Shown in pieces: positions 1 to 64,000 of a stretch of DNA of 64,000 nucleotides (positions are counted from its first letter, which is position 1; every line of letters begins with the position of its first letter). Made by a program: the position numbers and the translations under genes. Source of the stretch: Streptomyces lincolnensis (GTDB lineage: Bacteria > Actinomycetota > Actinomycetes > Streptomycetales > Streptomycetaceae); the NCBI RefSeq assembly GCF_001685355.1, contig NZ_CP016438.1, positions 10,230,001 to 10,294,000 of the forward strand, given 5' to 3'. The notes below the pieces were generated by a model, which searched no databases, was not told where the DNA came from, and saw nothing but the letters and a program-made list of their open reading frames with translations.

Positions 1-2633
1 CCGGCCATTGCTTTCTCGAGAGATCTCGGCAGGGGACTGGAGGGCTCGAATTCGTATGCGGCCTCCAGATGGGATGGCGAGAGATACAGGACGCCGGCCA
101 GATGGCCGCTTGCTTGCGGGGCGGCCCTGTCCGCGACGGTGACGCCGGTGATGTGGCAGGGGCTTAGTGGTTCATCGCCGGTCAGCTGTGCCCAGTGGGG
201 GAGGGAGAAGTGGCTGTCGGTGGCGGGCTCGGCGAGGTTGTTCTCGGCGAGGAGCAGGGCTGCGTCGTAGGCGTCGTGGCTCCACAGCACGCGGCAGTCG
301 ACCCAGCTGTCCGCCGTGACGGTGCCGCGACTGCTGCAGACCTCTATTTTCTCCAGTCGGCTGCGCCGGTCCTGGATGTGCGCAGCGGTGAGGACCAGAC
401 GCGGGCCCAGCAGGAAGCCAGTACCCAGTTGCTTGAACCCGCTTCCGGCGTGCGCTGGGTCACTGGTGCTGGCGATCATGACGAGCCGTGTGTGTGACGG
501 TTCGTCTGGCCATCGCTTGGGCGTGGCGTCGACCGGGGAGATGCGGATGACCTCGGCGTGGTCGATGAGGCGGCGCAATTCGCGGTCGCTTTCGAAGCCC
601 TCACTCGACCCTTCAGCCATTGCCACAAGGCTGTCCCAGGCCGTGGGGGTGAGCGTTCCGAGGATCATGACAGGTGCCCGCTGGGTGTCCTCGATCAAGT
701 CACGCAGGGTGCGTGCCATGTCTGCGATGGGGAAACCGGGAACCGTCGTGTACGTCTGGAGATCGTTGAGCATGACGACTGTTCGGGGACCGACATCGGG
801 TGCCCCCCGCGCCAACGTGAGGGAGGCGTCAGGCGACCACGCCCTCCAGTCGTCCGGCATCTCCTGGGTGGCGCGTGCTGCGGCGTAGGTTTTGCCCGAA
901 CCGGGCTCCCCCACCAGCACTGCAAGAGTGCTGTGGCCGTTGACTGCCCGGCCCATGGCCTCGCGTAGGCGAGCGTCCACGTTACGCTCGATGTAGCGCA
1001 GCAGGTGGTCCTCGTGCGAGGGCGGGGCCTCCCGGACGGGGAGCCCCACCGGGCTCGGCGTGCTCACCCGGTCGGCGAACGGCAGGGCATCCGGGCTTAT
1101 GGTCCGGCTGCCGTCCCCGCCCGCTGCTGCACCGCGCGCGGCGAGGAAGTCGCCGACCGGGCCCGCGCCCCGCTGCGTGACGAAGGCTCCCATCTCGCGG
1201 CGTACGAGTTCCTGTACCGTGGTGATCTCGTGCCGTCGCTGTGAACCGAGCAGGGCCTCCCTCACGCCGGCGCGGAAGCGGAACGGCATCTGTTCCATGT
1301 CCGTGCGCCCGTCCCGGGCTGCACGTTCCCAGGACTCGAAGAGCCCGCCGAGCGCGACCTCCGCGAGGTGCCCGGGTTCCGAGTCCGGGAGCATGATCTG
1401 TCGTACGAGGTTCATCACCGGCAGATTCAGCGGCACGGCGGACAGGTAGCCGGCCAGCGTCTGGGCGATCGGAGATGCGCCGGCCCGGAAGTGGCGGAGG
1501 ATCTCGTCGACGGCGACCGGCCGGTTGTGGACCGGGCCCGGCGGGACGGGCGGAGACGCGGTCAGGCCCTCCGGACTGCGGGAAACGGTCAGACACGGCA
1601 GGCGGCTCCAGCGGCCGCCGCCTGCCACCAGCTCCGCCAGTGCGGAGATCGAGCTGGCGCTCACCTCCACGACTGGGATCGCGATGCCTTCGGCGAGGGC
1701 ATCGCGGCGACGTTGGCTGCGGCGGCTTCCTGCGACAGGTCCCAGCCGCCAGGATGTATTGGGGGCGGCAGGCTTGGGGGCCCTGACCATATGCGGCTGG
1801 GGTCGGACGGCGCCGCGGTCCCACAGCCTGCGGGGCAAAACGTTGAGCAGGGCGACTGGGCCGTGGGACGACCAGTGCCGCAGCACGTCCTGGACCCCGG
1901 AAGTATTCCAGCCGTCGGCCACCGTGTCCGTGACGACGAGCACCAGGCGGTGGCCTGCAGGGTCGGCGACTTCCTGGACACTGCGGGGCTCGCCACTGGC
2001 CCGGGCGACGGACGGGGCTTCGTCTGGTCCCGTACCGCTCAGGTACCAGGTCCGCACGTCGCGGAAGATGCCGGTCTGGGCGAAGACGCGGCGGAGTTCG
2101 GTCACCAGGTCGTGCCAGAGCCGCATCGAGTGGTGAGTGTCCACGACGAGGGCGAGGTCCAGCCACCGGCCCCTGCAGGGACGGATGACCGGGACCGGGA
2201 GGCACTGCTCGATGGTGCTCCGGACGGTGAGTTCTTCGTCGAGTTCACCTCGGGCGGCATCGCCGGGCAGGCCGGCATGCCGTCCGAGAGGCCGCAGTGC
2301 CCGCATCACGGCCAGGGGGTCGTGCAGGGACGCGGCACGCCGGACGCGGACGAGGTCGGCATGCCGTGGGGCTGAGCCGGGGGTGTCGGTTATGTCGGCG
2401 GCACTGTAGAACTGTTCGGCGGGAGGCGGATCGGTGGAGGAAGCCGCTGGTGAGGGAGAGTCCAGCGCCCGTGGCGGCTGGGCGCTCCCGTCGACGTGCG
2501 CGTCACTCGGGTGGTCGGGGGGTCGGATGCCGGGACCGTCGATGCGGGCGGCCAGCCACAGGATCTCCGCCAGTTCCTCGGGCCCGGCGTTGACGCCGGA
2601 CGCACCGAGGGCGTCGAACAGTTCCTCGATCAT
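1..2633 (-). CDS. vWA / P-loop NTPase / trypsin-like fusion protein (C-terminus outside window)
   Basis: One open frame of 877 codons runs from the ATG at 2633, which overlaps the MoxR stop as ATGA, off the left edge. Visible modules in order: a vWA-like segment at about residues 155-330 with metal-site motif DTHHSM (D165, S169; the usual first Ser of DxSxS is His167); a P-loop NTPase with Walker A GEPGSGKT (575-582) and a Walker-B-like VVMLNDLQ about 45 residues on; then a trypsin-like domain with LVLTAAH (catalytic His752) and DAALLLAE (likely Asp790). The nucleophile Ser lies beyond the window. Seen directly: the frame and motifs. Inferred: the effector/sensor partner of the MoxR ATPase, resembling the SAV_2336-type vWA proteins of Streptomyces. 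No stop interrupts the frame. Confidence 0.85.
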   Translation of the reverse strand, partial: MIEELFDALGASGVNAGPEELAEILWLAARIDGPGIRPPDHPSDAHVDGSAQPPRALDSPSPAASSTDPPPAEQFYSAADITDTPGSAPRHADLVRVRRAASLHDPLAVMRALRPLGRHAGLPGDAARGELDEELTVRSTIEQCLPVPVIRPCRGRWLDLALVVDTHHSMRLWHDLVTELRRVFAQTGIFRDVRTWYLSGTGPDEAPSVARASGEPRSVQEVADPAGHRLVLVVTDTVADGWNTSGVQDVLRHWSSHGPVALLNVLPRRLWDRGAVRPQPHMVRAPKPAAPNTSWRLGPVAGSRRSQRRRDALAEGIAIPVVEVSASSISALAELVAGGGRWSRLPCLTVSRSPEGLTASPPVPPGPVHNRPVAVDEILRHFRAGASPIAQTLAGYLSAVPLNLPVMNLVRQIMLPDSEPGHLAEVALGGLFESWERAARDGRTDMEQMPFRFRAGVREALLGSQRRHEITTVQELVRREMGAFVTQRGAGPVGDFLAARGAAAGGDGSRTISPDALPFADRVSTPSPVGLPVREAPPSHEDHLLRYIERNVDARLREAMGRAVNGHSTLAVLVGEPGSGKTYAAARATQEMPDDWRAWSPDASLTLARGAPDVGPRTVVMLNDLQTYTTVPGFPIADMARTLRDLIEDTQRAPVMILGTLTPTAWDSLVAMAEGSSEGFESDRELRRLIDHAEVIRISPVDATPKRWPDEPSHTRLVMIASTSDPAHAGSGFKQLGTGFLLGPRLVLTAAHIQDRRSRLEKIEVCSSRGTVTADSWVDCRVLWSHDAYDAALLLAENNLAEPATDSHFSLPHWAQLTGDEPLSPCHITGVTVADRAAPQASGHLAGVLYLSPSHLEAAYEFEPSSPLPRSLEKAMA

Positions 2634-3775
2634 GTCAGCGGGCCGGTGAGGCGTTGCAGGACGGTGTCGAGGAACGTGGTGCGGTCGCCGTCATCTGACC
2701 ATGCCCCGCTGAGCCTGAGCTGTACGGCGTTGAGTAGCTGGTCGGTTGCGAGGTCGCCCTCCACACGCCGCGTGAGGAAGGCCTCGATGAGGTCGTGGTA
2801 CGGCTCGTCGGCTCCCGCTTGCAGGTCGAGTCGCTGCCGGACGATCTGTGTCAGTTTCTCGCGGCTGGGCGCCTCCACGTTGAGTCGGATGCAGCGGCGC
2901 AGGAACGGCGGCGGGAAGTCGCGTTCGCCGTTGCTGGTCAGGACGATGATGGGGAAGCTGAGGCACTGGACGCGGCCGCGTTCGATCTCCACATGAGGTT
3001 CCGGGTCGTCCTGCGTACCGATCTTTACTTTGGACTGGTGGGCGGCGATCCGCGCGAGCTCGGGGATCTCGAAGGAGCCCTCCTCGAAGACGGTGAGCAG
3101 GTCGCCGGGAAGGTCGATGTCGCTCTTGTCGATTTCGTCAACGAGGAGCACGCGGGGCCGTTCCTGGGCCACGAGCGCGGTGCCCAGGGGGCCGAGGCGC
3201 AGGTATGGGGCAATGGGGCCACCCGGTGTACGGGGGCCGGCGGCGGGAGGCGGCGAGGTGATGGAGGTGGGCTGGCGGGGTGTCAACTTGTCTGCGGAGT
3301 GTTGTCCTTTGACAAGCGCGGCGGCTGCCGCGTCGAGGTGGCGCAGGTTGGCGTCGTGCAGTCGTCCGATGGCGTCGTACTGGTAGAGGCCGTCGCGCAG
3401 GGAACTGCGGCTGGTGATGGGCCAGTGCAGTACTGGGCCAAGTTCCAGGTCGGCAGCGATGCTGTGGGCGAGCGTCGATTTGCCGACGCCGGGCTTGCCG
3501 GTGACGAGTAGCGGCCGGCGCAGATACAGCGCCGTGTTCACGGCGTCTATCTCTGCCTCGTCGGGCACATAGCCGGCGCCGCGGCTAAGGGTTTCGTCCC
3601 AGGCGGCCCCGAAGGTACCGGGCGGGGTATAGCCGGGGTCGGGCTCGCCCTTGAAGGCCCGCCACGGCGGACGGTGTTCGGTGAGGCGGGCCTGCCTGTC
3701 AGCAGGCGTCCCAGCGCCCTGGTAGATCCACCAGTCCTTGGTTGCTTCCGCCGCAGCCACCCTGTCTCCATTCAT
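2630..3775 (-). CDS. MoxR-family AAA+ ATPase
   Basis: 381-residue AAA+ ATPase. Walker A GKPGVGKST at 93-101, Walker B LLVDEID at 210-216, and a sensor/arginine-finger segment TSNGERDFPPPFLRRC at 280-295. The MoxR/RavA-like pattern (VLLVDEIDKSDIDLP) fits the ATPases that partner with vWA proteins. The start is set at 3775 because this ATG overlaps the TGA of the upstream caspase gene (ATGA at 3772-3775); a longer frame to 3820 would run into that gene. The stop overlaps the vWA-fusion start in the same way. By family knowledge it would remodel or load partner proteins in an ATP-dependent manner as the central NTPase of the conflict system. Confidence 0.9.
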   Translation of the reverse strand: MNGDRVAAAEATKDWWIYQGAGTPADRQARLTEHRPPWRAFKGEPDPGYTPPGTFGAAWDETLSRGAGYVPDEAEIDAVNTALYLRRPLLVTGKPGVGKSTLAHSIAADLELGPVLHWPITSRSSLRDGLYQYDAIGRLHDANLRHLDAAAAALVKGQHSADKLTPRQPTSITSPPPAAGPRTPGGPIAPYLRLGPLGTALVAQERPRVLLVDEIDKSDIDLPGDLLTVFEEGSFEIPELARIAAHQSKVKIGTQDDPEPHVEIERGRVQCLSFPIIVLTSNGERDFPPPFLRRCIRLNVEAPSREKLTQIVRQRLDLQAGADEPYHDLIEAFLTRRVEGDLATDQLLNAVQLRLSGAWSDDGDRTTFLDTVLQRLTGPLT

Positions 3776-5688
3776 GACGTGAGCGTCCGTCCTCCGGGAA
3801 TGCGCCCGGGGTCGTCCCACATGAGGGCGAGAGGACGCTGGGCGATTCGTGCCTGCCGGAGCCGGGCGGGCAGAGTCTGTACGTCGAGTTGGGCAGTTCC
3901 TGCCGCCAGCGCGGTGCGGATCGGCTCGGCCGCCTCTCCCTGGAAGTCAGCTGGTCGGCGCCAGATAGCTATCGGCACCCCACCGTCGAGTATGGCGTCC
4001 AGCGTGTCCATGATCATGGGTTCCGTGACCTCGGCGAGGACGCATACGGGCGGCCCGGCCTGTTGGAGTGTGGCGCCAAGATTCGCGGACACGTCACTGT
4101 CGCGGATGTCGAGCACGGCATGCGGGTGCCGGCCGCCCTGGGTCCTGAGCCATGACCATTTGCGGCGCCAGGGTTCCACGGAGAGTCCATCGCGTTCGTC
4201 GGGGCAGCGCAGCAGGACATCGAAGTAGCAGCCGAGCTCTTTCGTCCTGTTGCCGCGCCAGGGGATGTGCCAGGACTCGAACGGCTCCTCCAGGAGGTCG
4301 TACGGCACGTGGAACTCGATGCGTGTCGGGGCGCACGAGGGGCGGGCGCCAAGTTGTTGGCCGAGCGCTGCGCGGACGGTTTCCAGATCCAGTGGCTGGC
4401 TCGCCTCCCATACGCTTTCGAACTTGTGCTGGTAGAGCCACATACGGGTCCAGTACCGGCTGTTGGCATCGTGCCTGAGCTGGACGTGCAGGGCCGGGCT
4501 TTCGGCGGCACGCTCCGGCGGCGCGGGCACAGGGGCCGTGCCGAGGCGCTCGCGGGTGCGGTCCACCCAGGCGTTGGCCTCGGCGGCCCAGTCGGGACTT
4601 CTCCTGGTGGCCCGGTCTGCCAGATGGCGTACGAAGGGCAGGGTGAGCGGGCGGTCCCGATGTCTGCCCTGGCGGCTGTCGAGGTCACGCACGATATCCA
4701 GAAGATCATCCGCGGGGAGCACGTCGCCGGGCGGAACGGCGCAGCCGGTGACCTCGAAAGCCCACCGGTAGGCGTCATAGGAGTACGGAGGTAACGGGCG
4801 ATTCCTCAGGAGCTGCCCGAGCTCGGTCCAGGCAGGCGGGTCGAGGACGGGCGCGTCGGACGGATCGGGAACGGTGCCGGTGACGTCGTCGGCCCAGTGG
4901 TCGCCGAAAAGGGTCGACCCCTCCCAGCCCTCGCTGATGACGAACTGCGGCTCCTGCCACGCCTCGCCCCTGGCGCGCATGATGCTGAAGTCCGCTTGGA
5001 CGGCGCGGGTGATGCCGACCAGCCCCTCGACACTCTCGTCGACCGCCTTGCCGTCCAGGCGTTTCAGCAGCGTGTCCGTGAACTGACCCGCCTGTCGTTC
5101 CGCTTGGTTCTGGGCCGCCTGACCGGGGCGTGCAGCGTAGAGAACGAATTGCCGTCGTTCGTGAATGAGGTCGCCGGCCTCGGGTTCGATGGTTCCGAAT
5201 CTGAGTTTCCTTGCCCGCTTGGCCTCGATGCGGCAGGTGTCGCCCACGGCGACGAGGCGGCGGAAACGCCCTCCGGCGACATTGCTCGATCGCCACCAGC
5301 GCAGAGCGGCCTGGAGGTTGAGGTGGCGGGTGAGGAGGGTCGTGGCATCCGTGAAAGGGAGGAGCAGCTGCTGCCTTTCATCAACGAAGCCATGCCCCGC
5401 CCAGTAGATCCACAAAAGATCTCCGTCGCATTTGGGGAGTTCCTCGAAGAGCACCCGGTGGACGTTCTCAAGAGTGGCCGACGGACAGGTTCTGGCGCGG
5501 GTTTGGTCCAGGGGCGACAGCAGCAAATGCACATGGGACGGTGGCACGCCAGCTTGGCCGGTGAGCCAGTCGGCGAAGCGAACCGCGTCGCGTGCCGGGC
5601 CGGGAAGCGACCAACCAGCGCCCACCTGATAGGATTCGATGCCCACGACCAGTGCAAAGACCCTCTCGGGATCGAGAGCGGGGGTCAT
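3772..5688 (-). CDS. Caspase-like protease with VMAP-C-like C-terminal region
   Basis: 638 residues. The N-terminal caspase/C14 fold shows VFALVVGIESY (10-20), the catalytic His in YWAGHGF (His99) and the catalytic Cys in VGDTC (Cys152). The C-terminal third carries IEFHVPYDLLEEPFESWHIP and a late PVCVLAEVT...GGVPIAIWRRP segment, which match the pattern of the VMAP-C domain (vWA-MoxR-associated protein). That combination of caspase and VMAP-C next to MoxR and vWA genes is diagnostic of vWA-MoxR ternary systems. Start ATG 5688 overlaps the hydrolase stop and the stop overlaps the MoxR start, so all are translationally coupled. The middle region (about 160-400) is not recognised. Confidence 0.85.
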   Translation of the reverse strand: MTPALDPERVFALVVGIESYQVGAGWSLPGPARDAVRFADWLTGQAGVPPSHVHLLLSPLDQTRARTCPSATLENVHRVLFEELPKCDGDLLWIYWAGHGFVDERQQLLLPFTDATTLLTRHLNLQAALRWWRSSNVAGGRFRRLVAVGDTCRIEAKRARKLRFGTIEPEAGDLIHERRQFVLYAARPGQAAQNQAERQAGQFTDTLLKRLDGKAVDESVEGLVGITRAVQADFSIMRARGEAWQEPQFVISEGWEGSTLFGDHWADDVTGTVPDPSDAPVLDPPAWTELGQLLRNRPLPPYSYDAYRWAFEVTGCAVPPGDVLPADDLLDIVRDLDSRQGRHRDRPLTLPFVRHLADRATRRSPDWAAEANAWVDRTRERLGTAPVPAPPERAAESPALHVQLRHDANSRYWTRMWLYQHKFESVWEASQPLDLETVRAALGQQLGARPSCAPTRIEFHVPYDLLEEPFESWHIPWRGNRTKELGCYFDVLLRCPDERDGLSVEPWRRKWSWLRTQGGRHPHAVLDIRDSDVSANLGATLQQAGPPVCVLAEVTEPMIMDTLDAILDGGVPIAIWRRPADFQGEAAEPIRTALAAGTAQLDVQTLPARLRQARIAQRPLALMWDDPGRIPGGRTLTS

Positions 5689-6902
5689 CGCAGAGCCTCA
5701 CCGATCTGGTCGTAGACCGCGTCGAGCTTCCAGTACGCGCTGTGCGAGACGGGGAAAGGCTGCCGGCTACGCACCTCGTGATCGGCTACCCGAGAGTCGC
5801 CAGGAAAGACGGGCTCGGCCAGGTAGGAGAGCAGGTCCCTGCGGTCGTAGATGTTCAGCCACTGAGGGAAGCCGGGCGGCAGGGTAGCGCCGGGCGGGAG
5901 GCCGGCGAGGGCACCGAGTTCGTGCAGGAAGGGGGCCTGGGAACCGACCGTGACTAGTAGCCGTACCGACAGGGGCTGCTGGCGAACAGCGGCCAGGGCC
6001 AGAGCATCCACGAGGGCGATGCCACCGAGGCTGTGGCCGATCACGACGGGCGGTTCCGGGCTCTGCCCGATGACTTGTGCCAGGCGGTCGCGGAGCGGGC
6101 CGCCGCGTGCCTGGTAGCGCAGGATGTCCCCCACCTCGGATGCCCGGTCCGAGGTGAACTCGCCCCGCTGGCGGTCCAAGACAGATTGCGGAGTCAGGCG
6201 TAACCCAAGCTTGAGGAGCATGCCTGCTACCCGGGTCACAGGGCCGCGCGCTGTCCCGCCGATCCGGCTGCTCAGCAGGTCCACGATCCGGTCCCGTTCG
6301 TCGCCGGTGCATATCACCATGTCCTGGGCACCGGCGAGCAAGAGCGCAACGATGGCACGGCTCGTGGCAGTGGTGAGTTCCGCCGCGGAGGCATCATCCT
6401 GTGCAGCGGCGCACGCGTCACGGAACTCGTCGGAAGCCGCTATCTCATCCAGCGCCTCGCCGTAGCTGTCGATGAGGCCGACGTCCCTGAGCAGGTGGGT
6501 CAGCTCATCCGCTCCGTCCGTACCCCGCTGAAGCTCTCTGGGCAGCTTTCCGAGGCTGCTGGCGACCGACTCGCCCGCTGACTGCACGCCCGGCATCCCG
6601 AGTTCGTCATCTTCGGTGCCCAGCTCGGCGAGGACCCTAAGTTCGCAGAGTGGGTCGGTGAGGAGCAGCAACCACTCAGCTGCATCTGCTGCTTCGGGAT
6701 CACTGAGAGCGCCGCGTGTGGTTGCGATCCCTGGGACGGAAGCGCCGCCCGCGCTGAGTGTCGTTCCGAACGTGTCACCCCAGTAGCACGGCTCGACGTC
6801 CGCATCCTGGAATCGTTCAACCAGCCCTTTGCATACCCACCGGAACAGGTCGTCGAAGCGCTCGCGGCGCACCCCGGTTCCATGCACGAAGATGAATCGC
6901 AT
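5685..6902 (-). CDS. Alpha/beta-hydrolase, first gene of the vWA-MoxR operon
   Basis: 405 residues. It begins with MRFIFVHGTG (HGTG oxyanion-type motif at 7-10). The nucleophile elbow VIGHSLGG puts the catalytic Ser at 291, and a C-terminal SHSAYW supplies a candidate catalytic His near 390. A long poorly conserved stretch (about 60-280) separates strand 1 from the elbow, as in lipase-like or PGAP1-like hydrolases. Stop TGA overlaps the caspase ATG (5685-5688). Being the first gene of a tightly coupled operon, it is either an effector (lipid or ester hydrolysis) or an accessory enzyme of the system; the substrate cannot be told from sequence. Confidence 0.8.
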   Translation of the reverse strand: MRFIFVHGTGVRRERFDDLFRWVCKGLVERFQDADVEPCYWGDTFGTTLSAGGASVPGIATTRGALSDPEAADAAEWLLLLTDPLCELRVLAELGTEDDELGMPGVQSAGESVASSLGKLPRELQRGTDGADELTHLLRDVGLIDSYGEALDEIAASDEFRDACAAAQDDASAAELTTATSRAIVALLLAGAQDMVICTGDERDRIVDLLSSRIGGTARGPVTRVAGMLLKLGLRLTPQSVLDRQRGEFTSDRASEVGDILRYQARGGPLRDRLAQVIGQSPEPPVVIGHSLGGIALVDALALAAVRQQPLSVRLLVTVGSQAPFLHELGALAGLPPGATLPPGFPQWLNIYDRRDLLSYLAEPVFPGDSRVADHEVRSRQPFPVSHSAYWKLDAVYDQIGEALR

Positions 6903-7018
6903 CTATCCCCCCAACTTGCGTGTGCTGTACGGAGGATAGGGCGCATAGCGTTGCTAGAACACCTATTCAACCCATTCTCGTCATTCAAGTCTGCTTGTCC
7001 TGGGATGGTTGGTATGAG

Positions 7019-7192
7019 CGGGTGCGGTTGCTTCGGGGATGGGGCGCCCCCGTCGCGGAGATGCACGTCCGCGTCGGCGCCGACTTCGTCACCGTCGCCG
7101 ATGAAGGGCTGGCCCGCCCCGGCATCCTCGCTTGCCAGCCCTACGCGGACGCCGACATCGGCTACGCCGGCCGGGTGTCAGCCCATCACCCG
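7019..7192 (+). other. Orphan coding-like fragment
   Basis: A plus-strand frame with strong third-position G/C reads VRLLRGWGAPVAEMHVRVGA and then continues as plausible protein to about 7190, without a convincing start or stop. It sits between the conflict operon and the IS remnant and is probably the leftover of a gene broken by insertions. The family is not recognised. The rest of 6903-7192 holds only the upstream region of the operon; no clear promoter could be picked out. Confidence 0.25.
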
Positions 7193-7366
7193 CTATCCGG
7201 CGTGCTCATCAATCCATTCTTGGGGGATGAGAGCGTCTCTGTTGCGCCCGTTGTATCGGACGCAGTCCTGGTACCACTGGTCGGGCTCGTTACGCCGGAG
7301 CAGCCCACCATCTCGGCGGGGATGTTGCGCCGGGCGCCACCGGTTCGCAGCACGTACATCACGCTA
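7193..7366 (-). pseudogene. IS5-family transposase remnant, left part, joined to an unknown C-terminal fragment
   Basis: Reading minus from 7366, the frame gives [20 protein letters not shown] then VGCSGV, nearly the same as the IS5-type transposase at 59.5 kb ([20 protein letters not shown]). At about 7290 the similarity stops; in another minus frame [20 protein letters not shown] and ten more residues follow up to a TAG at 7195. So a transposase N-terminus is joined to the tail of an unrelated gene. The remaining upstream piece lies at 9254-9302, on the other side of the IS630 element. Confidence 0.65.
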
Positions 7367-7450
7367 GTGCTGTGACCGGGAAGGTTCGCCGGGTTGGTGG
7401 TCGTGGCGGTTGGATGTGCGGTGACGTTCGATCCGACCGCTGGAGGTGCG

Positions 7451-8572
7451 GTGGCTGAGCCTGTCCGTGTGCGAAGACTGACTGACCAGGAGGGGCAGCG
7501 GCTGCAGCAGATCGTGCGTCGGGGCAGCACGAGTTCTGTGCGCTATCGGCGCGCGATGATGCTGCTGGCCTCGGCCGGCGGGAACCGCGTGCCGGTGATC
7601 GCACAACTGGTGCAGGCCGACGAGGACACCGTCCGGGACGTGATCCACCGCTTCAACGAGATCGGCCTGGCCTGCCTGGACCCTCAGTGGGCGGGAGGCC
7701 GTCCCCGCCTTCTCAAGCCTGACGACGAGGACTTCGTCATCCAGACGGCTACCACCCGCCCTGCGAAGCTCGGCCATCCCTTCACCTGTTGGTCGCTGCG
7801 CAAACTCGTCGCCTACCTGCGGAAAGTCCACGGCCGAGTCATCCGGATCGGCCGCGAGGCATTACGTTGCCTGCTCGCCCGCCGTGGCGTCACCTTCCAG
7901 CGCACCAAGACATGGAAGGAGTCCCCCGACCCGGAACGCGAGCCGAAGCTGGACCGGATCGTGGAGGTGCTGGACCGTTTCCCGGACCGGGTCTTCGCGT
8001 TCGACGAGTTCGGCCCGCTCGGAATCCGGCCCACCGCAGGCTCGGGCTGGGCCAAGCAGGGTCACCCCGACCGGCTGCCCGCCACCTACCACCGCACCCA
8101 CGGCGTCCGGTACTTTCACGGATGCTACTCGGTCGGCGACGACCGCCTGTGGGGCGTCAACCGCCGCAGGAAAGGTGCCGCGAACACGCTGGTCGCGCTG
8201 AAGTCGATCCGCGCCGCCCGGCCTGACGGCGCCCCGATCTACGTGATCATGGACAATCTGTCCGCCCACAAGGGCGCCGACATCCGCCGCTGGGCGAAGA
8301 AGAGCAAGGTCGAGTTGTGCTTTACCCCGACCTACGCCTCGTGGGCGAACCCGATCGAGGCGCACTTCGGACCGCTGAGGCAGTTCACCATCGCCAACTC
8401 CCATCACCTCAACCACCCAGTGCAGACCCGGGCCCTGCACGCGTACCTGTGGTGGCGTAACGCCAATGCCCGCCACCGCGACGTCCTGGCCGCCGAGCGC
8501 AAGGAACGTGCCCGCGTCCGTAGCGAGAAAGGCATCCGCTGGGGCGGCCGACCCCTTCCGGCAGCGGCTTGA
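7451..8572 (+). CDS. IS630-family transposase
   Basis: 373 residues from a GTG at 7451 preceded by GGAGGT. The N-terminal HTH region (about 10-80, with VRYRRAMMLLA and the DEDTVRDVI helix) is followed by the DDE catalytic core: FAFDEFG (D185), YVIMDNLSAH (D268) and WANPIEAHFGPLR (E303). Length and motif spacing are normal for IS630, so the enzyme may be active. Its stop codon directly abuts that of the GNAT passenger gene on the other strand. Confidence 0.9.
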   Translation: MAEPVRVRRLTDQEGQRLQQIVRRGSTSSVRYRRAMMLLASAGGNRVPVIAQLVQADEDTVRDVIHRFNEIGLACLDPQWAGGRPRLLKPDDEDFVIQTATTRPAKLGHPFTCWSLRKLVAYLRKVHGRVIRIGREALRCLLARRGVTFQRTKTWKESPDPEREPKLDRIVEVLDRFPDRVFAFDEFGPLGIRPTAGSGWAKQGHPDRLPATYHRTHGVRYFHGCYSVGDDRLWGVNRRRKGAANTLVALKSIRAARPDGAPIYVIMDNLSAHKGADIRRWAKKSKVELCFTPTYASWANPIEAHFGPLRQFTIANSHHLNHPVQTRALHAYLWWRNANARHRDVLAAERKERARVRSEKGIRWGGRPLPAAA

Positions 8573-9121
8573 TCAGACAGGGACTTCAAATATGGTTTCG
8601 AGGCCGTCTTCCTCATCCCATTGCTCTCCGACCTCCACAAAGCCGAACCCGGATATCGTGGCCAGGGATGCGGTGTTGTCAGGACTGATCGTCACCCGCA
8701 CGGTCCTGACTCCGGGTTCGGCAACAGACCGATGTATCAACTCGGCCAGAATCGCCCTGGCGTAGCCCTGACGGCGGTAGGCGGGGGCCACGGAGTAACC
8801 GAGCTCCACCATGCCTGCCTCATCTGGCGGCCCGTGGAACCCGGCATACCCCACGACGGCACCTTCCGGCTCGGCTACCACAGTCTGCGTGAGCCACCCC
8901 GCGCAACCCGGGTCCGAGATGAGCTGATTGATCCGGTACTGCCACACCCACTTTGCTGTGTCCGTGACGAAGTACTCGGTGAGAGCGATACCTGCTTCGG
9001 CACTGGCTTGAGTCAGATCGTCGTTCAGCAAGGCGGTCATGGCCGTGCTCGATAACTCAACAAATCGTACGGACCTCGGGCTGGTGGGGACTGCGGTCCG
9101 GAGCTCGGCTTTGTCTGTCAC
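8573..9121 (-). CDS. GNAT-family N-acetyltransferase, passenger in the IS630 element
   Basis: 182 residues in the longest frame (GTG at 9121; a later ATG at 9040 is possible). It has the GNAT core: ELGYSVAPAYRRQGYARAIL holds the acetyl-CoA loop (R/Q-x-x-G-x-A), followed by VRVTISPDNTASLATISGFG, the usual strand 5/helix segment. It lies wholly inside the IS630 terminal repeats and ends on the base next to the transposase stop. The substrate is unknown; small-molecule or N-terminal acetylation are both possible. Being inside the element it may move with it. Confidence 0.8.
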   Translation of the reverse strand: MTDKAELRTAVPTSPRSVRFVELSSTAMTALLNDDLTQASAEAGIALTEYFVTDTAKWVWQYRINQLISDPGCAGWLTQTVVAEPEGAVVGYAGFHGPPDEAGMVELGYSVAPAYRRQGYARAILAELIHRSVAEPGVRTVRVTISPDNTASLATISGFGFVEVGEQWDEEDGLETIFEVPV

Positions 9122-9253
9122 AGCGCAAATCGTCGTGGAGCGTCCAGGACGTGTCCAACGGTTTTCGCGGTGGCCTATACACGCCCCGACCAGACTGAGG
9201 CCCCACCTACTCGGCCCTACCCACGACCCGGTGAACCTTCCCGGTCAGAGCAC

Positions 9254-9302
9254 TAGCGAGTGCCGCTCGGTCGGGGACATGCCGCCGTCGAGGAAAGCGG
9301 AG
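9254..9302 (-). pseudogene. IS5-family transposase remnant, right part
   Basis: The minus frame reads FPRRRHVPDRAALA up to the TA where the IS630 element begins, and continues in phase into SVMYVLRTG at 7364 when the element is removed. It is the N-terminal part of the same dead IS5 transposase. The segment begins right at the stop of the lipoprotein gene. Confidence 0.6.
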
Positions 9303-9304
9303 CA

Positions 9305-9940
9305 TCAGCCGACGTTGAAGTCGAGATTGGTCACGTACCAGGCGTCCTCGATCTTGCTGGACTCCACGTTGACGTCCAGCTGCCCAGCCTCCAGCCCGGT
9401 GGAGTGGGACAGGATGATCTTGTCGAGGGCCTGTCCGTCGACGGTGACCTTGTCCGCGGGGACGGTCACCTTGTCACCGGCGGCCGGGACCTTGGCGACT
9501 TCCACCTGCGGATGGTCCGTGGGCGGCTCGGGCGTGAACGACTCACGGAACTTCCCGAGGTTGTCCTGCATCTGTTTCACCTCGGGGTCGTCGCTGTTGC
9601 ACTTCGCTGGGGTGCCCGCCTGCGCGGGCGCGCCAGCGGCGGCCGGTTCGCCCATCAGCAGACACGCCTCCTTCGGCTGGCCCTTGATGACCGCGGTGAC
9701 CCATGCGGCAACCGCGCCCTCGGCCGTGGACTGGTCTCCGGCGGAGGGCTTCGAGGCCGCCGAGCCGTCCTTCTTCTTCCCCCCGTCCGACTCCTCTCCG
9801 TCGGTTGCGGCTGGGCTGCTTGCGGTCGGCTTCTTGGCCGCGGCAGGGTCCGAATCGCTCGAGCACCCCGTGACACCCGCGATCGTCGCCGCCAGCGCGC
9901 CCCCGGCGATCCAGCCGACGGTCCGCTTCCTGTGGCTCAC
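9305..9940 (-). CDS. Secreted lipoprotein of unknown function
   Basis: 211 residues from a GTG at 9940. Arginine/lysine-rich start, hydrophobic stretch and lipobox AGVTGC give a lipid-anchored Cys near residue 26. A low-complexity linker rich in Ser, Ala, Lys and Asp follows, then a globular C-terminal domain with AAWVTAVIKGQPKEACLLMG and a DKVTVPADKVTVDGQ beta segment. The layout resembles small actinobacterial NTF2-like lipoproteins, but no family is certain. An AAGGA lies about 15 bases upstream of the GTG. A longer frame to 10060 has no signal-peptide logic and was not used. Confidence 0.7.
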   Translation of the reverse strand: MSHRKRTVGWIAGGALAATIAGVTGCSSDSDPAAAKKPTASSPAATDGEESDGGKKKDGSAASKPSAGDQSTAEGAVAAWVTAVIKGQPKEACLLMGEPAAAGAPAQAGTPAKCNSDDPEVKQMQDNLGKFRESFTPEPPTDHPQVEVAKVPAAGDKVTVPADKVTVDGQALDKIILSHSTGLEAGQLDVNVESSKIEDAWYVTNLDFNVG

Positions 9941-10108
9941 TAACACCGTTCCAAATCCTTCCCCTGGACAACATGGGTCTCGATGGCACCACGAGGTGAC
10001 TCTCTTCTCGGTGGCGCATCGAACAAGGAGACGAGACGGGTAGCGGAACGGTTTCGTCATGGCGGCGTCGATGTGCGGCTGGTCGATCGCCGAGCCCGCA
10101 GGCTGCCG

Positions 10109-10312
10109 TTACGCGGTACGTGCCCCGACCACGGAACACCAATTCGGCGAGCGCCCTCGGTCATCGCCCTGGGTGTGCTTGTCCTCCTTCCAGATGGTTG
10201 CTGTCTCGGAATCCAACGAGTCGGCGCCGAAGGTTGTTGTGTGGTCTACGAGGCAAACGCGGCTCGACCACAGCTCCCAGGAGAGCGAAACGATGCGGCC
10301 CTGATCCTCCAT
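10109..10312 (-). CDS. Possible small protein or gene fragment
   Basis: A minus frame with reasonable third-position G/C reads MEDQGRIVSLSWELWSSRVC and continues to a TAA (67 residues). The same frame continues upstream of the ATG with coding-like sequence (EFRFGDGLGVHLTQVRQGF), so this may be the tail of a truncated gene. No family is recognised. Nothing else supportable is seen in 9941-10695. Confidence 0.3.
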   Translation of the reverse strand: MEDQGRIVSLSWELWSSRVCLVDHTTTFGADSLDSETATIWKEDKHTQGDDRGRSPNWCSVVGARTA

Positions 10313-10695
10313 GCTCCCTCGCCGTGGCGGGGCGAAACCCTGGCGGACCTGCGTGAGGTGAACGCCCAGGCCATCGCCGAAGCGGAACTCGGCTCGAAAT
10401 TCCTTCCCGGAGGAAGGATGTGGTGAATAGGCCGCCGGAGCCGGCGGCCGCTCCGGCCCCTGGCCTGGCGGCATGCCGCCAGGGGCTGTGCCGCGTGCTG
10501 TACGCCGTCGTCGGTGCCGTCGAGGGCGTGCTTGAGCAGGCTGCGGGCCTGCGGGCGCTCCAGTTTCGATGCCATTGGGTGCATGGCAAGGGCGTCCTCG
10601 TCGGGAGTCGGGAGCCGGGAGCTCGAAGCAGGCGGAGAAGTCGTCGAGCGTCTCGGGGCTGAGTGCGAAGTACAGGGGCGTTGGACTGGGACGCG

Positions 10696-11940
10696 TCAGC
10701 GGGGGCGGAGTTCTGCCGCGGCCGTGACCGCCAGGGCGATGAGGGTCAGCAGGGACAGCAGTGCCCAGGCCGGGGTGAAGCTGCTGGTGAGGTCGACCAG
10801 CAGGCCGAGCACGGGCGGAGCGGTGACGATGGCGATCTGGTTGACGGACATGGCCAGACCGAGGGCGAAGCCGGTCTTGCCCGGTGGGGCTGCTTCGGTG
10901 ACGTAGGCGACCCACGGGCCGTACCAGCCGAAGCCGAAGAAGCCGAGCCAGACGAAGACGGCGGAAGCGACGACCGGTGCCCTCCCGGCCGGTGTCATCA
11001 GCACGGCCAGCCCGGCGATCACGGCGACCATGCAGACCAGCACGATGGCATAGCGCCCGTACCTGCTCCGGTCGCTCCATGCCGCCAGGCAGATCCGGCC
11101 CGCAACGCCCGCACCCTGGGAGGCCACCAGGACCAGGGCCGCTTTCCCGGCGCCGACCGACGACGCCTGGTGGAGGTGGAGCACGGTCAGGATGCCCACG
11201 CCGTACTGCACCGAGATCAGGCTGGTTCCCGACAGCATGATCTTCACTGTGGACGGTTCCCGGAGCATGCGTAGCCGGGCGCGGAGCTGTGCCGCTAGCG
11301 GGTCCGACGGCTCCTTGTCCTGCGGGGCGGGCGCTGTGGGCGGCCGACGGTAGCAGCCCATGAAGAGGCCGGCTCCAAGCAGCGCGACGAAGCCACCGGT
11401 CAGCAGTGTCGCCCTCCACCCGAACTCCTCAGCGACGAGTGGGAGTACGGCCGAGGCGAGCGCCGCCCCCAGCGGCAGTCCGGCCTGCCGGATACCCATG
11501 GCGAAGCCGCGCTGTGACGCGTCGAACCAAGACGCCACCGACTTGCTCCCGCCCGGCTGGACGGTGCTGTATCCCACGCCGACCACCAACAGCGCGACCA
11601 GCAGGACCGTGTATCCCGGCGCCAGGCTCGCCGCGCCCAGAGACAATCCGACCGCGCTGGCCCCGATCCCGACCACCCAGCGCTCGCTGTAGCGGTCCAG
11701 TAGCTCGCCGGCGACCAGCAGCCCGGCCAATGGCGCGAGTTGGGCCGCCGAGATCAGCAGACCCAGCTGCGCCGTGCTCAGGTCCAGGGCGCTCTGAAGG
11801 TGGACGCCGAGTGCTCCGATGCCGCCTACGAAGAAGCCGGACGCGGCTTGGGCGAAGGTGGCGATGCCCAGCACGATCCAGCGATAGCGCCACGGGTCGC
11901 GGGCCGGGGATCCGGCGCGTCCGGCGGTTTGTTGTGTCAT
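10696..11940 (-). CDS. MFS transporter
   Basis: About 414 residues with twelve predicted membrane segments. The loop 2-3 motif appears as AGELLDRYSERW, with GYSTVQPGGSKSVASWFDAS and a long central cytoplasmic loop (PPTAPAPQDKEPSDP) dividing the two six-helix halves. Closest in style to the nitrate/oxalate-like or multidrug MFS group; the substrate is not evident. The start at 11940 (MTQQTAG) leaves only 26 bp to the divergent CGNR gene, which suggests that regulator controls it. Confidence 0.85.
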   Translation of the reverse strand: MTQQTAGRAGSPARDPWRYRWIVLGIATFAQAASGFFVGGIGALGVHLQSALDLSTAQLGLLISAAQLAPLAGLLVAGELLDRYSERWVVGIGASAVGLSLGAASLAPGYTVLLVALLVVGVGYSTVQPGGSKSVASWFDASQRGFAMGIRQAGLPLGAALASAVLPLVAEEFGWRATLLTGGFVALLGAGLFMGCYRRPPTAPAPQDKEPSDPLAAQLRARLRMLREPSTVKIMLSGTSLISVQYGVGILTVLHLHQASSVGAGKAALVLVASQGAGVAGRICLAAWSDRSRYGRYAIVLVCMVAVIAGLAVLMTPAGRAPVVASAVFVWLGFFGFGWYGPWVAYVTEAAPPGKTGFALGLAMSVNQIAIVTAPPVLGLLVDLTSSFTPAWALLSLLTLIALAVTAAAELRPR

Positions 11941-11966
11941 GCCGACCACACTGTTGTAATGGTCTT
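11941..11966. promoter_or_regulatory. Divergent promoter region between MFS and CGNR genes
   Basis: Only 26 bp separate the two divergent start codons, with TTGTAATGG in the middle. The promoters must overlap each other or the coding regions, and at least one transcript is likely leaderless, as neither ATG has a Shine-Dalgarno sequence here. Such tight spacing usually means reciprocal control. Confidence 0.4.
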
Positions 11967-12491
11967 ATGCAACTCAACCCTTACGGCGAGAATGCGGTGA
12001 ACCTGGCCGCGGAGCTGGCCAATCGTCGGCCTGAGAGCTTGGATGAGCTGGCAGACCGCTGCCGCGCCGCCGGGCTCATGCTGGAGCGCCCGGTAACAGC
12101 GGACGATTTCGGCCGAGCCCAGGCCGCGCTCGACGCCTGGGAGAGGGTCGTCGACGCCGCCGGGGAGCAGGAGCGCGCCGATCTGCTGAACCGGATGCTG
12201 GCCGAGGCCGCCGCCTACCCGCGGCTGACCTCCCACGCCGGTACCGGTTGGCATCTGCACTACCGGGACGCGGAACAGCCGCTGGGCTCCGTACTGTTCA
12301 CGCTGTTCGCGGTCGGTACCGCATTGCATCTGGCGGGCCGGGGCATGCGCCGGCTGCGGCGCTGCGAGACGACCGACTGTGACCTGGCCTTCGCCGACAC
12401 CTCGCGCACCGGACGACAGCGCTACTGCTCCCAGCGCTGCGCCAACCGCGACGCCGTCCGCAGACACCGGGCGCGAGCCGCGCTCACCTGA
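11967..12491 (+). CDS. CGNR zinc-finger regulator (ABATE-domain type)
   Basis: 174 residues. The N-terminal ABATE-like helical region (NPYGENAVNLAAELANRRPE) is followed by a C-terminal zinc finger: RRCETTDCDLAFADTS then YCSQRCANRDAVRRHRAR, a CxxxxC...CxxxC pattern in the CGNR style. This family is regarded as DNA-binding transcription regulators with a ligand-sensing N-terminal part. Divergent from the MFS gene and probably its regulator. The ATG at 11967 is chosen because it starts the conserved domain; the longer upstream frame overlaps the MFS gene. Confidence 0.85.
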   Translation: MQLNPYGENAVNLAAELANRRPESLDELADRCRAAGLMLERPVTADDFGRAQAALDAWERVVDAAGEQERADLLNRMLAEAAAYPRLTSHAGTGWHLHYRDAEQPLGSVLFTLFAVGTALHLAGRGMRRLRRCETTDCDLAFADTSRTGRQRYCSQRCANRDAVRRHRARAALT

Positions 12492-12727
12492 CCAGTTGAC
12501 GGCACGAACTCATGGTCGCCCTCGCTCGTCTTGCAGCTCTGCTGGCCCGTCACCTAACCAGAAACGCCAGGAAGCTAGATCGTTGGAGAACAGTTCCCGG
12601 CGCGAAACGCCGGACGGTCCGCGTGGGGGTCCGGCAGCGGGAAGGGCCAGGAGTCTCCTTGACCTGAAGTGAGATTGAGCTTTTAGCGTGTCCTGGAGTT
12701 GATCTCTGACGACGGGAGCACGCGCTC

Positions 12728-13561
12728 ATGATCCTCGTGACCGGAGCCACCGGCAACATTGGCACTGCACTGCTGAGAGAGTTGCATGCATGCGGTGCAG
12801 GACCGCTGAGAGGGCTCACCCGTGACGCCTCACGGGCGACGTTCCCCGAAGGAGTCGAGGCCGTTGAGGGGGACTTCGCGGTGCCGGAGTCGTGGAAGCC
12901 CGCCCTGGACGGGGTGCGCTCGCTGTTCCTCCTCTCCCGTATGGGCCCGGACTCGGACATCCTCGCGGCAGCACGGCGGGCGGGTGTGGAGCACGTGGTA
13001 CTGGTGTCGTCCATCACCGTCCAGACCCATCCGCACCTGGGCCCGGCCGACGAGAACCTGGCAGTCGAGCGGCTACTCAAGGACAGCGGCATGGACTGGA
13101 CGATCCTGCGGCCGACGCAGTTCGCTTCGAACGCTCTGATGTGGGCGGGGGCGATCCGCAACCGTGAGGCGGTCCGCGCACCGTATGCGGACACGGGTCT
13201 GCCCACGATCCACCCCGCGGATATCGCGTCGGTTGCGCGAGTCGCACTGACCGAGCCCGGACACCAGGGGCGGACCCATGCCCTGACCGGCCCGGAGCCT
13301 GTGACAGCCCGGCAGCAGGTCACGGCCATCACGACAGCAGTCGGGAGGGAGGTGCCCTTCATCGAGATCAGTCGGCAGGAGGCTCACGCCCCAATGGCGG
13401 CGGTCTTCGGGGAGGAGGCAGCAGATGCGGTGCTCGACGTCATAGGCGGAGACCTCAATGACGAGCTGCTCGCGGTCCGTGACACGGTCTCGCAGATCAC
13501 TGGCTCTCCGGGCAGGACGTTCCGGCAGTGGGCTGCAGAGAATGCCGACATGTTCCGCTGA
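12728..13561 (+). CDS. NmrA-like NAD(P)-binding atypical SDR
   Basis: 277 residues. The N-terminal Rossmann motif ILVTGATGNIGTALL (2-16) is followed by VEGDF, then VVLVSSITVQTH and DWTILRPTQFASNAL, the NmrA/HSCARG arrangement (TxxRPxxF) in place of a catalytic YxxxK. These proteins are NAD(P)H-dependent quinone reductases or redox sensors. A second, truncated NmrA-like C-terminus (TPARTFRQWAHDH) lies at 52.4 kb; here the tail reads SPGRTFRQWAAEN. It stands alone, with 236 bp of unassigned sequence upstream (12492-12727). Confidence 0.85.
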   Translation: MILVTGATGNIGTALLRELHACGAGPLRGLTRDASRATFPEGVEAVEGDFAVPESWKPALDGVRSLFLLSRMGPDSDILAAARRAGVEHVVLVSSITVQTHPHLGPADENLAVERLLKDSGMDWTILRPTQFASNALMWAGAIRNREAVRAPYADTGLPTIHPADIASVARVALTEPGHQGRTHALTGPEPVTARQQVTAITTAVGREVPFIEISRQEAHAPMAAVFGEEAADAVLDVIGGDLNDELLAVRDTVSQITGSPGRTFRQWAAENADMFR

Positions 13562-13610
13562 GATACTGAGCCGGTGAGAGCCGCTCGTCTGATGGTTGTC
13601 GAACGCGGGG

Positions 13611-13800
13611 TCAGAGTGTGGGGGCCTGCTCGGCGCGGGCCTTGGTCTGGGCGAGACGGTGAGAGTCCGCGCCGGTCTCGATAATGGCTGCGTCGAAGGT
13701 GAGCCGGTCGACGATGGCCGTGCAGAGCCGTGGATCCACGAACGTGTTCGTCTATCCGCCGAAACTCTTGTTGGAGGCGATGGCATGCGGGTGCCGCTCA
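13611..13800 (-). pseudogene. IS21 istB (helper ATPase) C-terminal remnant
   Basis: Minus-strand frames give DPRLCTAIVDRLTFDAAIIE then TGADSHRLAQTKAR, matching the C-terminus of the istB remnant at 62.9-63.3 kb (DPRLCAAIVDRLTFGGDIIE). The preceding AIASNKSFGG meets a stop where the family has WTKTF, so a frameshift lies near 13755. Walker motifs are absent. Confidence 0.7.
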
Positions 13801-14003
13801 GTCAGTTCGCTGACGCTGCTGCGGATCGCAGGCCGGTCGCGGACCTCGCCGGGACTGGTCCGGCAGGCGTCCAACAGGGCGCGGGCGGTCTGGTCGGGAC
13901 GCAGGTTCTTGCCGGCCTCCAGGGTGGCGCCGGCGTCGCCCAGCGCCCAGTGCACGCCGACTTCGTATAGGTCGAGGGCGGACTGGGCTGAGGGTGAACG
14001 CAC
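13801..14003 (-). pseudogene. C-terminal fragment of an HTH regulator fused to the istB remnant
   Basis: The frame reads ALDLYEVGVHWALGDAGATL, EAGKNLRPDQTARALLDACR then SPGEVRDRPAIRSSVSELTE. This resembles the sensor/tetratricopeptide tail of large Streptomyces XRE-type regulators, not IstB. It is joined in frame with RHPHAIASNKSFGG of IstB, giving a chimeric 83-residue ORF. No N-terminal HTH is present. Identification rests on recall of the family pattern. Confidence 0.45.
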
Positions 14004-14111
14004 GTCCGGACGGAACGGCCTGGGGCAGGCGGTGGGTGGCGCCGCCGACCTCTTCAGATGTGGCCGCGCTGGGCTTGGCCGGCTCCAGCCGGAGCAGAGG
14101 GCCTGATGCCG

Positions 14112-14522
14112 TCAACCGACCTGTTTCGGTCGGAAGATGCCTCCGCAGCTTTGGTGCCTGGCCGGCCGTCGGCCATGCCCGGTGACCTTGTCCACGCACA
14201 CATGGCACATCCAGGAATCGCAGCGATCACATCGCCGCGCGTAGAGCTGGGCGCTGACATCGGCCATCGGCTCAGCCAGATCCTCCCGCGTCAGACCGAG
14301 GTTCGCGGCGATGTCCCACAAGCCCCGTTCGCCCATCGGATCGGGACGCAAGTCCTCAGGATCGATGTAGCGTCGGCAACTCACACACGTCGGATGTGGT
14401 TCAATTCGGTGGGACTCCACTTCCGACGTCGGTTCGGGTTCCGGACCCTCCTCGGGAGCTGCTTTCTCCCGCGATTCGCCGGATAGTCGACTCTTCTTGT
14501 CTCTCCCGCGGAACCATCGCAT
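14112..14522 (-). CDS. Cys-rich hypothetical protein with putative zinc-binding pairs
   Basis: 136 residues from ATG 14522 (MRWFRGRDKKSRLSG). A charged N-terminus with an acidic Pro/Glu stretch precedes a Cys-rich half: CVSCRRYIDPEDL, then RRCDRCDSWMCHVCV and a final HQSCGG. Four CxxC-like pairs suggest two zinc sites, RING- or ribbon-like. No partner gene is evident. A longer frame to 14735 has no sensible upstream sequence. Confidence 0.5.
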   Translation of the reverse strand: MRWFRGRDKKSRLSGESREKAAPEEGPEPEPTSEVESHRIEPHPTCVSCRRYIDPEDLRPDPMGERGLWDIAANLGLTREDLAEPMADVSAQLYARRCDRCDSWMCHVCVDKVTGHGRRPARHQSCGGIFRPKQVG

Positions 14523-14836
14523 GGGCGGATAGTAGTGGCGGGGATCGGGACCCCTCCCCAAGCTGCGACAGGGCGTCAGATGGCGTGTTCGCGACTCAGG
14601 AGTCAAGGCCTTCCCTCGCATGGCCGCACTACACCGTCCTGTCGGCTGACCGGCAAACCCTGACGGCCTACGACCAGAAAGACCCTGGAGAACCAGACCA
14701 CCGCGCTGGTCTCCGCCCCGCCCGAACGCCGACAATCGCGTCGGCCGCCCGACAACAGTTCACCCTCAACGACTCCTCATCGCCCCAACCAAGCCAGCGA
14801 GGTTGGATCGCTGATGAGACGTCTGGTCGACCGCGC

Positions 14837-15214
14837 CTACGGGTGCGTGTCCGTGACCGCGATGACCTCGTCGAGGTGGTCCAGGGTGGCCTGCAGGTCG
14901 TTGATCTGGGCCTGGATGCGCTCGCGCTCGACTCGCAGCATGGCTCGTTGCTCGGCGTCGGTGTGCCCGGCGTCCCAGCACGGCAGGAGTTCGGCGATCC
15001 TTCGGCTGGTGAGGCCGGCGGCGAACATCTGCTGGAAGAAGCGGATCAGGGGGATGGCGTCCTGCCGGTACAGGCGCTGGCCGGACGGGCTGCGCTCCGC
15101 GATGAGCAGCCCTTGCTGCTCGTAGTAGCGCACGGCGCGCACGGAGACGCCGGCACCTCGCGCCACCTCGCCGATGCGGATCAACTGCTCGGCCGCGGCC
15201 GCTGTGACAGTCAT
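14837..15214 (-). CDS. MerR-family transcriptional regulator
   Basis: 125 residues from ATG 15214. Canonical MerR N-terminus: IRIGEVARGAGVSVRAVRYY then EQQGLL...SGQRLYRQD (winged HTH). A C-terminal coiled coil (MLRVERERIQAQINDLQATL, DHLDEV) is the dimerisation helix. No Cys cluster for metal sensing is present, so it is a small-molecule or redox type. Divergent from the SDR gene; the region between holds a MerR-style operator. The longer frame to 15385 runs into the SDR gene and was rejected. Confidence 0.9.
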   Translation of the reverse strand: MTVTAAAAEQLIRIGEVARGAGVSVRAVRYYEQQGLLIAERSPSGQRLYRQDAIPLIRFFQQMFAAGLTSRRIAELLPCWDAGHTDAEQRAMLRVERERIQAQINDLQATLDHLDEVIAVTDTHP

Positions 15215-15251
15215 GGCGATTCCCCTCACCCCTGGCTCTGACGACCGGCAC

Positions 15252-15283
15252 TTGCCTCTGACGCTAGCGTCAGGTTTTAGCGT
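15252..15283 (+). promoter_or_regulatory. MerR-type promoter/operator of the SDR gene
   Basis: A perfect 16-bp palindrome CTGACGCTAGCGTCAG (15258-15273) lies between TTGCCT (15252-15257) and TAGCGT (15278-15283). A spacer of about 20 bp is the over-long geometry that MerR activators act on. The -10-like box ends only 7 bp before the SDR ATG at 15291, so the mRNA is likely leaderless. Confidence 0.65.
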
Positions 15284-15290
15284 ACTGGCC

Positions 15291-16019
15291 ATGGATATCA
15301 ACAACTCCGTCGCCCTTGTCACCGGAGCCAACCGCGGCCTGGGCCGCGCCTTCGCCCAACGTCTGCTCGAACGGGGCGCCCACAAGGTCTACGCGACGGC
15401 CCGCCGACCGGAGACCGTGGACCTGCCCGGGGTCGAGGTGCTGCCCCTCGACATCGCCGATCCCGCATCCGTGAGGGCCGCCGCCGAGGCTGCCCCGGAT
15501 GTTTCGCTGCTCATCAACAACGCGGGCATCAGTACGGGGACCGACCTGGTGACCGGGTCGCTGGACGCGGTGCGGCACGAGCTGGAGACCAACATGTTCG
15601 GCCACCTGGGAATGATCCGGGAGTTCGCGCCGACGCTCGCCAGGAACGGCGGGGGCGCGATCGTCAACGTCCTCTCCGCCATGTCGTGGTTCGGGGGCGA
15701 GGGCGCCAATGCCTACCACCTGACCAAGGCCGCCGCCTGGGCCATGACCAACGGTGTCCGCCTGGAGCTCGCCGAGCAGGGCACGCTCGTCACAGCGGTA
15801 CACCTCGGCATGGCCGACACCGACATGGCGGCGGGCTGGCCCGTGGACAAGATGGCGCCGTCGGACCTGGCCGACGCGGCGCTCGACGGTGTCGAGGCGG
15901 GCTCCGCCGAGGTCCTGGCCGACCAGTGGAGCCGGGACGTCAAGTCCCGTCTGCCGCTGACGCCGGAAGAGTTCAACGCCGCCATGGACCGCGCCCTGGC
16001 AGCGCTGATGGCGGCCTGA
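15291..16019 (+). CDS. Short-chain dehydrogenase/reductase (classical SDR)
   Basis: 242 residues. Cofactor motif ALVTGANRGLGRAFA (TGxxxGxG), NNAG at LLINNAGISTG, and the catalytic Ser/Tyr/Lys set in VNVLSAMSWFGGEGANAYHL followed by TK (YxxxK as AYHLTK). Length is normal. The MerR operator immediately upstream makes it the regulator's target; an oxidoreductase of a detoxification response is likely, substrate unknown. The start was put at 15291 since it begins the domain and follows the promoter. Confidence 0.9.
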   Translation: MDINNSVALVTGANRGLGRAFAQRLLERGAHKVYATARRPETVDLPGVEVLPLDIADPASVRAAAEAAPDVSLLINNAGISTGTDLVTGSLDAVRHELETNMFGHLGMIREFAPTLARNGGGAIVNVLSAMSWFGGEGANAYHLTKAAAWAMTNGVRLELAEQGTLVTAVHLGMADTDMAAGWPVDKMAPSDLADAALDGVEAGSAEVLADQWSRDVKSRLPLTPEEFNAAMDRALAALMAA

Positions 16020-16742
16020 GGGGCCCTCGGGCCGCAGGGACTTCGGTCGGCTGCTTCTCCATCGGCCTCTCGAACTCCTCTGCTTGAGGCTGAACTCGTG
16101 GTGTCGTGTCGCTGATCAGGCGGGTCCGATGGTCCGGCCGGTCTCGGCGAGGCAGCCGTCTATGAGGTGACTGCGGTACTGGATGAGGCGCAAGCCGCGT
16201 CGGATGCGCTGGTCGGGGTGTTCGGGGGACTGAAGGTCACCCACGGGCTCCCGGCCGGGCGCGCCGGCCTGCGGCGGACAGGCACTGGTCCTCGGACCAG
16301 TGCCTGTCCGGTCGGCCCTGCTCGTTTGCCGTCGCGCGGAGTTGGGCTGTGCCTGGTGGAGCCCGATCCCGGTCGCGCTGCGGCTGGAGCAGGCCGAGGA
16401 TGTCGCCGGGGCCGCCGCGGCCCGGGTCCGTCGCGTCGCCGGGAACTTCCTTGGTCTGGGGTGGTGGCGACAGGGTGACCGCGGCATTCTGATCGTCTTC
16501 GGTGCGGTGTCCGGTGCGGCGGCGTCCCGCGTATGGCCCATCGCTGGAGGGGCTGCCGGTGGAGATCCTGGAGCGGATGCGCACGGACCGCGTGATGCGC
16601 AAGCCGGTCCGGGGGCCGTGGATCTGACGCCCAGGGCGGGTGCGGGCGGCCGCCGGCTGAACACCAAGCCCCCCATGGGCTGGGGTGGGCTGCTCCTGGC
16701 TGGTGTGGGCAGATAGGCTCCTGCGCCGGAGGGGATCACGGG
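16020..16742. other. Intergenic region with a decayed minus-strand fragment
   Basis: No intact gene. A minus frame near 16116-16230 ends IRRGLRLIQYRSHLIDGCLA followed by ETG, which reads like the C-terminus of a protein, but the frame upstream is not coding-like. A perfect inverted repeat is listed separately. A GGAGGG lies just before the GTG at 16743. Confidence 0.3.
16276..16309. repeat. Perfect 16-bp inverted repeat
   Basis: Arms 16276-16291 and 16294-16309 (GGACAGGCACTGGTCC and its complement) are perfect, separated by TC. It lies in the gene-free stretch after the SDR gene. There is no T-tract, so it is either a factor-independent bidirectional stop as often seen in actinomycetes or a remnant of an element end. 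Confidence 0.7.
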
Positions 16743-17888
16743 GTGAGTGGGACAGACGAGGCGACCGCGGCGCCCGGCCGGCTGCGGCGGGCGCTGCCGC
16801 GCAGCAGGCGCGGACGGTTGCTGCTGGTTGGCGCGCTGGTGCTCGTGCTTGCGGGTACCGGACTCGGTACGTGGGCGGCAGACACCTGGCCGTGGCCGAA
16901 GGACCGCTACTGCTGGGGCGCATGGGAGCAGGACAGCGGCCCGGACTTCCTCGGCGACGAGGCCTTCGGCGACGATGAGGACGGGACACGCACCGGCACC
17001 GAGACGGCGCCCACCCGCGAGCGTCCGGCCGGCAGATGCGAGGTCGCCATCGCCGGCGACTACACGAGCAGTTACGACGGCGACAGCGTCTCCATCGGCC
17101 AGCAGGTGTCCGTCGAGTTCGGCCCGGTCCCCAAGGCCGTGCAGGCCAGGCTCGCGATGGTCCATGACGGTTTCCTGGGCGGTGACATGGCCCCGCTCCC
17201 GGACGGTCTGCCAGGCATGGTGAACGGGCGCGGTGGCCTGCTGGTGCTCCCGGAATCCTGCGATACGCGGGACGGCCGGCCGACCGTGGTCACCCTGCAG
17301 GCGTCCGGCACGTATTCCAGCGGCCCCTCCTACACCCAGGACGATCCGGCCGATCTGGGCGGTGCCCGGCAGGCGGCGGAGCTGCTTGTGGCGGCGGCCA
17401 ACCGCGGGATGGCGGCGGCCGGTTGTGCGCCGGACGAGCCGCTGAGGGTCAGCTCGCCCGTCTACGACCTGCCGGGCGAGCCGGAGCGCGTCTTCCGTAC
17501 CTCGGACGACGTCTGCGGCATCCGCGGCCTGCGCCTCGATGTGGAGGACGTCGCGGACCGGACCGGCGCGTTCACCGCCGACCTGCAGACATGCAGCGTC
17601 CGCGGGGATAGCAACGGCGTGCCGTACCTGGAGCTGGCGATGGTCGCCAAGCCCCGGCTGGCCGCGGTGTTCGACGGCATCGCGGGCGAACGCCCCGCGG
17701 CCCGCGGCTGGCGCGGCACGGGCACCATCGGCGAGAAGCACGCGATCGTGCGGGCCGACTGCGCCGGCCGCCCCGTCACCTTCCTGATGGGCGCCTCCAG
17801 CGACCCCGGCCACCTCGCCGTCTTCGCCAACGCGGCCGCCGCCCGCCTGGGCTGCGCCCCCATCGCCCCCGAGGGAGCCGCCCGGTGA
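16743..17888 (+). CDS. Membrane-anchored extracytoplasmic protein, tandem paralogue 1
   Basis: 381 residues, GTG start with a strong GGAGGG. A basic N-terminus and one membrane segment (LLLVGALVLVLAGTGLGTWA, about residues 28-47) are followed by a large extracellular part beginning DTWPWPKDRYCWGAW. Conserved Cys positions (YCWG, GRCEVA, DVCGIRGL, QTCSV, ADCAGRP, RLGCAP) are shared with the next gene, implying disulfides. No catalytic motif is seen. Overlaps its paralogue by GTGA at 17885. Confidence 0.75.
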   Translation: MSGTDEATAAPGRLRRALPRSRRGRLLLVGALVLVLAGTGLGTWAADTWPWPKDRYCWGAWEQDSGPDFLGDEAFGDDEDGTRTGTETAPTRERPAGRCEVAIAGDYTSSYDGDSVSIGQQVSVEFGPVPKAVQARLAMVHDGFLGGDMAPLPDGLPGMVNGRGGLLVLPESCDTRDGRPTVVTLQASGTYSSGPSYTQDDPADLGGARQAAELLVAAANRGMAAAGCAPDEPLRVSSPVYDLPGEPERVFRTSDDVCGIRGLRLDVEDVADRTGAFTADLQTCSVRGDSNGVPYLELAMVAKPRLAAVFDGIAGERPAARGWRGTGTIGEKHAIVRADCAGRPVTFLMGASSDPGHLAVFANAAAARLGCAPIAPEGAAR

Positions 17889-19078
17889 GCAGCACTGCGG
17901 ATGAGCCGATGAGCACCACTGGGGACGGGCCGAACCGGTACGAGCAGCCTTTGCCCGCTGACCGGGAACTGCTCAGTGAGCGGCGCCTGCGCCGGTGGCA
18001 CTGGCGCAGACTGCTGCGCGGCCGCATCCGGCCGCTGCTGGCCGCAGGTCTGGCCGGGGTGCTGCTCGGTGTCGGCGGGATGGCCTGGCAGACGCAGGCC
18101 GGGCCGTTTGCGCCGGAGGAGGTGTGCTGGGGCGCGCTGGCCCGCGATGACCTCGCTCCGATGTTCCGCAAGCCGCAGGACGTCAAAGCGGTCGATGCGC
18201 CCGTGCTGTACGGCCGGCGCTCCATGGACGGCCCCACCGGCAGTTGCCAGTTGACGAACAGCGACGGCGACGAGTGGGCGTTCACCGCCCGGGTGCACCG
18301 GCTGGGCGACTGGACTGGCGACGACGGCCAGTGGGCTGATGAGTTCCTCTCCGCCCGTCTCACCCCGCTCGGCGGCGGCCTGTTGGGCATGGCCTCGGAC
18401 AACCGCGCCTGGCTTGCCATCCCGGACGGCTGTCTGGGCCGTCCCGACAAATTCGACGGGCCGACCGTCGTGGACATCGCGCAGGGCACCTGGACCAGCG
18501 ACAGGGAGCCGCGTACCGAGGAGCGGGACTGGATGGCCCGCACGGTCGTGCAGCTCGTCAACAAGGTCAGCGCGGACCTGGGCTGCGTCGGCACGATCGC
18601 CGATCCGGTCGAAGACCTGCCGAAGGCCGCCCGCTACACCCGCACGGAGAAGCCGGACGCGCTCTGCGGCATCAAGGGGCTGACCCTGGGCAAGAAACGC
18701 AAGCCGAACCAGTACCCCATGATCACCGACGGGCACGGCCCGGTGCGCACCTGCGACCGGGACTTCACCGGCTCGCAGCCGAAGCAGCGCCTGATGACCG
18801 TCGAGGACCCGCGGCTGGCCGCGCTCTTCACGAGGATGACGCTGCACGAGGGCGACCGGGTGGACTCGGCCGTCGGTTACGGCGGTCTCAGCCCCAACCT
18901 CGGCGTCTTCCGGGTCCGTTGCCAGGCGGGCGCGACGGTGTTCCTCGTACAGGCCAACGACGGCGGGATGAGCGCGGACCTGCGCACCCTCTTCCCCCGC
19001 TACGTCGAGGCCGAGGCCGCCCGCCTCGGCTGCGGCCCGCTGAAGCTGAAACTGCCACGGCCGGGCGCCAGCCGCTGA
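17885..19078 (+). CDS. Membrane-anchored extracytoplasmic protein, tandem paralogue 2
   Basis: 397 residues from a GTG overlapping the previous stop. Same architecture: basic cytoplasmic N-terminus (RRWHWRRLLRGRIRP), membrane segment LLAAGLAGVLLGVGGMAWQ, then an outer domain with EEVCWGALARDD, GSCQLT, DALCGIKGLTLG, RTCDRDF, VRCQAGA and RLGCGPL. The matching CWGA, CGI-GL and C-terminal AARLGC blocks show it arose by duplication. Function unknown; the pair may form a surface complex. Confidence 0.75.
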   Translation: MSSTADEPMSTTGDGPNRYEQPLPADRELLSERRLRRWHWRRLLRGRIRPLLAAGLAGVLLGVGGMAWQTQAGPFAPEEVCWGALARDDLAPMFRKPQDVKAVDAPVLYGRRSMDGPTGSCQLTNSDGDEWAFTARVHRLGDWTGDDGQWADEFLSARLTPLGGGLLGMASDNRAWLAIPDGCLGRPDKFDGPTVVDIAQGTWTSDREPRTEERDWMARTVVQLVNKVSADLGCVGTIADPVEDLPKAARYTRTEKPDALCGIKGLTLGKKRKPNQYPMITDGHGPVRTCDRDFTGSQPKQRLMTVEDPRLAALFTRMTLHEGDRVDSAVGYGGLSPNLGVFRVRCQAGATVFLVQANDGGMSADLRTLFPRYVEAEAARLGCGPLKLKLPRPGASR

Positions 19079-19184
19079 CTTGAGACCCGGCCGCCGTGCC
19101 GTCTCGGCTGCGAGCGGCTCATCTCAGAGCGTTGAACGGCCATGGACACGGCGTTCGGTGAGGTCTGTCCGTGTCCGGGGCTGC

Positions 19185-19724
19185 TCAGTTCGGCAGCCTT
19201 GCTGCATAGATCCAGTCGAGGCCGTCGTATCCGGTTTCGTCGAGGTGCTCTGCTCGGGTCAGGCCAGCGCGCACCGCCACGTGCTGCGAGGCGATGTTGG
19301 CCGGCCGGACGCGGGCGATCAGTGGGAGGTCGGGAACGCGGCGGGATGCCCATGTAGTGACCGTCGCTGCGGCCTCGCCGGCGAAGCCTTGGCCCCAGGC
19401 CGAGGTGGCGAAGCGGTAGAAGAGGTTGAGGACTTTCATGCCGTGCAGTTCCATGGGCTTGATCCCGCAGAATCCTAGTTGCAAGGCGGAGCCGTGGCGT
19501 CGGACGACCCAGTACCCGTACCCGCACCGCTGCCACTGGTCGTTCCAGCGGCGATACAGCTCCCCGGCCTCGTCGAGCCGTGTGAGCGCGTCGGAGGGGT
19601 TGTGCAGGCAGGTTTCGGGGTCACGGTGGATCGCGAAGATCGCGTCGATGTCGGCTTCGGTCGGACGCCGCAACGACAGTCGAGCGGTCTGAAGTTGTTC
19701 GTCTGCCGGGTTCGTGTCACTCAT
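19185..19724 (-). CDS. GNAT-family (RimJ-like) N-acetyltransferase
   Basis: 179 residues from ATG 19724. The RimJ/RimL-type start TARLSLRRPTEADIDAIFAI (TxRLxLR) is followed by LFYRFATSAWGQGFAGEAAA, which holds the acetyl-CoA loop (Gly-rich WGQGFAGE), and ARVRPANIASQHVAVRAGLT. Such enzymes acetylate protein N-termini, small molecules or antibiotics. It is convergent with the paralogue pair and next to an IS630 remnant. Confidence 0.85.
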   Translation of the reverse strand: MSDTNPADEQLQTARLSLRRPTEADIDAIFAIHRDPETCLHNPSDALTRLDEAGELYRRWNDQWQRCGYGYWVVRRHGSALQLGFCGIKPMELHGMKVLNLFYRFATSAWGQGFAGEAAATVTTWASRRVPDLPLIARVRPANIASQHVAVRAGLTRAEHLDETGYDGLDWIYAARLPN

Positions 19725-19744
19725 GCGAAGATCGTAGAAGTGCG

Positions 19745-20070
19745 TCAGACGGCCCTGGCGGGGTAGTCGGTCCAGGCGCGGATCGGTGAGTCCGGCGCGA
19801 AGTTCGTCTTCGGCTTGGCTCGGGCGTTGCGCCGGCGGACGTAGGAGGCGGTGGCGGCGTTCTGCTCGTCGTGGCTGCGGTGGTCGGTGCCGTTGAGGGC
19901 GAAGTAGCGCAGGGCCGCGAACTCCGATTCGATCCAGTTCAGCCAGGAGCCGTAGGTGGGCAGGAAGACCAACTCGACGTCGTTGTCGGCAGCCCAGGCG
20001 CGGACTTTGGCGTGCTTGTGCGGGGAGAAGTGGTCCAGCACCACGTACAGCTTCTGACCGGGCCCGCCCC
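19745..20070 (-). pseudogene. IS630-family transposase C-terminal remnant
   Basis: The frame gives GQKLYVVLDHFSPHKHAKVR, LPTYGSWLNWIESEFAALRY (second Asp and final Glu of the DDE triad) and ends at 19745 with YPARAV. The N-terminal two thirds and the first catalytic Asp are missing; sequence above 20070 is unrelated. It is a different IS630 branch from the copy at 7.4 kb. Confidence 0.75.
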
Positions 20071-20139
20071 ATCCGTTGGGGAGACTTCGGGAGATGCCCG
20101 TCTTCCGTCCGACACGTGCTGACGGCTAGTTCTTGTGGG

Positions 20140-21105
20140 TCAGGACGTTGGCGACGGCGCATAGTGGTGGGCAAGATCGGTGGCGAGGTCGCGGAGGTGA
20201 GCCCTGGCTTCGGTGGGGCCGTGGACGGTGATGGCGCTGCCGAACGGCAGTAGTGCTCGCACGTCCTCCAGATGCAGGAAGCGGATTGTCACCTTGTGAC
20301 CGGTGGTGGATTCTTCATGGTTGTCCCGGACGAGTCGTAGGCCGAAGATCCGTTGTGCTCGTTCGATCTGGGTCTGGTCGATGGTGGCGCTGACCTCTAT
20401 CGCGTGGTTGTGTTCCCACTGCTCGATGAGCGCCGCAGCGACGGTGGCGAGGGTCTGGTTCTCGCGGGTCCGTCGTGGTTGGTCGACTTCGTTCCACGTC
20501 GTGATCCGTTCGAGTCGGTACATCCGTGGCACTCGGGCGCAGTCGGCGACGAGGTACCAGATGCCGGCCTTGGCGAACAGCCCGTAGGGATCCACGACCA
20601 GGTTGCGTGGGCATGGCTCGCGTGGGCTGTCGTACTCGATCCGTAGCCGGCGACTTCGCCGCACTGCGCCGATCAGCGAAGCCGGAGTCGTGCGGGAAGC
20701 TCGTGCCTGATGCCAGGGACGGCTGTCCACGTGCACTACGTCGGTGAGCGGCAGGAGCTCATGAACTCGACGTGGCTGTGCAGCGGTGATCTTGGAGAGC
20801 GCGCGCCGGCTTTCGGCCGATGCGTTGAGCTCCGCACGTTGCTTCTCGTCCAGCCCAGTGAGCGACAGATGATCACGCTCGGCCGGTGTGAGTCGCGTGA
20901 GGTCAAGCCCGGACCTGGGCAGCATGGTCACGCCGCCGAGGCGGCCCCGGTGTGCGGTCACCGGCAGACCGGCATCACGGAGCCAGTTCAGGTCTCGGGT
21001 GATGGTTCGAAGGGACACCCCGAGCGCCGAGGCGAGTTCCTGTGTGGTCACGGCATCCCTGGATTCGAGGAGCAGCATCAGGGCGAAGAAGCGGTCTGGG
21101 GTCAC
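20140..21105 (-). CDS. WYL-domain (DeoR/HTH_11-type) transcriptional regulator
   Basis: 321 residues. N-terminal winged HTH: DRFFALMLLLESRDAVTTQE then LASALGVSLRTITRDLNWLR. The WYL domain covers about 140-220 with YDSPREPCPRNLVVDPYGLF and AKAGIWYLVADCARVPRMYR (the WYL residues), then a C-terminal WCX extension. These regulators bind nucleic acid or small-molecule ligands. Divergent from the VOC gene at 21199, its likely target. Confidence 0.9.
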   Translation of the reverse strand: MTPDRFFALMLLLESRDAVTTQELASALGVSLRTITRDLNWLRDAGLPVTAHRGRLGGVTMLPRSGLDLTRLTPAERDHLSLTGLDEKQRAELNASAESRRALSKITAAQPRRVHELLPLTDVVHVDSRPWHQARASRTTPASLIGAVRRSRRLRIEYDSPREPCPRNLVVDPYGLFAKAGIWYLVADCARVPRMYRLERITTWNEVDQPRRTRENQTLATVAAALIEQWEHNHAIEVSATIDQTQIERAQRIFGLRLVRDNHEESTTGHKVTIRFLHLEDVRALLPFGSAITVHGPTEARAHLRDLATDLAHHYAPSPTS

Positions 21106-21198
21106 GCACCAAATTTTCTCAGGAATTGCGACACGATGCGGCGCATATTCCGCTCAGGCTGGTGGACGCGTACCTACTACCTGCGAGAAGGAAGAACC
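21106..21198. promoter_or_regulatory. Divergent regulatory region of WYL and VOC genes
   Basis: 93 bp between the divergent starts. It holds the perfect palindrome ATGCGGCGCAT at 21136-21146, a candidate operator. The VOC gene has an AAGGA box seven bases before its ATG. No clear -35/-10 pair is visible. Confidence 0.45.
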
Positions 21199-21567
21199 AT
21201 GACCACATCCGTCGTGTCCATCGTCTACGTGAACGACGCTCCCGCCGCGGCTCGTTTCTACGGCGATCTCCTCGGCATGAGCCCCTCGTTCGAGACTCCG
21301 GGATACATCACCTTCGACCTCGGGCCGGGCGCTGACCTCGGTCTGTGGTCCGGCCAGTTCGACGGTCTGTCACCGGACGTCCCGCGCACCAGTGAGGTTT
21401 GCCTGGCCATCGGCGGTGGACGACCCGACGAGCTCAACGCGATCTTTGAGCAGTGGAAGTCCAAGGGGGTCACGATCCTGCGCGAGCCTTATGATGCGGG
21501 GTTCGGGCTGACCTTCCTCGCAGCCGATCCTGACGGGAACCGTATCCGCGTCGCACCGAAGGACTGA
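21199..21567 (+). CDS. VOC-family (glyoxalase/bleomycin-resistance-like) protein
   Basis: 122 residues. A single VOC unit: SIVYVNDAPAAARFYGDLLG at the N-terminus, and LTFLAADPDGNRIRVAPKD at the C-terminus with the usual DPDGN turn. The metal-binding positions are not clear. Preceded by GAAGGAAG at ribosome-binding distance; the longer upstream frame lacks coding character and overlaps the regulator. Probably controlled by the divergent WYL protein. Could be a binding protein or a lyase-type enzyme. Confidence 0.85.
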   Translation: MTTSVVSIVYVNDAPAAARFYGDLLGMSPSFETPGYITFDLGPGADLGLWSGQFDGLSPDVPRTSEVCLAIGGGRPDELNAIFEQWKSKGVTILREPYDAGFGLTFLAADPDGNRIRVAPKD

Positions 21568-21580
21568 AAGGCCGCAATGC

Positions 21581-21612
21581 GGCAGGCGCGCACAACAGGT
21601 GTCGCGCCTGCC
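21581..21612 (+). terminator. Hairpin terminator after the VOC gene
   Basis: A perfect 10-bp stem, GGCAGGCGCG (21581-21590) and its complement (21603-21612), with a 12-base loop, 14 bases after the VOC stop. No U-tract, as is common in actinomycetes. Confidence 0.7.
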
Positions 21613-21830
21613 GTCGTCCGACTTCGAGAGGACGACGAGTGCCCCACCCGAATGTGCCCCTGAGAACCCATCGTTGAACCTCTGCTGATCTCGTATAAAC
21701 GCCAGGGGAGTGCTCGCAGCACACAGAATCCGCTCTTCGCGGTGGTGTGGCAATTCTGGTTACCGGACGGCCGGGGTTCCCCCTTCGCGGCTTGTCGTGG
21801 TTCAGCGGTAGCGGCAGTCGAGCTCACCGA

Positions 21831-21863
21831 GGTCGAGACCGCAAACCAGAGGCGGTCTCGACC
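21831..21863. repeat. Perfect 12-bp inverted repeat
   Basis: Arms GGTCGAGACCGC (21831-21842) and complement (21852-21863) with a nine-base loop AAACCAGAG. It lies in the 21.6-22.1 kb gene-free region. May be a second terminator or a structured RNA. Apart from this and the terminator at 21581, nothing is seen in 21568-22124. Confidence 0.6.
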
Positions 21864-22124
21864 ACCGTCTTGCCGGTATTCCGGTGTGTTCGGCGGCTGT
21901 TCCTTGCGGGTCAAACGACCGGCACGCTCAGCGACCGGGCCGGGACCCTCGCCTGATGCGGCGTCAACTTGAGACGGGGCACGACTGACAAAGTTCTCTG
22001 CACGGACGACAAAGTCCGCAGCCCACGACGACCCTAAGGTTCGTGGGCGAGGTCAGAAAAGGTAGCTGTTCAGCAGGCGTGGACACGCATAGATCAGACT
22101 CCATGTTGAAAGGAACCAATAGGC

Positions 22125-22565
22125 ATGCGCAAGACAGGTAGAAGCAAGGCACTTTTCGCGACAGGGGCCATGATGGCGGCCCTGCTGGGAGGAGTGATCA
22201 CCGCTGCCCCAGCCCACGCAGCAGACGGGGTGTGCAACGGAGCCCACACAAATACAGACTCGCAGGGCATGAAGTGGGTGTTGCCGGTCCGCGTCTCGCC
22301 CTTCACGTCCAACTGCTACCTGCAGTACGGGAACACCGGCCCCGGGGTCAGAGCCCTGCAGAAGAACATGAACAGCTGCTACGGCAAGAGTCTCGTACTT
22401 GACAGCAGCTTCGGGGGGGCCACCGAAGATGCTCTGGAGGACGTTCAGGACAGGATCGGCGCGAGGGTTGACGGCGAGTACGGCCGCGAGACCATGCTCA
22501 AGATGAAGTGGGCCCGCTACAACCCCGAAACCGGCGCGCGGGTCGACTGCAAATATCTGCCATGA
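22125..22565 (+). CDS. Secreted peptidoglycan-binding-like protein
   Basis: 146 residues. Signal peptide with basic start, GAMMAALLGGVITAAPAHA core and AHA-like cleavage near residue 32. The mature part carries a PGBD1-like repeat: NTGPGVRALQKNMNSCYGKS, DSSFGGATEDALEDVQDRIG, ARVDGEYGRETMLKMKW (the G-x-x-V-x-x-L-Q...D-G-x-x-G pattern). Cys at VCNG, NCYL, SCYG and DCKYLP would form two disulfides. Ribosome site AAAGGAA precedes the ATG. Probably a small cell-wall-associated protein; no enzymatic domain is attached. Confidence 0.8.
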   Translation: MRKTGRSKALFATGAMMAALLGGVITAAPAHAADGVCNGAHTNTDSQGMKWVLPVRVSPFTSNCYLQYGNTGPGVRALQKNMNSCYGKSLVLDSSFGGATEDALEDVQDRIGARVDGEYGRETMLKMKWARYNPETGARVDCKYLP

Positions 22566-23253
22566 CCCAAGCTTGTCCTACCGTTTTGGCGCGGGCCAAC
22601 CCCGGTCATTCGTAGGATCGCTGAGCCCGAGGGCTCCGGGTATGGCAGTGAGCTTGTCGCCGCTTGATGGGGCCGGGTCGTACGGCGCCGAAGGCCCGCT
22701 GGTGCTGCACGAGCCCGAGGGCCTCTGGGACACGGGAGGACCTCGCCGCGGGCCCGGCGGCGTGTGGAGCACCCGAAAGCCCTCCGTAGAACCTCTGCGA
22801 AGCCACTGCGAGCAGAGGGCTCAGTGCACCAGACCCCCCACCGGGGCGCGTGTTCGAGATAAACGGAGGTTCTAAGTGTCGAGGGCCGTAGGCGGCTCGT
22901 GAAGCGGTGCTAGACACGTCGCATTGACCTGGACGGCCGGCTCGTCGGTGGCACCGGGCAGTGCCAGCAGTGCCCGCGCCCTTGTCGGGAAACATCTCCA
23001 GTGGCGCCTGTACGAACGGATCGGGCCGGTCGTCCTTGCACAGGGCGTTCAGAGGGCTCTGCCCGGACGGCACGGTCTGGACGTTGGCCAGCCCTACGCC
23101 GTGCACCTCGCCGGTCGCGAGGTCGCCTCGACGTGAGGTTGCGCAGGCCCTCGTCCAGGACCGGCCGCCTCTGCTCGGACACGCCGGAGAACAGCACCGT
23201 CCACGGCCGCCGCCGCGTCATCTCGACCGGGTGTCGGTGCTGCGTCGTAGCGT
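22566..23253. other. Gene-poor stretch with a coding-like minus fragment
   Basis: No intact gene. A minus frame at about 22930-23140 with strong third-position G/C reads GEVHGVGLANVQTVPSGQSP and LNALCKDDRPDPFVQAPLEM, then decays. It looks like a real but broken gene of unknown family. The rest has no supportable content. Confidence 0.3.
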
Positions 23254-24711
23254 GTGGGCGTGTCTCAACTCATGCACACCTATGCGTACTTACGCCCCTC
23301 GGCTCTGCGCGGTTCCGCAGCCGGACGCGCCCTCGCGCTGGAGACGTCCGGTGGTGTCACCCCGGCCGGAGAGGTGGCGAACCCTCGGTTGTTCAGCGGG
23401 TTTTTGACCACGCCGGCCGCCGCGGCGACGGCGCTGCTCGTGGTCGCCGACGTGGCTGCCGCCCGCTACTACCGGCCGGGCGGGAGGGCCTGGCTCGATC
23501 CGGTGGTGACGGCCGGCGGGGACCGGCTGCGGTTTGAGTCCTTCTCCGGCTGCTGTGGAGTCTATGCCCGGCTCGACGTCCTGGCGCCCGGCTTCGACGG
23601 CGACGACGGTGACGGCGTCGGGCACGGCACCACGAACGTGGACGTCAATCTGCCCCTGCGGCGGGCGCTGGCCGGGCTGGGCGGGCTCGACCCGCTCCAT
23701 CTGGCCGTGGGGCCGGGGGAGTTGGCGGTCAGGACCGTCGACGGCGAGTTCGTGGAGAGGAAGGTCCCGCTGCCGCAGCGCTGGCTGCGCGGTTTCGCCG
23801 AGGCCCAGGTGCTCGCGGCGGGCTTCGCTCTGCGGGCCGAGGTCCCCGCGGTGGAGGCGGCCGCCGTGCTGCGGGCGCTGCCCCGGCCCAGCCGGCGGCC
23901 AGACGCCGGTGCGAACCGCTGGGTGGTGCCCGCGGGCCGTACCCTGCGCCCCACGACCCGGCCGGTGCCGGGGGCCGTGTGCCTGCCCGGGCCCGAGCGG
24001 CTGCTGCCCCTTGGGACGGTCCTGCGGCATGCGACGGCCGTACGGGTGTACGCCCCGGCCGCGCCGGCCGCCGGGGACGGGGCCGCCGCCGTCGCCTGGG
24101 AGGTCCAGCTGCCGGGCATGCGGCTGACGTTGGTGCTCTCCCCGCGTGCCTCGCGCGGCTTTTCCGGCGAGGGCGCAGTGCTCAACGACCTGGCTACCGG
24201 GCGGGCGGTGGCGGATGCGGAGCGGGTTGCCGGGCTGCTGGCCTGGGAGCCGAGGATCGATGTCACCGATCTGTCGGCGCAGACCGGTGTGCCGGCCGGC
24301 CGGGTGCGCGCCGGGCTGACCGTGCTGGGGATGTCCGGCCAGATCGGCTACGACCTCGCCGAGGAGGCGCACTTCCACCGCCATCTGCCCTACCGCGTCG
24401 GCGCCGCCGAGACGCTCAACCCCCGGCTGCGGGGCGCGCGGGCGCTGGTCGCGGACGGGGCGGTGCGGCTGGAGGGGCCGCTGGCCCGGGTCGGCATGGG
24501 CGACGACGCGCATGTGGTCCGCGCCGACGCGTCCGGTCGCCTGAGCTGCACCTGTTTGTGGTGGGCGACGTACCGGGGCGGGCGCGGCCCGTGCAAGCAC
24601 GTGCTCGCGGTGGGCATGGTGCGCGCCACGGCGGCCCACGCGCAAATGGACGTCACGACGGACGTCGCAGGGACAGCGGCTGCTGCGGCACGATCGGAGA
24701 CGGCTCGATGA
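23254..24711 (+). CDS. SWIM zinc-finger protein
   Basis: 485 residues from GTG 23254 (a second GTG at 23260 is equally possible). The C-terminal SWIM motif SCTCLWWATYRGGRGPCKHV has the CxC...CxH zinc ligands, preceded by a VVRADASGRLSC strand. The N-terminal 400 residues are a conserved Streptomyces region without a named enzyme motif. SWIM domains bind DNA or proteins. Its stop overlaps the start of the next gene (ATGA at 24708), an arrangement typical for this pair, which may be a two-protein system of the MolR-like kind. Confidence 0.85.
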   Translation: MGVSQLMHTYAYLRPSALRGSAAGRALALETSGGVTPAGEVANPRLFSGFLTTPAAAATALLVVADVAAARYYRPGGRAWLDPVVTAGGDRLRFESFSGCCGVYARLDVLAPGFDGDDGDGVGHGTTNVDVNLPLRRALAGLGGLDPLHLAVGPGELAVRTVDGEFVERKVPLPQRWLRGFAEAQVLAAGFALRAEVPAVEAAAVLRALPRPSRRPDAGANRWVVPAGRTLRPTTRPVPGAVCLPGPERLLPLGTVLRHATAVRVYAPAAPAAGDGAAAVAWEVQLPGMRLTLVLSPRASRGFSGEGAVLNDLATGRAVADAERVAGLLAWEPRIDVTDLSAQTGVPAGRVRAGLTVLGMSGQIGYDLAEEAHFHRHLPYRVGAAETLNPRLRGARALVADGAVRLEGPLARVGMGDDAHVVRADASGRLSCTCLWWATYRGGRGPCKHVLAVGMVRATAAHAQMDVTTDVAGTAAAAARSETAR

Positions 24712-27482
24712 CACTGGTCCACCTCGCGGAAGCCGGTGACGTCGGCGCAGTGCTGCGGGAACTCGCCGCCCTGACACCGGACGAGCGGGCGGCACAGGCC
24801 GAGTCCCTGGAGGCCCGGCGTGCGCCGCTGCGGGACGGCTGGTACCGCATCCCTGCGCAGGAGAGGGACGCCCAGCTCGCCGCCGAACTCGGCTGCCGGA
24901 GCACCCCGGTGGCCGCGGCCGACTGGATCCTGCGGACCGAGAACGGCGCGATGTCGTTCTTCGCGTGCGGCGCCTGGATGCTCGACGTCGTCAACCGTCA
25001 CCCCGTGGCCTGGCGGGCCGAGCTGGCCGCCCAGCTCGCCGGCCGGTCGACGCCCGGGGTGACGGTCAGGTCCGACCTCGTCGAACATCTCGTCCACGAC
25101 ACCGGCTGCCCCGTCCCGGCCACCGACGGGTTCATCGACAGCTGGCTGCGCTGGCGCCACAGCACGTGGGAGCATCCCCCACACCTGCGCGGCGGTCCCC
25201 GGCCAGGCGCCACCCTCCTGGAGCGGCTGCGCGCGGACGACCTGTCGCCGACGCTCCTGGCGCTGGCGCTGGAGCAGCCGGGTGTGTACCTCGGCGCGGA
25301 ATCGTTCCACAGCCTGCTCACCACCGAGGGCCGGTCGTACATGAGGGAAGACACCGCGCTGGGCGCCCTCATCAGCCTCGCCGAGGAGGGCCTGGTCGAG
25401 CGTGCCGCGCTGATCCGGCGCGTCTTCACCGACCTGGCCACCACCGGCACGTGGGGATGGAACGCCGCGGCCATGCTGACGGAACTCGCCCTCACCCCGG
25501 CGGAACACACCGTTCTGACTCGCGAACGCGTCGCGCTGGCCGAGCCGTTGCTCGCCCGGCTGCTCCAGGACGGCACACGCGCCGAGACCGCTCCGCCGCT
25601 GGCGTACCTGCGGGCCCTCGCCCTCACCCCGGCCGAGCACGCGCTCGTCCTGCGGGACCATGTGGCGCTGCTCGACCTGTCGTCGCCGGTGGCCTCCTAC
25701 GCTCAGGAGGTCCTGATCGGCCTGGACGAGGCCGGACTCCTGGAGCCCGAGGTATTCACCGAGGCGTGCGGGCGGGTCCTGCTGCGACCGGAGAAGAAGC
25801 TGGTCCGCTCCCAGCTCACCCGGCTCGACCGCGCGGCCCGTACGGACCCCGCACGCGCCGCCCGGACCGTTCTCGACGCGGCGACGGTCCTCGGCCACCG
25901 GGACGTCGCCCTGCAGGAGCGGGCCCTTGATGTGATCGCCCGGCACCTCAGGCCCGCGGGCAATTCCGTACTGCCGGAGCTGCGCACGGCCGCCGCACGG
26001 ATCAGCCCCGCTCTCGCAGCCCGCGCCGCCGAACTCTTCGGCAGCGCGCCGGACCGGCTCACCAACGAACCGGACCGGCTCACCGACGAACCGGACCGGC
26101 TCACCGACGAACCGGACCGGCTGACCGGCCAGTACGCCGACGTGTTGCCCGCCGTGCCCGACCCTCGCCCGGTGCCGGGCCCCGTCGAGACGGCCGCCGA
26201 GGTCGCCGAGGAACTCGCGGCGGTCGTCGCGAACGACCAGGACGTGGTGGCGTTCGAGCGTGTCCTGGACGGGCTGGTCCGCCACGCCCGCCTCGACCGG
26301 GAGGCGTTGGCCCGGGCGCTGAAACCGGTCATGCGCAAGGAACCCCGTGCGGTCCTCGACGTCACCCAGTGCGACGTGTACGACGTGGCCAGGGCGCTGC
26401 GGGGCGACGAGCCGAGGAAGGACGACTTCACCGCCCGCCTCAAGTGCCACGCCCCCTCCCCGGCGGGGGAGCTGCTGCGGGCCCGCCTGGCCGAGGCGAT
26501 CGACATCATCGCAACCGATGCACAGCCGTTCCTGCTGTCCGTGCCGACCGATGCCACGGGTGCGCTGGAGGCCGCCGTACTCGTGCAGCGGCTCGCGGTC
26601 CTCGACGGGCTCGGCACCACGCCAGCGCCGGCCGACCTGGCCCAGGCGCTGCTGCGCGTCACCCCGACCGCCGACGAGAAGGTGCTGGCAGCGGCCGGGC
26701 AGCTCGGCTCCGACGCCGGGCAGCGCCTGGCACGGTGGCTGCGCGGGGGCGGCCTGCCGCACCGGGACTCCAGGCCGGCAGGCTGGCCCGACGCCCACGC
26801 GCGCACGCACCCGACCGAGTGGCTGCGCCAGCTTTCCCCCGAGCCGGCCCCCGGCCCTGCGTTGTTCCCGGCCGCCGCGACCCTGACCGGGCCGCACGAG
26901 GAGGTCCTCCACCACCCGATGGCCCCCTTCTGGCTGGCTCAGTTGCCGCACCACCGCGAACTCGTGATGGCCCGCGACTACTTCGGCTACCGAGTCTCCC
27001 AGCGGGGCTGGGCCCACGCCCTGCCGTTCGCCGCGGAGTCCGGCGGCCCGGCGGGATTCGCGCTGCACCTGGCACTGGCGCACACCCTCACCTACGACCA
27101 GCAGCGCGAACGCGACGCGGCGGTGGACGCGCTGCTCGTGCTCGCCGCGCGCGGGCAGCTGGACACCGGCCTGCTGGGACGGCAGCTGGCCGTGATGCTG
27201 CGCGGTAGGTCGATCGAGGCGAACCGGGTGACCGGCTCCCTGCGGACGGCGGCCGACACGGGCGCCTACGCCACCGTCTGGTCCGTGCTCGAAACCGTCC
27301 TGCCCCACCTGCTGCGTGACCCCGTGGTCCGGGGCGCCGGAGCACTGCTCGCCCTCGGAGTCGACTGCGCCTCCCGCTGCGCAGCGAAGGGCGAGATACC
27401 CGAGGTCACCACGGCCGCGGGGCGCACCGGATCGAGCCAGGTGGTGAAGAACGCGCGGCTGCTGCGCGAGGTACTGGGGTGA
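24708..27482 (+). CDS. Large alpha-helical protein paired with the SWIM protein (DUF6493-like)
   Basis: 924 residues. Mostly helical, Leu/Ala-rich repeats of HEAT-like character; begins MTLVHLAEAGDVGAVLRELA and ends VVKNARLLREVLG. It resembles the DUF6493-type partner of SWIM proteins by position and style; the name is from recall. A heptad-coded tandem repeat (PDRLTDE four times) lies near residue 450, see separate entry. No catalytic motif. The ATG at 24708 couples it to the SWIM gene; the frame is open further upstream but inside that gene. Confidence 0.8.
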   Translation: MTLVHLAEAGDVGAVLRELAALTPDERAAQAESLEARRAPLRDGWYRIPAQERDAQLAAELGCRSTPVAAADWILRTENGAMSFFACGAWMLDVVNRHPVAWRAELAAQLAGRSTPGVTVRSDLVEHLVHDTGCPVPATDGFIDSWLRWRHSTWEHPPHLRGGPRPGATLLERLRADDLSPTLLALALEQPGVYLGAESFHSLLTTEGRSYMREDTALGALISLAEEGLVERAALIRRVFTDLATTGTWGWNAAAMLTELALTPAEHTVLTRERVALAEPLLARLLQDGTRAETAPPLAYLRALALTPAEHALVLRDHVALLDLSSPVASYAQEVLIGLDEAGLLEPEVFTEACGRVLLRPEKKLVRSQLTRLDRAARTDPARAARTVLDAATVLGHRDVALQERALDVIARHLRPAGNSVLPELRTAAARISPALAARAAELFGSAPDRLTNEPDRLTDEPDRLTDEPDRLTGQYADVLPAVPDPRPVPGPVETAAEVAEELAAVVANDQDVVAFERVLDGLVRHARLDREALARALKPVMRKEPRAVLDVTQCDVYDVARALRGDEPRKDDFTARLKCHAPSPAGELLRARLAEAIDIIATDAQPFLLSVPTDATGALEAAVLVQRLAVLDGLGTTPAPADLAQALLRVTPTADEKVLAAAGQLGSDAGQRLARWLRGGGLPHRDSRPAGWPDAHARTHPTEWLRQLSPEPAPGPALFPAAATLTGPHEEVLHHPMAPFWLAQLPHHRELVMARDYFGYRVSQRGWAHALPFAAESGGPAGFALHLALAHTLTYDQQRERDAAVDALLVLAARGQLDTGLLGRQLAVMLRGRSIEANRVTGSLRTAADTGAYATVWSVLETVLPHLLRDPVVRGAGALLALGVDCASRCAAKGEIPEVTTAAGRTGSSQVVKNARLLREVLG
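26049..26128 (+). repeat. 21-bp tandem repeat inside the DUF6493-like gene
   Basis: Three full units of 21 bp (CCGGACCGGCTCACC plus GACGAA or AACGAA) and a partial fourth, at 26049-26069, 26070-26090, 26091-26111 and from 26112. They encode PDRLTNE, PDRLTDE, PDRLTDE and PDRLTG. Units are almost identical, so the array is likely to vary in copy number without breaking the frame. Confidence 0.9.
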
Positions 27483-28035
27483 CTGGCCTCTCTCGCGCTG
27501 TGCGCCCCGGGCGACGTCCGCAGCTCCGCGAAGGACATCACCACGTGGTGGCCGCCGTACGACGTGATATCCGGGCCGGCAGGGGGGCCGGGCCGGATGG
27601 CCGCCCGGCCCCAGCACGTCGGGCCACACATCCGGCTTCGCCGGCCGCAAGCCTCGAAGGGATGACGGCGGACAGCCGTTGCCGCGCTTTCGCTGCCGAC
27701 GCGGACCTCTCCCATGCGGACCTGTCGCGGGTGAAGGCAGCCAAGGACCCAACGAGCCCTGCCGTCGACAGCATCGTGCTCCTGCGGGCCGCGCCCGCCT
27801 GCATCGCCCGGCTCGTATCCAGCGAGTACAGGAATTCTTCGCCACGCCAGGCATCCGTGCCCTCCTGCTGCGCGTGACGGAGCCGGTCAGGCTGTGCCCG
27901 CCCCAGCTGCCCGCGGCCACGGCCTGCGTGACAGCTACGAGCAACGGCCGCTGGCCGATACCGGCCGCGGGTGCCTCATACGGCGCCTGGCATGACAAGC
28001 TGTGCTTTTGCACTGCCCGAACCCAGGAGGTCACC
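27483..28035. other. Intergenic region without recognisable genes
   Basis: 553 bp between the SWIM-linked gene and the DUF5302-type gene. Several frames are open on both strands but none has coding bias, a ribosome site or a recognisable motif. It presumably holds the promoter of the downstream small gene. Confidence 0.4.
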
Positions 28036-28278
28036 ATGACTGCAGAGTCTCCATCACAAGAAGGTTCGGAGTCGGCTGACGCCGAGAGCCCCGTCGTCTC
28101 GCCCGACGATGACGGCCAGGACGAGCTGAAGCGCAAGTTTCGGGAGGCCCTGGCACGCAAGCGCGGTATGCAGGCGGCCGCCGCCGACAGCGCCGCGAAC
28201 TCCGACGCGTCAAAGGTCCGTGGCGCGCACGGCCCGGCTGCGAGCCAGCGGTCGTTCCGACGCAAGAGCGGCGGCTGA
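28036..28278 (+). CDS. Small charged protein (DUF5302-like)
   Basis: 80 residues, ATG preceded by AGGAGG at ideal spacing. Acidic N-terminus (SADAESPVVSPDDDGQDELK), then KRKFREALARKRGMQAAAAD and a basic Gly-Lys tail ending SFRRKSGG. This matches the small actinobacterial DUF5302 pattern (ELKRKFREAL...FRRKSG). Cytoplasmic, function unknown, widely conserved in Streptomyces. Confidence 0.8.
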   Translation: MTAESPSQEGSESADAESPVVSPDDDGQDELKRKFREALARKRGMQAAAADSAANSDASKVRGAHGPAASQRSFRRKSGG

Positions 28279-28529
28279 GTCCATAACGGTCACTGGATGG
28301 GGTTCGGCAGGCCACGGCCAGGCAGTCATACCGACGAGTTGGGCTGGGCCCTGCCGGGTGACCAGGGAAGGTCCGCCGTGCGCAGGGGCCAGACACACCA
28401 GGGTGCCCCTGCGCATCGTCTGACATGTCGTTCGGAGCCGTCCTCGGTTTGTGCTGCGGCGTCAGCTGTGCCGCTCTGACGATCTGGGGCCGGGCCGTTA
28501 CGCCGGGAGAGCGTGGGAGGGCGGGGATG

Positions 28530-28729
28530 CGGAGCTGGAGCGGACCACGGCTCGCCGGAGTGAACTGGACACGCTCGCTGCGCAGTTGGCCAAGTGGTTA
28601 CAGGAGGTCCAGGCCGAGGGGGAGGGGGAGGAGCTCGTGACTCCGGGTCATGAACCTGCTGGCCGAGCAGGACCGGGCCGCGGCGGAGGCCGCCGCGGCC
28701 GCCGCCCCGACGCCCCCCGGAGGAGGCTG
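28530..28729 (+). pseudogene. Broken small coiled-coil protein gene
   Basis: One frame gives RRSELDTLAAQLAKWLQEVQ then AEGEGEE; shifting frame near 28640 gives MNLLAEQDRAAAEAAAAAAP and a stop. Together these resemble a common Streptomyces coiled-coil protein found near transposases (RSELDxLxxQLxxxLxEVQAERDEL). The start is missing and a frameshift splits it. Confidence 0.45.
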
Positions 28730-28829
28730 ACCGGGACGGAGCTTGCCCGCGCGGCTGAAGAAGCCGGGTCCCATCGGCCGAGTTGGCCTACGAGGAAGAC
28801 TCGGGGCCGTCGGCGCCGAGTTGCCAGTA

Positions 28830-29110
28830 TCGGGTCATCGAGCGGTGAGGACGTGCGCCCACGGCTCGTCGATGTCGGCCAGACCCAGCACGGCGACCAC
28901 TTGTCGAGCATTCCGGCGCCGAACCAGCGCCGCACGGCCTCGTCGTCGCCCAGCAGCTGCCGAACGGTGTTGGGCGGTTGGCGCACCAGCGGCGTCGGCA
29001 AGGAGGGCGGACGTCAGGGCTTCGAGGAGTTCCTGCGCACCAAGAGCGTGAGTATCGGACTGGGCGGCGCCTTCGCGGAAGGTGCGCGGCAGAAGGCCTG
29101 AATCTGTCAC
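28830..29110 (-). pseudogene. Possible frameshifted unknown gene
   Basis: Coding-like pieces in two minus frames: QELLEALTSALLADAAGA, NTVRQLLGDDEAVRRWFGAG and QVVAVLGLADIDEPWAHVLT, in linear order. At least two frameshifts would be needed to join them. Family unknown. Confidence 0.3.
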
Positions 29111-29186
29111 TGAGCCTTTTCAGTGTGCCCACCGATCAGGTGACGGCTTTGGTGCCCCTGGCATCCAGCACTCGCCGAGAAGGCAG

Positions 29187-29543
29187 TCAGCTGAAAGCGT
29201 CTGTCATACAGTCCACCCGGCAGTCGGCGGCCTCGTAGCGTTGGCGGAGGGCGGCAGCTGCTTCTTCGCGCTCCACGAAGCGGTAGCCGTAGTGCTGACA
29301 CGCCACCCTGGTCACGTCCTTGACCGTGACGATGGCAGGTTCGCCGCGTGCGGCCCGGCGGCGCGCTTCGGCGATCGCCATGTCCGCAGAACGCAGCAGG
29401 TTTCTGGAGCGCTCCCGGATTACGGCCGCCTGGGCCCGTTTCACCGAGAGGGGGCGCAGGACACGTCCCCGCCAGACGAAGCCGGCGGCGACAAGTGCGA
29501 GACCGAGCGCTATGAACAGGAGTCCGCCGGGATCGTGACGCAT
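29187..29543 (-). CDS. Small single-pass membrane protein, unknown
   Basis: 118 residues. An N-terminal membrane segment (GLLFIALGLALVAAGFVW, about 7-24) is followed by a basic cytoplasmic helix rich in Arg/Ala (LRRSADMAIAEARRRA-like) and KDVTRVACQHYGYRFVEREE. No family recognised. The frame has consistent coding bias. Confidence 0.55.
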   Translation of the reverse strand: MRHDPGGLLFIALGLALVAAGFVWRGRVLRPLSVKRAQAAVIRERSRNLLRSADMAIAEARRRAARGEPAIVTVKDVTRVACQHYGYRFVEREEAAAALRQRYEAADCRVDCMTDAFS

Positions 29544-29593
29544 CTGTCCAGTCTTCCATTCGCGCAGCGCCGAGAAGGGGTCCCCGGTGATGC

Positions 29594-29920
29594 TGCGGCA
29601 TCGGTATGTCGTTCGCCGAGATGCCGGACCTCATCGTCGACTCGGTCGAGCCCGAGAGGACGGGGGAGGCCACCGGCGTCAACGTCCTGGTGCGCAGGAT
29701 CGGTGCCTCGCTCGGCACCCAGGTCATCGCCGGCGTCCTGGCCGGCAGCGCAGGCGCTGCCGGCCCGCAACCTACCACTCACGCCTACGCCGTGTCCTTC
29801 ACCGTCGCTGCCGCAGGCACGCCGATCGCCGCCGCGGTGGCCCTGCTCATACCGAGGCCCCGCAACCACCAGAAGGTGCCGAGGCCGAAGAGGGAGGCCG
29901 GGCCTCCAAACGACGTCTCG
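29594..29920 (+). pseudogene. DHA2-type MFS transporter C-terminal remnant
   Basis: The frame reads GMSFAEMPDLIVDSVEPERT then GEATGVNVLVRRIGASLGTQ and VIAGVLAGS, the usual region around helices 11-13 of 14-helix drug exporters (EmrB/QacA), followed by one more membrane segment (FTVAAAGTPIAAAVALLI). Everything upstream is missing. The frame runs on into unrelated sequence. Confidence 0.65.
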
Positions 29921-30167
29921 GACGCACTCTCGGCACCTCGCACCGAGGTGGGAAAGCGCTCAGGAAGTCCCTGCCCGTCCGACTCAGTGTGCTGGCGCGA
30001 CATCTCTTGGCTGCCGTCCAAGGGCTCCGGGGCTCCGGGGCTCCGGGGCTCGTGGTTCGCGTGGCTGCCCGCCCGCCGGCAGCGGGCCGGAGCCCGGACG
30101 TTGGTGTCACGCCTGGTCACAGCCCCGAGATGCTCCCCCTGCCCGCTTCCCTCACCCGGAGAACCCG

Positions 30168-30908
30168 ATGCCCAACCCCACCTCGGTCGACCTCACCGAA
30201 CTCAGTACCTCTCTCGGTGGTTCCCGTCGGCTGTCCGGCCATCTCGCCCGTCCCGAGGGCGTCGGTCCCTGGCCCGGCGTCATCGTCGTCCACGAGGCAC
30301 TGGGGGTGGACGACGTCATGCTGCGGCAGACCGAACGACTCGCCAAGGCCGGCTACCTGACCTGGATGCCGGACCTGTTCGCTGACGGCGGCATCCGCCG
30401 CTGCCTGGTGCCGACGATGCGCGCCGCGACATCCGGCCGCGGCCGCGCCTGCGCCGACCTGGAAGCAGCACGGCGGACCCTGGCCGATCACCCCGACTGC
30501 ACCGGACGCGTCGGCATCATCGGTTTCTGCATGGGCGGCAGCTTCGCCCTGGTCGCCGCGGGTCGGGGTACCTTCGACGCAGCCTCGGTCAATTACGGTC
30601 TCCTGCCCAAGAACGCTGAGAGTGACCTCGCCGAGTCCTGCCCGGTGGTGGCCAGCTACGGCGGCCGTGACCGCATGGTCAAAGGAACCGCGGCCCAGTT
30701 GGAAGCCACCCTGATGCGGAACGGCGTACCGCACGACGTGAAGGAGTACCCCGCCGCCGGGCACTCCTTCCTCAACGACGCCGAGAACGCCCCGCGCTGG
30801 CTGCGTCCGCTCACCCGGATCTCGGGTATCGGGCCCGAGCCGGAGTCCGCCGCCGACGCCTGGCGCCGGATCGAGGCGTTCTTCGCCCAACACCTGACCG
30901 ACTCCTGA
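30168..30908 (+). CDS. Dienelactone hydrolase family protein
   Basis: 246 residues from ATG 30168. Catalytic triad of the DLH family: Cys121 in IIGFCMGGS, Asp168 in YGGRDRMV and His199 in AAGHSFLND. The N-terminal strand PGVIVVHEALGVDD carries the oxyanion Glu. Spacing and length are normal, so it should be an active cytoplasmic hydrolase. The frame is open far upstream through transporter debris; the ATG after CCGGAGAACCCG starts the domain. Confidence 0.85.
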   Translation: MPNPTSVDLTELSTSLGGSRRLSGHLARPEGVGPWPGVIVVHEALGVDDVMLRQTERLAKAGYLTWMPDLFADGGIRRCLVPTMRAATSGRGRACADLEAARRTLADHPDCTGRVGIIGFCMGGSFALVAAGRGTFDAASVNYGLLPKNAESDLAESCPVVASYGGRDRMVKGTAAQLEATLMRNGVPHDVKEYPAAGHSFLNDAENAPRWLRPLTRISGIGPEPESAADAWRRIEAFFAQHLTDS

Positions 30909-30914
30909 CACCCC

Positions 30915-31790
30915 GAGTCCGGTGGGGGAGTGCAGGCGGGCGAGTCGGTCGTCGGGTACGCCGGCAGCGTGCAGCGCGTTCATGCGGTGGTCGTGAGTGC
31001 GGCGGGCGCCCAAGGCGCCGATGTACCCCACGGGGAGGACCAGGGTCAGGCGTAGCAGGGGATGTCGAACCTGGCGTCGTGGGTGAGGACGCAGACGGCG
31101 GTACGGGCGTCGACCTCGGTGCGTTCCAGGTAGCGGTGCGGCCAGTCGACGACGATCTCGTCGGCGTACGGGAAACGGGTGAGGGTGGCGAAGACGGGAC
31201 GGGCGTCGCAGACGGTGACGTGGTAGCCGAGGAAGCGTCCGGCCTGGCTCAGTCAGGGCGGCGGCGAAGTCGACGGCGCCGAAGATCAGCAGGCGGGGGC
31301 GGGACGCGTGGGTGTGGACGAGTGCGGAGAGCCGTTCGGGGCAGGCGTCGGCGTCCCCGCCGGCCTCGATACAGTCGGTACGTCCGGCCCGCAGCAGTGC
31401 GCGGGCCTGCGCCGTCACCGCCCGGTCCTCGCGTTCGCCGCCCAGGGATCCGTCGTACGTGATGCCGTCGTCGGCGAGGTGGAGAGTACCGCCGCCGAGG
31501 TCGCCCGGGGCCGTCCACGATCTGGGCCACAGCGGCGGGACGACCATGTACGACCGGGCCGAGGGCGGCAGCGAGACAGGGCTGGGTGGCTGGCTCGACA
31601 CGTTGTACCAGGACATCGATCTCGCCGCCGCAGGTGAGGCCGACGGCGAAGGCGTCGTCGTCGGAGTAGCCGAACCGGGCCCGTGTAGAGGGGATCGCCG
31701 TCTTCCAGCACCTGCTGGCACAGCTCGCACACGGCACCCTCCACGCACCCTCCGTAGACACTGCCGACCACGTCGCCGTCGAGGCCCTCG
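30915..31790 (-). pseudogene. Decayed XdhC/CoxI-family gene
   Basis: Three minus frames give ordered XdhC pieces: GSVYGGCVEGAVCELCQQVL (N-terminal GSVxGGCVEG), GYSDDDAFAVGLTCGGEIDV, then RPRLLIFGAVDFAAAL, AGRFLGYHVTVCDARPVFAT, and PVGYIGALGARRTHDHRMNA. At least three frameshifts separate them and the C-terminus stops abruptly before the DLH gene. XdhC assists insertion of sulfurated molybdenum cofactor; no molybdenum hydroxylase genes are near. The N-terminus is cut by the istB fragment. Confidence 0.75.
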
Positions 31791-32188
31791 GCCACCAGGC
31801 CGTCCGCCAGGGCGCCAGCGTCCCCTGCGCCAAGACCAGCCGCATCCTGGCCGAGTTCGCCGGTGGTCACGCGGACCGCATCTGGGACAAGCGCATCCGC
31901 GAACTTATCTGCCCCGGCCTGCTCGTCCTCGACGACTTCGCCATGCGCCAGCCATCTGCCTCCCAGGCTGGTGACCTCTACGAACTGGTCTCCGAGCGAC
32001 AAGGCCGATCCTTGATCATCACCAGCAACAAGGCACCCAGCGACTGGTATCCACTCTTCCTCAACCCTGTCGTCGCGGAGTCACTCTTGGACCGGCTGAC
32101 CAACGCCAGCCACCAGGTAATCATGAGCGGCCCCAGCTGCCGCCCCAACAAGCGCCCGAAGAACCCCGCAGACAAGCCGACGACGTGA
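31788..32188 (+). pseudogene. IS21 istB-like fragment
   Basis: An open frame gives ALGHQAVRQGASVPCAKTSR then DLYELVSERQGRSLIITSNK and SLLDRLTNASHQVIMSGPSC, ending normally at 32188. It matches the C-terminal half of an IstB ATPase, including the Walker B VLDDFAMRQ. The N-terminus with Walker A is gone; it joins the XdhC remnant at about 31788. Confidence 0.75.
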
Positions 32189-32263
32189 CGCCTCATTGAT
32201 GGCGCTCTTTGAAAGCGGTCACCCTGTGCTCAAGGGTGACCTCATACCTGCTCAGTGGATTTT

Positions 32264-32310
32264 CCCTCCCTTATGGCGCCCGACCGCAGGTCGGGCGCCA
32301 TAAGGGAGGG
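32264..32310. terminator. Strong bidirectional hairpin
   Basis: A perfect 22-bp stem (32264-32285 with 32289-32310) closed by a three-base loop GCA. It lies between the istB fragment and the convergent SMI1 gene, and serves both directions. Confidence 0.85.
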
Positions 32311-32358
32311 CCGCAGTCGGCGGGCCTGCCTTCCTTGGCCGGTGCGGGCCTGTTCGGG

Positions 32359-34251
32359 TCAAGGCCGATGCCGCACGAAGTAGGCGTAGGCGAACCCCTC
32401 GCCCGCGCGTGGCGCCCGGGTCCAGGAGCGGGTGGTGAAGGTGGGGAGCCTGCCTTGGGTCAGCGCGAAGCGGGGGAGCGAGAGTCCGAGTTCGGTGTGC
32501 AGGGCCTCCAGCACGCGCAGTTCGGAGTTCATTTCAGAGTCCTCCGGACGGAACAGCCTTGCGGGGTTGAGGGTCTCGGGTATCGCGCCTGAGCGCTCAA
32601 TCTCCGTACCCCGCACGGTAAACGCGTAGAGTTCCTTGCCTCGTTCGGCCACCGACAGGTGGAACGCGGTCGGGTGGTCGCCTGGAGACGTGCGCCTCGG
32701 CTCGCGCCACACCACCACCGCGCGGCCGGACAAGGAGGCGGCCGGAGCGGGAGACAGGAACAGCTTGCTCAGGTGGCTGTGGGAGTGGCCGTCAAAGGCG
32801 AACGCCCACCCTTGCGCAGTGCGGCCGACGGCGGCCACGGCCCGGTCCTCCCAGAGTTCCACGCCCTCCCGCTCATGGGGCTTGGGTGCCCGCCAGGACG
32901 CCTTGCGTGGATCCGTCGGTGCGCTCAGTTCGGCGCCTTCCTCGCCGATCAGCGCGGGCAGACGGGTGGGGTTGACTCCCTCGGCCCAGACACAGCGGTA
33001 TCCGTCGAGCGGCCGCCAGTTCGCCGAAGGCTCCGTCAGCCATGCGAGGCCCGGCGGGTCGAGATCGGACACCGGCTCGGGAGCTGCTCCTGTCTCCCCG
33101 GCCCGCGGTGTCGCGAGGATTTCCCGCCCACGCTCCGGGGTGACCAGCAAACCCAGGACCGGATCGGCGAGCAGACCGATCGGGGCGATCAGCGAGGGCC
33201 CGGGAGCCTCCCACTGCGGGAGCGCGTCCCGCAGCACCCGCCACGCGGCATCGGTCGCCCCCCAGTAGGCCAGCTCCCGGGCCTCGGCGACGGCCCGGCC
33301 CCATGGGCCGGCAGGCGCGTAGCGATAGGTACCGTCCCGCATCGTCTTCAGGACGGCCTCGGCGGTCTCCCGGGCCGCCCCGCGGGCGGCCATCATCCCC
33401 AGCCAGTGGTCGTCCCCGCCCAGCCGCCATTCGCCGCTCGCCGGACTCATGGCCTCCACGGGCAGAATCTCCGGCAGGTAGCGCTGGTCCGCCACCAGGT
33501 GGCCGTAGTCCAAGGAGCCGCGTGGAGCCAGCAGATGCCGGAGCTGGTTCAGCAGGACGGCGCTCCGCGGCCGCCCGAAGGACAGCGCTTCCTCAAGTAG
33601 GGGCAGGGCCTCCTCGTACCGTCCGCGCAGGGCCAGCAGGCGAGCCTCCTCCACATGGGTGTCCTGGAGGCGTGTGGTCGCGTTCACGAAGTCGCATCTC
33701 TCCACCCGGTCGGCGTGGAAGCGGCGGTACATGGCCTCCATGTATGCGCGGAATGACGAGAAACGGTCCGGAAATTCGCCGCTCCAGCCCTTGTAGACGT
33801 AGAGCGCCCACTCACCGTCCTGGTCGCTGTCGCCCGGGTCGAGCAGGGCGTACGACATGTCGGAGTCCGTCTCCAGCCGCAGCGCCCGTTGCCACATCCC
33901 GGCCAGCAGGACGTCTTCCTCGCGCGGATTGTCGCCCAGGTTCTGCTCGTACAGGGCAGTCATGTCGAACGGATCCCGGAACCAGTCGATGTCCGCAGCG
34001 CCGCCGAGCTGGTACACCCCGGCCGTCTGGTCCACGTGCCACCCGTCGCTCACGGCCAGGAACTCCCGGTACGAGGGAGGCAGCCGTCGACCCAGCCGTT
34101 CCTCGGCCGCGGCGATCGCCGCCTCGTCCGCCCCGGGTCTGCCCAGAGGGACGACGTTCTGCCCGCCGTCGTCCTCCTCGTCCGCGCGCGGAACCCACTC
34201 CTCCTGCCAACGTTCCAGGAAGTCGTGCCAGTTGAAAGACTCGCTACTCAT
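32359..34251 (-). CDS. SMI1/KNR4-family protein
   Basis: 630 residues. The N-terminal SMI1/KNR4 domain (about 40-180) shows ADEAAIAAAEERLGRRLPPS then YREFLAVSDGWHVDQTAGVY. It continues with helical repeats (ARLLALRGRYEEALPLLEEA) and a long C-terminal region of alternating strand character (VELWEDRAVAAVGRTAQGWA). SMI1 domains are frequent as immunity proteins of polymorphic toxins and as regulatory modules; no toxin gene lies next to it here. The ATG is at the start of MSSESFNWHDFLERW. Confidence 0.8.
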   Translation of the reverse strand: MSSESFNWHDFLERWQEEWVPRADEEDDGGQNVVPLGRPGADEAAIAAAEERLGRRLPPSYREFLAVSDGWHVDQTAGVYQLGGAADIDWFRDPFDMTALYEQNLGDNPREEDVLLAGMWQRALRLETDSDMSYALLDPGDSDQDGEWALYVYKGWSGEFPDRFSSFRAYMEAMYRRFHADRVERCDFVNATTRLQDTHVEEARLLALRGRYEEALPLLEEALSFGRPRSAVLLNQLRHLLAPRGSLDYGHLVADQRYLPEILPVEAMSPASGEWRLGGDDHWLGMMAARGAARETAEAVLKTMRDGTYRYAPAGPWGRAVAEARELAYWGATDAAWRVLRDALPQWEAPGPSLIAPIGLLADPVLGLLVTPERGREILATPRAGETGAAPEPVSDLDPPGLAWLTEPSANWRPLDGYRCVWAEGVNPTRLPALIGEEGAELSAPTDPRKASWRAPKPHEREGVELWEDRAVAAVGRTAQGWAFAFDGHSHSHLSKLFLSPAPAASLSGRAVVVWREPRRTSPGDHPTAFHLSVAERGKELYAFTVRGTEIERSGAIPETLNPARLFRPEDSEMNSELRVLEALHTELGLSLPRFALTQGRLPTFTTRSWTRAPRAGEGFAYAYFVRHRP

Positions 34252-34596
34252 GGCCGCATGGTGTCATTCGGGACTGACAACGGTGTCGGCCCTGTTCTCG
34301 TATAGCGGCGGCCACGTGGCGGTTGTAGCCGTCTGCCCTGAGCAGCGGCCTGGGAAGCCGTCACGGTAAATGCCGGGGCTGCTGCGGCAGCGGGCTGCTC
34401 CAGCAGGGGTGACGCCCGCGTTTTCGCAGGTGAAGTATTACGCCACGACAAGCCCAGGCGGGCCTCATTCTCCGCTGTATGTCCGGCTGCCGTAGCTGTA
34501 CGAGAAGCTGGCCCACTGTGTTGAACACCGGACCGAGTGGGGCGACGAGTTACCCTGGCGGAATTCAGAGATGCTCATCATCATAGGCTTTGCTCC
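34252..34596. other. Intergenic region without recognisable genes
   Basis: 345 bp between divergent genes for the SMI1 protein and the kinase. It must hold both promoters, but no confident boxes were found and no frame is coding-like. Confidence 0.4.
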
Positions 34597-35070
34597 GTGA
34601 CGAAAGTCTTGATCACGGGGATGTCCGGCACCGGCAAGTCGACGGCACTCCACTCCCTGCGCCTGCGCGGGCACAGCACCGTGGATACCGATACCGACAC
34701 CTGGAGCCGCTGGGTGACCCAGCCGGACGGTTCCGCCGACTGGATTTGGCGCGAGCAGGCCATCACCGACCTGCTCGGCAGCCACGACGACGCCAGCCTT
34801 TTCGTGGCCGGCTGCAAGACCAACCAAGGCCAGTTCTATCCGCTGTTCGACCACATCGTGCTGCTGAGCGCACCCGCCGAGGTCCTGCTGGCCCGGATTG
34901 CGGCGCGGACCAACAATCCCTACGGCAAGCGGCCCGAAGAACGAGACGCCGTCCTCGACCACCTGAACACCGTCGAGCCACTGCTCCGAGCAACCGCGAC
35001 CGTCGAGATCGACGCCACCGCACCCATCGGACAAGTCGTTCGACAGCTGGAAGCACTCACCGAGCCCTAG
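34597..35070 (+). CDS. P-loop nucleotide/shikimate-kinase-like protein
   Basis: 157 residues from GTG 34597. It opens with VTKVLITGMSGTGKSTALHS, a Walker A GMSGTGKST at residues 8-16, then DTDTDTWSRW and FDHIVLLSAPAEVLLARIAA (lid region) and RTNNPYGKRPEERDAV. The pattern is that of adenylate- or shikimate-kinase-like AAA proteins common in Streptomyces. Substrate unknown. A longer frame begins 60 bases upstream but lacks conserved residues. Confidence 0.85.
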   Translation: MTKVLITGMSGTGKSTALHSLRLRGHSTVDTDTDTWSRWVTQPDGSADWIWREQAITDLLGSHDDASLFVAGCKTNQGQFYPLFDHIVLLSAPAEVLLARIAARTNNPYGKRPEERDAVLDHLNTVEPLLRATATVEIDATAPIGQVVRQLEALTEP

Positions 35071-36090
35071 CCGGCGGGCGGCGCTACCGATCGGTGAAGC
35101 GGCCGAGTCGCACAGCTGCTGTGGTCCTCAGCGACTGGGGAGTTACCTGACCGCAGCCCCGGGGAATGACCTGACCGTCGACACGCCAAACTGTGCCGGT
35201 GGGCCTGCTCGAAGGCCGGTTGTCCGGGACGGTGGAAGGTCATGCCCGATCAGCGCCCCGCTGCGGCGGCTGACCGGTGTGCCACCCGCCGCGAAAAGGC
35301 CGCACCCCGCCGTGATCCCGGCCCCGCCTCGTGCCTCCTCACCGCGATGCCCGGTCCTGCCGTGTCACATCGTCATCCGCCTGCGCCAGTCCAGCTGCCG
35401 CGGACGGTCCGTGTGCGCCTCCGCCAGCACCTCCTGCGCTGGTCTCGCCAACTGCGCGGCCGGTTGTCCACCGAGATCGGGTACGGATGGCGGGGGCCGA
35501 ACGTCGCCCGGCAGCCAGCGAGAGAACGCTCCAGGCCGGCCGCAGCCGCAGGCCGCGCCGTCCGGTTCAGCGCCGGGGCAGATGTGGGCTCACGTTCCCT
35601 CAAGGCAGCCCCGGGCCCGCTGGCGGTTGAGGTCTTTCGCCGGGTTGTTGGAGTACGGAGCCTCCGCAGGGCGACCGTGGTGCGGCGCTCGGGGTGTACC
35701 GGTGCGGGCGCCTGGGGAGGGCGGCGGGCACGGACGGTGCGGGGTTCGGGTTCGACAGGCGGGTCGTGATGTGGCTCACAGTCGTGCAATTGCACGGGTG
35801 TCGCGTGTTTGCGCAAATCGCGGCGGGCGGGGGCGTGCGCCGGTGGCGGTGCAGGTGGTGAGGGTGGCGCGCGGGGTGGCGAATTGCGGCGGGTGAGGTG
35901 GTGAATACCTGTGCGAGATTTGCTGTAACCGGAAACCTACTCTCCGTTAAAAAGTGGTGGTGAGGCGCTCTGCACGAACCCGAGGGGGAGGGTTGTTTGC
36001 TGGTGCCCAGGAGCAACGAGGCTCCAGGCACCGGCAGTTGGGATGCGCGGGGAGACCCGGCCGGTGCTGCACGAGATCGAAGGATCCACC
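35071..36090. other. Long gene-free region upstream of the sigma-factor operon
   Basis: About 1 kb with no coding-like frame. It contains the perfect 14-bp palindrome CGTGCAATTGCACG at 35783-35796, an AT-richer stretch near 35920-35950 (GTAACCGGAAACC and GTTAAAAAG) that may include the operon promoter, and an AAGGA ribosome site right before 36091. Confidence 0.45.
35783..35796. promoter_or_regulatory. 14-bp palindrome, possible operator
   Basis: CGTGCAATTGCACG is perfectly self-complementary and stands out from its GC-rich surroundings, about 295 bp before the sigma operon. The binding protein is unknown. Confidence 0.35.
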
Positions 36091-36288
36091 GTGACACTGG
36101 ACGACGTCGCCAGCCTCGTGCTGGCCTCGGCTGCCGCGGCGAGGGCGTTCGCGCCCGATGTCCGCGCCGGCATGCGGCGCCTTTTGGGTGCCGGAGTCCG
36201 CCTGGGCGCGGAAAGCCTGATCGCCCGGCAGCAGCCGGCTGCCCGCCCCGAGGCGGCCCGCCTGGACGAGGCGGGAGGAGGCCGGTGA
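36091..36288 (+). CDS. Small protein, first gene of the sigma operon
   Basis: 65 residues from GTG 36091 with AAGGA upstream. It reads VTLDDVASLVLASAAAARAF and RAGMRRLLGAGVRLGAESLI, an Ala/Arg-rich amphipathic helical protein. Its TGA overlaps the sigma-factor GTG (36285-36288), so the two are coupled. Perhaps a regulator of the sigma factor. An earlier ATG at 36043 lacks a ribosome site. Confidence 0.55.
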   Translation: MTLDDVASLVLASAAAARAFAPDVRAGMRRLLGAGVRLGAESLIARQQPAARPEAARLDEAGGGR

Positions 36289-36896
36289 CCGGACAGACCC
36301 CCGACGACGCGGGCGAGCAGGTGGTGCAGGAATCCGCCGACATGATGCCGCCGGCCTTCTGGGCCTTTCACGAGCTCTACCACCAGGCCTACTTCGAGTA
36401 CGCCTTCGTGCAGTTAGGCGACCAGGTCGCCGCCGACCAGCTGGTCGACCAGACCTTCGTGTTCCTGGCCGTGATCTGGCAGCAGGTCACCGAGCAGGAA
36501 AAACCCGAAACGCTCGCCTGGACCCTGCTGAAGGAACGCGTCGCCGCCGAACTCGAAGCCCAGGGCAAGGAGCCGGCCGCCCTGGAGACCCTGGCCTTCG
36601 AACGCGCCATCCGCGCGGCTTGTGATCCGGTCTTGGACAGCTTCCGCGCCGAGTTCCGCGCGCAGGTTACCGAACTCGAAGACTCCATGGGCCTGTATGC
36701 GGCACTGGCCCGCCTGCCGGAGCGTCAGTTTGATGTCATGGTCCTGCACTTCGCCCTCGGCTTCACCACCAAGCGGACCGCCCTCGTGATGGGCGTGTGC
36801 GAGGCCACGGTGCGCTCCACCCGCCGCGCCGCCAAGCGCCGCCTGGCCGAACAGCTGGGACTGGACTACGGCGAGGACACCGACGATGAGGAGTGA
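36285..36896 (+). CDS. Sigma-70-family (ECF-like) RNA polymerase sigma factor
   Basis: 203 residues from an overlapping GTG. Region 2 appears as FHELYHQAYFEYAFVQLGDQ then VAADQLVDQTFVFLAVIWQQ, the standard ECF pattern (DxxxAxDLVQ-xTF). Region 4 is RLPERQFDVMVLHFALGFTT then KRTALVMGVCEATVRSTRRA, a clear HTH. The C-terminal tail is acidic (DYGEDTDDEE). The downstream gene may be its anti-sigma or effector. Confidence 0.85.
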   Translation: MTGQTPDDAGEQVVQESADMMPPAFWAFHELYHQAYFEYAFVQLGDQVAADQLVDQTFVFLAVIWQQVTEQEKPETLAWTLLKERVAAELEAQGKEPAALETLAFERAIRAACDPVLDSFRAEFRAQVTELEDSMGLYAALARLPERQFDVMVLHFALGFTTKRTALVMGVCEATVRSTRRAAKRRLAEQLGLDYGEDTDDEE

Positions 36897-36903
36897 GTCC
36901 CCC

Positions 36904-37647
36904 ATGCGCCCGCAGCAGCCGCGGACCATAGACGAAGCCCTCGCCCGAGCCCGCATCCGCGAAGACGCCTACACCCCCGACCATCGCGAGGCCTCCCGCC
37001 GCCGGATCAGTGACCAGCTCCACGAACTGCGCTGGATACAGGCTCTGACCGGCCCCGCCGGTATCGTCGGCAGCGGCGGGCGCACGCCGCGCAGGGTGCC
37101 GCTGCTGCTGCACGAGCGGGCCGCGCACGACCTGCGCGCGCTGTGCCAGGGCATCATCCACGACGACGACGCCGCCCGCCGCATTGCCCGCTTCGACACT
37201 GCCCGCGACCCCGGCGGCGCCCTCGCGTTCGCCTGCCTGCTGCTGCTGGCCGATCGCGAGGAAGGCGCCCAGTTCTGGCTCCAGTTCGCCGCCGGCGGCG
37301 GCCAGGCCACCGGCGCCATCTGCCTCTACCTGATGCACCTGCGCCGCGGGGAATGGCGCGACGCCACCTACTGGGCCCGCCAGATCGAAGCTCTCGAAGG
37401 CGAACCCTGCCAGTACGCGCCCGTCGCACACGAGGTCGTCGACACCACCACCGGACTGCCCGGCGCGGGTGGCGCCCTGACGGTCTTCCTCGACCTGCCC
37501 GACAACACGGACACCGTCCCCGAAGCCGCCGTCAAGGACACCGTCGACGACCTGGCCGTGGCCCGTATCGACGGCCTGGGCCCCATCCCGCAGCCCCACG
37601 CCGGCCTCGCCCACCAGCTCGAGGACCTCATCACCATCGGCCACTGA
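36904..37647 (+). CDS. Unknown protein cotranscribed with the sigma factor
   Basis: 247 residues. ATG 36904 is preferred over 36886 because GAGGAG lies at correct spacing, formed within the end of the sigma gene. Helical repeats with YWARQIEALEGEP and FACLLLLADREEGAQFWLQF suggest a TPR-like fold; no membrane segment, so not a classical transmembrane anti-sigma factor. The last gene of the operon, followed by a perfect hairpin. Confidence 0.7.
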   Translation: MRPQQPRTIDEALARARIREDAYTPDHREASRRRISDQLHELRWIQALTGPAGIVGSGGRTPRRVPLLLHERAAHDLRALCQGIIHDDDAARRIARFDTARDPGGALAFACLLLLADREEGAQFWLQFAAGGGQATGAICLYLMHLRRGEWRDATYWARQIEALEGEPCQYAPVAHEVVDTTTGLPGAGGALTVFLDLPDNTDTVPEAAVKDTVDDLAVARIDGLGPIPQPHAGLAHQLEDLITIGH

Positions 37648-37666
37648 CCACCCCGCGGGCAGCGCC

Positions 37667-37703
37667 GTGCTGCCGCGCCCCCAGACCCCGGGCGCGGCAG
37701 CAC
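37667..37703 (+). terminator. Terminator of the sigma operon
   Basis: A perfect 14-bp stem, GTGCTGCCGCGCCC (37667-37680) with its complement (37690-37703) and a nine-base loop, 19 bases after the stop. Confidence 0.8.
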
Positions 37704-37758
37704 ACCACGGGCGTGGGCGAACGTTCCTGCGCCAGGCCACGCACCGCCCCGGAGGCGT

Positions 37759-38238
37759 CTATGTCCAGGGATGCTGCAAGAGCAGACGGCCCTCAATCAC
37801 TGCCCAGTGCACTGACCTGATCGCTGCCGGGTCGAAGTGGTACTTGCCGTTGAAGATGTCCCAGTTCTCGATGTGGCGGTAGCCGGGCTCTGGAAAGGTT
37901 GCGTCCCAGATGTAGACGTTGGGACTTCCGTCCCACTTGGCGAGGTGGCCGCCACGCAGCGGAGTCGCGGACTTCTTGCAGGCGTCCCGGTTGTGGGTTT
38001 CGATGCCGTCCCAGCTTCCCCACAGGTCGAAGTAGACCTCCGCGTCGGGGATGGAGTACAGGTAGCTCTTGGGACCGACCAGGAAGACCTCGTCCCCGTA
38101 GCCGGGCGACTTGAACCGGGTCCCCTCCCGCGGGCAGCCGGCCACAGCGTCTGGAACGGCGGTGGAGACGCCGGCGGTGGTCAGGGACAGGCCCAGAGCC
38201 AGAGCCAGGGCGAGACATGTACGACGTAAGCGTTTCAT
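37759..38238 (-). CDS. Secreted protein of unknown function
   Basis: 159 residues from ATG 38238 with the strong ribosome site AAAGGAGGA. Signal peptide: RRTCLALALALGLSLTTAGV, cleavage after STA or AVA near residue 28. The mature domain is aromatic-rich: YSIPDAEVYFDLWGSWDGIE, THNRDACKKSATPL and NVYIWDATFPEPGYRHIENW, two Cys (GCPREG and ACKKS) likely paired. It may be a carbohydrate-binding or small extracellular domain; no family is recognised. Confidence 0.75.
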   Translation of the reverse strand: MKRLRRTCLALALALGLSLTTAGVSTAVPDAVAGCPREGTRFKSPGYGDEVFLVGPKSYLYSIPDAEVYFDLWGSWDGIETHNRDACKKSATPLRGGHLAKWDGSPNVYIWDATFPEPGYRHIENWDIFNGKYHFDPAAIRSVHWAVIEGRLLLQHPWT

Positions 38239-38567
38239 GGGTGGTGATCCTCCTTTGAGGGAACGCGCACAGGACGGCCGCTCGGGCGCGTTCTGGCGAA
38301 CCTGTGGCCCGCCGGTTCTGCTTGCTCCGGCGGCCGCCGAAATCGCTCGGTGATATCCGAGGCACGCCGACGTTGGCAGGGCACTCCGATGCCCGGCAAG
38401 GAATCGCGGTCCGCTGGGATGCTGGGACGCCGCAACGCACGAGGACCGGGCGCTTTTGCCGCCTCGTTGGGACACCCGTGGGACGAAGCGCGGTGCGGCG
38501 CTGGCCACCGTCATGAGTGACCGCGGCTGCACATCATGGGCGTGGACGGGGCCGACGGTGACTGGAG

Positions 38568-38770
38568 TTGCCAAAGGCTGGCGTGCGCGTCCTCGGGCCC
38601 GGCGGCTTCGCGCTGCACAGGGGCGGCTCTTGCGCCACGATCCTGGTGGCCGTGGAAGAGCGGTGCCCGGCCGATGTGCTGCCAGGCCGGGATGCCGCGC
38701 CGCTGGCCGCCTGGCTGCGCGATCACCCCAAGGTCGAAATGATCTGCCCCGACTCAGCCGCGAATTTCCC
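38568..38770 (+). pseudogene. ISL3-family transposase fragment
   Basis: The frame reads RVLGPGGFALHRGGSCATIL then VAVEERCPADVLPGRDAAPL and AAWLRDHPKVEMICPDSAAN, matching the DDE core start of ISL3 transposases (GVDDFAxRRGxxYGTxxVD...DVLPDR...AxWLxxHPxVxVVCRDR). The first Asp is replaced (GPGGF). Both ends are missing. The rest of 38239-39044 holds no recognisable gene; AAAGGA precedes the ATG at 39045. Confidence 0.6.
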
Positions 38771-39044
38771 CAGTCCTGGTGGCCTCTGCGACTTTAGACC
38801 GTGTCTTACGTGGTGGGGCGGGTGAACTCGTCACGCCCTTCGAACACGCCGCGAGGCAGGCGCCCGCGCCCGTGTGAGATCGACGTGGTCAGGCATGAAC
38901 CGACGTCAGGCCGCGCATGGACGGAGGGCCACGCACTTCTAGACGGAAGTTATGTGCTCCTGGACGGAAGACGGATGCCCGACCGCCGACGGTCGCTCTA
39001 GCGTCGACCGCACCGATGACGGCCCGGCCCCCCAAAGGATCCTC

Positions 39045-40061
39045 ATGCCCGTAATATCCGCTCCCGCCGCACTGCCGCGGTCTCGGCACCGCTGGGTGGC
39101 CGTGGCCGGCCTGCTGATGCTGTCCCCGATCAGCGCGGAGTACCTCATCGGCTACAGCGACAGCACGAACCGGCCGCTGGAGCTGCTGGCGGGCCTGCTC
39201 ATCCTCGCGCCGCTCTACGGAACCGTCGCGGTGCTCATCCGCGAGATCACTCGGCGCACCGGTCGCGGCTGGCCCACGATCCTGCTGCTGAGCGCGGCCT
39301 TCGGGGTGATCCAGGCCGGCTTGATCGACCAGACCCTGTTCCACCACGAGATCAACCCCGATGACCCCGACTGGGCGACCCAGGCGCTGGTCACCCTCAT
39401 CCCGGGCCTGGGGGTCGATGCGGCGAGCTTGCTGAACTATGTCGGGGGGCATGTGATCTGGAGTTTCGCCGCTCCGATCGCGGTGATCGAATCCTGCGCC
39501 CCGCGCATCGCTGACCGGCGATGGCTGGGCCCCGTGGGCGTCGGCGTCATGGTGGCGCTGTGGGCGCTGGGCGCCGCGCTGATCTTCAGCGACACGTCAG
39601 CGGACTCCACCGCCGGCCCGGCGCAGCTGATCGGCGCCGCAGTGGTTGCCATCGCCCTGATCGCCGCCGCGTTCACCGTCCGGCCTGCGAGGACCCAGTC
39701 GCAGGCAAAGGCGCCGTCGTGGTGGCTGGTCGGCGGTGTCACCGGGGTCGCATGGTGTGCCAGTCAGCTGCTGCCGGCGACCTGGGTGGGGGTGGCGGTG
39801 AACGTGGTCGCCATGGTCGTACTCGGCTGGCTGCTGGTGCGCTGGTCGCGCCGCCGGGGCTGGGGCCGTCGGCACGTACTGGCCGCTGCGGGCAGTGCCC
39901 TCGTCGTCCGTGCCGGGCTGTCCTTCCTGGTCGAACCGCTCGGCGGCAACGTGGAGGGCATGGTGAAGTACGCGGTCAACGCCGCGATGCTCGGTGGTGT
40001 CGCCGTCCTTCTCCTGATGGCCGCCCACCGTCTGCGTCGACAGGAGCCGAGCGCATGCTGA
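39045..40061 (+). CDS. Multi-pass membrane protein, CPBP/abi-like context
   Basis: 338 residues with about eight to nine predicted membrane helices (AVAGLLMLSPISAEYLIGYS, PLELLAGLLILAPLYGTVAV, GVGVMVALWALGAALIFSDT). Motif-like LIDQTLFHHEINPDD and HVIWSFAAPIAVIE lie between helices. AAAGGATCC is the ribosome site. The stop overlaps the next gene (ATGCTGA at 40055-40061). Probably a membrane enzyme or transporter; no precise family. Confidence 0.7.
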   Translation: MPVISAPAALPRSRHRWVAVAGLLMLSPISAEYLIGYSDSTNRPLELLAGLLILAPLYGTVAVLIREITRRTGRGWPTILLLSAAFGVIQAGLIDQTLFHHEINPDDPDWATQALVTLIPGLGVDAASLLNYVGGHVIWSFAAPIAVIESCAPRIADRRWLGPVGVGVMVALWALGAALIFSDTSADSTAGPAQLIGAAVVAIALIAAAFTVRPARTQSQAKAPSWWLVGGVTGVAWCASQLLPATWVGVAVNVVAMVVLGWLLVRWSRRRGWGRRHVLAAAGSALVVRAGLSFLVEPLGGNVEGMVKYAVNAAMLGGVAVLLLMAAHRLRRQEPSAC

Positions 40062-41023
40062 CCGTCCGCGGCATCTCCTACCTGGTCGGTGAGGCGAGCA
40101 CCGATGACGTACGGCGGGACATGGAGGTCATCGCCCGGGATCTGCACTGCACCACGGTGATGCTCATCGGGGACGGGAAGCGGTTGATCGATGCCGCCCG
40201 CACCGCCCTCGAGTCCGGTCTCGGCGTCTACATCCGGCCCCACGTTCCCGAGCTGCCTCAGCCGAAGCTGCTGGAGCACCTGGACGCCGTCGCCGAGGCG
40301 GCCGAAGAACTCCGCCTAGAACACCCGGACCGGGTGACGCTCCTGGTCGGCAGCGAGTTCTCCCACACCGTGCCCGGCATCGTCCCCGGACCTCGCTCGT
40401 TCCTGCGCCTGAAGCTCATCGTGCGTTTCCACCGCCTGCTGCGGCGCAGGATCGACCGGCGGCTCCACCGGCTGCTCACCACCGCCGTGACCACCGCGCG
40501 GCGCCGTTTCGGCGGGCCGGTCACCTACTCCGCGGCCGGGTGGGAACACGTCGACTGGTCGCTGTTCGACCTGGTCGGCGTCAGCCTCTACCGCTCCGGC
40601 CGCAACCACACCACCTACGCAGACCGCCTGCGTACCCTGGTTCGCGACCACGACAAGCCCGTCGTCATCACCGAGTTCGGGTGCGGTGCCTTCACCGGAG
40701 CCGACCAGCGGGGCGCCGGTTCCTTCTGGATCGTCAACTGGTTTGCCGTACCCCCGCGCATCCGCGGCGACCACCCCCGCGACGAGTCCGTCCAGGCCCG
40801 CTACCTCGGTGAACTCATCGACCAGTACGACGCGGAGGGCGTGCACGGCTGCTTCGTGTTCACCTTCGCCATGCCCGACTTCCCGCATCACCACGACCCT
40901 CGTCTCGACCTCGACAAGGCCGGCTTCGGGGTCGTGGCGGTGACCGGCGACGGTGCGTGCAGACCCAAGGAGGCGTTCCACGAGGTCGCGCGGCGCTACG
41001 GCGACACAGCCGTGGAGGAATGA
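40055..41023 (+). CDS. Glycoside-hydrolase-like TIM-barrel protein (often labelled abortive-infection protein)
   Basis: 322 residues from ATG 40055, coupled to the membrane gene. It starts LTVRGISYLVGEASTDDVRR and has barrel-type segments: HVDWSLFDLVGVSLYRSGRN, then KPVVITEFGCGAF with a Glu placed like a glycosidase nucleophile, and GVHGCFVFTFAMPDFPH. This matches proteins of Streptomyces commonly annotated as abortive infection proteins, but the sequence argues for a glycoside-hydrolase fold. Cytoplasmic (no signal). Pairing with a membrane protein is notable. Confidence 0.65.
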   Translation: MLTVRGISYLVGEASTDDVRRDMEVIARDLHCTTVMLIGDGKRLIDAARTALESGLGVYIRPHVPELPQPKLLEHLDAVAEAAEELRLEHPDRVTLLVGSEFSHTVPGIVPGPRSFLRLKLIVRFHRLLRRRIDRRLHRLLTTAVTTARRRFGGPVTYSAAGWEHVDWSLFDLVGVSLYRSGRNHTTYADRLRTLVRDHDKPVVITEFGCGAFTGADQRGAGSFWIVNWFAVPPRIRGDHPRDESVQARYLGELIDQYDAEGVHGCFVFTFAMPDFPHHHDPRLDLDKAGFGVVAVTGDGACRPKEAFHEVARRYGDTAVEE

Positions 41024-41223
41024 CCGAGTGAGCGGAGCGGCCAGGCATCCAACACCGAACCCCCGAATGAGCCACGCAAACACCGCACCTCAAACCAGCG
41101 ATGCGGATCCGCGACCAACCTCGCGTGCGCACCCCAGTACTCCAGGTCGTTGCGCATCTGGTAGCCGTGCGCGCGGCCGCGTCGGCGGACGGCACCCAAC
41201 ACGAGGAGACGGATCGCGGACAT
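41000..41223 (-). pseudogene. PadR-family regulator, truncated
   Basis: Starts normally at ATG 41223 with MSAIRLLVLGAVRRRGRAHG then YQMRNDLEYWGAHA, the PadR HTH beginning. At about 41126 it switches to unrelated sequence (RWFEVRCLRGSF) and stops at 41000. The wing and dimerisation helix are lost, so it cannot bind DNA normally. It is divergent from the VOC gene and its likely operator. Confidence 0.65.
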
Positions 41224-41247
41224 GCAGGAAACTCAACCCTTCCCCTT

Positions 41248-41265
41248 CTAATCAAGTTTGATTAG
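41248..41265. promoter_or_regulatory. Palindromic operator upstream of the VOC gene
   Basis: CTAATCAAGTTTGATTAG: perfect 8-bp arms (41248-41255 and 41258-41265) with GT between. It is AT-rich, 10 bp before the GTG at 41276, between a PadR remnant and its former target. Probably the PadR site. Confidence 0.75.
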
Positions 41266-41275
41266 TGTAGTAGGT

Positions 41276-41998
41276 GTGGCTGAAAAGACGATTCCCTTGC
41301 TCCCCTGTCAGACCATCCAGCCCGTCATCGACTTCTACACGGCTCTCGGTTTCGAGGTGACCTTCCTGCAGAAGAGCCCCAATCCGTTCGCGGTTGTCGA
41401 GCGAGGCGATATCGGGCTGCAGTTCTTCGGCATGAAGAAGTACGAGCCCAGCGAGTCCTACAGCACCTGCTATGTCCTCACCGATGACGTGGACGGGCTG
41501 TACGAGGCGTTCCGGGCCGGGCTCAAGGCCGCGTACGGGAAGATCCCGAGCCGGGGCATTCCGCGGATCGGGCCGCTCAAGGACATGTCCTACGGGGTGC
41601 GGCAGTTCCTGATGACCGACCCCGGCGGCAACTGCATCCGGGTCGGGCAGCCCACCAGCGAAGACCTGCACCACCGGCCCGCCCCCAAGGAGACCTTCGC
41701 ACGAGCACTGCACAACGCCACGCTCTTCGCCGACTCCAAAGAAGACCCAGCAGGTGCGGCGAAGATCATCGACCGGGTGCTCGGGCTCGAGGGCGAGCGG
41801 CCGACACCCGCGCAGCTCGTACGCCTCCTGGTCCTGCGCGCCGACGTGGCCGGGCGGCTCGGTGACGAGACCACGGCGGTGTCCGCGCTGAAGAAGGCCG
41901 CCGCGGTCCAACTCACCGATGAGGAACGGCAGTCGGTCAGCGGCGACCTGGAGAGACTGAAGGACCTGGCGGGTTCGGAGCCGAAGCTTGAGGTGTGA
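41276..41998 (+). CDS. VOC-family protein with helical C-terminal extension
   Basis: 240 residues. GTG at 41276 is chosen over a TTG inside the operator (41258). The N-terminal VOC domain (1-120): KTIPLLPCQTIQPVIDFYTA, DIGLQFFGMKKYEPSESYST and FLMTDPGGNCIRVGQP. Then an about 90-residue helical part (EDPAGAAKIIDRVLGLEGER, TTAVSALKKAAAVQLTDEER) resembling TPR repeats. Bleomycin-resistance-like folds of this type bind small ligands. Probably leaderless and formerly controlled by the truncated PadR. Confidence 0.8.
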   Translation: MAEKTIPLLPCQTIQPVIDFYTALGFEVTFLQKSPNPFAVVERGDIGLQFFGMKKYEPSESYSTCYVLTDDVDGLYEAFRAGLKAAYGKIPSRGIPRIGPLKDMSYGVRQFLMTDPGGNCIRVGQPTSEDLHHRPAPKETFARALHNATLFADSKEDPAGAAKIIDRVLGLEGERPTPAQLVRLLVLRADVAGRLGDETTAVSALKKAAAVQLTDEERQSVSGDLERLKDLAGSEPKLEV

Positions 41999-42158
41999 CA
42001 TCTGAGCTGGATCGTCGGCCCGCCGTTCGCAGCGGTCCTTGGCGTGCTGAACCCCATCTGGCAGTCCGGCCGCCTCGTGTCCGAGGGCTGGACCTATCCA
42101 CGCGACCTCTTAGTAGGTCACGTCAGCACTGGGCAGAGCGGCGTCTAAGCTCCGTCCG

Positions 42159-42890
42159 GTGGAGACGTCCTGGATCGTCACAGTGGCCGCCCTGTGGGGT
42201 GTCGGCACGGGCCTACTGATACCGCACGCCGCATACCGGCTCTCTGTGCCGCCCGATGAGCCGTGGCGAGCGGCGTGTCCTGCCGGACACCTGTTCATCG
42301 GTGCCGGGAACGGATGGCTGGGGCGGGCCCGCTGCACCGACGGAGACTCGTACGGCCCCAGCACACCTCTCCTTGCTACTGCCTCAGCCGTGGCCTGCGC
42401 CGTATTGGCGGCCGCCGTCGGCACCCACCCCGAACTGGTGGTCTGGCTGCTACTTGTCCCAGCTGGTGTACTGCTCGCCGTCGTCGACTTCGCGGTACAC
42501 CGGCTGCCCGACATCGTCACCCTGCCGTTCGCAGTGATCACGCTTGCCCTGCTCGGCGCGGCCACGTTGCTGCCGGGTACCGACGGGCGCTGGACGACTG
42601 CGCTGTTGGGCTCCTTTGCCCTGGGGGGCAGCTACTTCGTGCTGTTCCTGCTCACCCCCCGCAGCTTCGGATTCGGCGATGTGAAACTCGCCCTCGCTCT
42701 GGGCGGGGTCCTGGGCTGGTACGGCTGGGCCATCGTCATGATCGGGACCTTCGCGGGGTACCTGTTCGGCGCGCTGTACGGCATTGCCCTCATCCTCGCG
42801 GGTCGGGCTAGCCGGACCAGCAGGATCCCGTTCGGGCCGTTTCTGCTTGCCGGGGCGTTCGCTGGCGTGCTCCTGGGCTCTCACGGCTAG
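42159..42890 (+). CDS. A24-family prepilin peptidase
   Basis: 243 residues, GTG start. Polytopic membrane protein with the two catalytic aspartates: Asp110 in LLAVVDFAVHRLPD and Asp174 in the signature FGFGDVKLALALGG. Two Cys near residues 40 and 59 (ACPAG, RARCT) suggest a degenerate N-terminal zinc region. It would cleave type IV pilin or Flp/Tad-type prepilin leader peptides; no pilin or tad genes are visible in the window. Confidence 0.85.
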   Translation: METSWIVTVAALWGVGTGLLIPHAAYRLSVPPDEPWRAACPAGHLFIGAGNGWLGRARCTDGDSYGPSTPLLATASAVACAVLAAAVGTHPELVVWLLLVPAGVLLAVVDFAVHRLPDIVTLPFAVITLALLGAATLLPGTDGRWTTALLGSFALGGSYFVLFLLTPRSFGFGDVKLALALGGVLGWYGWAIVMIGTFAGYLFGALYGIALILAGRASRTSRIPFGPFLLAGAFAGVLLGSHG

Positions 42891-42994
42891 GCCGTATGGA
42901 GAACCGGCGCCTCGCTCGCGAGAATTGTCAAGATCTGCGGATCGATGGCCGGGTGCGGGGTCTGGCCTTGGTTGGTTGTGACCGTGTAGGGCTT

Positions 42995-43798
42995 TCAGGT
43001 GAGGCCATCGAGGAAGTCCGAGAGTGCGGTGTGCAGGATCTCGGGCTGTTCCAGGTGCAGGTCGTGGCCGGTGCCGGGGATGCTCATGGCCGTGGTGGCG
43101 GGTCGCTGCCGAAGCATTGCGTCGGCTTCCTGGGCAGGGATAAAACTGGATTGGGCCAAGATGACCAGGGTGGGGCACGCGACCTGCCCCCACTCGTGCT
43201 GGAAGGAACGCTGGGCGTTCTCCGCCAGCGAGCGGACCATCACGTTCCGGTCGAAACGAGGCCACCATCCGCCGTCGCGTTCTTCCAGCCCGGCCGCCCA
43301 GCCTGCACCGACCGGTCCGCCGCCGAGGAATGCGGCCGCCGTTTCGCGTGAGGCAAACGGTGTCGGCCACGAGTCGAGCCATCCACCGATGTCCACGGGG
43401 CCGTTCGGGTGTGGACCGCCGGAGCCGGCCTCGACGAGCACGAGCGCACGGACGAGCCCGGGATGCGCGGCAGCGGTGAGCATGGCTGTGTGTCCGCCCA
43501 GTGACTGGCCGACCAGGACGGGCCGCTGCAGCGCCATCTGGTCAATAACGGCGATGACGTCGGCGACGTACGCGGCGCGGGAGACGTCACGCGGGTGGAG
43601 CTCGCTGGCGCCGTGCCCGCGCTGGTCGACCGCGACGACCCGATATCTGGAGCTCAGCCTCCGGGCCAGCACGTCCCATTCACCCGCGTGACCGGCCAGG
43701 CCGTGCAGCAACACGATCGGCTGCTGCCCCGGCCCGCCCCAGTCCCGGCAGGCAAGTCGCACGCCGTCTCGCACCACCACGTGTTCAGACCATGCCAC
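42995..43798 (-). CDS. Alpha/beta-fold hydrolase
   Basis: 267 residues from GTG 43798, chosen because GGGAG lies just upstream and the domain begins there (VAWSEHVVVRDGVRLACRDW). Motifs: VLLHGLAGHAGEWD (oxyanion), DQRGHGAS, nucleophile elbow VLVGQSLGGH and a C-terminal PGTGHDLHLEQPE with the catalytic His. A longer frame extends in phase into an IS256 transposase remnant, creating a 308-residue chimeric frame. Substrate unknown; peroxidase-like or esterase group. Confidence 0.85.
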   Translation of the reverse strand: MAWSEHVVVRDGVRLACRDWGGPGQQPIVLLHGLAGHAGEWDVLARRLSSRYRVVAVDQRGHGASELHPRDVSRAAYVADVIAVIDQMALQRPVLVGQSLGGHTAMLTAAAHPGLVRALVLVEAGSGGPHPNGPVDIGGWLDSWPTPFASRETAAAFLGGGPVGAGWAAGLEERDGGWWPRFDRNVMVRSLAENAQRSFQHEWGQVACPTLVILAQSSFIPAQEADAMLRQRPATTAMSIPGTGHDLHLEQPEILHTALSDFLDGLT

Positions 43799-43933
43799 GT
43801 CGGCTCCCAGGGAATCGGCTGGACTCGATGATGCCGCACCTGTTTCAGGGCGTTGTACGAGCTGACCGCGCTCGAAGCGGGCGCCCGCTCGGACGAGGGC
43901 GACGAGGTGGGGAGCGTTCACGGCCCGCCACCG
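43799..43933 (-). pseudogene. IS256-family transposase C-terminal remnant (minus)
   Basis: The frame reads WRAVNAPHLVALVRAGARFE then RGQLVQRPETG, the highly conserved C-terminus of IS256 transposases, and is open into the downstream hydrolase gene. It begins exactly where the plus-strand remnant begins. Confidence 0.7.
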
Positions 43934-44125
43934 TACGGCTTCGGACCAAGGTGACCAAAGGCGCCGGCAGCCGCACGGCCGGACTGGCCCTGGTCTTCAA
44001 GCTCATCCAGTCTGCCCAGGCACGACTGGCGAGTCGTGAACGCGCCCCACATCGTTGCTCTTGTCTTCGCCATAGCTCCTTTGGAACGCGGTCGCCTGGT
44101 TGGGCGCGAGGAGCGGGCAGCCTGA
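43934..44125 (+). pseudogene. IS256-family transposase C-terminal remnant (plus)
   Basis: TVRLRTKVTKGAGSRTAGLA then LVFKLIQSAQAR in one frame, and WRVVNAPHIVALVFAIAPLE plus RGRLVGREERAA and a stop in the next, so one frameshift. It is a second IS256 C-terminus, head to head with the minus one. Downstream to 44466 nothing recognisable is seen. Confidence 0.7.
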
Positions 44126-44466
44126 CGGATACACCCCATCCGCTGACCGACAAGGAACTTTCCGCGATCGAGGAACTTGCCTGTGTTGCGACTCCCGGCC
44201 CCCTGGCACGTGCGCCAACTTGACGGCGACATCGCCATGAGCCTTTTCGCCATCAGTGCTGTCCCCGACACCGGGGCCGGGGAACGCTGGCCGGACTTCG
44301 ACCACCGCCAACTCGTGGCCACCACCCAGGTCAAGCCGCCACGATACGTCGACGGGTCGGCCAGGAGTCCCATGCAGGCGTAGCAGCGGCGTGGTCTGCC
44401 ACCTTCTGGGCGGCGATGGCACAGATGCCTTGACGCTCCCGGTGTTGCTGAGGATCCGGACGGGTT

Positions 44467-45456
44467 CTAAAAGTGGTCGGGCAACCAGGGTTCATGCTCT
44501 GTGGTGCGGATCAGTCTGCAGAGAGCTTCGTCGGACGTGGCTTCCACTCCCGCCAGGCGTGCTGCGGTCGCTGTCCGGTAACCGCCGGCGTACCAGACGG
44601 CCAGTTGCCGTCGGGTGAGCCGGGCTTCGCTGGTGGTGTGTGTCTTGGTGATCTGACCTGTGCCGCCCTTGATTTCGAGCAGGTACTGGTCCCAGTTTTC
44701 GCCGTCCTGGCTTTCAATGGCCAGAGGCATCGCGGTGTCGAGGTGATCCGGCCAGCCGCGCAGCCGCATCGCTTCCTCCAGGTCAAGGATGCGGAGCATC
44801 CACGGGTGCCACGCCTCCGCCGTGAGGCGGTATCGGTGGAGGTTATGCAGCAGCGCTGGGTACGGGGGAAGGGCTGATCGGCGGAAGTGGATGGCTGGCG
44901 CCCGCGTGTGATGGAGGGCGAGGAATGCCAACATCTCGGCGACGGTGTCTGCGTCGCTGGCCCAGAAGTCGTGCACGGTCAGCTGCATCCCGTGCCGCTC
45001 GCCGCGCTTCATGGCGAAGGACAGCAGTCCCGTGGGGGCCTGGGCCGGACCGAACCGGTAGGTGGTCAGCTGCTGTTTGTCGTCGATCCAGGCGGGCCAC
45101 CAGGGCGGGCGCAGTACGGGCCCGTTCCACTCCGGGGCCAGGCGGCGTTGCAGCGCGTCGGCTTCCGTCGTGCGGCCGAGCTCGACTGGCATCCCCGAGC
45201 GGGTGAAGGCCCGCTTGAGGTCGTCGGTGGCGATGGACCACGCGAAGACGGGGACGGGGGCCTCCCAGCCGAGACGGCGGACGTACCGGCCTGATGTCGT
45301 CCCCAGCGTGGAGAGCACCGCTCCCTGCTCGTGCAGGTGACGGAGCCGTTCGGCGAGCACGTCGGCAGAGAGACGGGCGCCGCGTTCCTCCGGGGCGACG
45401 CACCCGGCGCTGAGCAATGGGTTCACCCAGGTCGTCACGAGACAGTGCACGCCCAA
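44467..45456 (-). CDS. Eis-like GNAT acetyltransferase, probably 5'-truncated
   Basis: 329 residues as read, but Eis-family proteins are about 400. The frame begins inside the first GNAT domain: GARLSADVLAERLRHLHEQG then AVLSTLGTTSGRYVRRLGWE. The following two-domain layout (AIHFRRSALPPYPALLHNLH, HPWMLRILDLEEAMRLRGWP, then a sterol-carrier-like C-terminus with a terminal carboxylate ...LPDHF) is Eis-like. The first strands and part of the acetyl-CoA site are missing, so the activity is doubtful. Eis enzymes acetylate aminoglycosides and other amines. Confidence 0.65.
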   Translation of the reverse strand: MGVHCLVTTWVNPLLSAGCVAPEERGARLSADVLAERLRHLHEQGAVLSTLGTTSGRYVRRLGWEAPVPVFAWSIATDDLKRAFTRSGMPVELGRTTEADALQRRLAPEWNGPVLRPPWWPAWIDDKQQLTTYRFGPAQAPTGLLSFAMKRGERHGMQLTVHDFWASDADTVAEMLAFLALHHTRAPAIHFRRSALPPYPALLHNLHRYRLTAEAWHPWMLRILDLEEAMRLRGWPDHLDTAMPLAIESQDGENWDQYLLEIKGGTGQITKTHTTSEARLTRRQLAVWYAGGYRTATAARLAGVEATSDEALCRLIRTTEHEPWLPDHF

Positions 45457-45639
45457 GCATGCCGATCTGTGGCGTCATACCGAGCCATGCTGGGTCTTCA
45501 TGTGTCGAACTGGGGTAACACATGCGAGAGTTAGTGGTTGTGAATGGGTGCGGTGCTGGCATTGGATGGGCGTCAGCAAGGACGGGACGGCTGTCCCTGC
45601 TCACGTTGCGCAGCGGTAGCGATCATGGCTGTCACCGGG

Positions 45640-46130
45640 TGACCAAGCTGCTGCCGTCGGGTGCCAATCGCGAGGATGGCTGGCTGTCATGGGGGTGCCT
45701 GTTCACACCGAGGCCGCCCTTCCGGCGGAGATTGGCGATGTGCTGACCGACCGGCACCATCGCCTCGCCCTCGCCCCAGACCTGGTCCTGGCGGGGAGCA
45801 AGGTGGCCCGTGGCCCGCCGGTAGGAGCGCAGCGCAGCGAGCTTGGACTCCCACGCCTCTTCGCCCGGCTCCCACACCATCCCGGCCTCCGGCGCGTCCA
45901 GCAGTTCCTTGCGCCGTTCCTCCAGCTCCCCAGCCCGCAGCGCCTTCCGCTGCTGGTGGACCCAGCGCCCGAGCGGAAACGCCTTCGGCGCCCCGACTTC
46001 GACCTGCCCGGCCCGGGGGGCGCTCCGTCGGGCCGGGCGTGCCGTCGAGGTTCAGGTGCGTCAGCCCGGCCTCCTTCGCGCGCTCCAGCGCGGTCGCGAG
46101 GTCCGGTGCCCCGGCCCGCCAGAACGGTCA
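45640..46130 (-). pseudogene. Helicase-associated-domain protein remnant
   Basis: Pieces in at least two frames: FPLGRWVHQQRKALRAGELE, AWESKLAALRSYRRATGHLA and AMVPVGQHIANLRRKGGLG. These are the tandem helicase-associated (HA) repeats found after plasmid or ICE-type DEAD-like helicases in Streptomyces. The ATPase part is absent. It suggests past plasmid or ICE DNA here. Confidence 0.6.
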
Positions 46131-46134
46131 GCCC

Positions 46135-46452
46135 CTAGTGCAGGTAGCGGTAGACGGTGGAGGTCGATACCCTGTTGTCTCGGGCGAGTTGGGCCAGGCG
46201 GGTGCCGTCGAGGAACCAGCGCAGGACGAGCACCGCCTGCCGGAAGCAGCCCAGCGCACGCCGTCCCTTGCGGGTTCCGGCCACGACGCGGTGATCGCGC
46301 AGCTGCGCGCGTGGGTGGAAGACGAGCGCGATCCTCACCTCACCGATAAAGCCAACCAGGTCGTCCGCGAGATGCGGTTGGTCCTCGCTGTTGGACCGGC
46401 GCCTTCCCCACCTGTCACCGCGACATACCCACGGCGATACCAACCTGGCCAA
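46135..46452 (-). pseudogene. Transposase N-terminal fragment
   Basis: The frame ends RRALGCFRQAVLVLRWFLDG then TRLAQLARDNRVSTSTVYRY LH and stops. It is the HTH beginning of an IS5/IS1182-like (DDE_Tnp_4) transposase; the catalytic part is missing. Confidence 0.55.
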
Positions 46453-46570
46453 GACCTACTAGGCGGCTGCCACGATCGCCGGCGCGCGATCCGCGCGGCG
46501 AATGACGTCCCAACTCCGTTCCCGCTCCGCTCCTCTTCCCGCTCCTGCCCGGCGTCTGCTGGCCCGGACG

Positions 46571-46588
46571 TTTCGAAGTTTCTCGAAA
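46571..46588. promoter_or_regulatory. Inverted repeat upstream of the tandem peptide genes
   Basis: TTTCGA (46571) and TCGAAA (46583-46588) flank AGTTTC. GAAA/TTTC palindromes of this kind are repressor sites in Streptomyces carbohydrate-gene promoters; here it lies about 110 bp before the first peptide gene and outside the duplicated unit. Confidence 0.35.
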
Positions 46589-46700
46589 TGCTGGATCGGC
46601 CGACGCCGCCCTCCAAGAATCGTGTCCCAGTCGCTGTTTCGCGCATCTGTATCAGTGACCGCTCGAAGCGGCACCGGATTCCGGCAATCAGGAGAAGAAA

Positions 46701-46817
46701 ATGCGTAAAGCCGTACTCGGTTTGTTCGTTGCATTGGCGGCTGTGCTCGCGGTAGCGCCGTTCGCCGGTGCTGACCAGACTGAGACCGTAGCCTGCTGCG
46801 GCCCTGTCCCGAAGTAG
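46701..46817 (+). CDS. Small secreted Cys-Cys peptide precursor, copy 1
   Basis: 38 residues: MRKAVLGLFVALAAVLAVAP, then FAGADQTETVACCGPVPK. AGGAG lies seven bases before the ATG. Basic n-region, hydrophobic core and an A-x-A-like site (FAGA/D) predict Sec secretion and a mature peptide of about 14 residues, DQTETVACCGPVPK. The vicinal Cys pair may form a disulfide or be modified. Copy 2 differs by four synonymous changes and only two amino acids, a sign of selection on the protein. No modifying enzyme or exporter gene adjoins it. Could act as a signal, toxin or surface peptide; unknown. Confidence 0.75.
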   Translation: MRKAVLGLFVALAAVLAVAPFAGADQTETVACCGPVPK

Positions 46818-46905
46818 TGGGTACTCACCGTTAGCGCGCTGTTTCGCGCATCTGTATCAGTGACCGCTCGAAGCGGCACCGGATTCCGGCAATCAGGAGA
46901 AGAAA

Positions 46906-47022
46906 ATGCGTAAAGCCGTACTCGGTTTGTTCGTTGCATTGGCGGCTGTGCTTGCCGTAGCGCCGTTCGCCGGTGCTGACCAGACCGAGACCGTAGCCTG
47001 CTGTGGCCAGATCCCGAAGTAG
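46906..47022 (+). CDS. Small secreted Cys-Cys peptide precursor, copy 2
   Basis: 38 residues with the same signal sequence as copy 1 and mature end DQTETVACCGQIPK. Differences from copy 1: CTC/CTT, GCG/GCC, ACT/ACC, TGC/TGT silent; CCT/CAG (Pro to Gln) and GTC/ATC (Val to Ile). Its own AGGAG lies at the same spacing. A hairpin terminator follows at 47056, so both copies can form one short transcription unit. Confidence 0.75.
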   Translation: MRKAVLGLFVALAAVLAVAPFAGADQTETVACCGQIPK

Positions 47023-47055
47023 TGGGTACTCACCGCTAGCGCGATCTTGTAGCGA

Positions 47056-47081
47056 GGGTCCGTCAGCTTGCTGGCGGGCCC
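47056..47081 (+). terminator. Rho-independent-like terminator of the peptide genes
   Basis: 11-bp stem (GGGTCCGTCAG with CTGGCGGGCCC, two G-U pairs in RNA), four-base loop CTTG, followed by TTTCCTT. It is 33 bases after the second peptide stop. Confidence 0.8.
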
Positions 47082-47198
47082 TTTCCTTCGTTCGGAACGG
47101 TGAGCGGACGGAAGCCGGCCGCACCTGATCACACGGCGCGGGGCACCGCTCGCCTTCCGCGACAAGCTCCGAGACCGCCGGCCTACGAGCAGGCGCGA

Positions 47199-47330
47199 CG
47201 TCAGCCGGTGGTCGGCGCCTTCCGCGTCCACTGGCTCGTTCGAGGGATCTTGTGGGTCAGACGCCGGGTCATCATGGTGATGAGTGCCCAGTTCAGGTGT
47301 GCTTCGGATTCTCTGAACTACCGAGATAGC
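47199..47330 (-). pseudogene. Transposase C-terminal remnant
   Basis: The minus frame SEAHLNWALITMMTRRLTHK then IPRTSQWTRKAPTTG and stop resembles the end of IS4/IS5-type transposases (H-L-x-W-x-x-x-M-x-M-T-R-R-L). Everything upstream is missing. Confidence 0.4.
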
Positions 47331-47344
47331 TCCAGGTAGGGCTC

Positions 47345-47731
47345 AGTCCCACCACAACACGACGAACAGCCCCCGCCGCGCTGCATCAACGTAGAAGTCC
47401 CTCAGGGCCGTGAAGTGGTGCGTGAGGTAGGCCGGTGCGTCGCGCACCGTCGTGGACGTCGGCTGCAGCGGCGGCCATCCCGTTCCGCTCGCTCTCGCGC
47501 CAGCAGCCGCCGGGCGGCGTGCCAGCGCGGTGCGAGCGCCCGCGCCACGCCGTCCACGACCTTCAGTACGTGGCGAGGAAGCCCTGCAGGTCGTCCACCA
47601 GCGGGCGCCGCAACGCTGGCGGCGACCCGCCGTACCGCTTCACGACCTCACCGGCTAGCCGATCCGGGTCGTGTCCCCGCAGCCCCTCCGCGACATCGCG
47701 GAGCCGGGTGAGCGACAGGTCTCCTTGCGGT
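47345..47731 (-). pseudogene. ArsR-like regulator fragment, frameshifted
   Basis: One frame gives SLTRLRDVAEGLRGHDPDRL then PALRRPLVDDLQGFLATY and a TGA; the next frame continues KVVDGVARALAPRWHAARRL LA and ends VDAARRGLFVVLWWD. This is the middle region of a DUF5937/ArsR-type regulator like the intact gene next to it. It follows that gene directly, so it may be a decayed tandem paralogue or downstream neighbour. Confidence 0.45.
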
Positions 47732-48736
47732 TCAGTCTGCTGGGGTGGCGGACAGGAGTTCGAGGAGGGCCATGCCTCGGGCCGTGGCCCGCAAGCGGAC
47801 GTGTTGGCCGTGTCGTTCGCGTTCCAGCAGTCCTGCCGCGGCAAGCTGATCGCAGTGGTAGGTGGCGGTGCTTGGGCTGATGTGCAGGCTGCGGGCGAGT
47901 TCGCCGACTGCGGGCTGGCGGGTCAGCTGCCGCAGGATCGCTGCCCGTACGGCTCCCAGGATGAGGACGAGCGCGGCATCTGCCGGGGCGGGGCTGTCGG
48001 GGGAGGCACCGGTGATGTGGCCCAGGCCGGGCAGGGGGTATCCGATCCAGAAATGTTCCGGGTGTACGGCGTCGTACAGGCCGGCCCGGTGGCCGGAGGC
48101 CAGGGGCATGAATATGAGGCGGCGATTGCCGAGTTCTGCGGGTGCTCCGGGGTCGCAGGGCGGCAGCTGCAATACGCCGTCGCGGTAGAGGACTTTGGAG
48201 TTGAGGCCGGCCAGCACGGGGGCGAGGCTGCCGGTGACGGTGGCGAGCCCGACGCGTTCCATTTCCCGTCCGATCAGGCCGTCTGCCCGCTTCCATAACG
48301 GCTCGAATGCCTCCCAGACGGAGGTGACCACGTGCTGGTAGGCCGTGAGGTAGTCACGCGGCGAGTCCAGAACCCTCCGCAGGGCCGGAGGCGGTGAGAC
48401 GGGACTTTGCGCAGCCATATCGTCGGCGAACTCGTCGGAGCTGAGCGACATCAGCTGGTCCAAGGTGGCCGACATCTTCGTGCTGCGCAGCTCGGAGGTC
48501 AGGGCCAGGCTGTCCGGTATGACGACATGTGCCGTGGAAAGCAACGTGCGGACGAGGGGCACGGCAGCAGCGGGAGCGGAGTCGTGGACGGTCCTGCGCC
48601 ACAGATCAGGTACATCGACAGGATGATCACCGAGAACACCCAAGAGCAAGGTGAACAGTGTGGCACCGGGATGCCTGACCACATCGACCTGCACTTGCTC
48701 CAGCGGACCCAGCCGCACGATGCGCTCCGCCGTCAT
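47732..48736 (-). CDS. ArsR-family regulator with large N-terminal sensor region
   Basis: 334 residues. The N-terminal 240 residues (DUF5937-like; HPGATLFTLLLGVLGDHPVD, VWEAFEPLWKRADGLIGREM) precede a C-terminal winged HTH: ILRQLTRQPAVGELARSLHI then SPSTATYHCDQLAAAGLLER. This reversed order is typical of large Streptomyces ArsR-like regulators. No metal-binding Cys set. The target gene is not obvious; 270 bp upstream (48737-49007) contain nothing recognised. Confidence 0.8.
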   Translation of the reverse strand: MTAERIVRLGPLEQVQVDVVRHPGATLFTLLLGVLGDHPVDVPDLWRRTVHDSAPAAAVPLVRTLLSTAHVVIPDSLALTSELRSTKMSATLDQLMSLSSDEFADDMAAQSPVSPPPALRRVLDSPRDYLTAYQHVVTSVWEAFEPLWKRADGLIGREMERVGLATVTGSLAPVLAGLNSKVLYRDGVLQLPPCDPGAPAELGNRRLIFMPLASGHRAGLYDAVHPEHFWIGYPLPGLGHITGASPDSPAPADAALVLILGAVRAAILRQLTRQPAVGELARSLHISPSTATYHCDQLAAAGLLERERHGQHVRLRATARGMALLELLSATPAD

Positions 48737-49007
48737 CTCGCTCCCCCGTGGCAGTGTTCAGCGTTTGGAGGATATTCGAAGAGCCGGTCGGCGATCCGCC
48801 CGGCCAGCAGCTCGCCGACCACACGACCGTCGTCCGCTCGCTGCCCACCCAAGCCACCCGGGGCCGAGACAGTGCCCGCCCGATGCCTCCCGACGTCCCG
48901 TAATGCCCTCGTCAGCTTCACCAAGGTGCGGGACAGACTGAAACCGAGGTGTTCACGGCGCCCGGAGCCATCCCGTGCGCGCGAACACCTCGGATTCTGT
49001 TTCCGAG

Positions 49008-50027
49008 CTAGAAGGCCGCTGTCCGGTCTTCGCTGCGAGGGTCGCTCACTTGGTGCTCGGTGTAGAGGCCCGAGCGCGACTCACGACGCCAGGGACGCGC
49101 GTAGGTCAGTGCCGATGTGGCGGCCTCGGAGCTGTCGTCGAGGTTCGCGACGGCTACCGATGGCGAACCGTCCGCGGGGCACCGCGCAAGCCAGTCGCCG
49201 TTGGGAGCGACGATTCCGGTCGGTGCGGTGACGCTGTCCTGTGCCGGCCCCGACAGGCTGACCCAGTAGCTGTTGAACGCGGCGTGGCCTTGGACTTGGG
49301 CTTGGGCGGTGGTGTTGCCCGGCGTGCCGCTGGTGGAGAGCAGCACGCAGTCGACATCCAGATTCTCGTACTCCGCGAACAACTCTGGATAGTGGATCTC
49401 CATGCCGAGCAGGCAGCCGAAGCGCACAGCGTCGACCTCGAAGGTCACCGGTGAGACGCCCGGCGAGTACATGTACGAGACCTTCGTCTTCGACAGCAGG
49501 CGCTCGTCATAACGCGTGACGACCTCGCCGCGATCGGAGATGACGTAGAGGCTGTTGTGCGGGCGGTTCGGGCCGGTCAGGCGATGCACCGACGGGATCA
49601 CCGTCCACAGCCGCAACTCGCGGGCCAGCTCGGCGATCGCCACCAATTCCGATTGGAGCACCAGCCACTGGCACCGGTCCCAGTCCGCCGGGCCGACCTC
49701 GTCCGGGCCGTCGACGGACATGACGAACTTGCTGGGAAAGCAGATCGCGCCTTCCGGAAAGTGCACGATCCTCGCCCCCTGAACACTGGCCTCGCGCATC
49801 AGAGCACGGACCTCACGCCCGCTTTCGCGCAGCGCTTCAACGTCTCGGGGGTCTTCGCGTACGAGCGTCTGCGCTACGGCGAGCCGCACGCTCTTGGGAT
49901 TCCTTGCTTCCGGCATGACGTCTCCTGATGGAGTCGGAAGGAAGTGCCGCAGGGCGGACGTGTAGGACTCACCGGTCTTGGCGGCGCGGGCACGCACCTG
50001 GCGCTTGAAGTTCCTACGGGCTGTCAT
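49008..50027 (-). CDS. Nitrilase-superfamily protein lacking the catalytic Cys
   Basis: 339 residues from ATG 50027 with GGAAGG upstream. A nitrilase fold is clear: catalytic-type Glu92 in IVHFPEGAI, Lys180 in ERLLSKTKVS. The nucleophile motif, usually GVLICYExxFPEL, reads FGCLLGMEIHYPEL, so Gly208 stands at the Cys position; Cys205 is three residues earlier. It is either a pseudoenzyme or uses a shifted Cys. An N-terminal extra module TARRNFKRQVRARAAKTGES then YTSALRHFL precedes the domain; similar K-T-G-E-S-Y motifs occur at the front of various Streptomyces proteins. A start at 49916 without the module is possible. Confidence 0.75.
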   Translation of the reverse strand: MTARRNFKRQVRARAAKTGESYTSALRHFLPTPSGDVMPEARNPKSVRLAVAQTLVREDPRDVEALRESGREVRALMREASVQGARIVHFPEGAICFPSKFVMSVDGPDEVGPADWDRCQWLVLQSELVAIAELARELRLWTVIPSVHRLTGPNRPHNSLYVISDRGEVVTRYDERLLSKTKVSYMYSPGVSPVTFEVDAVRFGCLLGMEIHYPELFAEYENLDVDCVLLSTSGTPGNTTAQAQVQGHAAFNSYWVSLSGPAQDSVTAPTGIVAPNGDWLARCPADGSPSVAVANLDDSSEAATSALTYARPWRRESRSGLYTEHQVSDPRSEDRTAAF

Positions 50028-50307
50028 CGCGGCCTTCCACGCCTTGAGCGACGGCTCCCCAGCAACCTCGCCCGAGGCGATCGGGCTGCGACAACGACCT
50101 GAGACGCTGGTCCCTTTGCCTCCGGTGGGAGACCGTGCTGGGGACGGTCGCGGGAGGTTCGGCGTAGGCCACGCAGTCGGTCATCATGCCGTCGCTCGCG
50201 AACTCCGTCAACAACCTTCAACACGGCCAGCGCGCCGTCGCTTTGCCGGCGGATGAAGAGAAACCCCTCGGCTCAACACGCTGAACCTGACAGGGAAGGA
50301 CCCCTTA

Positions 50308-52052
50308 GGGCTTGCCGGGAAACAAGTCGTGGCTTCCAGCTGCGCGGATCGTTGTTCTGGTATGGGGAGACCGGAGGGGATCGAGGCCGCCTTGGCTGCG
50401 AAGTTCGAGGCGTTGTTGCCGCATCTGGATGAGCGTCAGCGCCGGCTGGCCATAGGGGCGGAAGCGCGGTCGCTGGGGCATGGCGGGATCAGGCTCGTCG
50501 CCGCTGCGGCCGGGGTCCGGGAGGGCACGGTCTCGCGCGGGGTGGCTGAACTGGAGTCCGGCCAGGACCCGTTGGGACGGGTCCGCCGGGCGGGCGGAGG
50601 CCGGAAGAAGGCGACCGAGGTCGACCCGGGGCTGCGGCCCGCGCTGCTGGCTTTGGTCGAGCCCGACGAGCGGGGTGACCCGATGTCGCCGCTGCGCTGG
50701 ACGACGAAGTCGACCCGGAAGCTGGCAGCGGAGCTGACCCGGCAGGGCCACCGCGTCTGCGCCGACACAGTCGCCGGCCTGCTGCGGGAGGAAGGCTTCA
50801 GTCTGCAGGCCAACGCCAAGACCATCGAAGGCTCTCAGCATCCGGATCGGGACGCCCAGTTCCGCTACCTCAACGAGCAGGCACGCGATCACCGGGACGC
50901 CGGAGACCCGGTGATCAGCGTGGACACCAAGAAGAAGGAACTGATCGGCGACTACAAGAACGCCGGGCACGAATGGCGGCCCGCCCGGCAACCCGTGAAG
51001 GTCAACACGCACGACTTCCCCGGCCAGGCCGAGAAGGCGATCCCCTACGGCATCTACGACATGGCGGCGAACACCGGCTGGGTCACCATCGGCACCGATC
51101 ACGACACGGCGGCGTTCGCTGTCGCCTCGATCCGCCGCTGGTGGCAGGCGGTCGGCCGGCACGACTACTCCCGCGCCCGCCAGCTGCTGATCACTGCCGA
51201 CGGCGGGGGCTCCAACGGCTACCGCACCCGCGGCTGGAAGACCCACCTGGCCGACCTCGCCGCAGAAACCGGTCTGGAGATCACTGTGTGTCACCTGCCG
51301 CCCGGCACATCGAGGAACAAGATCGAACACCGGCTGTTCTCCCACATCACCATGAACTGGCGCGGGAGACCCCTGACCAGCCACGAAGTCATGCTCCAGG
51401 CCATCGCCGCGACGACCAGCCGCACCGGCCTGACGGTGCACGCCGAACTCGACAACGCTGAGTACCCCACCGGCATCCGCATCGGGGACGAGACCATCGC
51501 CGCCCTGCCCATCACACGCCACCGCTTCCACGGAGACTGGAACTACACCTTCCACCCCGCAGATCACCAACCGCCCCCGCACCTTCCCCGGCAACGCGGG
51601 CGGCCAGCCGACGGCTCTCGCCCCCTCACACTCCACGACCTGCAGCACCCCGAACTGACCGGCATGCCCCGCAAGCAACTCAGCGACCTCACCGACATCT
51701 TGATCCCCGCGCTGGAAGAGCACCGCGAACAGGTCCGCCACGCAGCCCGCGGCGGACCACGCCGCGTCGCCCCGGGCACCGGCCGCAAACCCACACTCAC
51801 CCCCGCCGACCAGATCCTGGTCACCATCCTCTACCTGCGAAAACACAGTCTTCAGGAGCTTCTCGGCCAGCTCTTCAACACCACTGCCATGACCATCAGC
51901 CGTGCAGTGAAAGACGTCCGCCCGCTCCTGGAAGCCAACGCAGTCTGCATCCCCGCCTCAACAGCCCGTTTCCGCACGCCAGACGACGTCGCCCGGTTCC
52001 TCGACCCTGACGAAACCAAGATCAAACCAACGTGTTGATTCCAGGCAAGCCC
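50308..52052 (+). mobile_element. ISAzo13-type insertion sequence
   Basis: 1745 bp with terminal inverted repeats beginning GGGCTTGCC at both ends (left 50308, right ending 52052) and continuing imperfectly (GGGAAACAA against TGGAATCAA). Flanked by TTA on both sides (50305-50307 and 52053-52055), a likely target duplication. It contains one intact transposase gene and lies against an IS5 remnant. The 280 bp to its left (50028-50307) hold no recognisable gene. Confidence 0.85.
50362..52038 (+). CDS. ISAzo13-family transposase
   Basis: 558 residues from ATG 50362. N-terminal HTH part (EARSLGHGGIRLVAAAAGVR, EGTVSRGVAELESG), then the core with DPVISVDTKKKELIGDYKNA (first Asp), LLITADGGGSNGYRTRGWKT (second Asp region) and CHLPPGTSRNKIEHRLFSHI (Glu). 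This is the ISAzo13 order. It has an unusually long C-terminal extension (LTPADQILVTILYLRKHSLQ, ELLGQLFNTTAMTIS), an HTH resembling another transposase's N-terminus. No frameshift; may be active. Confidence 0.85.
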   Translation: MGRPEGIEAALAAKFEALLPHLDERQRRLAIGAEARSLGHGGIRLVAAAAGVREGTVSRGVAELESGQDPLGRVRRAGGGRKKATEVDPGLRPALLALVEPDERGDPMSPLRWTTKSTRKLAAELTRQGHRVCADTVAGLLREEGFSLQANAKTIEGSQHPDRDAQFRYLNEQARDHRDAGDPVISVDTKKKELIGDYKNAGHEWRPARQPVKVNTHDFPGQAEKAIPYGIYDMAANTGWVTIGTDHDTAAFAVASIRRWWQAVGRHDYSRARQLLITADGGGSNGYRTRGWKTHLADLAAETGLEITVCHLPPGTSRNKIEHRLFSHITMNWRGRPLTSHEVMLQAIAATTSRTGLTVHAELDNAEYPTGIRIGDETIAALPITRHRFHGDWNYTFHPADHQPPPHLPRQRGRPADGSRPLTLHDLQHPELTGMPRKQLSDLTDILIPALEEHREQVRHAARGGPRRVAPGTGRKPTLTPADQILVTILYLRKHSLQELLGQLFNTTAMTISRAVKDVRPLLEANAVCIPASTARFRTPDDVARFLDPDETKIKPTC

Positions 52053-52055
52053 TTA

Positions 52056-52410
52056 GAGGTCCTAACAAAGGCGTTGGACGTGGCGGTGGTGATGAGGCAG
52101 GTGGCGAGGCCGAGGAAGGCTTCGTGGATGTCGTCGCGTCGTTCCCAGCGGATCCGCAGGCGGCGGAAGCCGTGCAGCCAGGCGATCGTGCGCTCGACCA
52201 CGTAACGGAAGATGCCGAGGCCGGAGCCGTGTTCCGTGCCTCGTTCGGCGATCACCGGGCGGATGCCACGCTGCCACAGCAGGCGCCGGTACTTGTCGTG
52301 GTCGTAGCCGCGGTCGGCGAGGAGCGCGTCGGGCCTGCGTCTGGGCCGGCCGACGGTGCCGGCCACGGCCGGGATCTTGTCGATCAGGGGCAGGAGTTGG
52401 GTGACGTCGT
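52056..52410 (-). pseudogene. IS5-family transposase C-terminal half
   Basis: An open frame reads RNDVTQLLPLIDKIPAVAGT, DALLADRGYDHDKYRRLLWQ and FRYVVERTIAWLHGFRRLRI, i.e. the second Asp region and the Y-(2)-R-(3)-E signature of IS5. It runs into the ISAzo13 end at TTA 52055. The N-terminal half is missing at 52410, where a plus-strand NmrA fragment begins. Confidence 0.75.
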
Positions 52411-52566
52411 TGCGAAAGTTACGACGGCGTCGAAGGCATCACAGATGAACCCCACGACACGAGCGCCCCGGACGACGATGCCTACCTCACGCTTGAGCAG
52501 ATAACGGGAACTCCCGCTCGCACCTTCCGTCAATGGGCGCACGATCATGTCCCCGACTTCACTTGA
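52411..52566 (+). pseudogene. NmrA-like protein C-terminal remnant
   Basis: The frame reads YDGVEGITDEPHDTSAPDDD then AYLTLEQITGTPARTFRQWA and HDHVPDFT with a TGA at 52564. This is the tail of NmrA-type SDRs; compare ITGSPGRTFRQWAAEN of the intact gene at 13.5 kb. The 5' part was removed at the IS5 junction. The 470 bp after it (52567-53038) include a MSLSKQELFDRIRRD minus-strand start that may be an IS21 istA relic; nothing firm. Confidence 0.6.
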
Positions 52567-53038
52567 GCGATGCTCACGCAGGGGTGGCGGGGGCAAGCGC
52601 ACTCTCAGAGGTCGCTGCCAGCTGTCCCGCCGGATCCGGTCGAACAGCTCCTGCTTGGACAAAGACATCCGCAGCACCGCCCCTGCCGGGAACCACAGGA
52701 ACCGTCTGACCGCAAGCGCCGAGGTGGGGCCACTTCGCGGCTCTGGCACAGATCTTGGGGAGCGGTCGCGGAGGGTCACTGTGGCGTTCGAATTCCCGGT
52801 GTGACACCTGTGGCCAGCCGTTCCTGCCACGAAACGCCGTTGCCAACATTGTTGTCACCAGCTCGGCCACTGTCTGGCGTGGTGCGGTAGGCGGCGCACG
52901 CTCATGCTGACGGGCGGACGGTTCCTGTGGTCGGGGGAGAGAACTCTGCGGGTGAGTTGACTCCGTGCCACGAGGCAGCAGTAGATCGCGGTTTGGGCGG
53001 CCTGGTCGCGGTCTTCCGTGCCGGCCCGCACCCACTGC

Positions 53039-53737
53039 TCACGGCTGCCGCTTGCGGTCCCGAGTTTCGTGGACGGTGGTTGGGTCCGGTTCGGTGACCA
53101 GGCCGGCGTCGTGCGCGAGGAGGCCGGCCTGGGTGCGGTTGCGGCAGTCGATCTTCACGAGCATCCGGGACACGTAGCTCTTCACGGTCGCCTCGGACAG
53201 GGACAAGGTGCGTGCGGTGTCCGCGTTGGACAGTCCGCGGCCGAGACACGCCAGAACTTCCAGCTCTCGGTCGGTCAGCTCACGCAGCCGGGCCCGGGCG
53301 TCGTCGCGCCGCCGCTGTCCCGCCGAGGACGTTGCGACCAGCCGGGCCATCGCGGCCGGGGACAGTACGGTGTGCCCTGCTGCAGCCACCCGCACCAGCT
53401 CGATGAGGTCCTGCGGCGGCGTGGTCTTCAGCAGGAAACCCGCCGCGCCGGCGCGTAGGGCCGCGAGGACGTGGCTGTCGGCGTCGAAGGTGGTGAGTGC
53501 GACGACCGGGGGCGGCACCGGTAACGTCGCGATGCGCTCGGTGGCGGCGAGGCCGTCAACGCCGGGCATCCGCAGGTCCATCAGCACCAGGTCGGGCCGG
53601 TGGCGGACGACCGCCTCGACGCCCTCCGCGCCGTCGTGTGCCTCGGCGACCACCTCGATGTCGCCCGCGCCGCCGAGGATCACCCGCAGATGCGCGCACA
53701 CCATCGGCTCGTCGTCGACGACGACCACCCGGATCAT
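53039..53737 (-). CDS. NarL/LuxR-family response regulator
   Basis: 232 residues from ATG 53737. Receiver domain: IRVVVVDDEPMVCAHLRVIL with acidic pocket and phospho-acceptor Asp54 in DLVLMDLRMPGVDG, then Lys in GFLLKTTPP. C-terminal LuxR HTH: LTDRELEVLACLGRGLSNAD then TARTLSLSEATVKSYVSRML. Start overlaps the kinase stop (53734-53737), so they were one operon. Without a functional kinase it may be orphaned. Confidence 0.9.
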   Translation of the reverse strand: MIRVVVVDDEPMVCAHLRVILGGAGDIEVVAEAHDGAEGVEAVVRHRPDLVLMDLRMPGVDGLAATERIATLPVPPPVVALTTFDADSHVLAALRAGAAGFLLKTTPPQDLIELVRVAAAGHTVLSPAAMARLVATSSAGQRRRDDARARLRELTDRELEVLACLGRGLSNADTARTLSLSEATVKSYVSRMLVKIDCRNRTQAGLLAHDAGLVTEPDPTTVHETRDRKRQP

Positions 53738-54945
53738 CCGGCGTCCTCCCGCGTCGGCACGTGGGCCGGCAGTATCGCATCGACCTGGTAGCCGCCGCCC
53801 GGTCGCGGGCCGGAGCGCAGCGTCCCGCCGATCAGCTCGACCCGGTGCGCGAGCCCGAGCAGCCCGACGCCGGAACCACTGCCGGCCAGCGCGCCGTCCG
53901 CCGACCGGTCGGCCGCGCCGTTGGCGACGCGGACGGTGACGCCGTCGGCCCGGTAGGACAGCGCCACGGTCACCTCGGCGCCGGGGACATGTTTGCGTCC
54001 GTTCGTCAGCGACTCCTGCACCACCCGGTGGGCCGTGCGCCGGACGGTCGGCGAGACCTGACCGGGGTCGCCGTCGACGACGTAGGAGATCGTCTCGCCG
54101 ACGGCGCGGGCCTCGTCGACCAGCGTCCGTGGATCGGGTGCGGTGGGTTGGGAGGGTTGAGCCGTCCGGGTCTCCCCGGCGTTGCGGAGTACCCCGACCA
54201 GGTCCCGCAACTCGGTCAGCGCCCTGGTGCCCGTCTGCCGGATGTCTTCGGCCGCGGTGCGCACGGTGGGATCGGCCGACCCGGTGCCGAGTGCCCCGGC
54301 GTGCAGCACCATCAGGGTGAGGTGGTGGGTCACCACATCGTGCATCTCCTCGGCGAGCCGACGCCGCTCCTGCGCTCTGGCGTGCTCGGCGAGCAACAAC
54401 TACTCGCGTTCGGCCCGCTCGGCGCGCTCGCGCAGGGAGTTCAGCAGTTCCCTGCGGGCGTGCAGGTACAGCGCGGCCAGCGCCGGCAGCACGGTGTTGA
54501 CGACGCCGAGTGGCGTGATGTCCCAGCTCGGGTGCCAGGGCCGGGTGCCAAGGACGGCGAGCAGGCCGATCAGCAGGAACGCCCGTCGGCGGTCGGTCAG
54601 CCGGACGAGGTTCGTGGTGATCGCCGGGGTGGCGAACGGCAGTGCCGTGTGCGCGGCGGGCTGCACGGGGGTGAACAGGCCGGGCGCGAACTCCTCCGAG
54701 ACGAGCATGAGTACCGCGACGGCCAGTGCCCAGGAGGCGACCTGCACCGGGAAGCGGGCGAGGAACAGCAGCGACACGTCCACCGACAGTTGCAGGAGCA
54801 GCGCGGCGTGCGGCCCGGTCCAGCCGGTGGTCGGCGGACTCATGCCGTGCACGAGCAGGTCCAGGCCCCCGAACAGCACGGACGCGGCCGTCAGCCACAG
54901 CGCTTCCCGCCGGTTCGGCCACATTCCGGTGTGCTTGCCCCTCAC
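53734..54945 (-). pseudogene. Sensor histidine kinase interrupted by an amber codon
   Basis: From GTG 54945 (or ATG 54924) a membrane sensor with about five to six hydrophobic segments (ALWLTAASVLFGGLDLLVHG, DVSLLFLARFPVQVASWALA) ends RELLNSLRERAERAERE at a TAG (54400-54402). The same frame continues LLLAEHARAQERRRLAEEMH with the phospho-His, DVVTHHLTLM, then the ATPase: VQESLTNGRKHVPGAEVTVA and GVGLLGLAHRVEL. The stop most simply replaces a CAG. TTG/CTG codons just after could reinitiate a soluble 221-residue kinase core. Confidence 0.8.
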
Positions 54946-55071
54946 CCCCGTCACCTTGGACACGGTATAGCCGGGACGGCCTTCCGCCGGGGCCCGGTGC
55001 AACTTTCGTGGACGCAGGTGCCCACCTTCTCCGCTTCCGGCGTGGCGGCTCGCCGCGGTCCACTCGGTGTC

Positions 55072-56031
55072 ATGAGGAAGACGAGGTTTTCCAGGCGCGT
55101 CGCGTTGCGCGCGGGTGCGGCGGCCGGCGGGCTCGCCCTGGCGACGGGCGGGACGGCGGCGCAGGCGCACGGCAGCAGGCGCGGCACGACGACGTTCGTG
55201 ATCGTCACGGGTGCGAGCGGCACCCCGGGCGGCATCGACGCGCTGTCGTTGCGCGGGCACCGCACCGTCGGGGTGGGTCTGCCGGGGCACGGCGCCACTG
55301 ACGCCCAGTTCGCCCTCGACTACCAGTGCCCGCAGGACCTTCAGTCGCTGGCGGACCGGCCGTCGCCGATGGCGGGGGTCGGCCTGGACGCGTACACCGC
55401 GGCGGCCGTCCAAGTGGTCCGTACGGTCGCCGAGTTCGGCCCGGTCGTCCTCTACGGCGGCAGCATGGGCGGGGCGACCCTGAACCGGGTCGGCAACGCG
55501 GTGCCCCATCTGATCGACCGGATCGTCTACGACACCGCGTTCTGCTGCGTGGACCTGGCCTGTCCGGAGGACTACCTGATGACCCCGGAGGGTTCGACGA
55601 CCCTGGCCGGCAACCTCGCCGCCCTGGTGGTCGCCGACCCCACGGCCATCGACGCGGTGCGGGTCAACTACCGCACCGCCGACTCCGAGGCTCTGGCGGG
55701 GCTGAAGAAGCTGATGCTGGCCGACGCGAGCGACGCCGAGTTCTACGCGATGCTCGCCTACCTGCAACCCGACGAGTCGCTCACCGTCGGCAGCGAGAAC
55801 TCCCAGGTCCGGGCGGACACCTGGGGCCGCATCCCCCGCACGTACATCCGCCACACCGACGACCGGATGATCCCGCTCGCGCTGCAGGACCGGATGATCG
55901 CCGAGGCCGACCGACTGACCCCGCACAACCGCTTCGACGTGCACACCGTGCACGCAGGACACGCCGCGACCGCCGAGCAGTTCCGACAGATCGTCGACAT
56001 CTTGGACCGCTTGCCGGAGTGCCGCCGCTGA
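55072..56031 (+). CDS. Tat-exported alpha/beta hydrolase
   Basis: 319 residues. Twin-arginine signal MRKTRFSRRVALRAGAAAGG then LALATGGTAAQA. The hydrolase part has TFVIVTGASGTPGG, the nucleophile elbow VVLYGGSMGGATLN (Ser in GSMGG), an Asp in YIRHTDDRMIP and the His in VHAGHAATAEQF. Alpha/beta hydrolases of the salicylate-esterase/MES-like style. Divergent from the two-component operon, 126 bp apart, so it is a candidate target of that regulator. Confidence 0.85.
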   Translation: MRKTRFSRRVALRAGAAAGGLALATGGTAAQAHGSRRGTTTFVIVTGASGTPGGIDALSLRGHRTVGVGLPGHGATDAQFALDYQCPQDLQSLADRPSPMAGVGLDAYTAAAVQVVRTVAEFGPVVLYGGSMGGATLNRVGNAVPHLIDRIVYDTAFCCVDLACPEDYLMTPEGSTTLAGNLAALVVADPTAIDAVRVNYRTADSEALAGLKKLMLADASDAEFYAMLAYLQPDESLTVGSENSQVRADTWGRIPRTYIRHTDDRMIPLALQDRMIAEADRLTPHNRFDVHTVHAGHAATAEQFRQIVDILDRLPECRR

Positions 56032-56297
56032 ATCCGTCACAGAGCTTCTCCGCATGCGGGAACTCACGCCGGTCATACTGCCGCACCGCCGGCGGGCAAC
56101 TCACCAGCGCGGTGGCCACACACGACCCTGGTCGCGCCGCACGCGAAAGCACCGTCATCGACAGCGATGACGACACCGACACCCGCCGGCTCCACCCCGC
56201 CACTCGGCATCGGGTCGATCGAACTGCCCCGACCTGTGCCTGCTGAAGGCGTCTGTGCCCCTTACCCGGCCGCCGACCTGGCGGGCAGACTGCGTTC

Positions 56298-56681
56298 ATG
56301 CAGCTCCCCGCCGAAGCCGTTGCCGCCACCGTGCTGATCGAGGTCGTACGGATCTCCGCTCTCCCCACCAGGCGGGGCGTCCCGTACCCCGGCCCAGTGG
56401 TCGCCCACTGGGCCGGGAGCGAGGCCGACGCCGCCCTGGTCTTGATCGAAAGCCTGCCCGGCAGTGAACAGCACCGCTGCGGTTTCTCGCCGGGCTGGAG
56501 CATCCGGGCATACGGAGACTCTCTCGATCTGGCACTGTTCGAGGCGGCGTTCTGCTTCACCTGCCACGAGGTCCGCATGCAGGGACCGGCGGTGCCGCCC
56601 GCTCTGGCCACGCAGTTCTTCGACCCGGGCGCCCTGTCGGCCCAGACCCTGCTGTCCCTCTTCCGCAAGGCTGCTCCGTAG
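56298..56681 (+). CDS. Conserved-looking hypothetical protein
   Basis: 127 residues with steady coding bias. MQLPAEAVAATVLIEVVRIS, then GSEADAALVLIESLPGSEQH and FEAAFCFTCHEVRMQGP. The CxxCH stretch recalls a haem or zinc site but stands alone. No family recognised and no ribosome site at good spacing. The 266 bp before it (56032-56297) hold nothing recognised. Confidence 0.5.
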   Translation: MQLPAEAVAATVLIEVVRISALPTRRGVPYPGPVVAHWAGSEADAALVLIESLPGSEQHRCGFSPGWSIRAYGDSLDLALFEAAFCFTCHEVRMQGPAVPPALATQFFDPGALSAQTLLSLFRKAAP

Positions 56682-56905
56682 CCGACCGCCTGGATGAGCG
56701 TCACGACAGAGGCCCAGGGCGGCACGATGAAGGCCTCCTCACTCTTTCCAGGGTGCCAAGGCCAAGGCTGGTCAAGCGGTGAGTTCGCGCCGTGAGGCAG
56801 GCACCGCGGTACGGCGGTGCCTGCCTGATGGGCCGTCATTGGGGTGGACGTCGCCAATGGCGAGGTCCATCAGCAGCTGTTCCAGCGTCGAGGCCTTGTC
56901 GGCTT

Positions 56906-56985
56906 CCCCACGGGGGCTGGTGCGGACGCTTGGTGGCAGGCGGGCCGGAGTCCTTCTCGGCAAGGGACCGCGCAACGACCTGCGG
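56906..56985. repeat. Direct repeat copy A (about 80 bp)
   Basis: From about 56906 the sequence matches 58915-58996 with roughly four mismatches (shared core GGCAGGCGGGCCGGAGTCCT). Together the copies bracket the inhibitor/lipoprotein operon. The remaining sequence of 56682-57126 has no recognisable gene. Confidence 0.75.
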
Positions 56986-57126
56986 GGTGTGGTGATCGGT
57001 CCGCCGCTCCCATGGGTGCCACCCGGACCGACCGGCCGGGTTCGGGCCTCGCCCTGTCCAGGACGAGACGGTCACAGCGGTGGGACCGTGCCGGGCCCCC
57101 GCCCCGGCACGGTCGACATCGGCCGG

Positions 57127-57606
57127 TCAGCAGCCGTCGGTCCAGGAGTGCGAGGAGATGTTGTCGTTGACCGACTCGTTCTTCCCCGACCACCACCACA
57201 GGCCGTTGTTGAAGATGTAGTCCCCTCCCGACAGGTCTTGCCACGCGTCACCGTGACCGAGGCAGGCGTACACCCCGCTCTGGTCCTGGTTGTAGTAGAG
57301 GTCGACGTCGTCGTAACCGCCCGCGAATCCGCGGTTCTCCAGCGACGAGGCGAGGTTGCGCATCGGCTGGCAGTTGCCCGTCGCGCCGTCGTCGCCGTAG
57401 TCCCAGTCACGGCTGTTGCCCGACCAGGCACAGTGGGCGCCCCGCTGGTTGGGGTCCGCCCACGCGTGCAGCCTGCCGTCCTCGGCGGCAGCCGCTGCCG
57501 CGCGCGGCGCAGCGGCCGGTCCGTCCGCGGCCTGCGCGGCGGCGACCGGGCCGACTGTCGCGAAGAGCATCGCTGCACCGGTGGCGAGCAGAGTCAGTTT
57601 CTTCAT
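57127..57606 (-). CDS. Secreted I36-family peptidase inhibitor-like protein
   Basis: 159 residues. Signal peptide KKLTLLATGAAMLFATVGPV with AQA cleavage near 26, an Ala-rich propeptide, then a beta/gamma-crystallin-like domain: ADPNQRGAHCAWSGNSRDWD, NLASSLENRGFAGGYDDVDL and YYNQDQSGVYACLGHGDAWQ. The YxxxxxxG and Cys pattern fits the I36 family (Streptomyces metalloproteinase inhibitor SMPI-like). Would inhibit extracellular metalloproteases. 25 bp after the lipoprotein gene, hence the same operon. Confidence 0.8.
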   Translation of the reverse strand: MKKLTLLATGAAMLFATVGPVAAAQAADGPAAAPRAAAAAAEDGRLHAWADPNQRGAHCAWSGNSRDWDYGDDGATGNCQPMRNLASSLENRGFAGGYDDVDLYYNQDQSGVYACLGHGDAWQDLSGGDYIFNNGLWWWSGKNESVNDNISSHSWTDGC

Positions 57607-57631
57607 TTCCTCATACCTCTCGGATGGGGAG

Positions 57632-58573
57632 TCAGCCGGCCTTGACGATGTCCCGGGCGCGGTTCAGCGCCCCGGACTCCAGCGTCTTCCTGTTGATGAA
57701 CTCGGTGGAATGGTCGGACTCGGTCTTCGCCCGTTCGGCGCGCGTGAGCGTGCGGGCCGTCTTCGCGAGCCCCGAGGTGCCGGCGCATTGGGCCTCCGCC
57801 CTCGCGGTCGCGATCTCGGTGGCGCGGGACTCGCCGGATCCGGGCGCGCCCGTCGGCCGCACGAACCGCTGACGTGCCTCCATGGGGGAGCTGTACGAGT
57901 GGCCCTTGGTCCGCATGCAGGTCGACCACCGTGAGACCGCCGCCGTGAAGCGCTCGTCCCGCGCGACCGCGGGCGGTACGGACCGCTCGAGAGCGTCCGT
58001 CACCTTCCACGCGCTGTACCACTTGCGCAGGTCCGAGTAGAGGGACCGTTGCGCCTCGGACTCGCAGCCCTGATCGCTGTGCCGGACCGTGCCCATGCCG
58101 GGAATCCGCGCCTCCAGACCCGTCGCTTCCGGGCCGTTCAGCGCGTCCACGGCGGCGTCCCTGCGCTCCGCGGAGAGGCTGCGGAAGTAGAGCTGGTTCG
58201 GGTTCTTCGCGGCGAGGCTGTCCCGTTTCCGCTGGATGTCGCTGCCGTAGCCGTGCTCGGCGGCCCAGCCCTCGTCGTCGACGACGTGCGGGAAGAGGCG
58301 GTTGACCCCGTCCGGCAGGTCCTCGGTGACGTGGTAGGAGAATCCCCGCTCCTCCATGCAGTTCCGCGTCAGGAGCGCCTCGGCCTTGGCCAGGGTCTGC
58401 CGTTCTGCGGGAGTGAGTGCGCGGGCGGCGACGGTCGGCTCGGGGACGGGAGTCCGGGGAGACGGGGGTGGTGGTGCGGCCGTGCAGGCCGACAGCGCCG
58501 GGGCTGCCAGACAGAGCAGCAGTGTGGCCACGGCCTTGCCGCGCCCTGGACAGGACCCGGTGCGTCCGGCCAT
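57632..58573 (-). CDS. Secreted lipoprotein, first gene of inhibitor operon
   Basis: 313 residues from ATG 58573 with GGAAGAGGG upstream. Signal KAVATLLLCLAAPALSACTA has lipobox LSAC, then a Pro-rich linker (APPPPSPRTPVPEP) and a helical domain with conserved Cys: LLTRNCMEERGFSYHVTEDL, DQGCESEAQRSLYSDLRKWY, and RWSTCMRTKGHSYSSPMEAR. Such Cys/His helical lipoproteins are frequent in Streptomyces, unknown function. The first 11 residues of the longer frame (from 58606) are not needed. Confidence 0.75.
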   Translation of the reverse strand: MAGRTGSCPGRGKAVATLLLCLAAPALSACTAAPPPPSPRTPVPEPTVAARALTPAERQTLAKAEALLTRNCMEERGFSYHVTEDLPDGVNRLFPHVVDDEGWAAEHGYGSDIQRKRDSLAAKNPNQLYFRSLSAERRDAAVDALNGPEATGLEARIPGMGTVRHSDQGCESEAQRSLYSDLRKWYSAWKVTDALERSVPPAVARDERFTAAVSRWSTCMRTKGHSYSSPMEARQRFVRPTGAPGSGESRATEIATARAEAQCAGTSGLAKTARTLTRAERAKTESDHSTEFINRKTLESGALNRARDIVKAG

Positions 58574-58630
58574 GTTCGTCCCTCTTCCCCCGAAACGCTG
58601 CGACACCTCGAACGGTAGGAGGACCGGCTC

Positions 58631-58664
58631 GCCTGCGGTCCTGACAGCTGTCAGGACCGCAGGC
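58631..58664. promoter_or_regulatory. Perfect 34-bp palindrome upstream of the lipoprotein/inhibitor operon
   Basis: GCCTGCGGTCCTGACAG (58631-58647) followed without a gap by its exact complement (58648-58664). Located 58 bp before the lipoprotein ATG. The absence of a loop argues for a dimeric-protein operator over a hairpin, with core TGACAGCTGTCA. Candidate regulator unknown. Confidence 0.7.
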
Positions 58665-58914
58665 TCGGGCCGCCGTAGTAGCGCATGTGTCAGAACCGCT
58701 GATCAGTGCCGCTGCCGTGACAGAAGGGCGGCATTTCGTCGGCTGCCCGGACAGGAACGCTGCCTGGACCTACGCAGGATCTCGACGGCTGCTGAGGCCA
58801 TCTGGGCCTGATGGGCGGATTCGGTCGTCTGGCAGTGAGGAGACGGCCTGAACTCACGTATGGGCGAGATGTGTTCAGTCTGGGTGCGGAAGGCTTTGGT
58901 CGCTCCCGGTGGCC

Positions 58915-58996
58915 ACGGGGGCTGGTGCGGACGCATGGTGGCAGGCGGGCCGGAGTCCTTCTCGGCAAGGGACCGCGCTACGGCCTGCGGGGTGCG
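58915..58996. repeat. Direct repeat copy B (about 80 bp)
   Basis: Second copy of the repeat at 56906 in the same orientation, two kilobases away. It may be the trace of an element end or of a duplication. In copy B the following sequence encodes the small ORF at 59007. Confidence 0.75.
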
Positions 58997-59006
58997 GTGA
59001 GCGGCT

Positions 59007-59123
59007 GTGCTCGCACCGACGGGGAGCGTGGACCACGAGCGGTTCGAGGAACTGGTGAGTGCCTCGCTGGACATGGTCGAAGTGGACACCCGCGGGCTGT
59101 GCGGAGTCGTGTGTGTGAAGTAG
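59007..59123 (+). CDS. Possible 38-residue peptide with two Cys
   Basis: GTG 59007 to TAG: VLAPTGSVDHERFEELVSAS then LDMVEVDTRGLCGVVCVK. The acidic, leader-like N-terminus and short C-terminal LCGVVCVK recall ribosomal-peptide precursors, but no modification genes are adjacent and the ribosome site is poor. It may also be the tail of a lost gene. Confidence 0.3.
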   Translation: MLAPTGSVDHERFEELVSASLDMVEVDTRGLCGVVCVK

Positions 59124-59387
59124 CCGACCGCGGTCGGCCCTGCCAGCGGCCAAAAGGCGGCGCGCGGGGGTGTGTTGGGAGCAGACAGGAGCAGCCGGAA
59201 CGAAACGACCCCTAGGCGTCGCGGACGGGTCGACTGCCTCGTCAGGCACAGCGGCCCAGCTGCCGCAGGGCTTTGGAATGTCACCAAATTGATTGAGACA
59301 GGACCAAAGGCTCAGTAACTGATCGTTTCAGAACGAGTTGAGCTGCGGGTCTTGCGCCTGGCGATCTTGGTCGGCAGGCTGTCCGGA

Positions 59388-60189
59388 GTGCGTGCTGATC
59401 TTGTTCCAGACGACCTGTGGGAGCGGGTAGTCCCGCTGCTGCCGCCCGCTCCCGAACAGCGCCGCCGCTACCCCGGGCGGCTGGGTGTCTGCGACTGAGT
59501 GGCCCTCGTCGGCGTCATGTACGTGCTGCGGACCGGTGTTGCATGGCGTGATGTCCCCGCCGAGACGGTGGGCTGCTCCGGTGTGACGGCCTGGCGCCGG
59601 TTGCGGGACTGGACCGAGGCCGGCGTCTGGCCACGCCTGCAGGCCGCCCTGCTGAGCGAGCTGCGCCGCGCCAGCCTGTTGGACCTGGACGACTGCGCCG
59701 TGGACGGCTCGCACATCAGGGCCCTCAAAGGGGGGATCACGTCGGTCCCCCGCCCGTCGACCGGGCCCGCCTCGGCTCCAAGCACCACCTGGTCGTCGAC
59801 CGCCACGGAACCCCGCTCGCCGTCACGCTCACCGGCGGAAATCGCCATGACGTCACCCAGCTCCTGCCGCTACTCGACGCCGTCCCGCCGATCCAGGGTC
59901 TGTGGGGATGTCCCCGCCGCAAGCCCCGGCGCCTGTACGCCGACCGGGGCTACGACTTCGACAAGTACCGCCGCCTGCTGTGGAAGCGCGGCATCAAACC
60001 CGTGATTGCCCGACGCGGCGTCGCCCACGGCTCCGGACTGGGCAGGGTGCGCTGGGCGGTCGAGCGCGCCTCGCCTGGCTGCACCAGTTCAAACGGCTCC
60101 GCACCCGCTACGAACGACGAGCCGATCTCCGTCAGGGCCTGCTCGAACTGGCCTGCAGTCTCATATGCCTGCGCCGCCTGCGAACCTGA
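59388..60189 (+). pseudogene. IS5-family transposase, inactivated
   Basis: From GTG 59388 the frame gives LVPDDLWERVVPLLPPAPEQ then RRRYPGRLGVCD and a TGA where an Arg codon is expected, followed by [20 protein letters not shown]. At the A3G6 run near 59727 a -1 shift is needed to read DHVGPSPVDRARLGSKHHLV (possibly programmed, as in this group). A one-base loss near 60069 separates VRWAVERA from AWLHQFKRLRTRYERRADLR. So one nonsense and one true frameshift disable it. Confidence 0.8.
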
Positions 60190-60194
60190 AGCGA

Positions 60195-60596
60195 TCAGCT
60201 GGCTACGTTGAACCACCCCGGCCGCACCTCGTCCAGAAGCGGTTGCAGAGACCGCACCGCGGACCGCAGGTTCTGATCCGTGACGTCAAGAGGCTCCGGC
60301 AGGCTCAGCCCATACCAGCGCAGCCGCCAGAGGTCGAAGACTTCGCTCCCATCGGCTGCGAAGTCCACATCGACGACAGTGCCGTTGTCGCTAACGAAGC
60401 GGCACCCCGCCCCATGGACCTTGTAGGAGTAGGTGCCGATGTGCCCACTCCGGCTGATCCGGCGCGAACGGGCCAGGCCGAGGACATCTGCCAGCCGCTC
60501 GAGCGAGGGGATCGCCACCCTCATGGCCTCGTCAATCGCGTTCAGAGCGCGGACGTAACCAAGCACGAGGTCTCGCGCAGCCCCAACCCGTTCCAT
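60195..60596 (-). CDS. Unknown protein, passenger inside the IS5 element (DUF6896-like)
   Basis: 133 residues. It reads ALNAIDEAMRVAIPSLERLA, then GTYSYKVHGAGCRFVSDNGT and VVDVDFAADGSEVFDLWRLR. The mixed alpha-beta pattern with a GTYSYKVHGxGC motif resembles small DUF6896-type proteins of actinomycetes, sometimes found with toxins. It ends five bases from the transposase stop and lies inside the element ends, so it has moved with it at least once. The ATG at 60596 has no strong ribosome site. Confidence 0.6.
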   Translation of the reverse strand: MERVGAARDLVLGYVRALNAIDEAMRVAIPSLERLADVLGLARSRRISRSGHIGTYSYKVHGAGCRFVSDNGTVVDVDFAADGSEVFDLWRLRWYGLSLPEPLDVTDQNLRSAVRSLQPLLDEVRPGWFNVAS

Positions 60597-60681
60597 ACGG
60601 CGTCATCCCCCCTGAGCCGACGGCTGAAGGGATTGTTCCATGGAGCCGCCAGCGTCTCCGCAGGACGGCATTCTGAAACGA

Positions 60682-61299
60682 CTAAGCAGGGTGGGGGAGT
60701 GAGTTGAGGCCGTCGATCGCGATGTCGGTGGCTCTTTGGACGGCTTGGTAGGTCTGCTCCGGCCGGTCGCCCCGTTTTTGGCATGCGGCGACGACGACCT
60801 TGATCGCCCCGACCAGCGAGCCCACCGCTGCGGCGGCCTCGACGAGGTCCAGCTCGGGGCAAGCGAGGTGGAGCGCGTCGGTCAGCTGTAGCTGGATGTC
60901 GAACAGCAGGTGCAGTTCGCGTGCCTGGAGTGCCGGGACCGACGCGATCAGCCGGGTCCTGGCCGGGCCGACCTTCCGCGCCAGCTCCGAGTCCGTGTCC
61001 GCGAAAACACTCTGGTCGATGACGCGCCGCAGCAGGTCGGCCACCGGTTCGCCGGGCTGCCGTTCTGCGATGATCTCGACCGCGCGCTCCAGCCGCGACC
61101 TGTCGTCGAAGAAGACGATGTCGTCCTTGCTGTCGAAGTAGCTGAAGAAGGTCCGTGTCGCGATGTCTGCGGTGGCCGCGATCTCCGCCACGGTTGTCTG
61201 GTCGTAACCCTTCTCGGCGAACAATCGCAGGGCGCCTTCGATGAGCGCTTGTCTCGTGCGCATCTTCTTCCGCTGGCGCAGCCCTGGGTCGCTGGTCAC
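60682..61299 (-). CDS. TetR-family transcriptional regulator
   Basis: 205 residues. N-terminal HTH: RQKMRTRQALIEGALRLFAE-like (read RQRKKMRTRQALIEGALRLF) then YDQTTVAEIAATADIATRTF FSYFDSKDDI, typical TetR helices 1-4. The ligand domain (about 60-205) is helical. Divergent from the P450 gene, with a shared 105-bp region containing repeated TTTTGCATT; likely its repressor. Its stop lies on the edge of the IS5 right end. Confidence 0.9.
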   Translation of the reverse strand: MTSDPGLRQRKKMRTRQALIEGALRLFAEKGYDQTTVAEIAATADIATRTFFSYFDSKDDIVFFDDRSRLERAVEIIAERQPGEPVADLLRRVIDQSVFADTDSELARKVGPARTRLIASVPALQARELHLLFDIQLQLTDALHLACPELDLVEAAAAVGSLVGAIKVVVAACQKRGDRPEQTYQAVQRATDIAIDGLNSLPHPA

Positions 61300-61333
61300 G
61301 ACAGCACCTTACCGCTTACCGCATGCGATGTAA

Positions 61334-61373
61334 TTTTGCATTCATTGACGTTTTGCATTGAGTGCTGTTTTAT
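61334..61373 (+). promoter_or_regulatory. Promoter and TetR operator of the P450 gene
   Basis: TTGACG (61345-61350), exactly 17 bp, then TTTTAT (61368-61373), 31 bp before the ATG. Two direct TTTTGCATT repeats at 61334-61342 and 61351-61359 (period 17) cover the -35 and spacer, as expected for a repressor site. Confidence 0.7.
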
Positions 61374-61404
61374 CGGAGGATCTGTACCGACCGAGGAGCG
61401 GCCG

Positions 61405-62586
61405 ATGGAGAGCACGTCCCCGCCAGGAGTCATGCCCACGGCCCGTCAGAACCCGTTCGATCCCCCTGAGGAACTGCGCCGCCGGCAAAGGCTCGGCCCA
61501 ATCCATCGGATGACCTACGCCGACGGTGATCAGGGGTGGCTGGTGACCGGCTTCGCCGCAGCGCGGGCGACTCTGACAGATCCCCGCTTCAGTGTCCGCC
61601 CTGACCGCATGCGCTCACCGACTGCCCAGCCGGCAACGGCGCCCGCGCCGCCGGGATTCTTCCTCCGCACGGACCCGCCCGAGCACGACCACTATCGGCG
61701 GTTGCTCACCGGTCACTTCACGGTGCGCCGGATGAAGCTCCTCGAACCGGAGATCGAAGCGATCGTCAATGACCACTTGAACGCGATGGAGCTCGCCGGG
61801 GGCCCGGCCGACTTGCTCAAGACCTTCGCACTGCCGTTCCCGTCACAAGTGATCGGCGAACTGCTCGGGGTGCCCTACTCCGACAGGCAGGGGTTCCAGC
61901 GGAACGCCGCCACGCTCTTGAACGCCGACCTCACACCGGAACCCCGGCAAGCGGCGGTGAGGGAACTCATGGCATATCTACGGGACCTGCTGCGCCACAA
62001 GCGTTCCCGGCCGGAGGAGGATGTGCTCAGCGGGCTCGCTGCGCACGAGGGACTTGCTGCGGATGAGAAGGCCGGACTGGCGCTCCTGCTTCTGATCGCT
62101 GGGCATGAGACGACGGCGAACCTGCTGGCGCTGGGCACTTTCGCTCTGCTGGCCAACCCCGCACAGTTGGCCGAGGTCCGCGACCAGGAGGAAGGCGCCC
62201 CTGCAGTGGTCGAGGAGCTGCTGCGTTACCTCACGATCATCCCTCACGTGGTCCGCGTCGCGCGCGAGGACACCGAGCTCCACGGCTGCCCGATCAAGGC
62301 CGGCGAGTCCGTCACCGTCGCACTGTCCGCGGCGAACCGGGACGCTGACCATTTCACCGACCCGGACGCGCTTGATCTCACCCGCTCCACGGCCGGACAC
62401 CTCGCGTTCGGTCACGGCCTCCACCGGTGCCTCGGGCAGCGACTGGCCCGCGCCGAAATACGCATCGCCCTGCCCGCACTGCTGCGCCGCTTCCCGGCAC
62501 TACGTCTCACTGTCGCACCCGAGGAAGTGCCGCTGCGGTCGGCCATGACGGTCTACGGCGTGCGCGAACTTCCGGTCACCTGGTAG
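61405..62586 (+). CDS. Cytochrome P450
   Basis: 393 residues, bacterial class I type. Oxygen-binding helix AGHETT (232-237), ExxR Glu271-Arg274, and heme-binding FGHGLHRCLG with Cys342. Also the N-terminal FFLRTDPPEHDHYRRLLTGH. Soluble; needs ferredoxin partners that are not encoded nearby. Substrate unknown; typical of secondary-metabolite tailoring or xenobiotic hydroxylation. Regulated by the divergent TetR. Longer frame upstream crosses the promoter, so ATG 61405 is used. Confidence 0.9.
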   Translation: MESTSPPGVMPTARQNPFDPPEELRRRQRLGPIHRMTYADGDQGWLVTGFAAARATLTDPRFSVRPDRMRSPTAQPATAPAPPGFFLRTDPPEHDHYRRLLTGHFTVRRMKLLEPEIEAIVNDHLNAMELAGGPADLLKTFALPFPSQVIGELLGVPYSDRQGFQRNAATLLNADLTPEPRQAAVRELMAYLRDLLRHKRSRPEEDVLSGLAAHEGLAADEKAGLALLLLIAGHETTANLLALGTFALLANPAQLAEVRDQEEGAPAVVEELLRYLTIIPHVVRVAREDTELHGCPIKAGESVTVALSAANRDADHFTDPDALDLTRSTAGHLAFGHGLHRCLGQRLARAEIRIALPALLRRFPALRLTVAPEEVPLRSAMTVYGVRELPVTW

Positions 62587-62879
62587 GCAGATCAAGGTCG
62601 AGAAGAACGACGCGTGCTCGGCGACTTGCAGCGCGACGCCTGTGAGTTTGAGCAACGCCCCTTCACTGCCGGCTCCCCACCGCCATCCGGCCCTTCAAGC
62701 ACCGTCGGTATCACCGCCCCCAGACACCTCCCCGACCAACGCGTCCAGCGGATACCCGCATCGGACCACGATCGTCTGATCACACTCACCCAGGCACACA
62801 GCATGGATCAGTTGCGGGCCTCCGGTGTTGTCACTTCTCATCGACATTTCCGACCCGAGTGATCGCTGAGTGCTTCCGG

Positions 62880-63280
62880 ATACCGCCATGGTCGGCTACC
62901 GGGTCCGCTGCACACTCGCCACCAAGCTGGTCAACGAGCTGGTCGAGGCCGCGGACGAGAAGGTGCTGGCCAAGACCATCGCTCGCTACGGCCGCGCGGA
63001 CATCCTCGCGATCGATGAGCTCGGCTACATGGAACTGGACCGCCGCGGGGCGGAGTTGCTGTTCCAGGTGCTGACCGAGCGGGAGGAGAAGAACAGCGTC
63101 GCCATCGCCTCTAACGAGCCGTTTGGAGGGTGGACGAAGACCTTCACTGATCCGCGGCTCTGCGCAGCCATCGTGGACCGGCTCACCTTCGGCGGCGACA
63201 TCATCGAGACCGGCACCGAGTCCTACCGCCTCGCCACCACCCGGGCACGAGCGGCTGAGAAGGACGCCGCCACCAGCTGA
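62880..63280 (+). pseudogene. IS21 istB C-terminal half
   Basis: Open frame: GYRVRCTLATKLVNELVEAA, RYGRADILAIDELGYMELDR (Walker B) and REEKNSVAIASNEPFGGWTK, ending RAAEKDAATS. The Walker A segment is missing. Near 62695-62880 another coding-like minus frame reads LIHAVCLGECDQTIVVRCGY; otherwise 62587-62879 shows nothing. Confidence 0.75.
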
Positions 63281-63441
63281 CCTTTCTTGGTCCTCGCTCG
63301 ATAGGTGCCGCATTTGCCGGCCCTTAGGGTCGGCGTGTCCGCTGCAGCCGCGGAGCCGGAATATCCAGGAGCGTCGGGCACTGCGGCCCGGATAGCATCC
63401 GCAGTCGCACTTCCCCCGCACACCGACCAAGGAACCCGCCC

Positions 63442-64000
63442 ATGCCGCATCGTCCGACCGTTTCAATCGCGGAGTTCTCCGTCTCCGACCGTGAAGCCGG
63501 ACCCTACGGAATCACTGCCGGACCAGACGCTGCGGTGTGGTTCACCATGGTCCACCACGGCCGGATCGGCCGGGTCACACCCGGCGGCGACACCACCTCC
63601 TACCAACTCGAACCGGCGTCCAGCGGACCGTCGATCATCACAGCAGGGCCCGACGACGCGCTGTGGTTCACCGAGTTCCGCAGCCACCGGATCGGCCGCA
63701 TCACCACGGACGGACACGTCGCCTCGTTCCCGCTGCCGACGCCCAATGCCGGGCCGTTCGGGATCACTACGGGCCCCGATGACGCACTCTGGTTCACTGA
63801 AGCCAACACCGACCGCATCGGCCGCATCACGCCCGACGGTCACGTCACCGAGTTCCCTCTCCCGCTCTCGGGAGCCTTCCCGTCAGCTATCGCCACCGGC
63901 CCGGACGACCGGCTGTGGTTCACGATGAACCAGGCGAACGCGATCGGTGCCATCGGACGCGCCGGCAACGTCACCATCCACCCGTTACCCACACCGGACA
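63442..64000 (+). CDS. vgb: Virginiamycin B lyase-like protein (C-terminus outside window)
   Basis: 186 residues visible of a beta-propeller that is normally about 290-300. ATG preceded by AAGGA. Four repeats of the Vgb blade: AGPYGITAGPDAAVWFTMVH, GPDDALWFTEFRSHRIGRIT, GPDDALWFTEANTDRIGRIT and GPDDRLWFTMNQANAIG, each with G-P-D-x-x-L-W-F-T-E and R-I-G-R-I-T. Vgb linearises streptogramin B antibiotics by a metal-dependent elimination; the catalytic His/Glu residues lie in the missing part. Other Vgb-fold proteins have unknown function, so resistance is an inference. Confidence 0.8.
   Translation, partial: MPHRPTVSIAEFSVSDREAGPYGITAGPDAAVWFTMVHHGRIGRVTPGGDTTSYQLEPASSGPSIITAGPDDALWFTEFRSHRIGRITTDGHVASFPLPTPNAGPFGITTGPDDALWFTEANTDRIGRITPDGHVTEFPLPLSGAFPSAIATGPDDRLWFTMNQANAIGAIGRAGNVTIHPLPTPD

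Follow-up and report, generated by a model that had tools for sequence, protein, structure and literature searches.

Near one chromosome end of Streptomyces lincolnensis, two short and almost identical reading frames follow each other in a tandem repeat, which raises the question whether they are genuine genes and, if so, what a duplicated peptide of 38 residues could be used for. The DNA analysed, hereafter the window, is a stretch of 64,000 nucleotides covering positions 10,230,001-10,294,000 of a 10.32-Mb single contig, and some 42 kb separate the pair from the end of that contig.

Architecture of the tandem array

TRF detected a single array at 46632-47043, with a period of 205, 2.0 copies and 96% matches. 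The features of the pair and its flanks are as follows (window coordinates):

46135-46452, minus strand: upstream ORF whose helix-turn-helix similarity is weak (HTH_23, E 0.0016, short of the Pfam cut-off), possibly a transposase remnant
46632-46836, plus strand: repeat unit 1 (205 bp) with 5' stretch, peptide gene 1 and 3' stretch, from TRF and unit comparison
46659-46671, plus strand: small hairpin before gene 1 (CCGCT-CGA-AGCGG), with a copy before gene 2 at 46864-46876
46690-46694, plus strand: ribosome-binding site (RBS) of gene 1, AGGAG, 6 nt before the ATG
46701-46817, plus strand: peptide gene 1, 38 codons, MRKAVLGLFVALAAVLAVAPFAGADQTETVACCGPVPK, supported by homologues
46701-46772, plus strand: predicted signal peptide codons of gene 1, 24 residues ending in A-G-A, from the sequence and the family pattern at -1/-3
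46773-46814, plus strand: codons of predicted mature peptide 1, DQTETVACCG with tail PVPK, from putative cleavage after AGA and the contrast of core and tail
46837-47043, plus strand: repeat unit 2 (end as given by TRF), from TRF and unit comparison
46895-46899, plus strand: RBS of gene 2, AGGAG, 6 nt before the ATG
46906-47022, plus strand: peptide gene 2, 38 codons, MRKAVLGLFVALAAVLAVAPFAGADQTETVACCGQIPK, supported by homologues
46906-46977, plus strand: predicted signal peptide codons of gene 2
46978-47019, plus strand: codons of predicted mature peptide 2, DQTETVACCG with tail QIPK, on the same grounds as for peptide 1
47054-47083, plus strand: terminator after gene 2, 13-pair stem; a similar hairpin follows several relatives
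47085-47308, minus strand: flank that recurs at further peptide loci and in its last part resembles the end region of an IS4/5-type transposase gene of locus L032

Both leaders begin with positive charge, continue with a hydrophobic stretch and carry AGA ahead of DQT, which is a Sec-like arrangement. The 69 bp ahead of the ATG are identical between the units, which differ at 8 positions in total. Four of these are silent third-position changes in leader and core, three are adjacent tail bases whose exchange turns P into Q and V into I, and one is the base after the stop codon. The first-pass annotation had described a duplication with two tiny genes, each with its own AGGAG site, signal peptide and DQTETVACCG(PV/QI)PK end, closed by a terminator, and these elements were confirmed, the signal peptides as Sec-like leaders. 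Its count of four silent changes and two tail replacements also stands, although its label 'conservative' does not, as P to Q is not a conservative exchange. A search of the source genome found no additional copy; the third match had an E value of 2.6 and lay inside a 502-aa frame.

The terminator is located about 30 nt past the stop codon of gene 2 and is followed by IS-like remnants. A 58-nt stretch folds with -26.6 kcal/mol (z -2.9; 1 of 200 shuffles was equally stable), and the site was also reported by a simple scan, for which 0.5 such sites are expected by chance. Hairpins before first-in-array genes (n = 34) had a mean stability above that of shuffled sequences, with none of 100 shuffle sets reaching the mean, and those before downstream genes (n = 14) showed no excess (93/100). 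Taken singly, the hairpin of gene 1 has a z of 0.7.

Distribution of related peptides

Across 295 genomes of the genus, a search at protein level yielded matches in 9 at E values up to 0.001, counting the source genome itself and G067, in which the only Cys-Cys copy is decayed. At family level, a search with a 13-row alignment (A1) matched 11 of 394 genomes and 1 of 17 genera; these 11 include decayed copies in G543 and G067 and, in G575, a large secreted-looking protein with a similar leader. At class level 4 of 394 genomes matched, one of them (G765) with an unrelated transporter-like frame. The family- and class-level counts may be low, as 19 first-look candidates per genome were scored. 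The matches in G765, G575 and G543 were set aside as weak. The named genomes contributed 22 loci, all from Streptomyces, and G573 has 12 matches.

In the protein database, 203 clusters were found at E values up to 0.1. Among the 120 clusters listed, all contain ACCG, none carries a Pfam domain, and the names shown are 'hypothetical', 'uncharacterized', 'lipoprotein' or 'putative secreted'. For the window peptide, no Pfam family scored above the cut-off (best E 0.13) and NCBIfam gave none, nor was there a match among plasmid records, phage records or PDB sequences. At the level of titles and abstract beginnings, no published description of an ACCG peptide family was found.

Homologues of equal length and frame occur in many species, so that the frames are real genes above chance expectation. 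Frame-breaking changes, named beforehand as evidence against the family, were looked for in 49 copies found by a motif search, which favours intact copies (decayed ones occur elsewhere): 48 reach a stop codon within their locus, and the remaining one is truncated at the locus boundary. The earlier proposal of a candidate new peptide family is supported by these homologues and by coding selection (see below). Its expectation that gene finders would miss such short genes was only partly right, since many relatives are publicly annotated as 'hypothetical protein'. The pair very probably belongs to a real family of export-type peptide genes. It is an unnamed family of small export-type Cys-Cys peptides, limited to Streptomyces in the present searches where the organism is known.

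The distribution is patchy, which suggests that the family is dispensable. Ten genomes have a match on a contig longer than 5 Mb, and in 7 of these the copy closest to a contig end lies within 250 kb of it (rough binomial chance 9e-6, with contigs assumed to be chromosomes, species not independent and the decayed copy of G067 among the seven). The decayed copy of G543, 309 kb from an end, was excluded from this count.

Conserved core and variable tail

The 120 listed proteins and the peptides from the loci, the latter retained only with ACCG, gave 156 distinct peptides, of which the commonest residues are MRKAVLGLFVALAAVLAVAPLAGA-DQTxTVACCG-tail. Alanine is found at -1 in 149 and at -3 in 134 of them, and 151 have small residues at both positions (our own rule). 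The predicted mature peptides have 14-18 residues and, in 151 of 156 cases, a net charge (K+R minus D+E) of zero or below. All but one of 48 copies have an RBS-like motif ahead of them. T-V-A-C was not taken as a lipoprotein signal, as the cysteine would be placed 8 residues behind the A-G-A site.

By pattern, 30 of the 156 tails end in P(K/R), 112 are longer and Pro-rich and 14 are of other types. The third tail residue is proline in 146. The six-residue tails (n = 104) comprise 25 types, and their positions are coupled (mutual information 1.25 vs 0.40 shuffled, not corrected for ancestry or 90% clustering). The idea that tails are shuffled independently of the leader lineage was rejected: the clustered proteins gave 7.1% sharing vs 6.7% shuffled, a test that is invalid because clustering at 90% identity removes neighbours with the same tail, and unclustered DNA gave 8.5% vs 1.8% (9/500 shuffles), which indicates some linkage. 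Tail and leader are linked, but loosely.

Selection on the coding sequences

Over 48 copies, pN/pS is 0.45 in the leader, 0.38 in the core and 0.97 in the tail (the set contains one duplicate, as one L023 gene recurs in L059). Over 13 tandem pairs the values are 0.48, 0.29 and 1.01, with three pairs of unequal tail length dropping out for the tail and the pair counts not corrected for relatedness. The tails are unlike in all 13 pairs. Outside the tail, the window pair has 4 silent changes and 0 replacements, which has a chance of about 0.006 under neutrality. The coding selection claimed in the first-pass annotation is borne out by both the family values and the pair itself. Judged from these substitution patterns, purifying selection is acting on the leader and the ACCG core, and the C-terminal tail appears to be either unconstrained or diversifying.

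Four recent pairs, picked because leader and core together carry no more than 1 replacement, show tail replacements at 15.5 of 48.2 sites vs leader-core silent changes at 11 of 105.7 (Fisher p 0.001, rounded counts). The corresponding figure of 0 of 11 replacements was discarded, because the pairs had been chosen for few replacements. The silent rate in the tail of these pairs is raised as well (5.5 of 17.8 sites, p 0.018), so that diversifying selection, relaxed constraint, local mutation and sequence exchange are inseparable. The core shows less silent divergence (pS 0.27) than the leader (0.49), possibly due to codon preference.

Flanks and neighbouring genes

A promoter scan found no sigma-70-type promoter in 46500-47200. 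The window pair shares pre-ATG sequence with L020, L022, L032 and L033. Between L020, L022 and L032 this homology covers roughly 106 bp, from about -106 onwards; at the window pair it begins only at -67, so that part of the upstream block common to its closest relatives is missing. An aligned CAACC motif, present before 11 of 34 first genes, is a possible ECF-sigma element; the CAACC part is missing at the window pair because homology there starts at -67. The shortened block makes expression of the window pair uncertain. On the downstream side, L032 is homologous beyond the terminator and up to about 47308. An IS-rich character of this region is suggested by an ISAzo13-family transposase gene at 50329-52038 on the plus strand (NF033519, E 9e-173) and transposase-like remnants nearby. 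The minus-strand frame at 47732-48736 encodes a 334-aa protein with a MarR/ArsR-like winged helix in its C-terminal part only.

Neighbour proteins were compared over 22 relative loci and the window (143 of 144 proteins scanned; the one left aside, L041:7770-8048, overlaps a peptide gene). Among the 25 commonest of 146 Pfam families, none matches more than 4 of the 143 proteins; HTH_31 matches 3 and HTH_3 matches 2. PADLOC gave 19 families, each in at most 2 of 143. Clustering of our own gene calls for the same loci placed no family in more than 4 loci, and a generally conserved neighbour gene was rejected, the LysR link described next being confined to one group of loci.

A LysR gene or remnant, recognised via flank homology, adjoins peptide genes in seven related loci of six genomes, the window not being among them. 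These are found in S. tauricus, S. fructofermentans, G615 (two loci, of which one is a fragment), G109 (peptide genes on both sides of LysR), S. scabiei (a transposase gene interrupts LysR) and strain MA5143a (only the N-terminal part of LysR). The LysR of L028 was not counted, since it is a different one with 32% identity. The best LysR match in the source genome has 51% identity and lies 0.5 Mb from the window pair.

In the clade of the minus-strand LysR gene at L021:6430-7479 and its orthologues (L075-L081), Cys-Cys peptide genes adjoin some members and SH3-like secreted proteins adjoin others. LysR matches of at least 75% identity occur in 7 of 295 genomes. The neighbours are peptide genes in two of them (G087 and G109), SH3-like proteins in two more (G200 and G027) and, in G139, an SH3-like repeat protein with a weak Pfam match. 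These five clear cases may reflect a single regulatory site at which small secreted payloads are exchanged, a model not directly applicable to the window pair. The remaining two are weak cases: secreted-looking frames of no clear family lie about 1.2 kb from the LysR match in G232, cut by the locus end, and about 1.0 kb from it in G281, with a 327-residue frame between.

Proposed function

We prefer the reading, with a probability of roughly 0.4, that the genes encode secretory propeptides whose core provides a fold and whose tail sets recognition, in extracellular recognition or signalling. The Sec pathway would export the propeptide and signal peptidase I would cut before DQT, freeing a peptide of 14 residues, mostly acidic, in which two cysteines are adjacent. 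For the predicted mature form DQTETVACCGPVPK, an internal disulfide would shift the mass by minus 2 Da. The ACCG core would supply a common fold or chemistry and the tail would decide which partner is recognised; tandem duplication followed by tail change could then create new specificities.

A use in extracellular recognition or signalling between cells, taken by itself, is a tentative assignment. It draws on the contrast in selection, the differing tails of all 13 pairs, the -1/-3 pattern, the low net charge and the LysR gene at seven loci. No receptor candidate was identified. More doubtful is a peptide-signalling repertoire consisting of a fixed exported core, a fast tail, tandem copies and, in part of the genus, a LysR-controlled site with exchanged payloads; the two weak LysR cases, G232 and G281, lower its odds slightly.

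The nearest rival of signalling is antagonism or enzyme inhibition, in which the peptide would bind a target of competitors or an extracellular enzyme and the tail would tune the target; a cysteine thiol could in this case ligate a catalytic metal. The patchy distribution with copies often near chromosome ends, the divergence of tails between tandem copies and the other small secreted-looking proteins beside close LysR orthologues, as expected for exchangeable payloads, are in its favour. However, the predicted mature peptide is acidic rather than cationic, and a recurring immunity gene is missing among the commonest neighbour families. We give antagonism an appreciable minority chance, and signalling is probably the more likely of the two.

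It is improbable that the window pair is a fading remnant with no present function in its genome. The shortened upstream block, the lack of a detected promoter, the transposase-like remnants in the flanks and the decayed copies in other genomes would fit such a fate, but both ribosome-binding sites, both frames and the terminator are intact and none of the four post-duplication changes outside the tail alters a residue.

Similarly improbable is a role in surface, metal or thiol chemistry, in which activity would reside in the adjacent cysteines, with tails free of constraint. This would account for the constancy of ACCG in the listed clusters and for a tail pN/pS near 1, as in a free end; the tail, however, is not free, given the proline at its third position and the few coupled types among its six-residue forms.

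Ldr and Ibs are tandem type I toxins, and SecM is an arrest peptide. A membrane-retained toxin of the former kind would match in length, hydrophobic stretch and tandem copies with an identical 5' stretch, but is very unlikely in view of the conserved A-x-A site and the conserved polar part behind it. No antisense RNA is known at this locus; an Rfam search gave only two matches, both far below threshold, and a new antisense RNA could escape such a search. The weakest reading is a SecM-like regulatory leader controlling a downstream gene: the C-terminal ends are Pro-rich and several loci (L009, L014, L038, L041, L055) have a gene for a secreted-looking protein after the peptide gene, but downstream genes vary between most loci, no downstream gene was found on the transcript of the window pair, which meets a strong terminator and then IS-like remnants, and 38 codons seem too short for a stalled leader to engage Sec.

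Comparison with known systems

The accessible part of one source describes RRNPP propeptides as small Sec propeptides of 10-100 residues, with the last 4-10 residues usually being the signal, and actinobacterial signals as typically small molecules (PMC10075063). Like RRNPP propeptides (Phr, PapR and NprX of Bacillota), the ACCG peptides have a conserved front and a variable short tail, and the 38 residues of the window peptides are within the RRNPP range. Export of the ACCG peptides by Sec is a prediction from the leader architecture and from the A-x-A type site of 151 of 156 peptides. RRNPP systems have an adjacent TPR receptor of 250-500 aa, whereas no TPR protein is encoded by the 8 neighbouring window ORFs scanned, and none is among the 25 commonest families of the 143 neighbour proteins. 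Membership in RRNPP therefore fails for the window pair. The conserved ACCG core and the Streptomyces host are further differences. Propeptides with several differing pheromones are known, in which, as far as the accessible part of the source describes, the repeats sit inside one propeptide (PMC11343458), whereas whole genes are duplicated in ACCG loci.

RiPP precursors such as AmfS/SapB are also short ribosomal peptides containing cysteine. The ACCG peptides differ from these in their Sec-like leader and in the lack of an adjacent modifying enzyme: none was found in the 8 window ORFs, in agreement with the first-pass annotation, or among the 25 commonest neighbour families.

With a gene-encoded, export-type family of this kind, in which the core is constant and the tails change, synthetic peptides would offer a cheap way to test peptide recognition in Streptomyces. 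Should the role be antagonism or inhibition instead, about 200 nameless protein clusters (120 listed) can still be described in common terms and assigned a predicted mature product.

The SH3-like secreted proteins (our own label), some of which share their kind of signal peptide with the ACCG peptides, differ from these in a mature domain of about 100 residues, without ACCG and with no Pfam family above the cut-off. A form of 153 aa with the signal peptide of the Cys-Cys family is encoded at L015:960-1418, at L016:1501-1959 and on the minus strand in L018. Full-length matches including this kind of signal peptide occur in 3 of 295 genomes (G063, G067 and G087), which also carry peptide genes, one of them decayed in G067; in G063 a peptide gene lies about 400 bp upstream of the start of the 153-aa protein. 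The secreted-looking proteins of 167 aa that follow the peptide genes in L014 and L055 have no Pfam family and are homologous to each other, with 73.5% identity.
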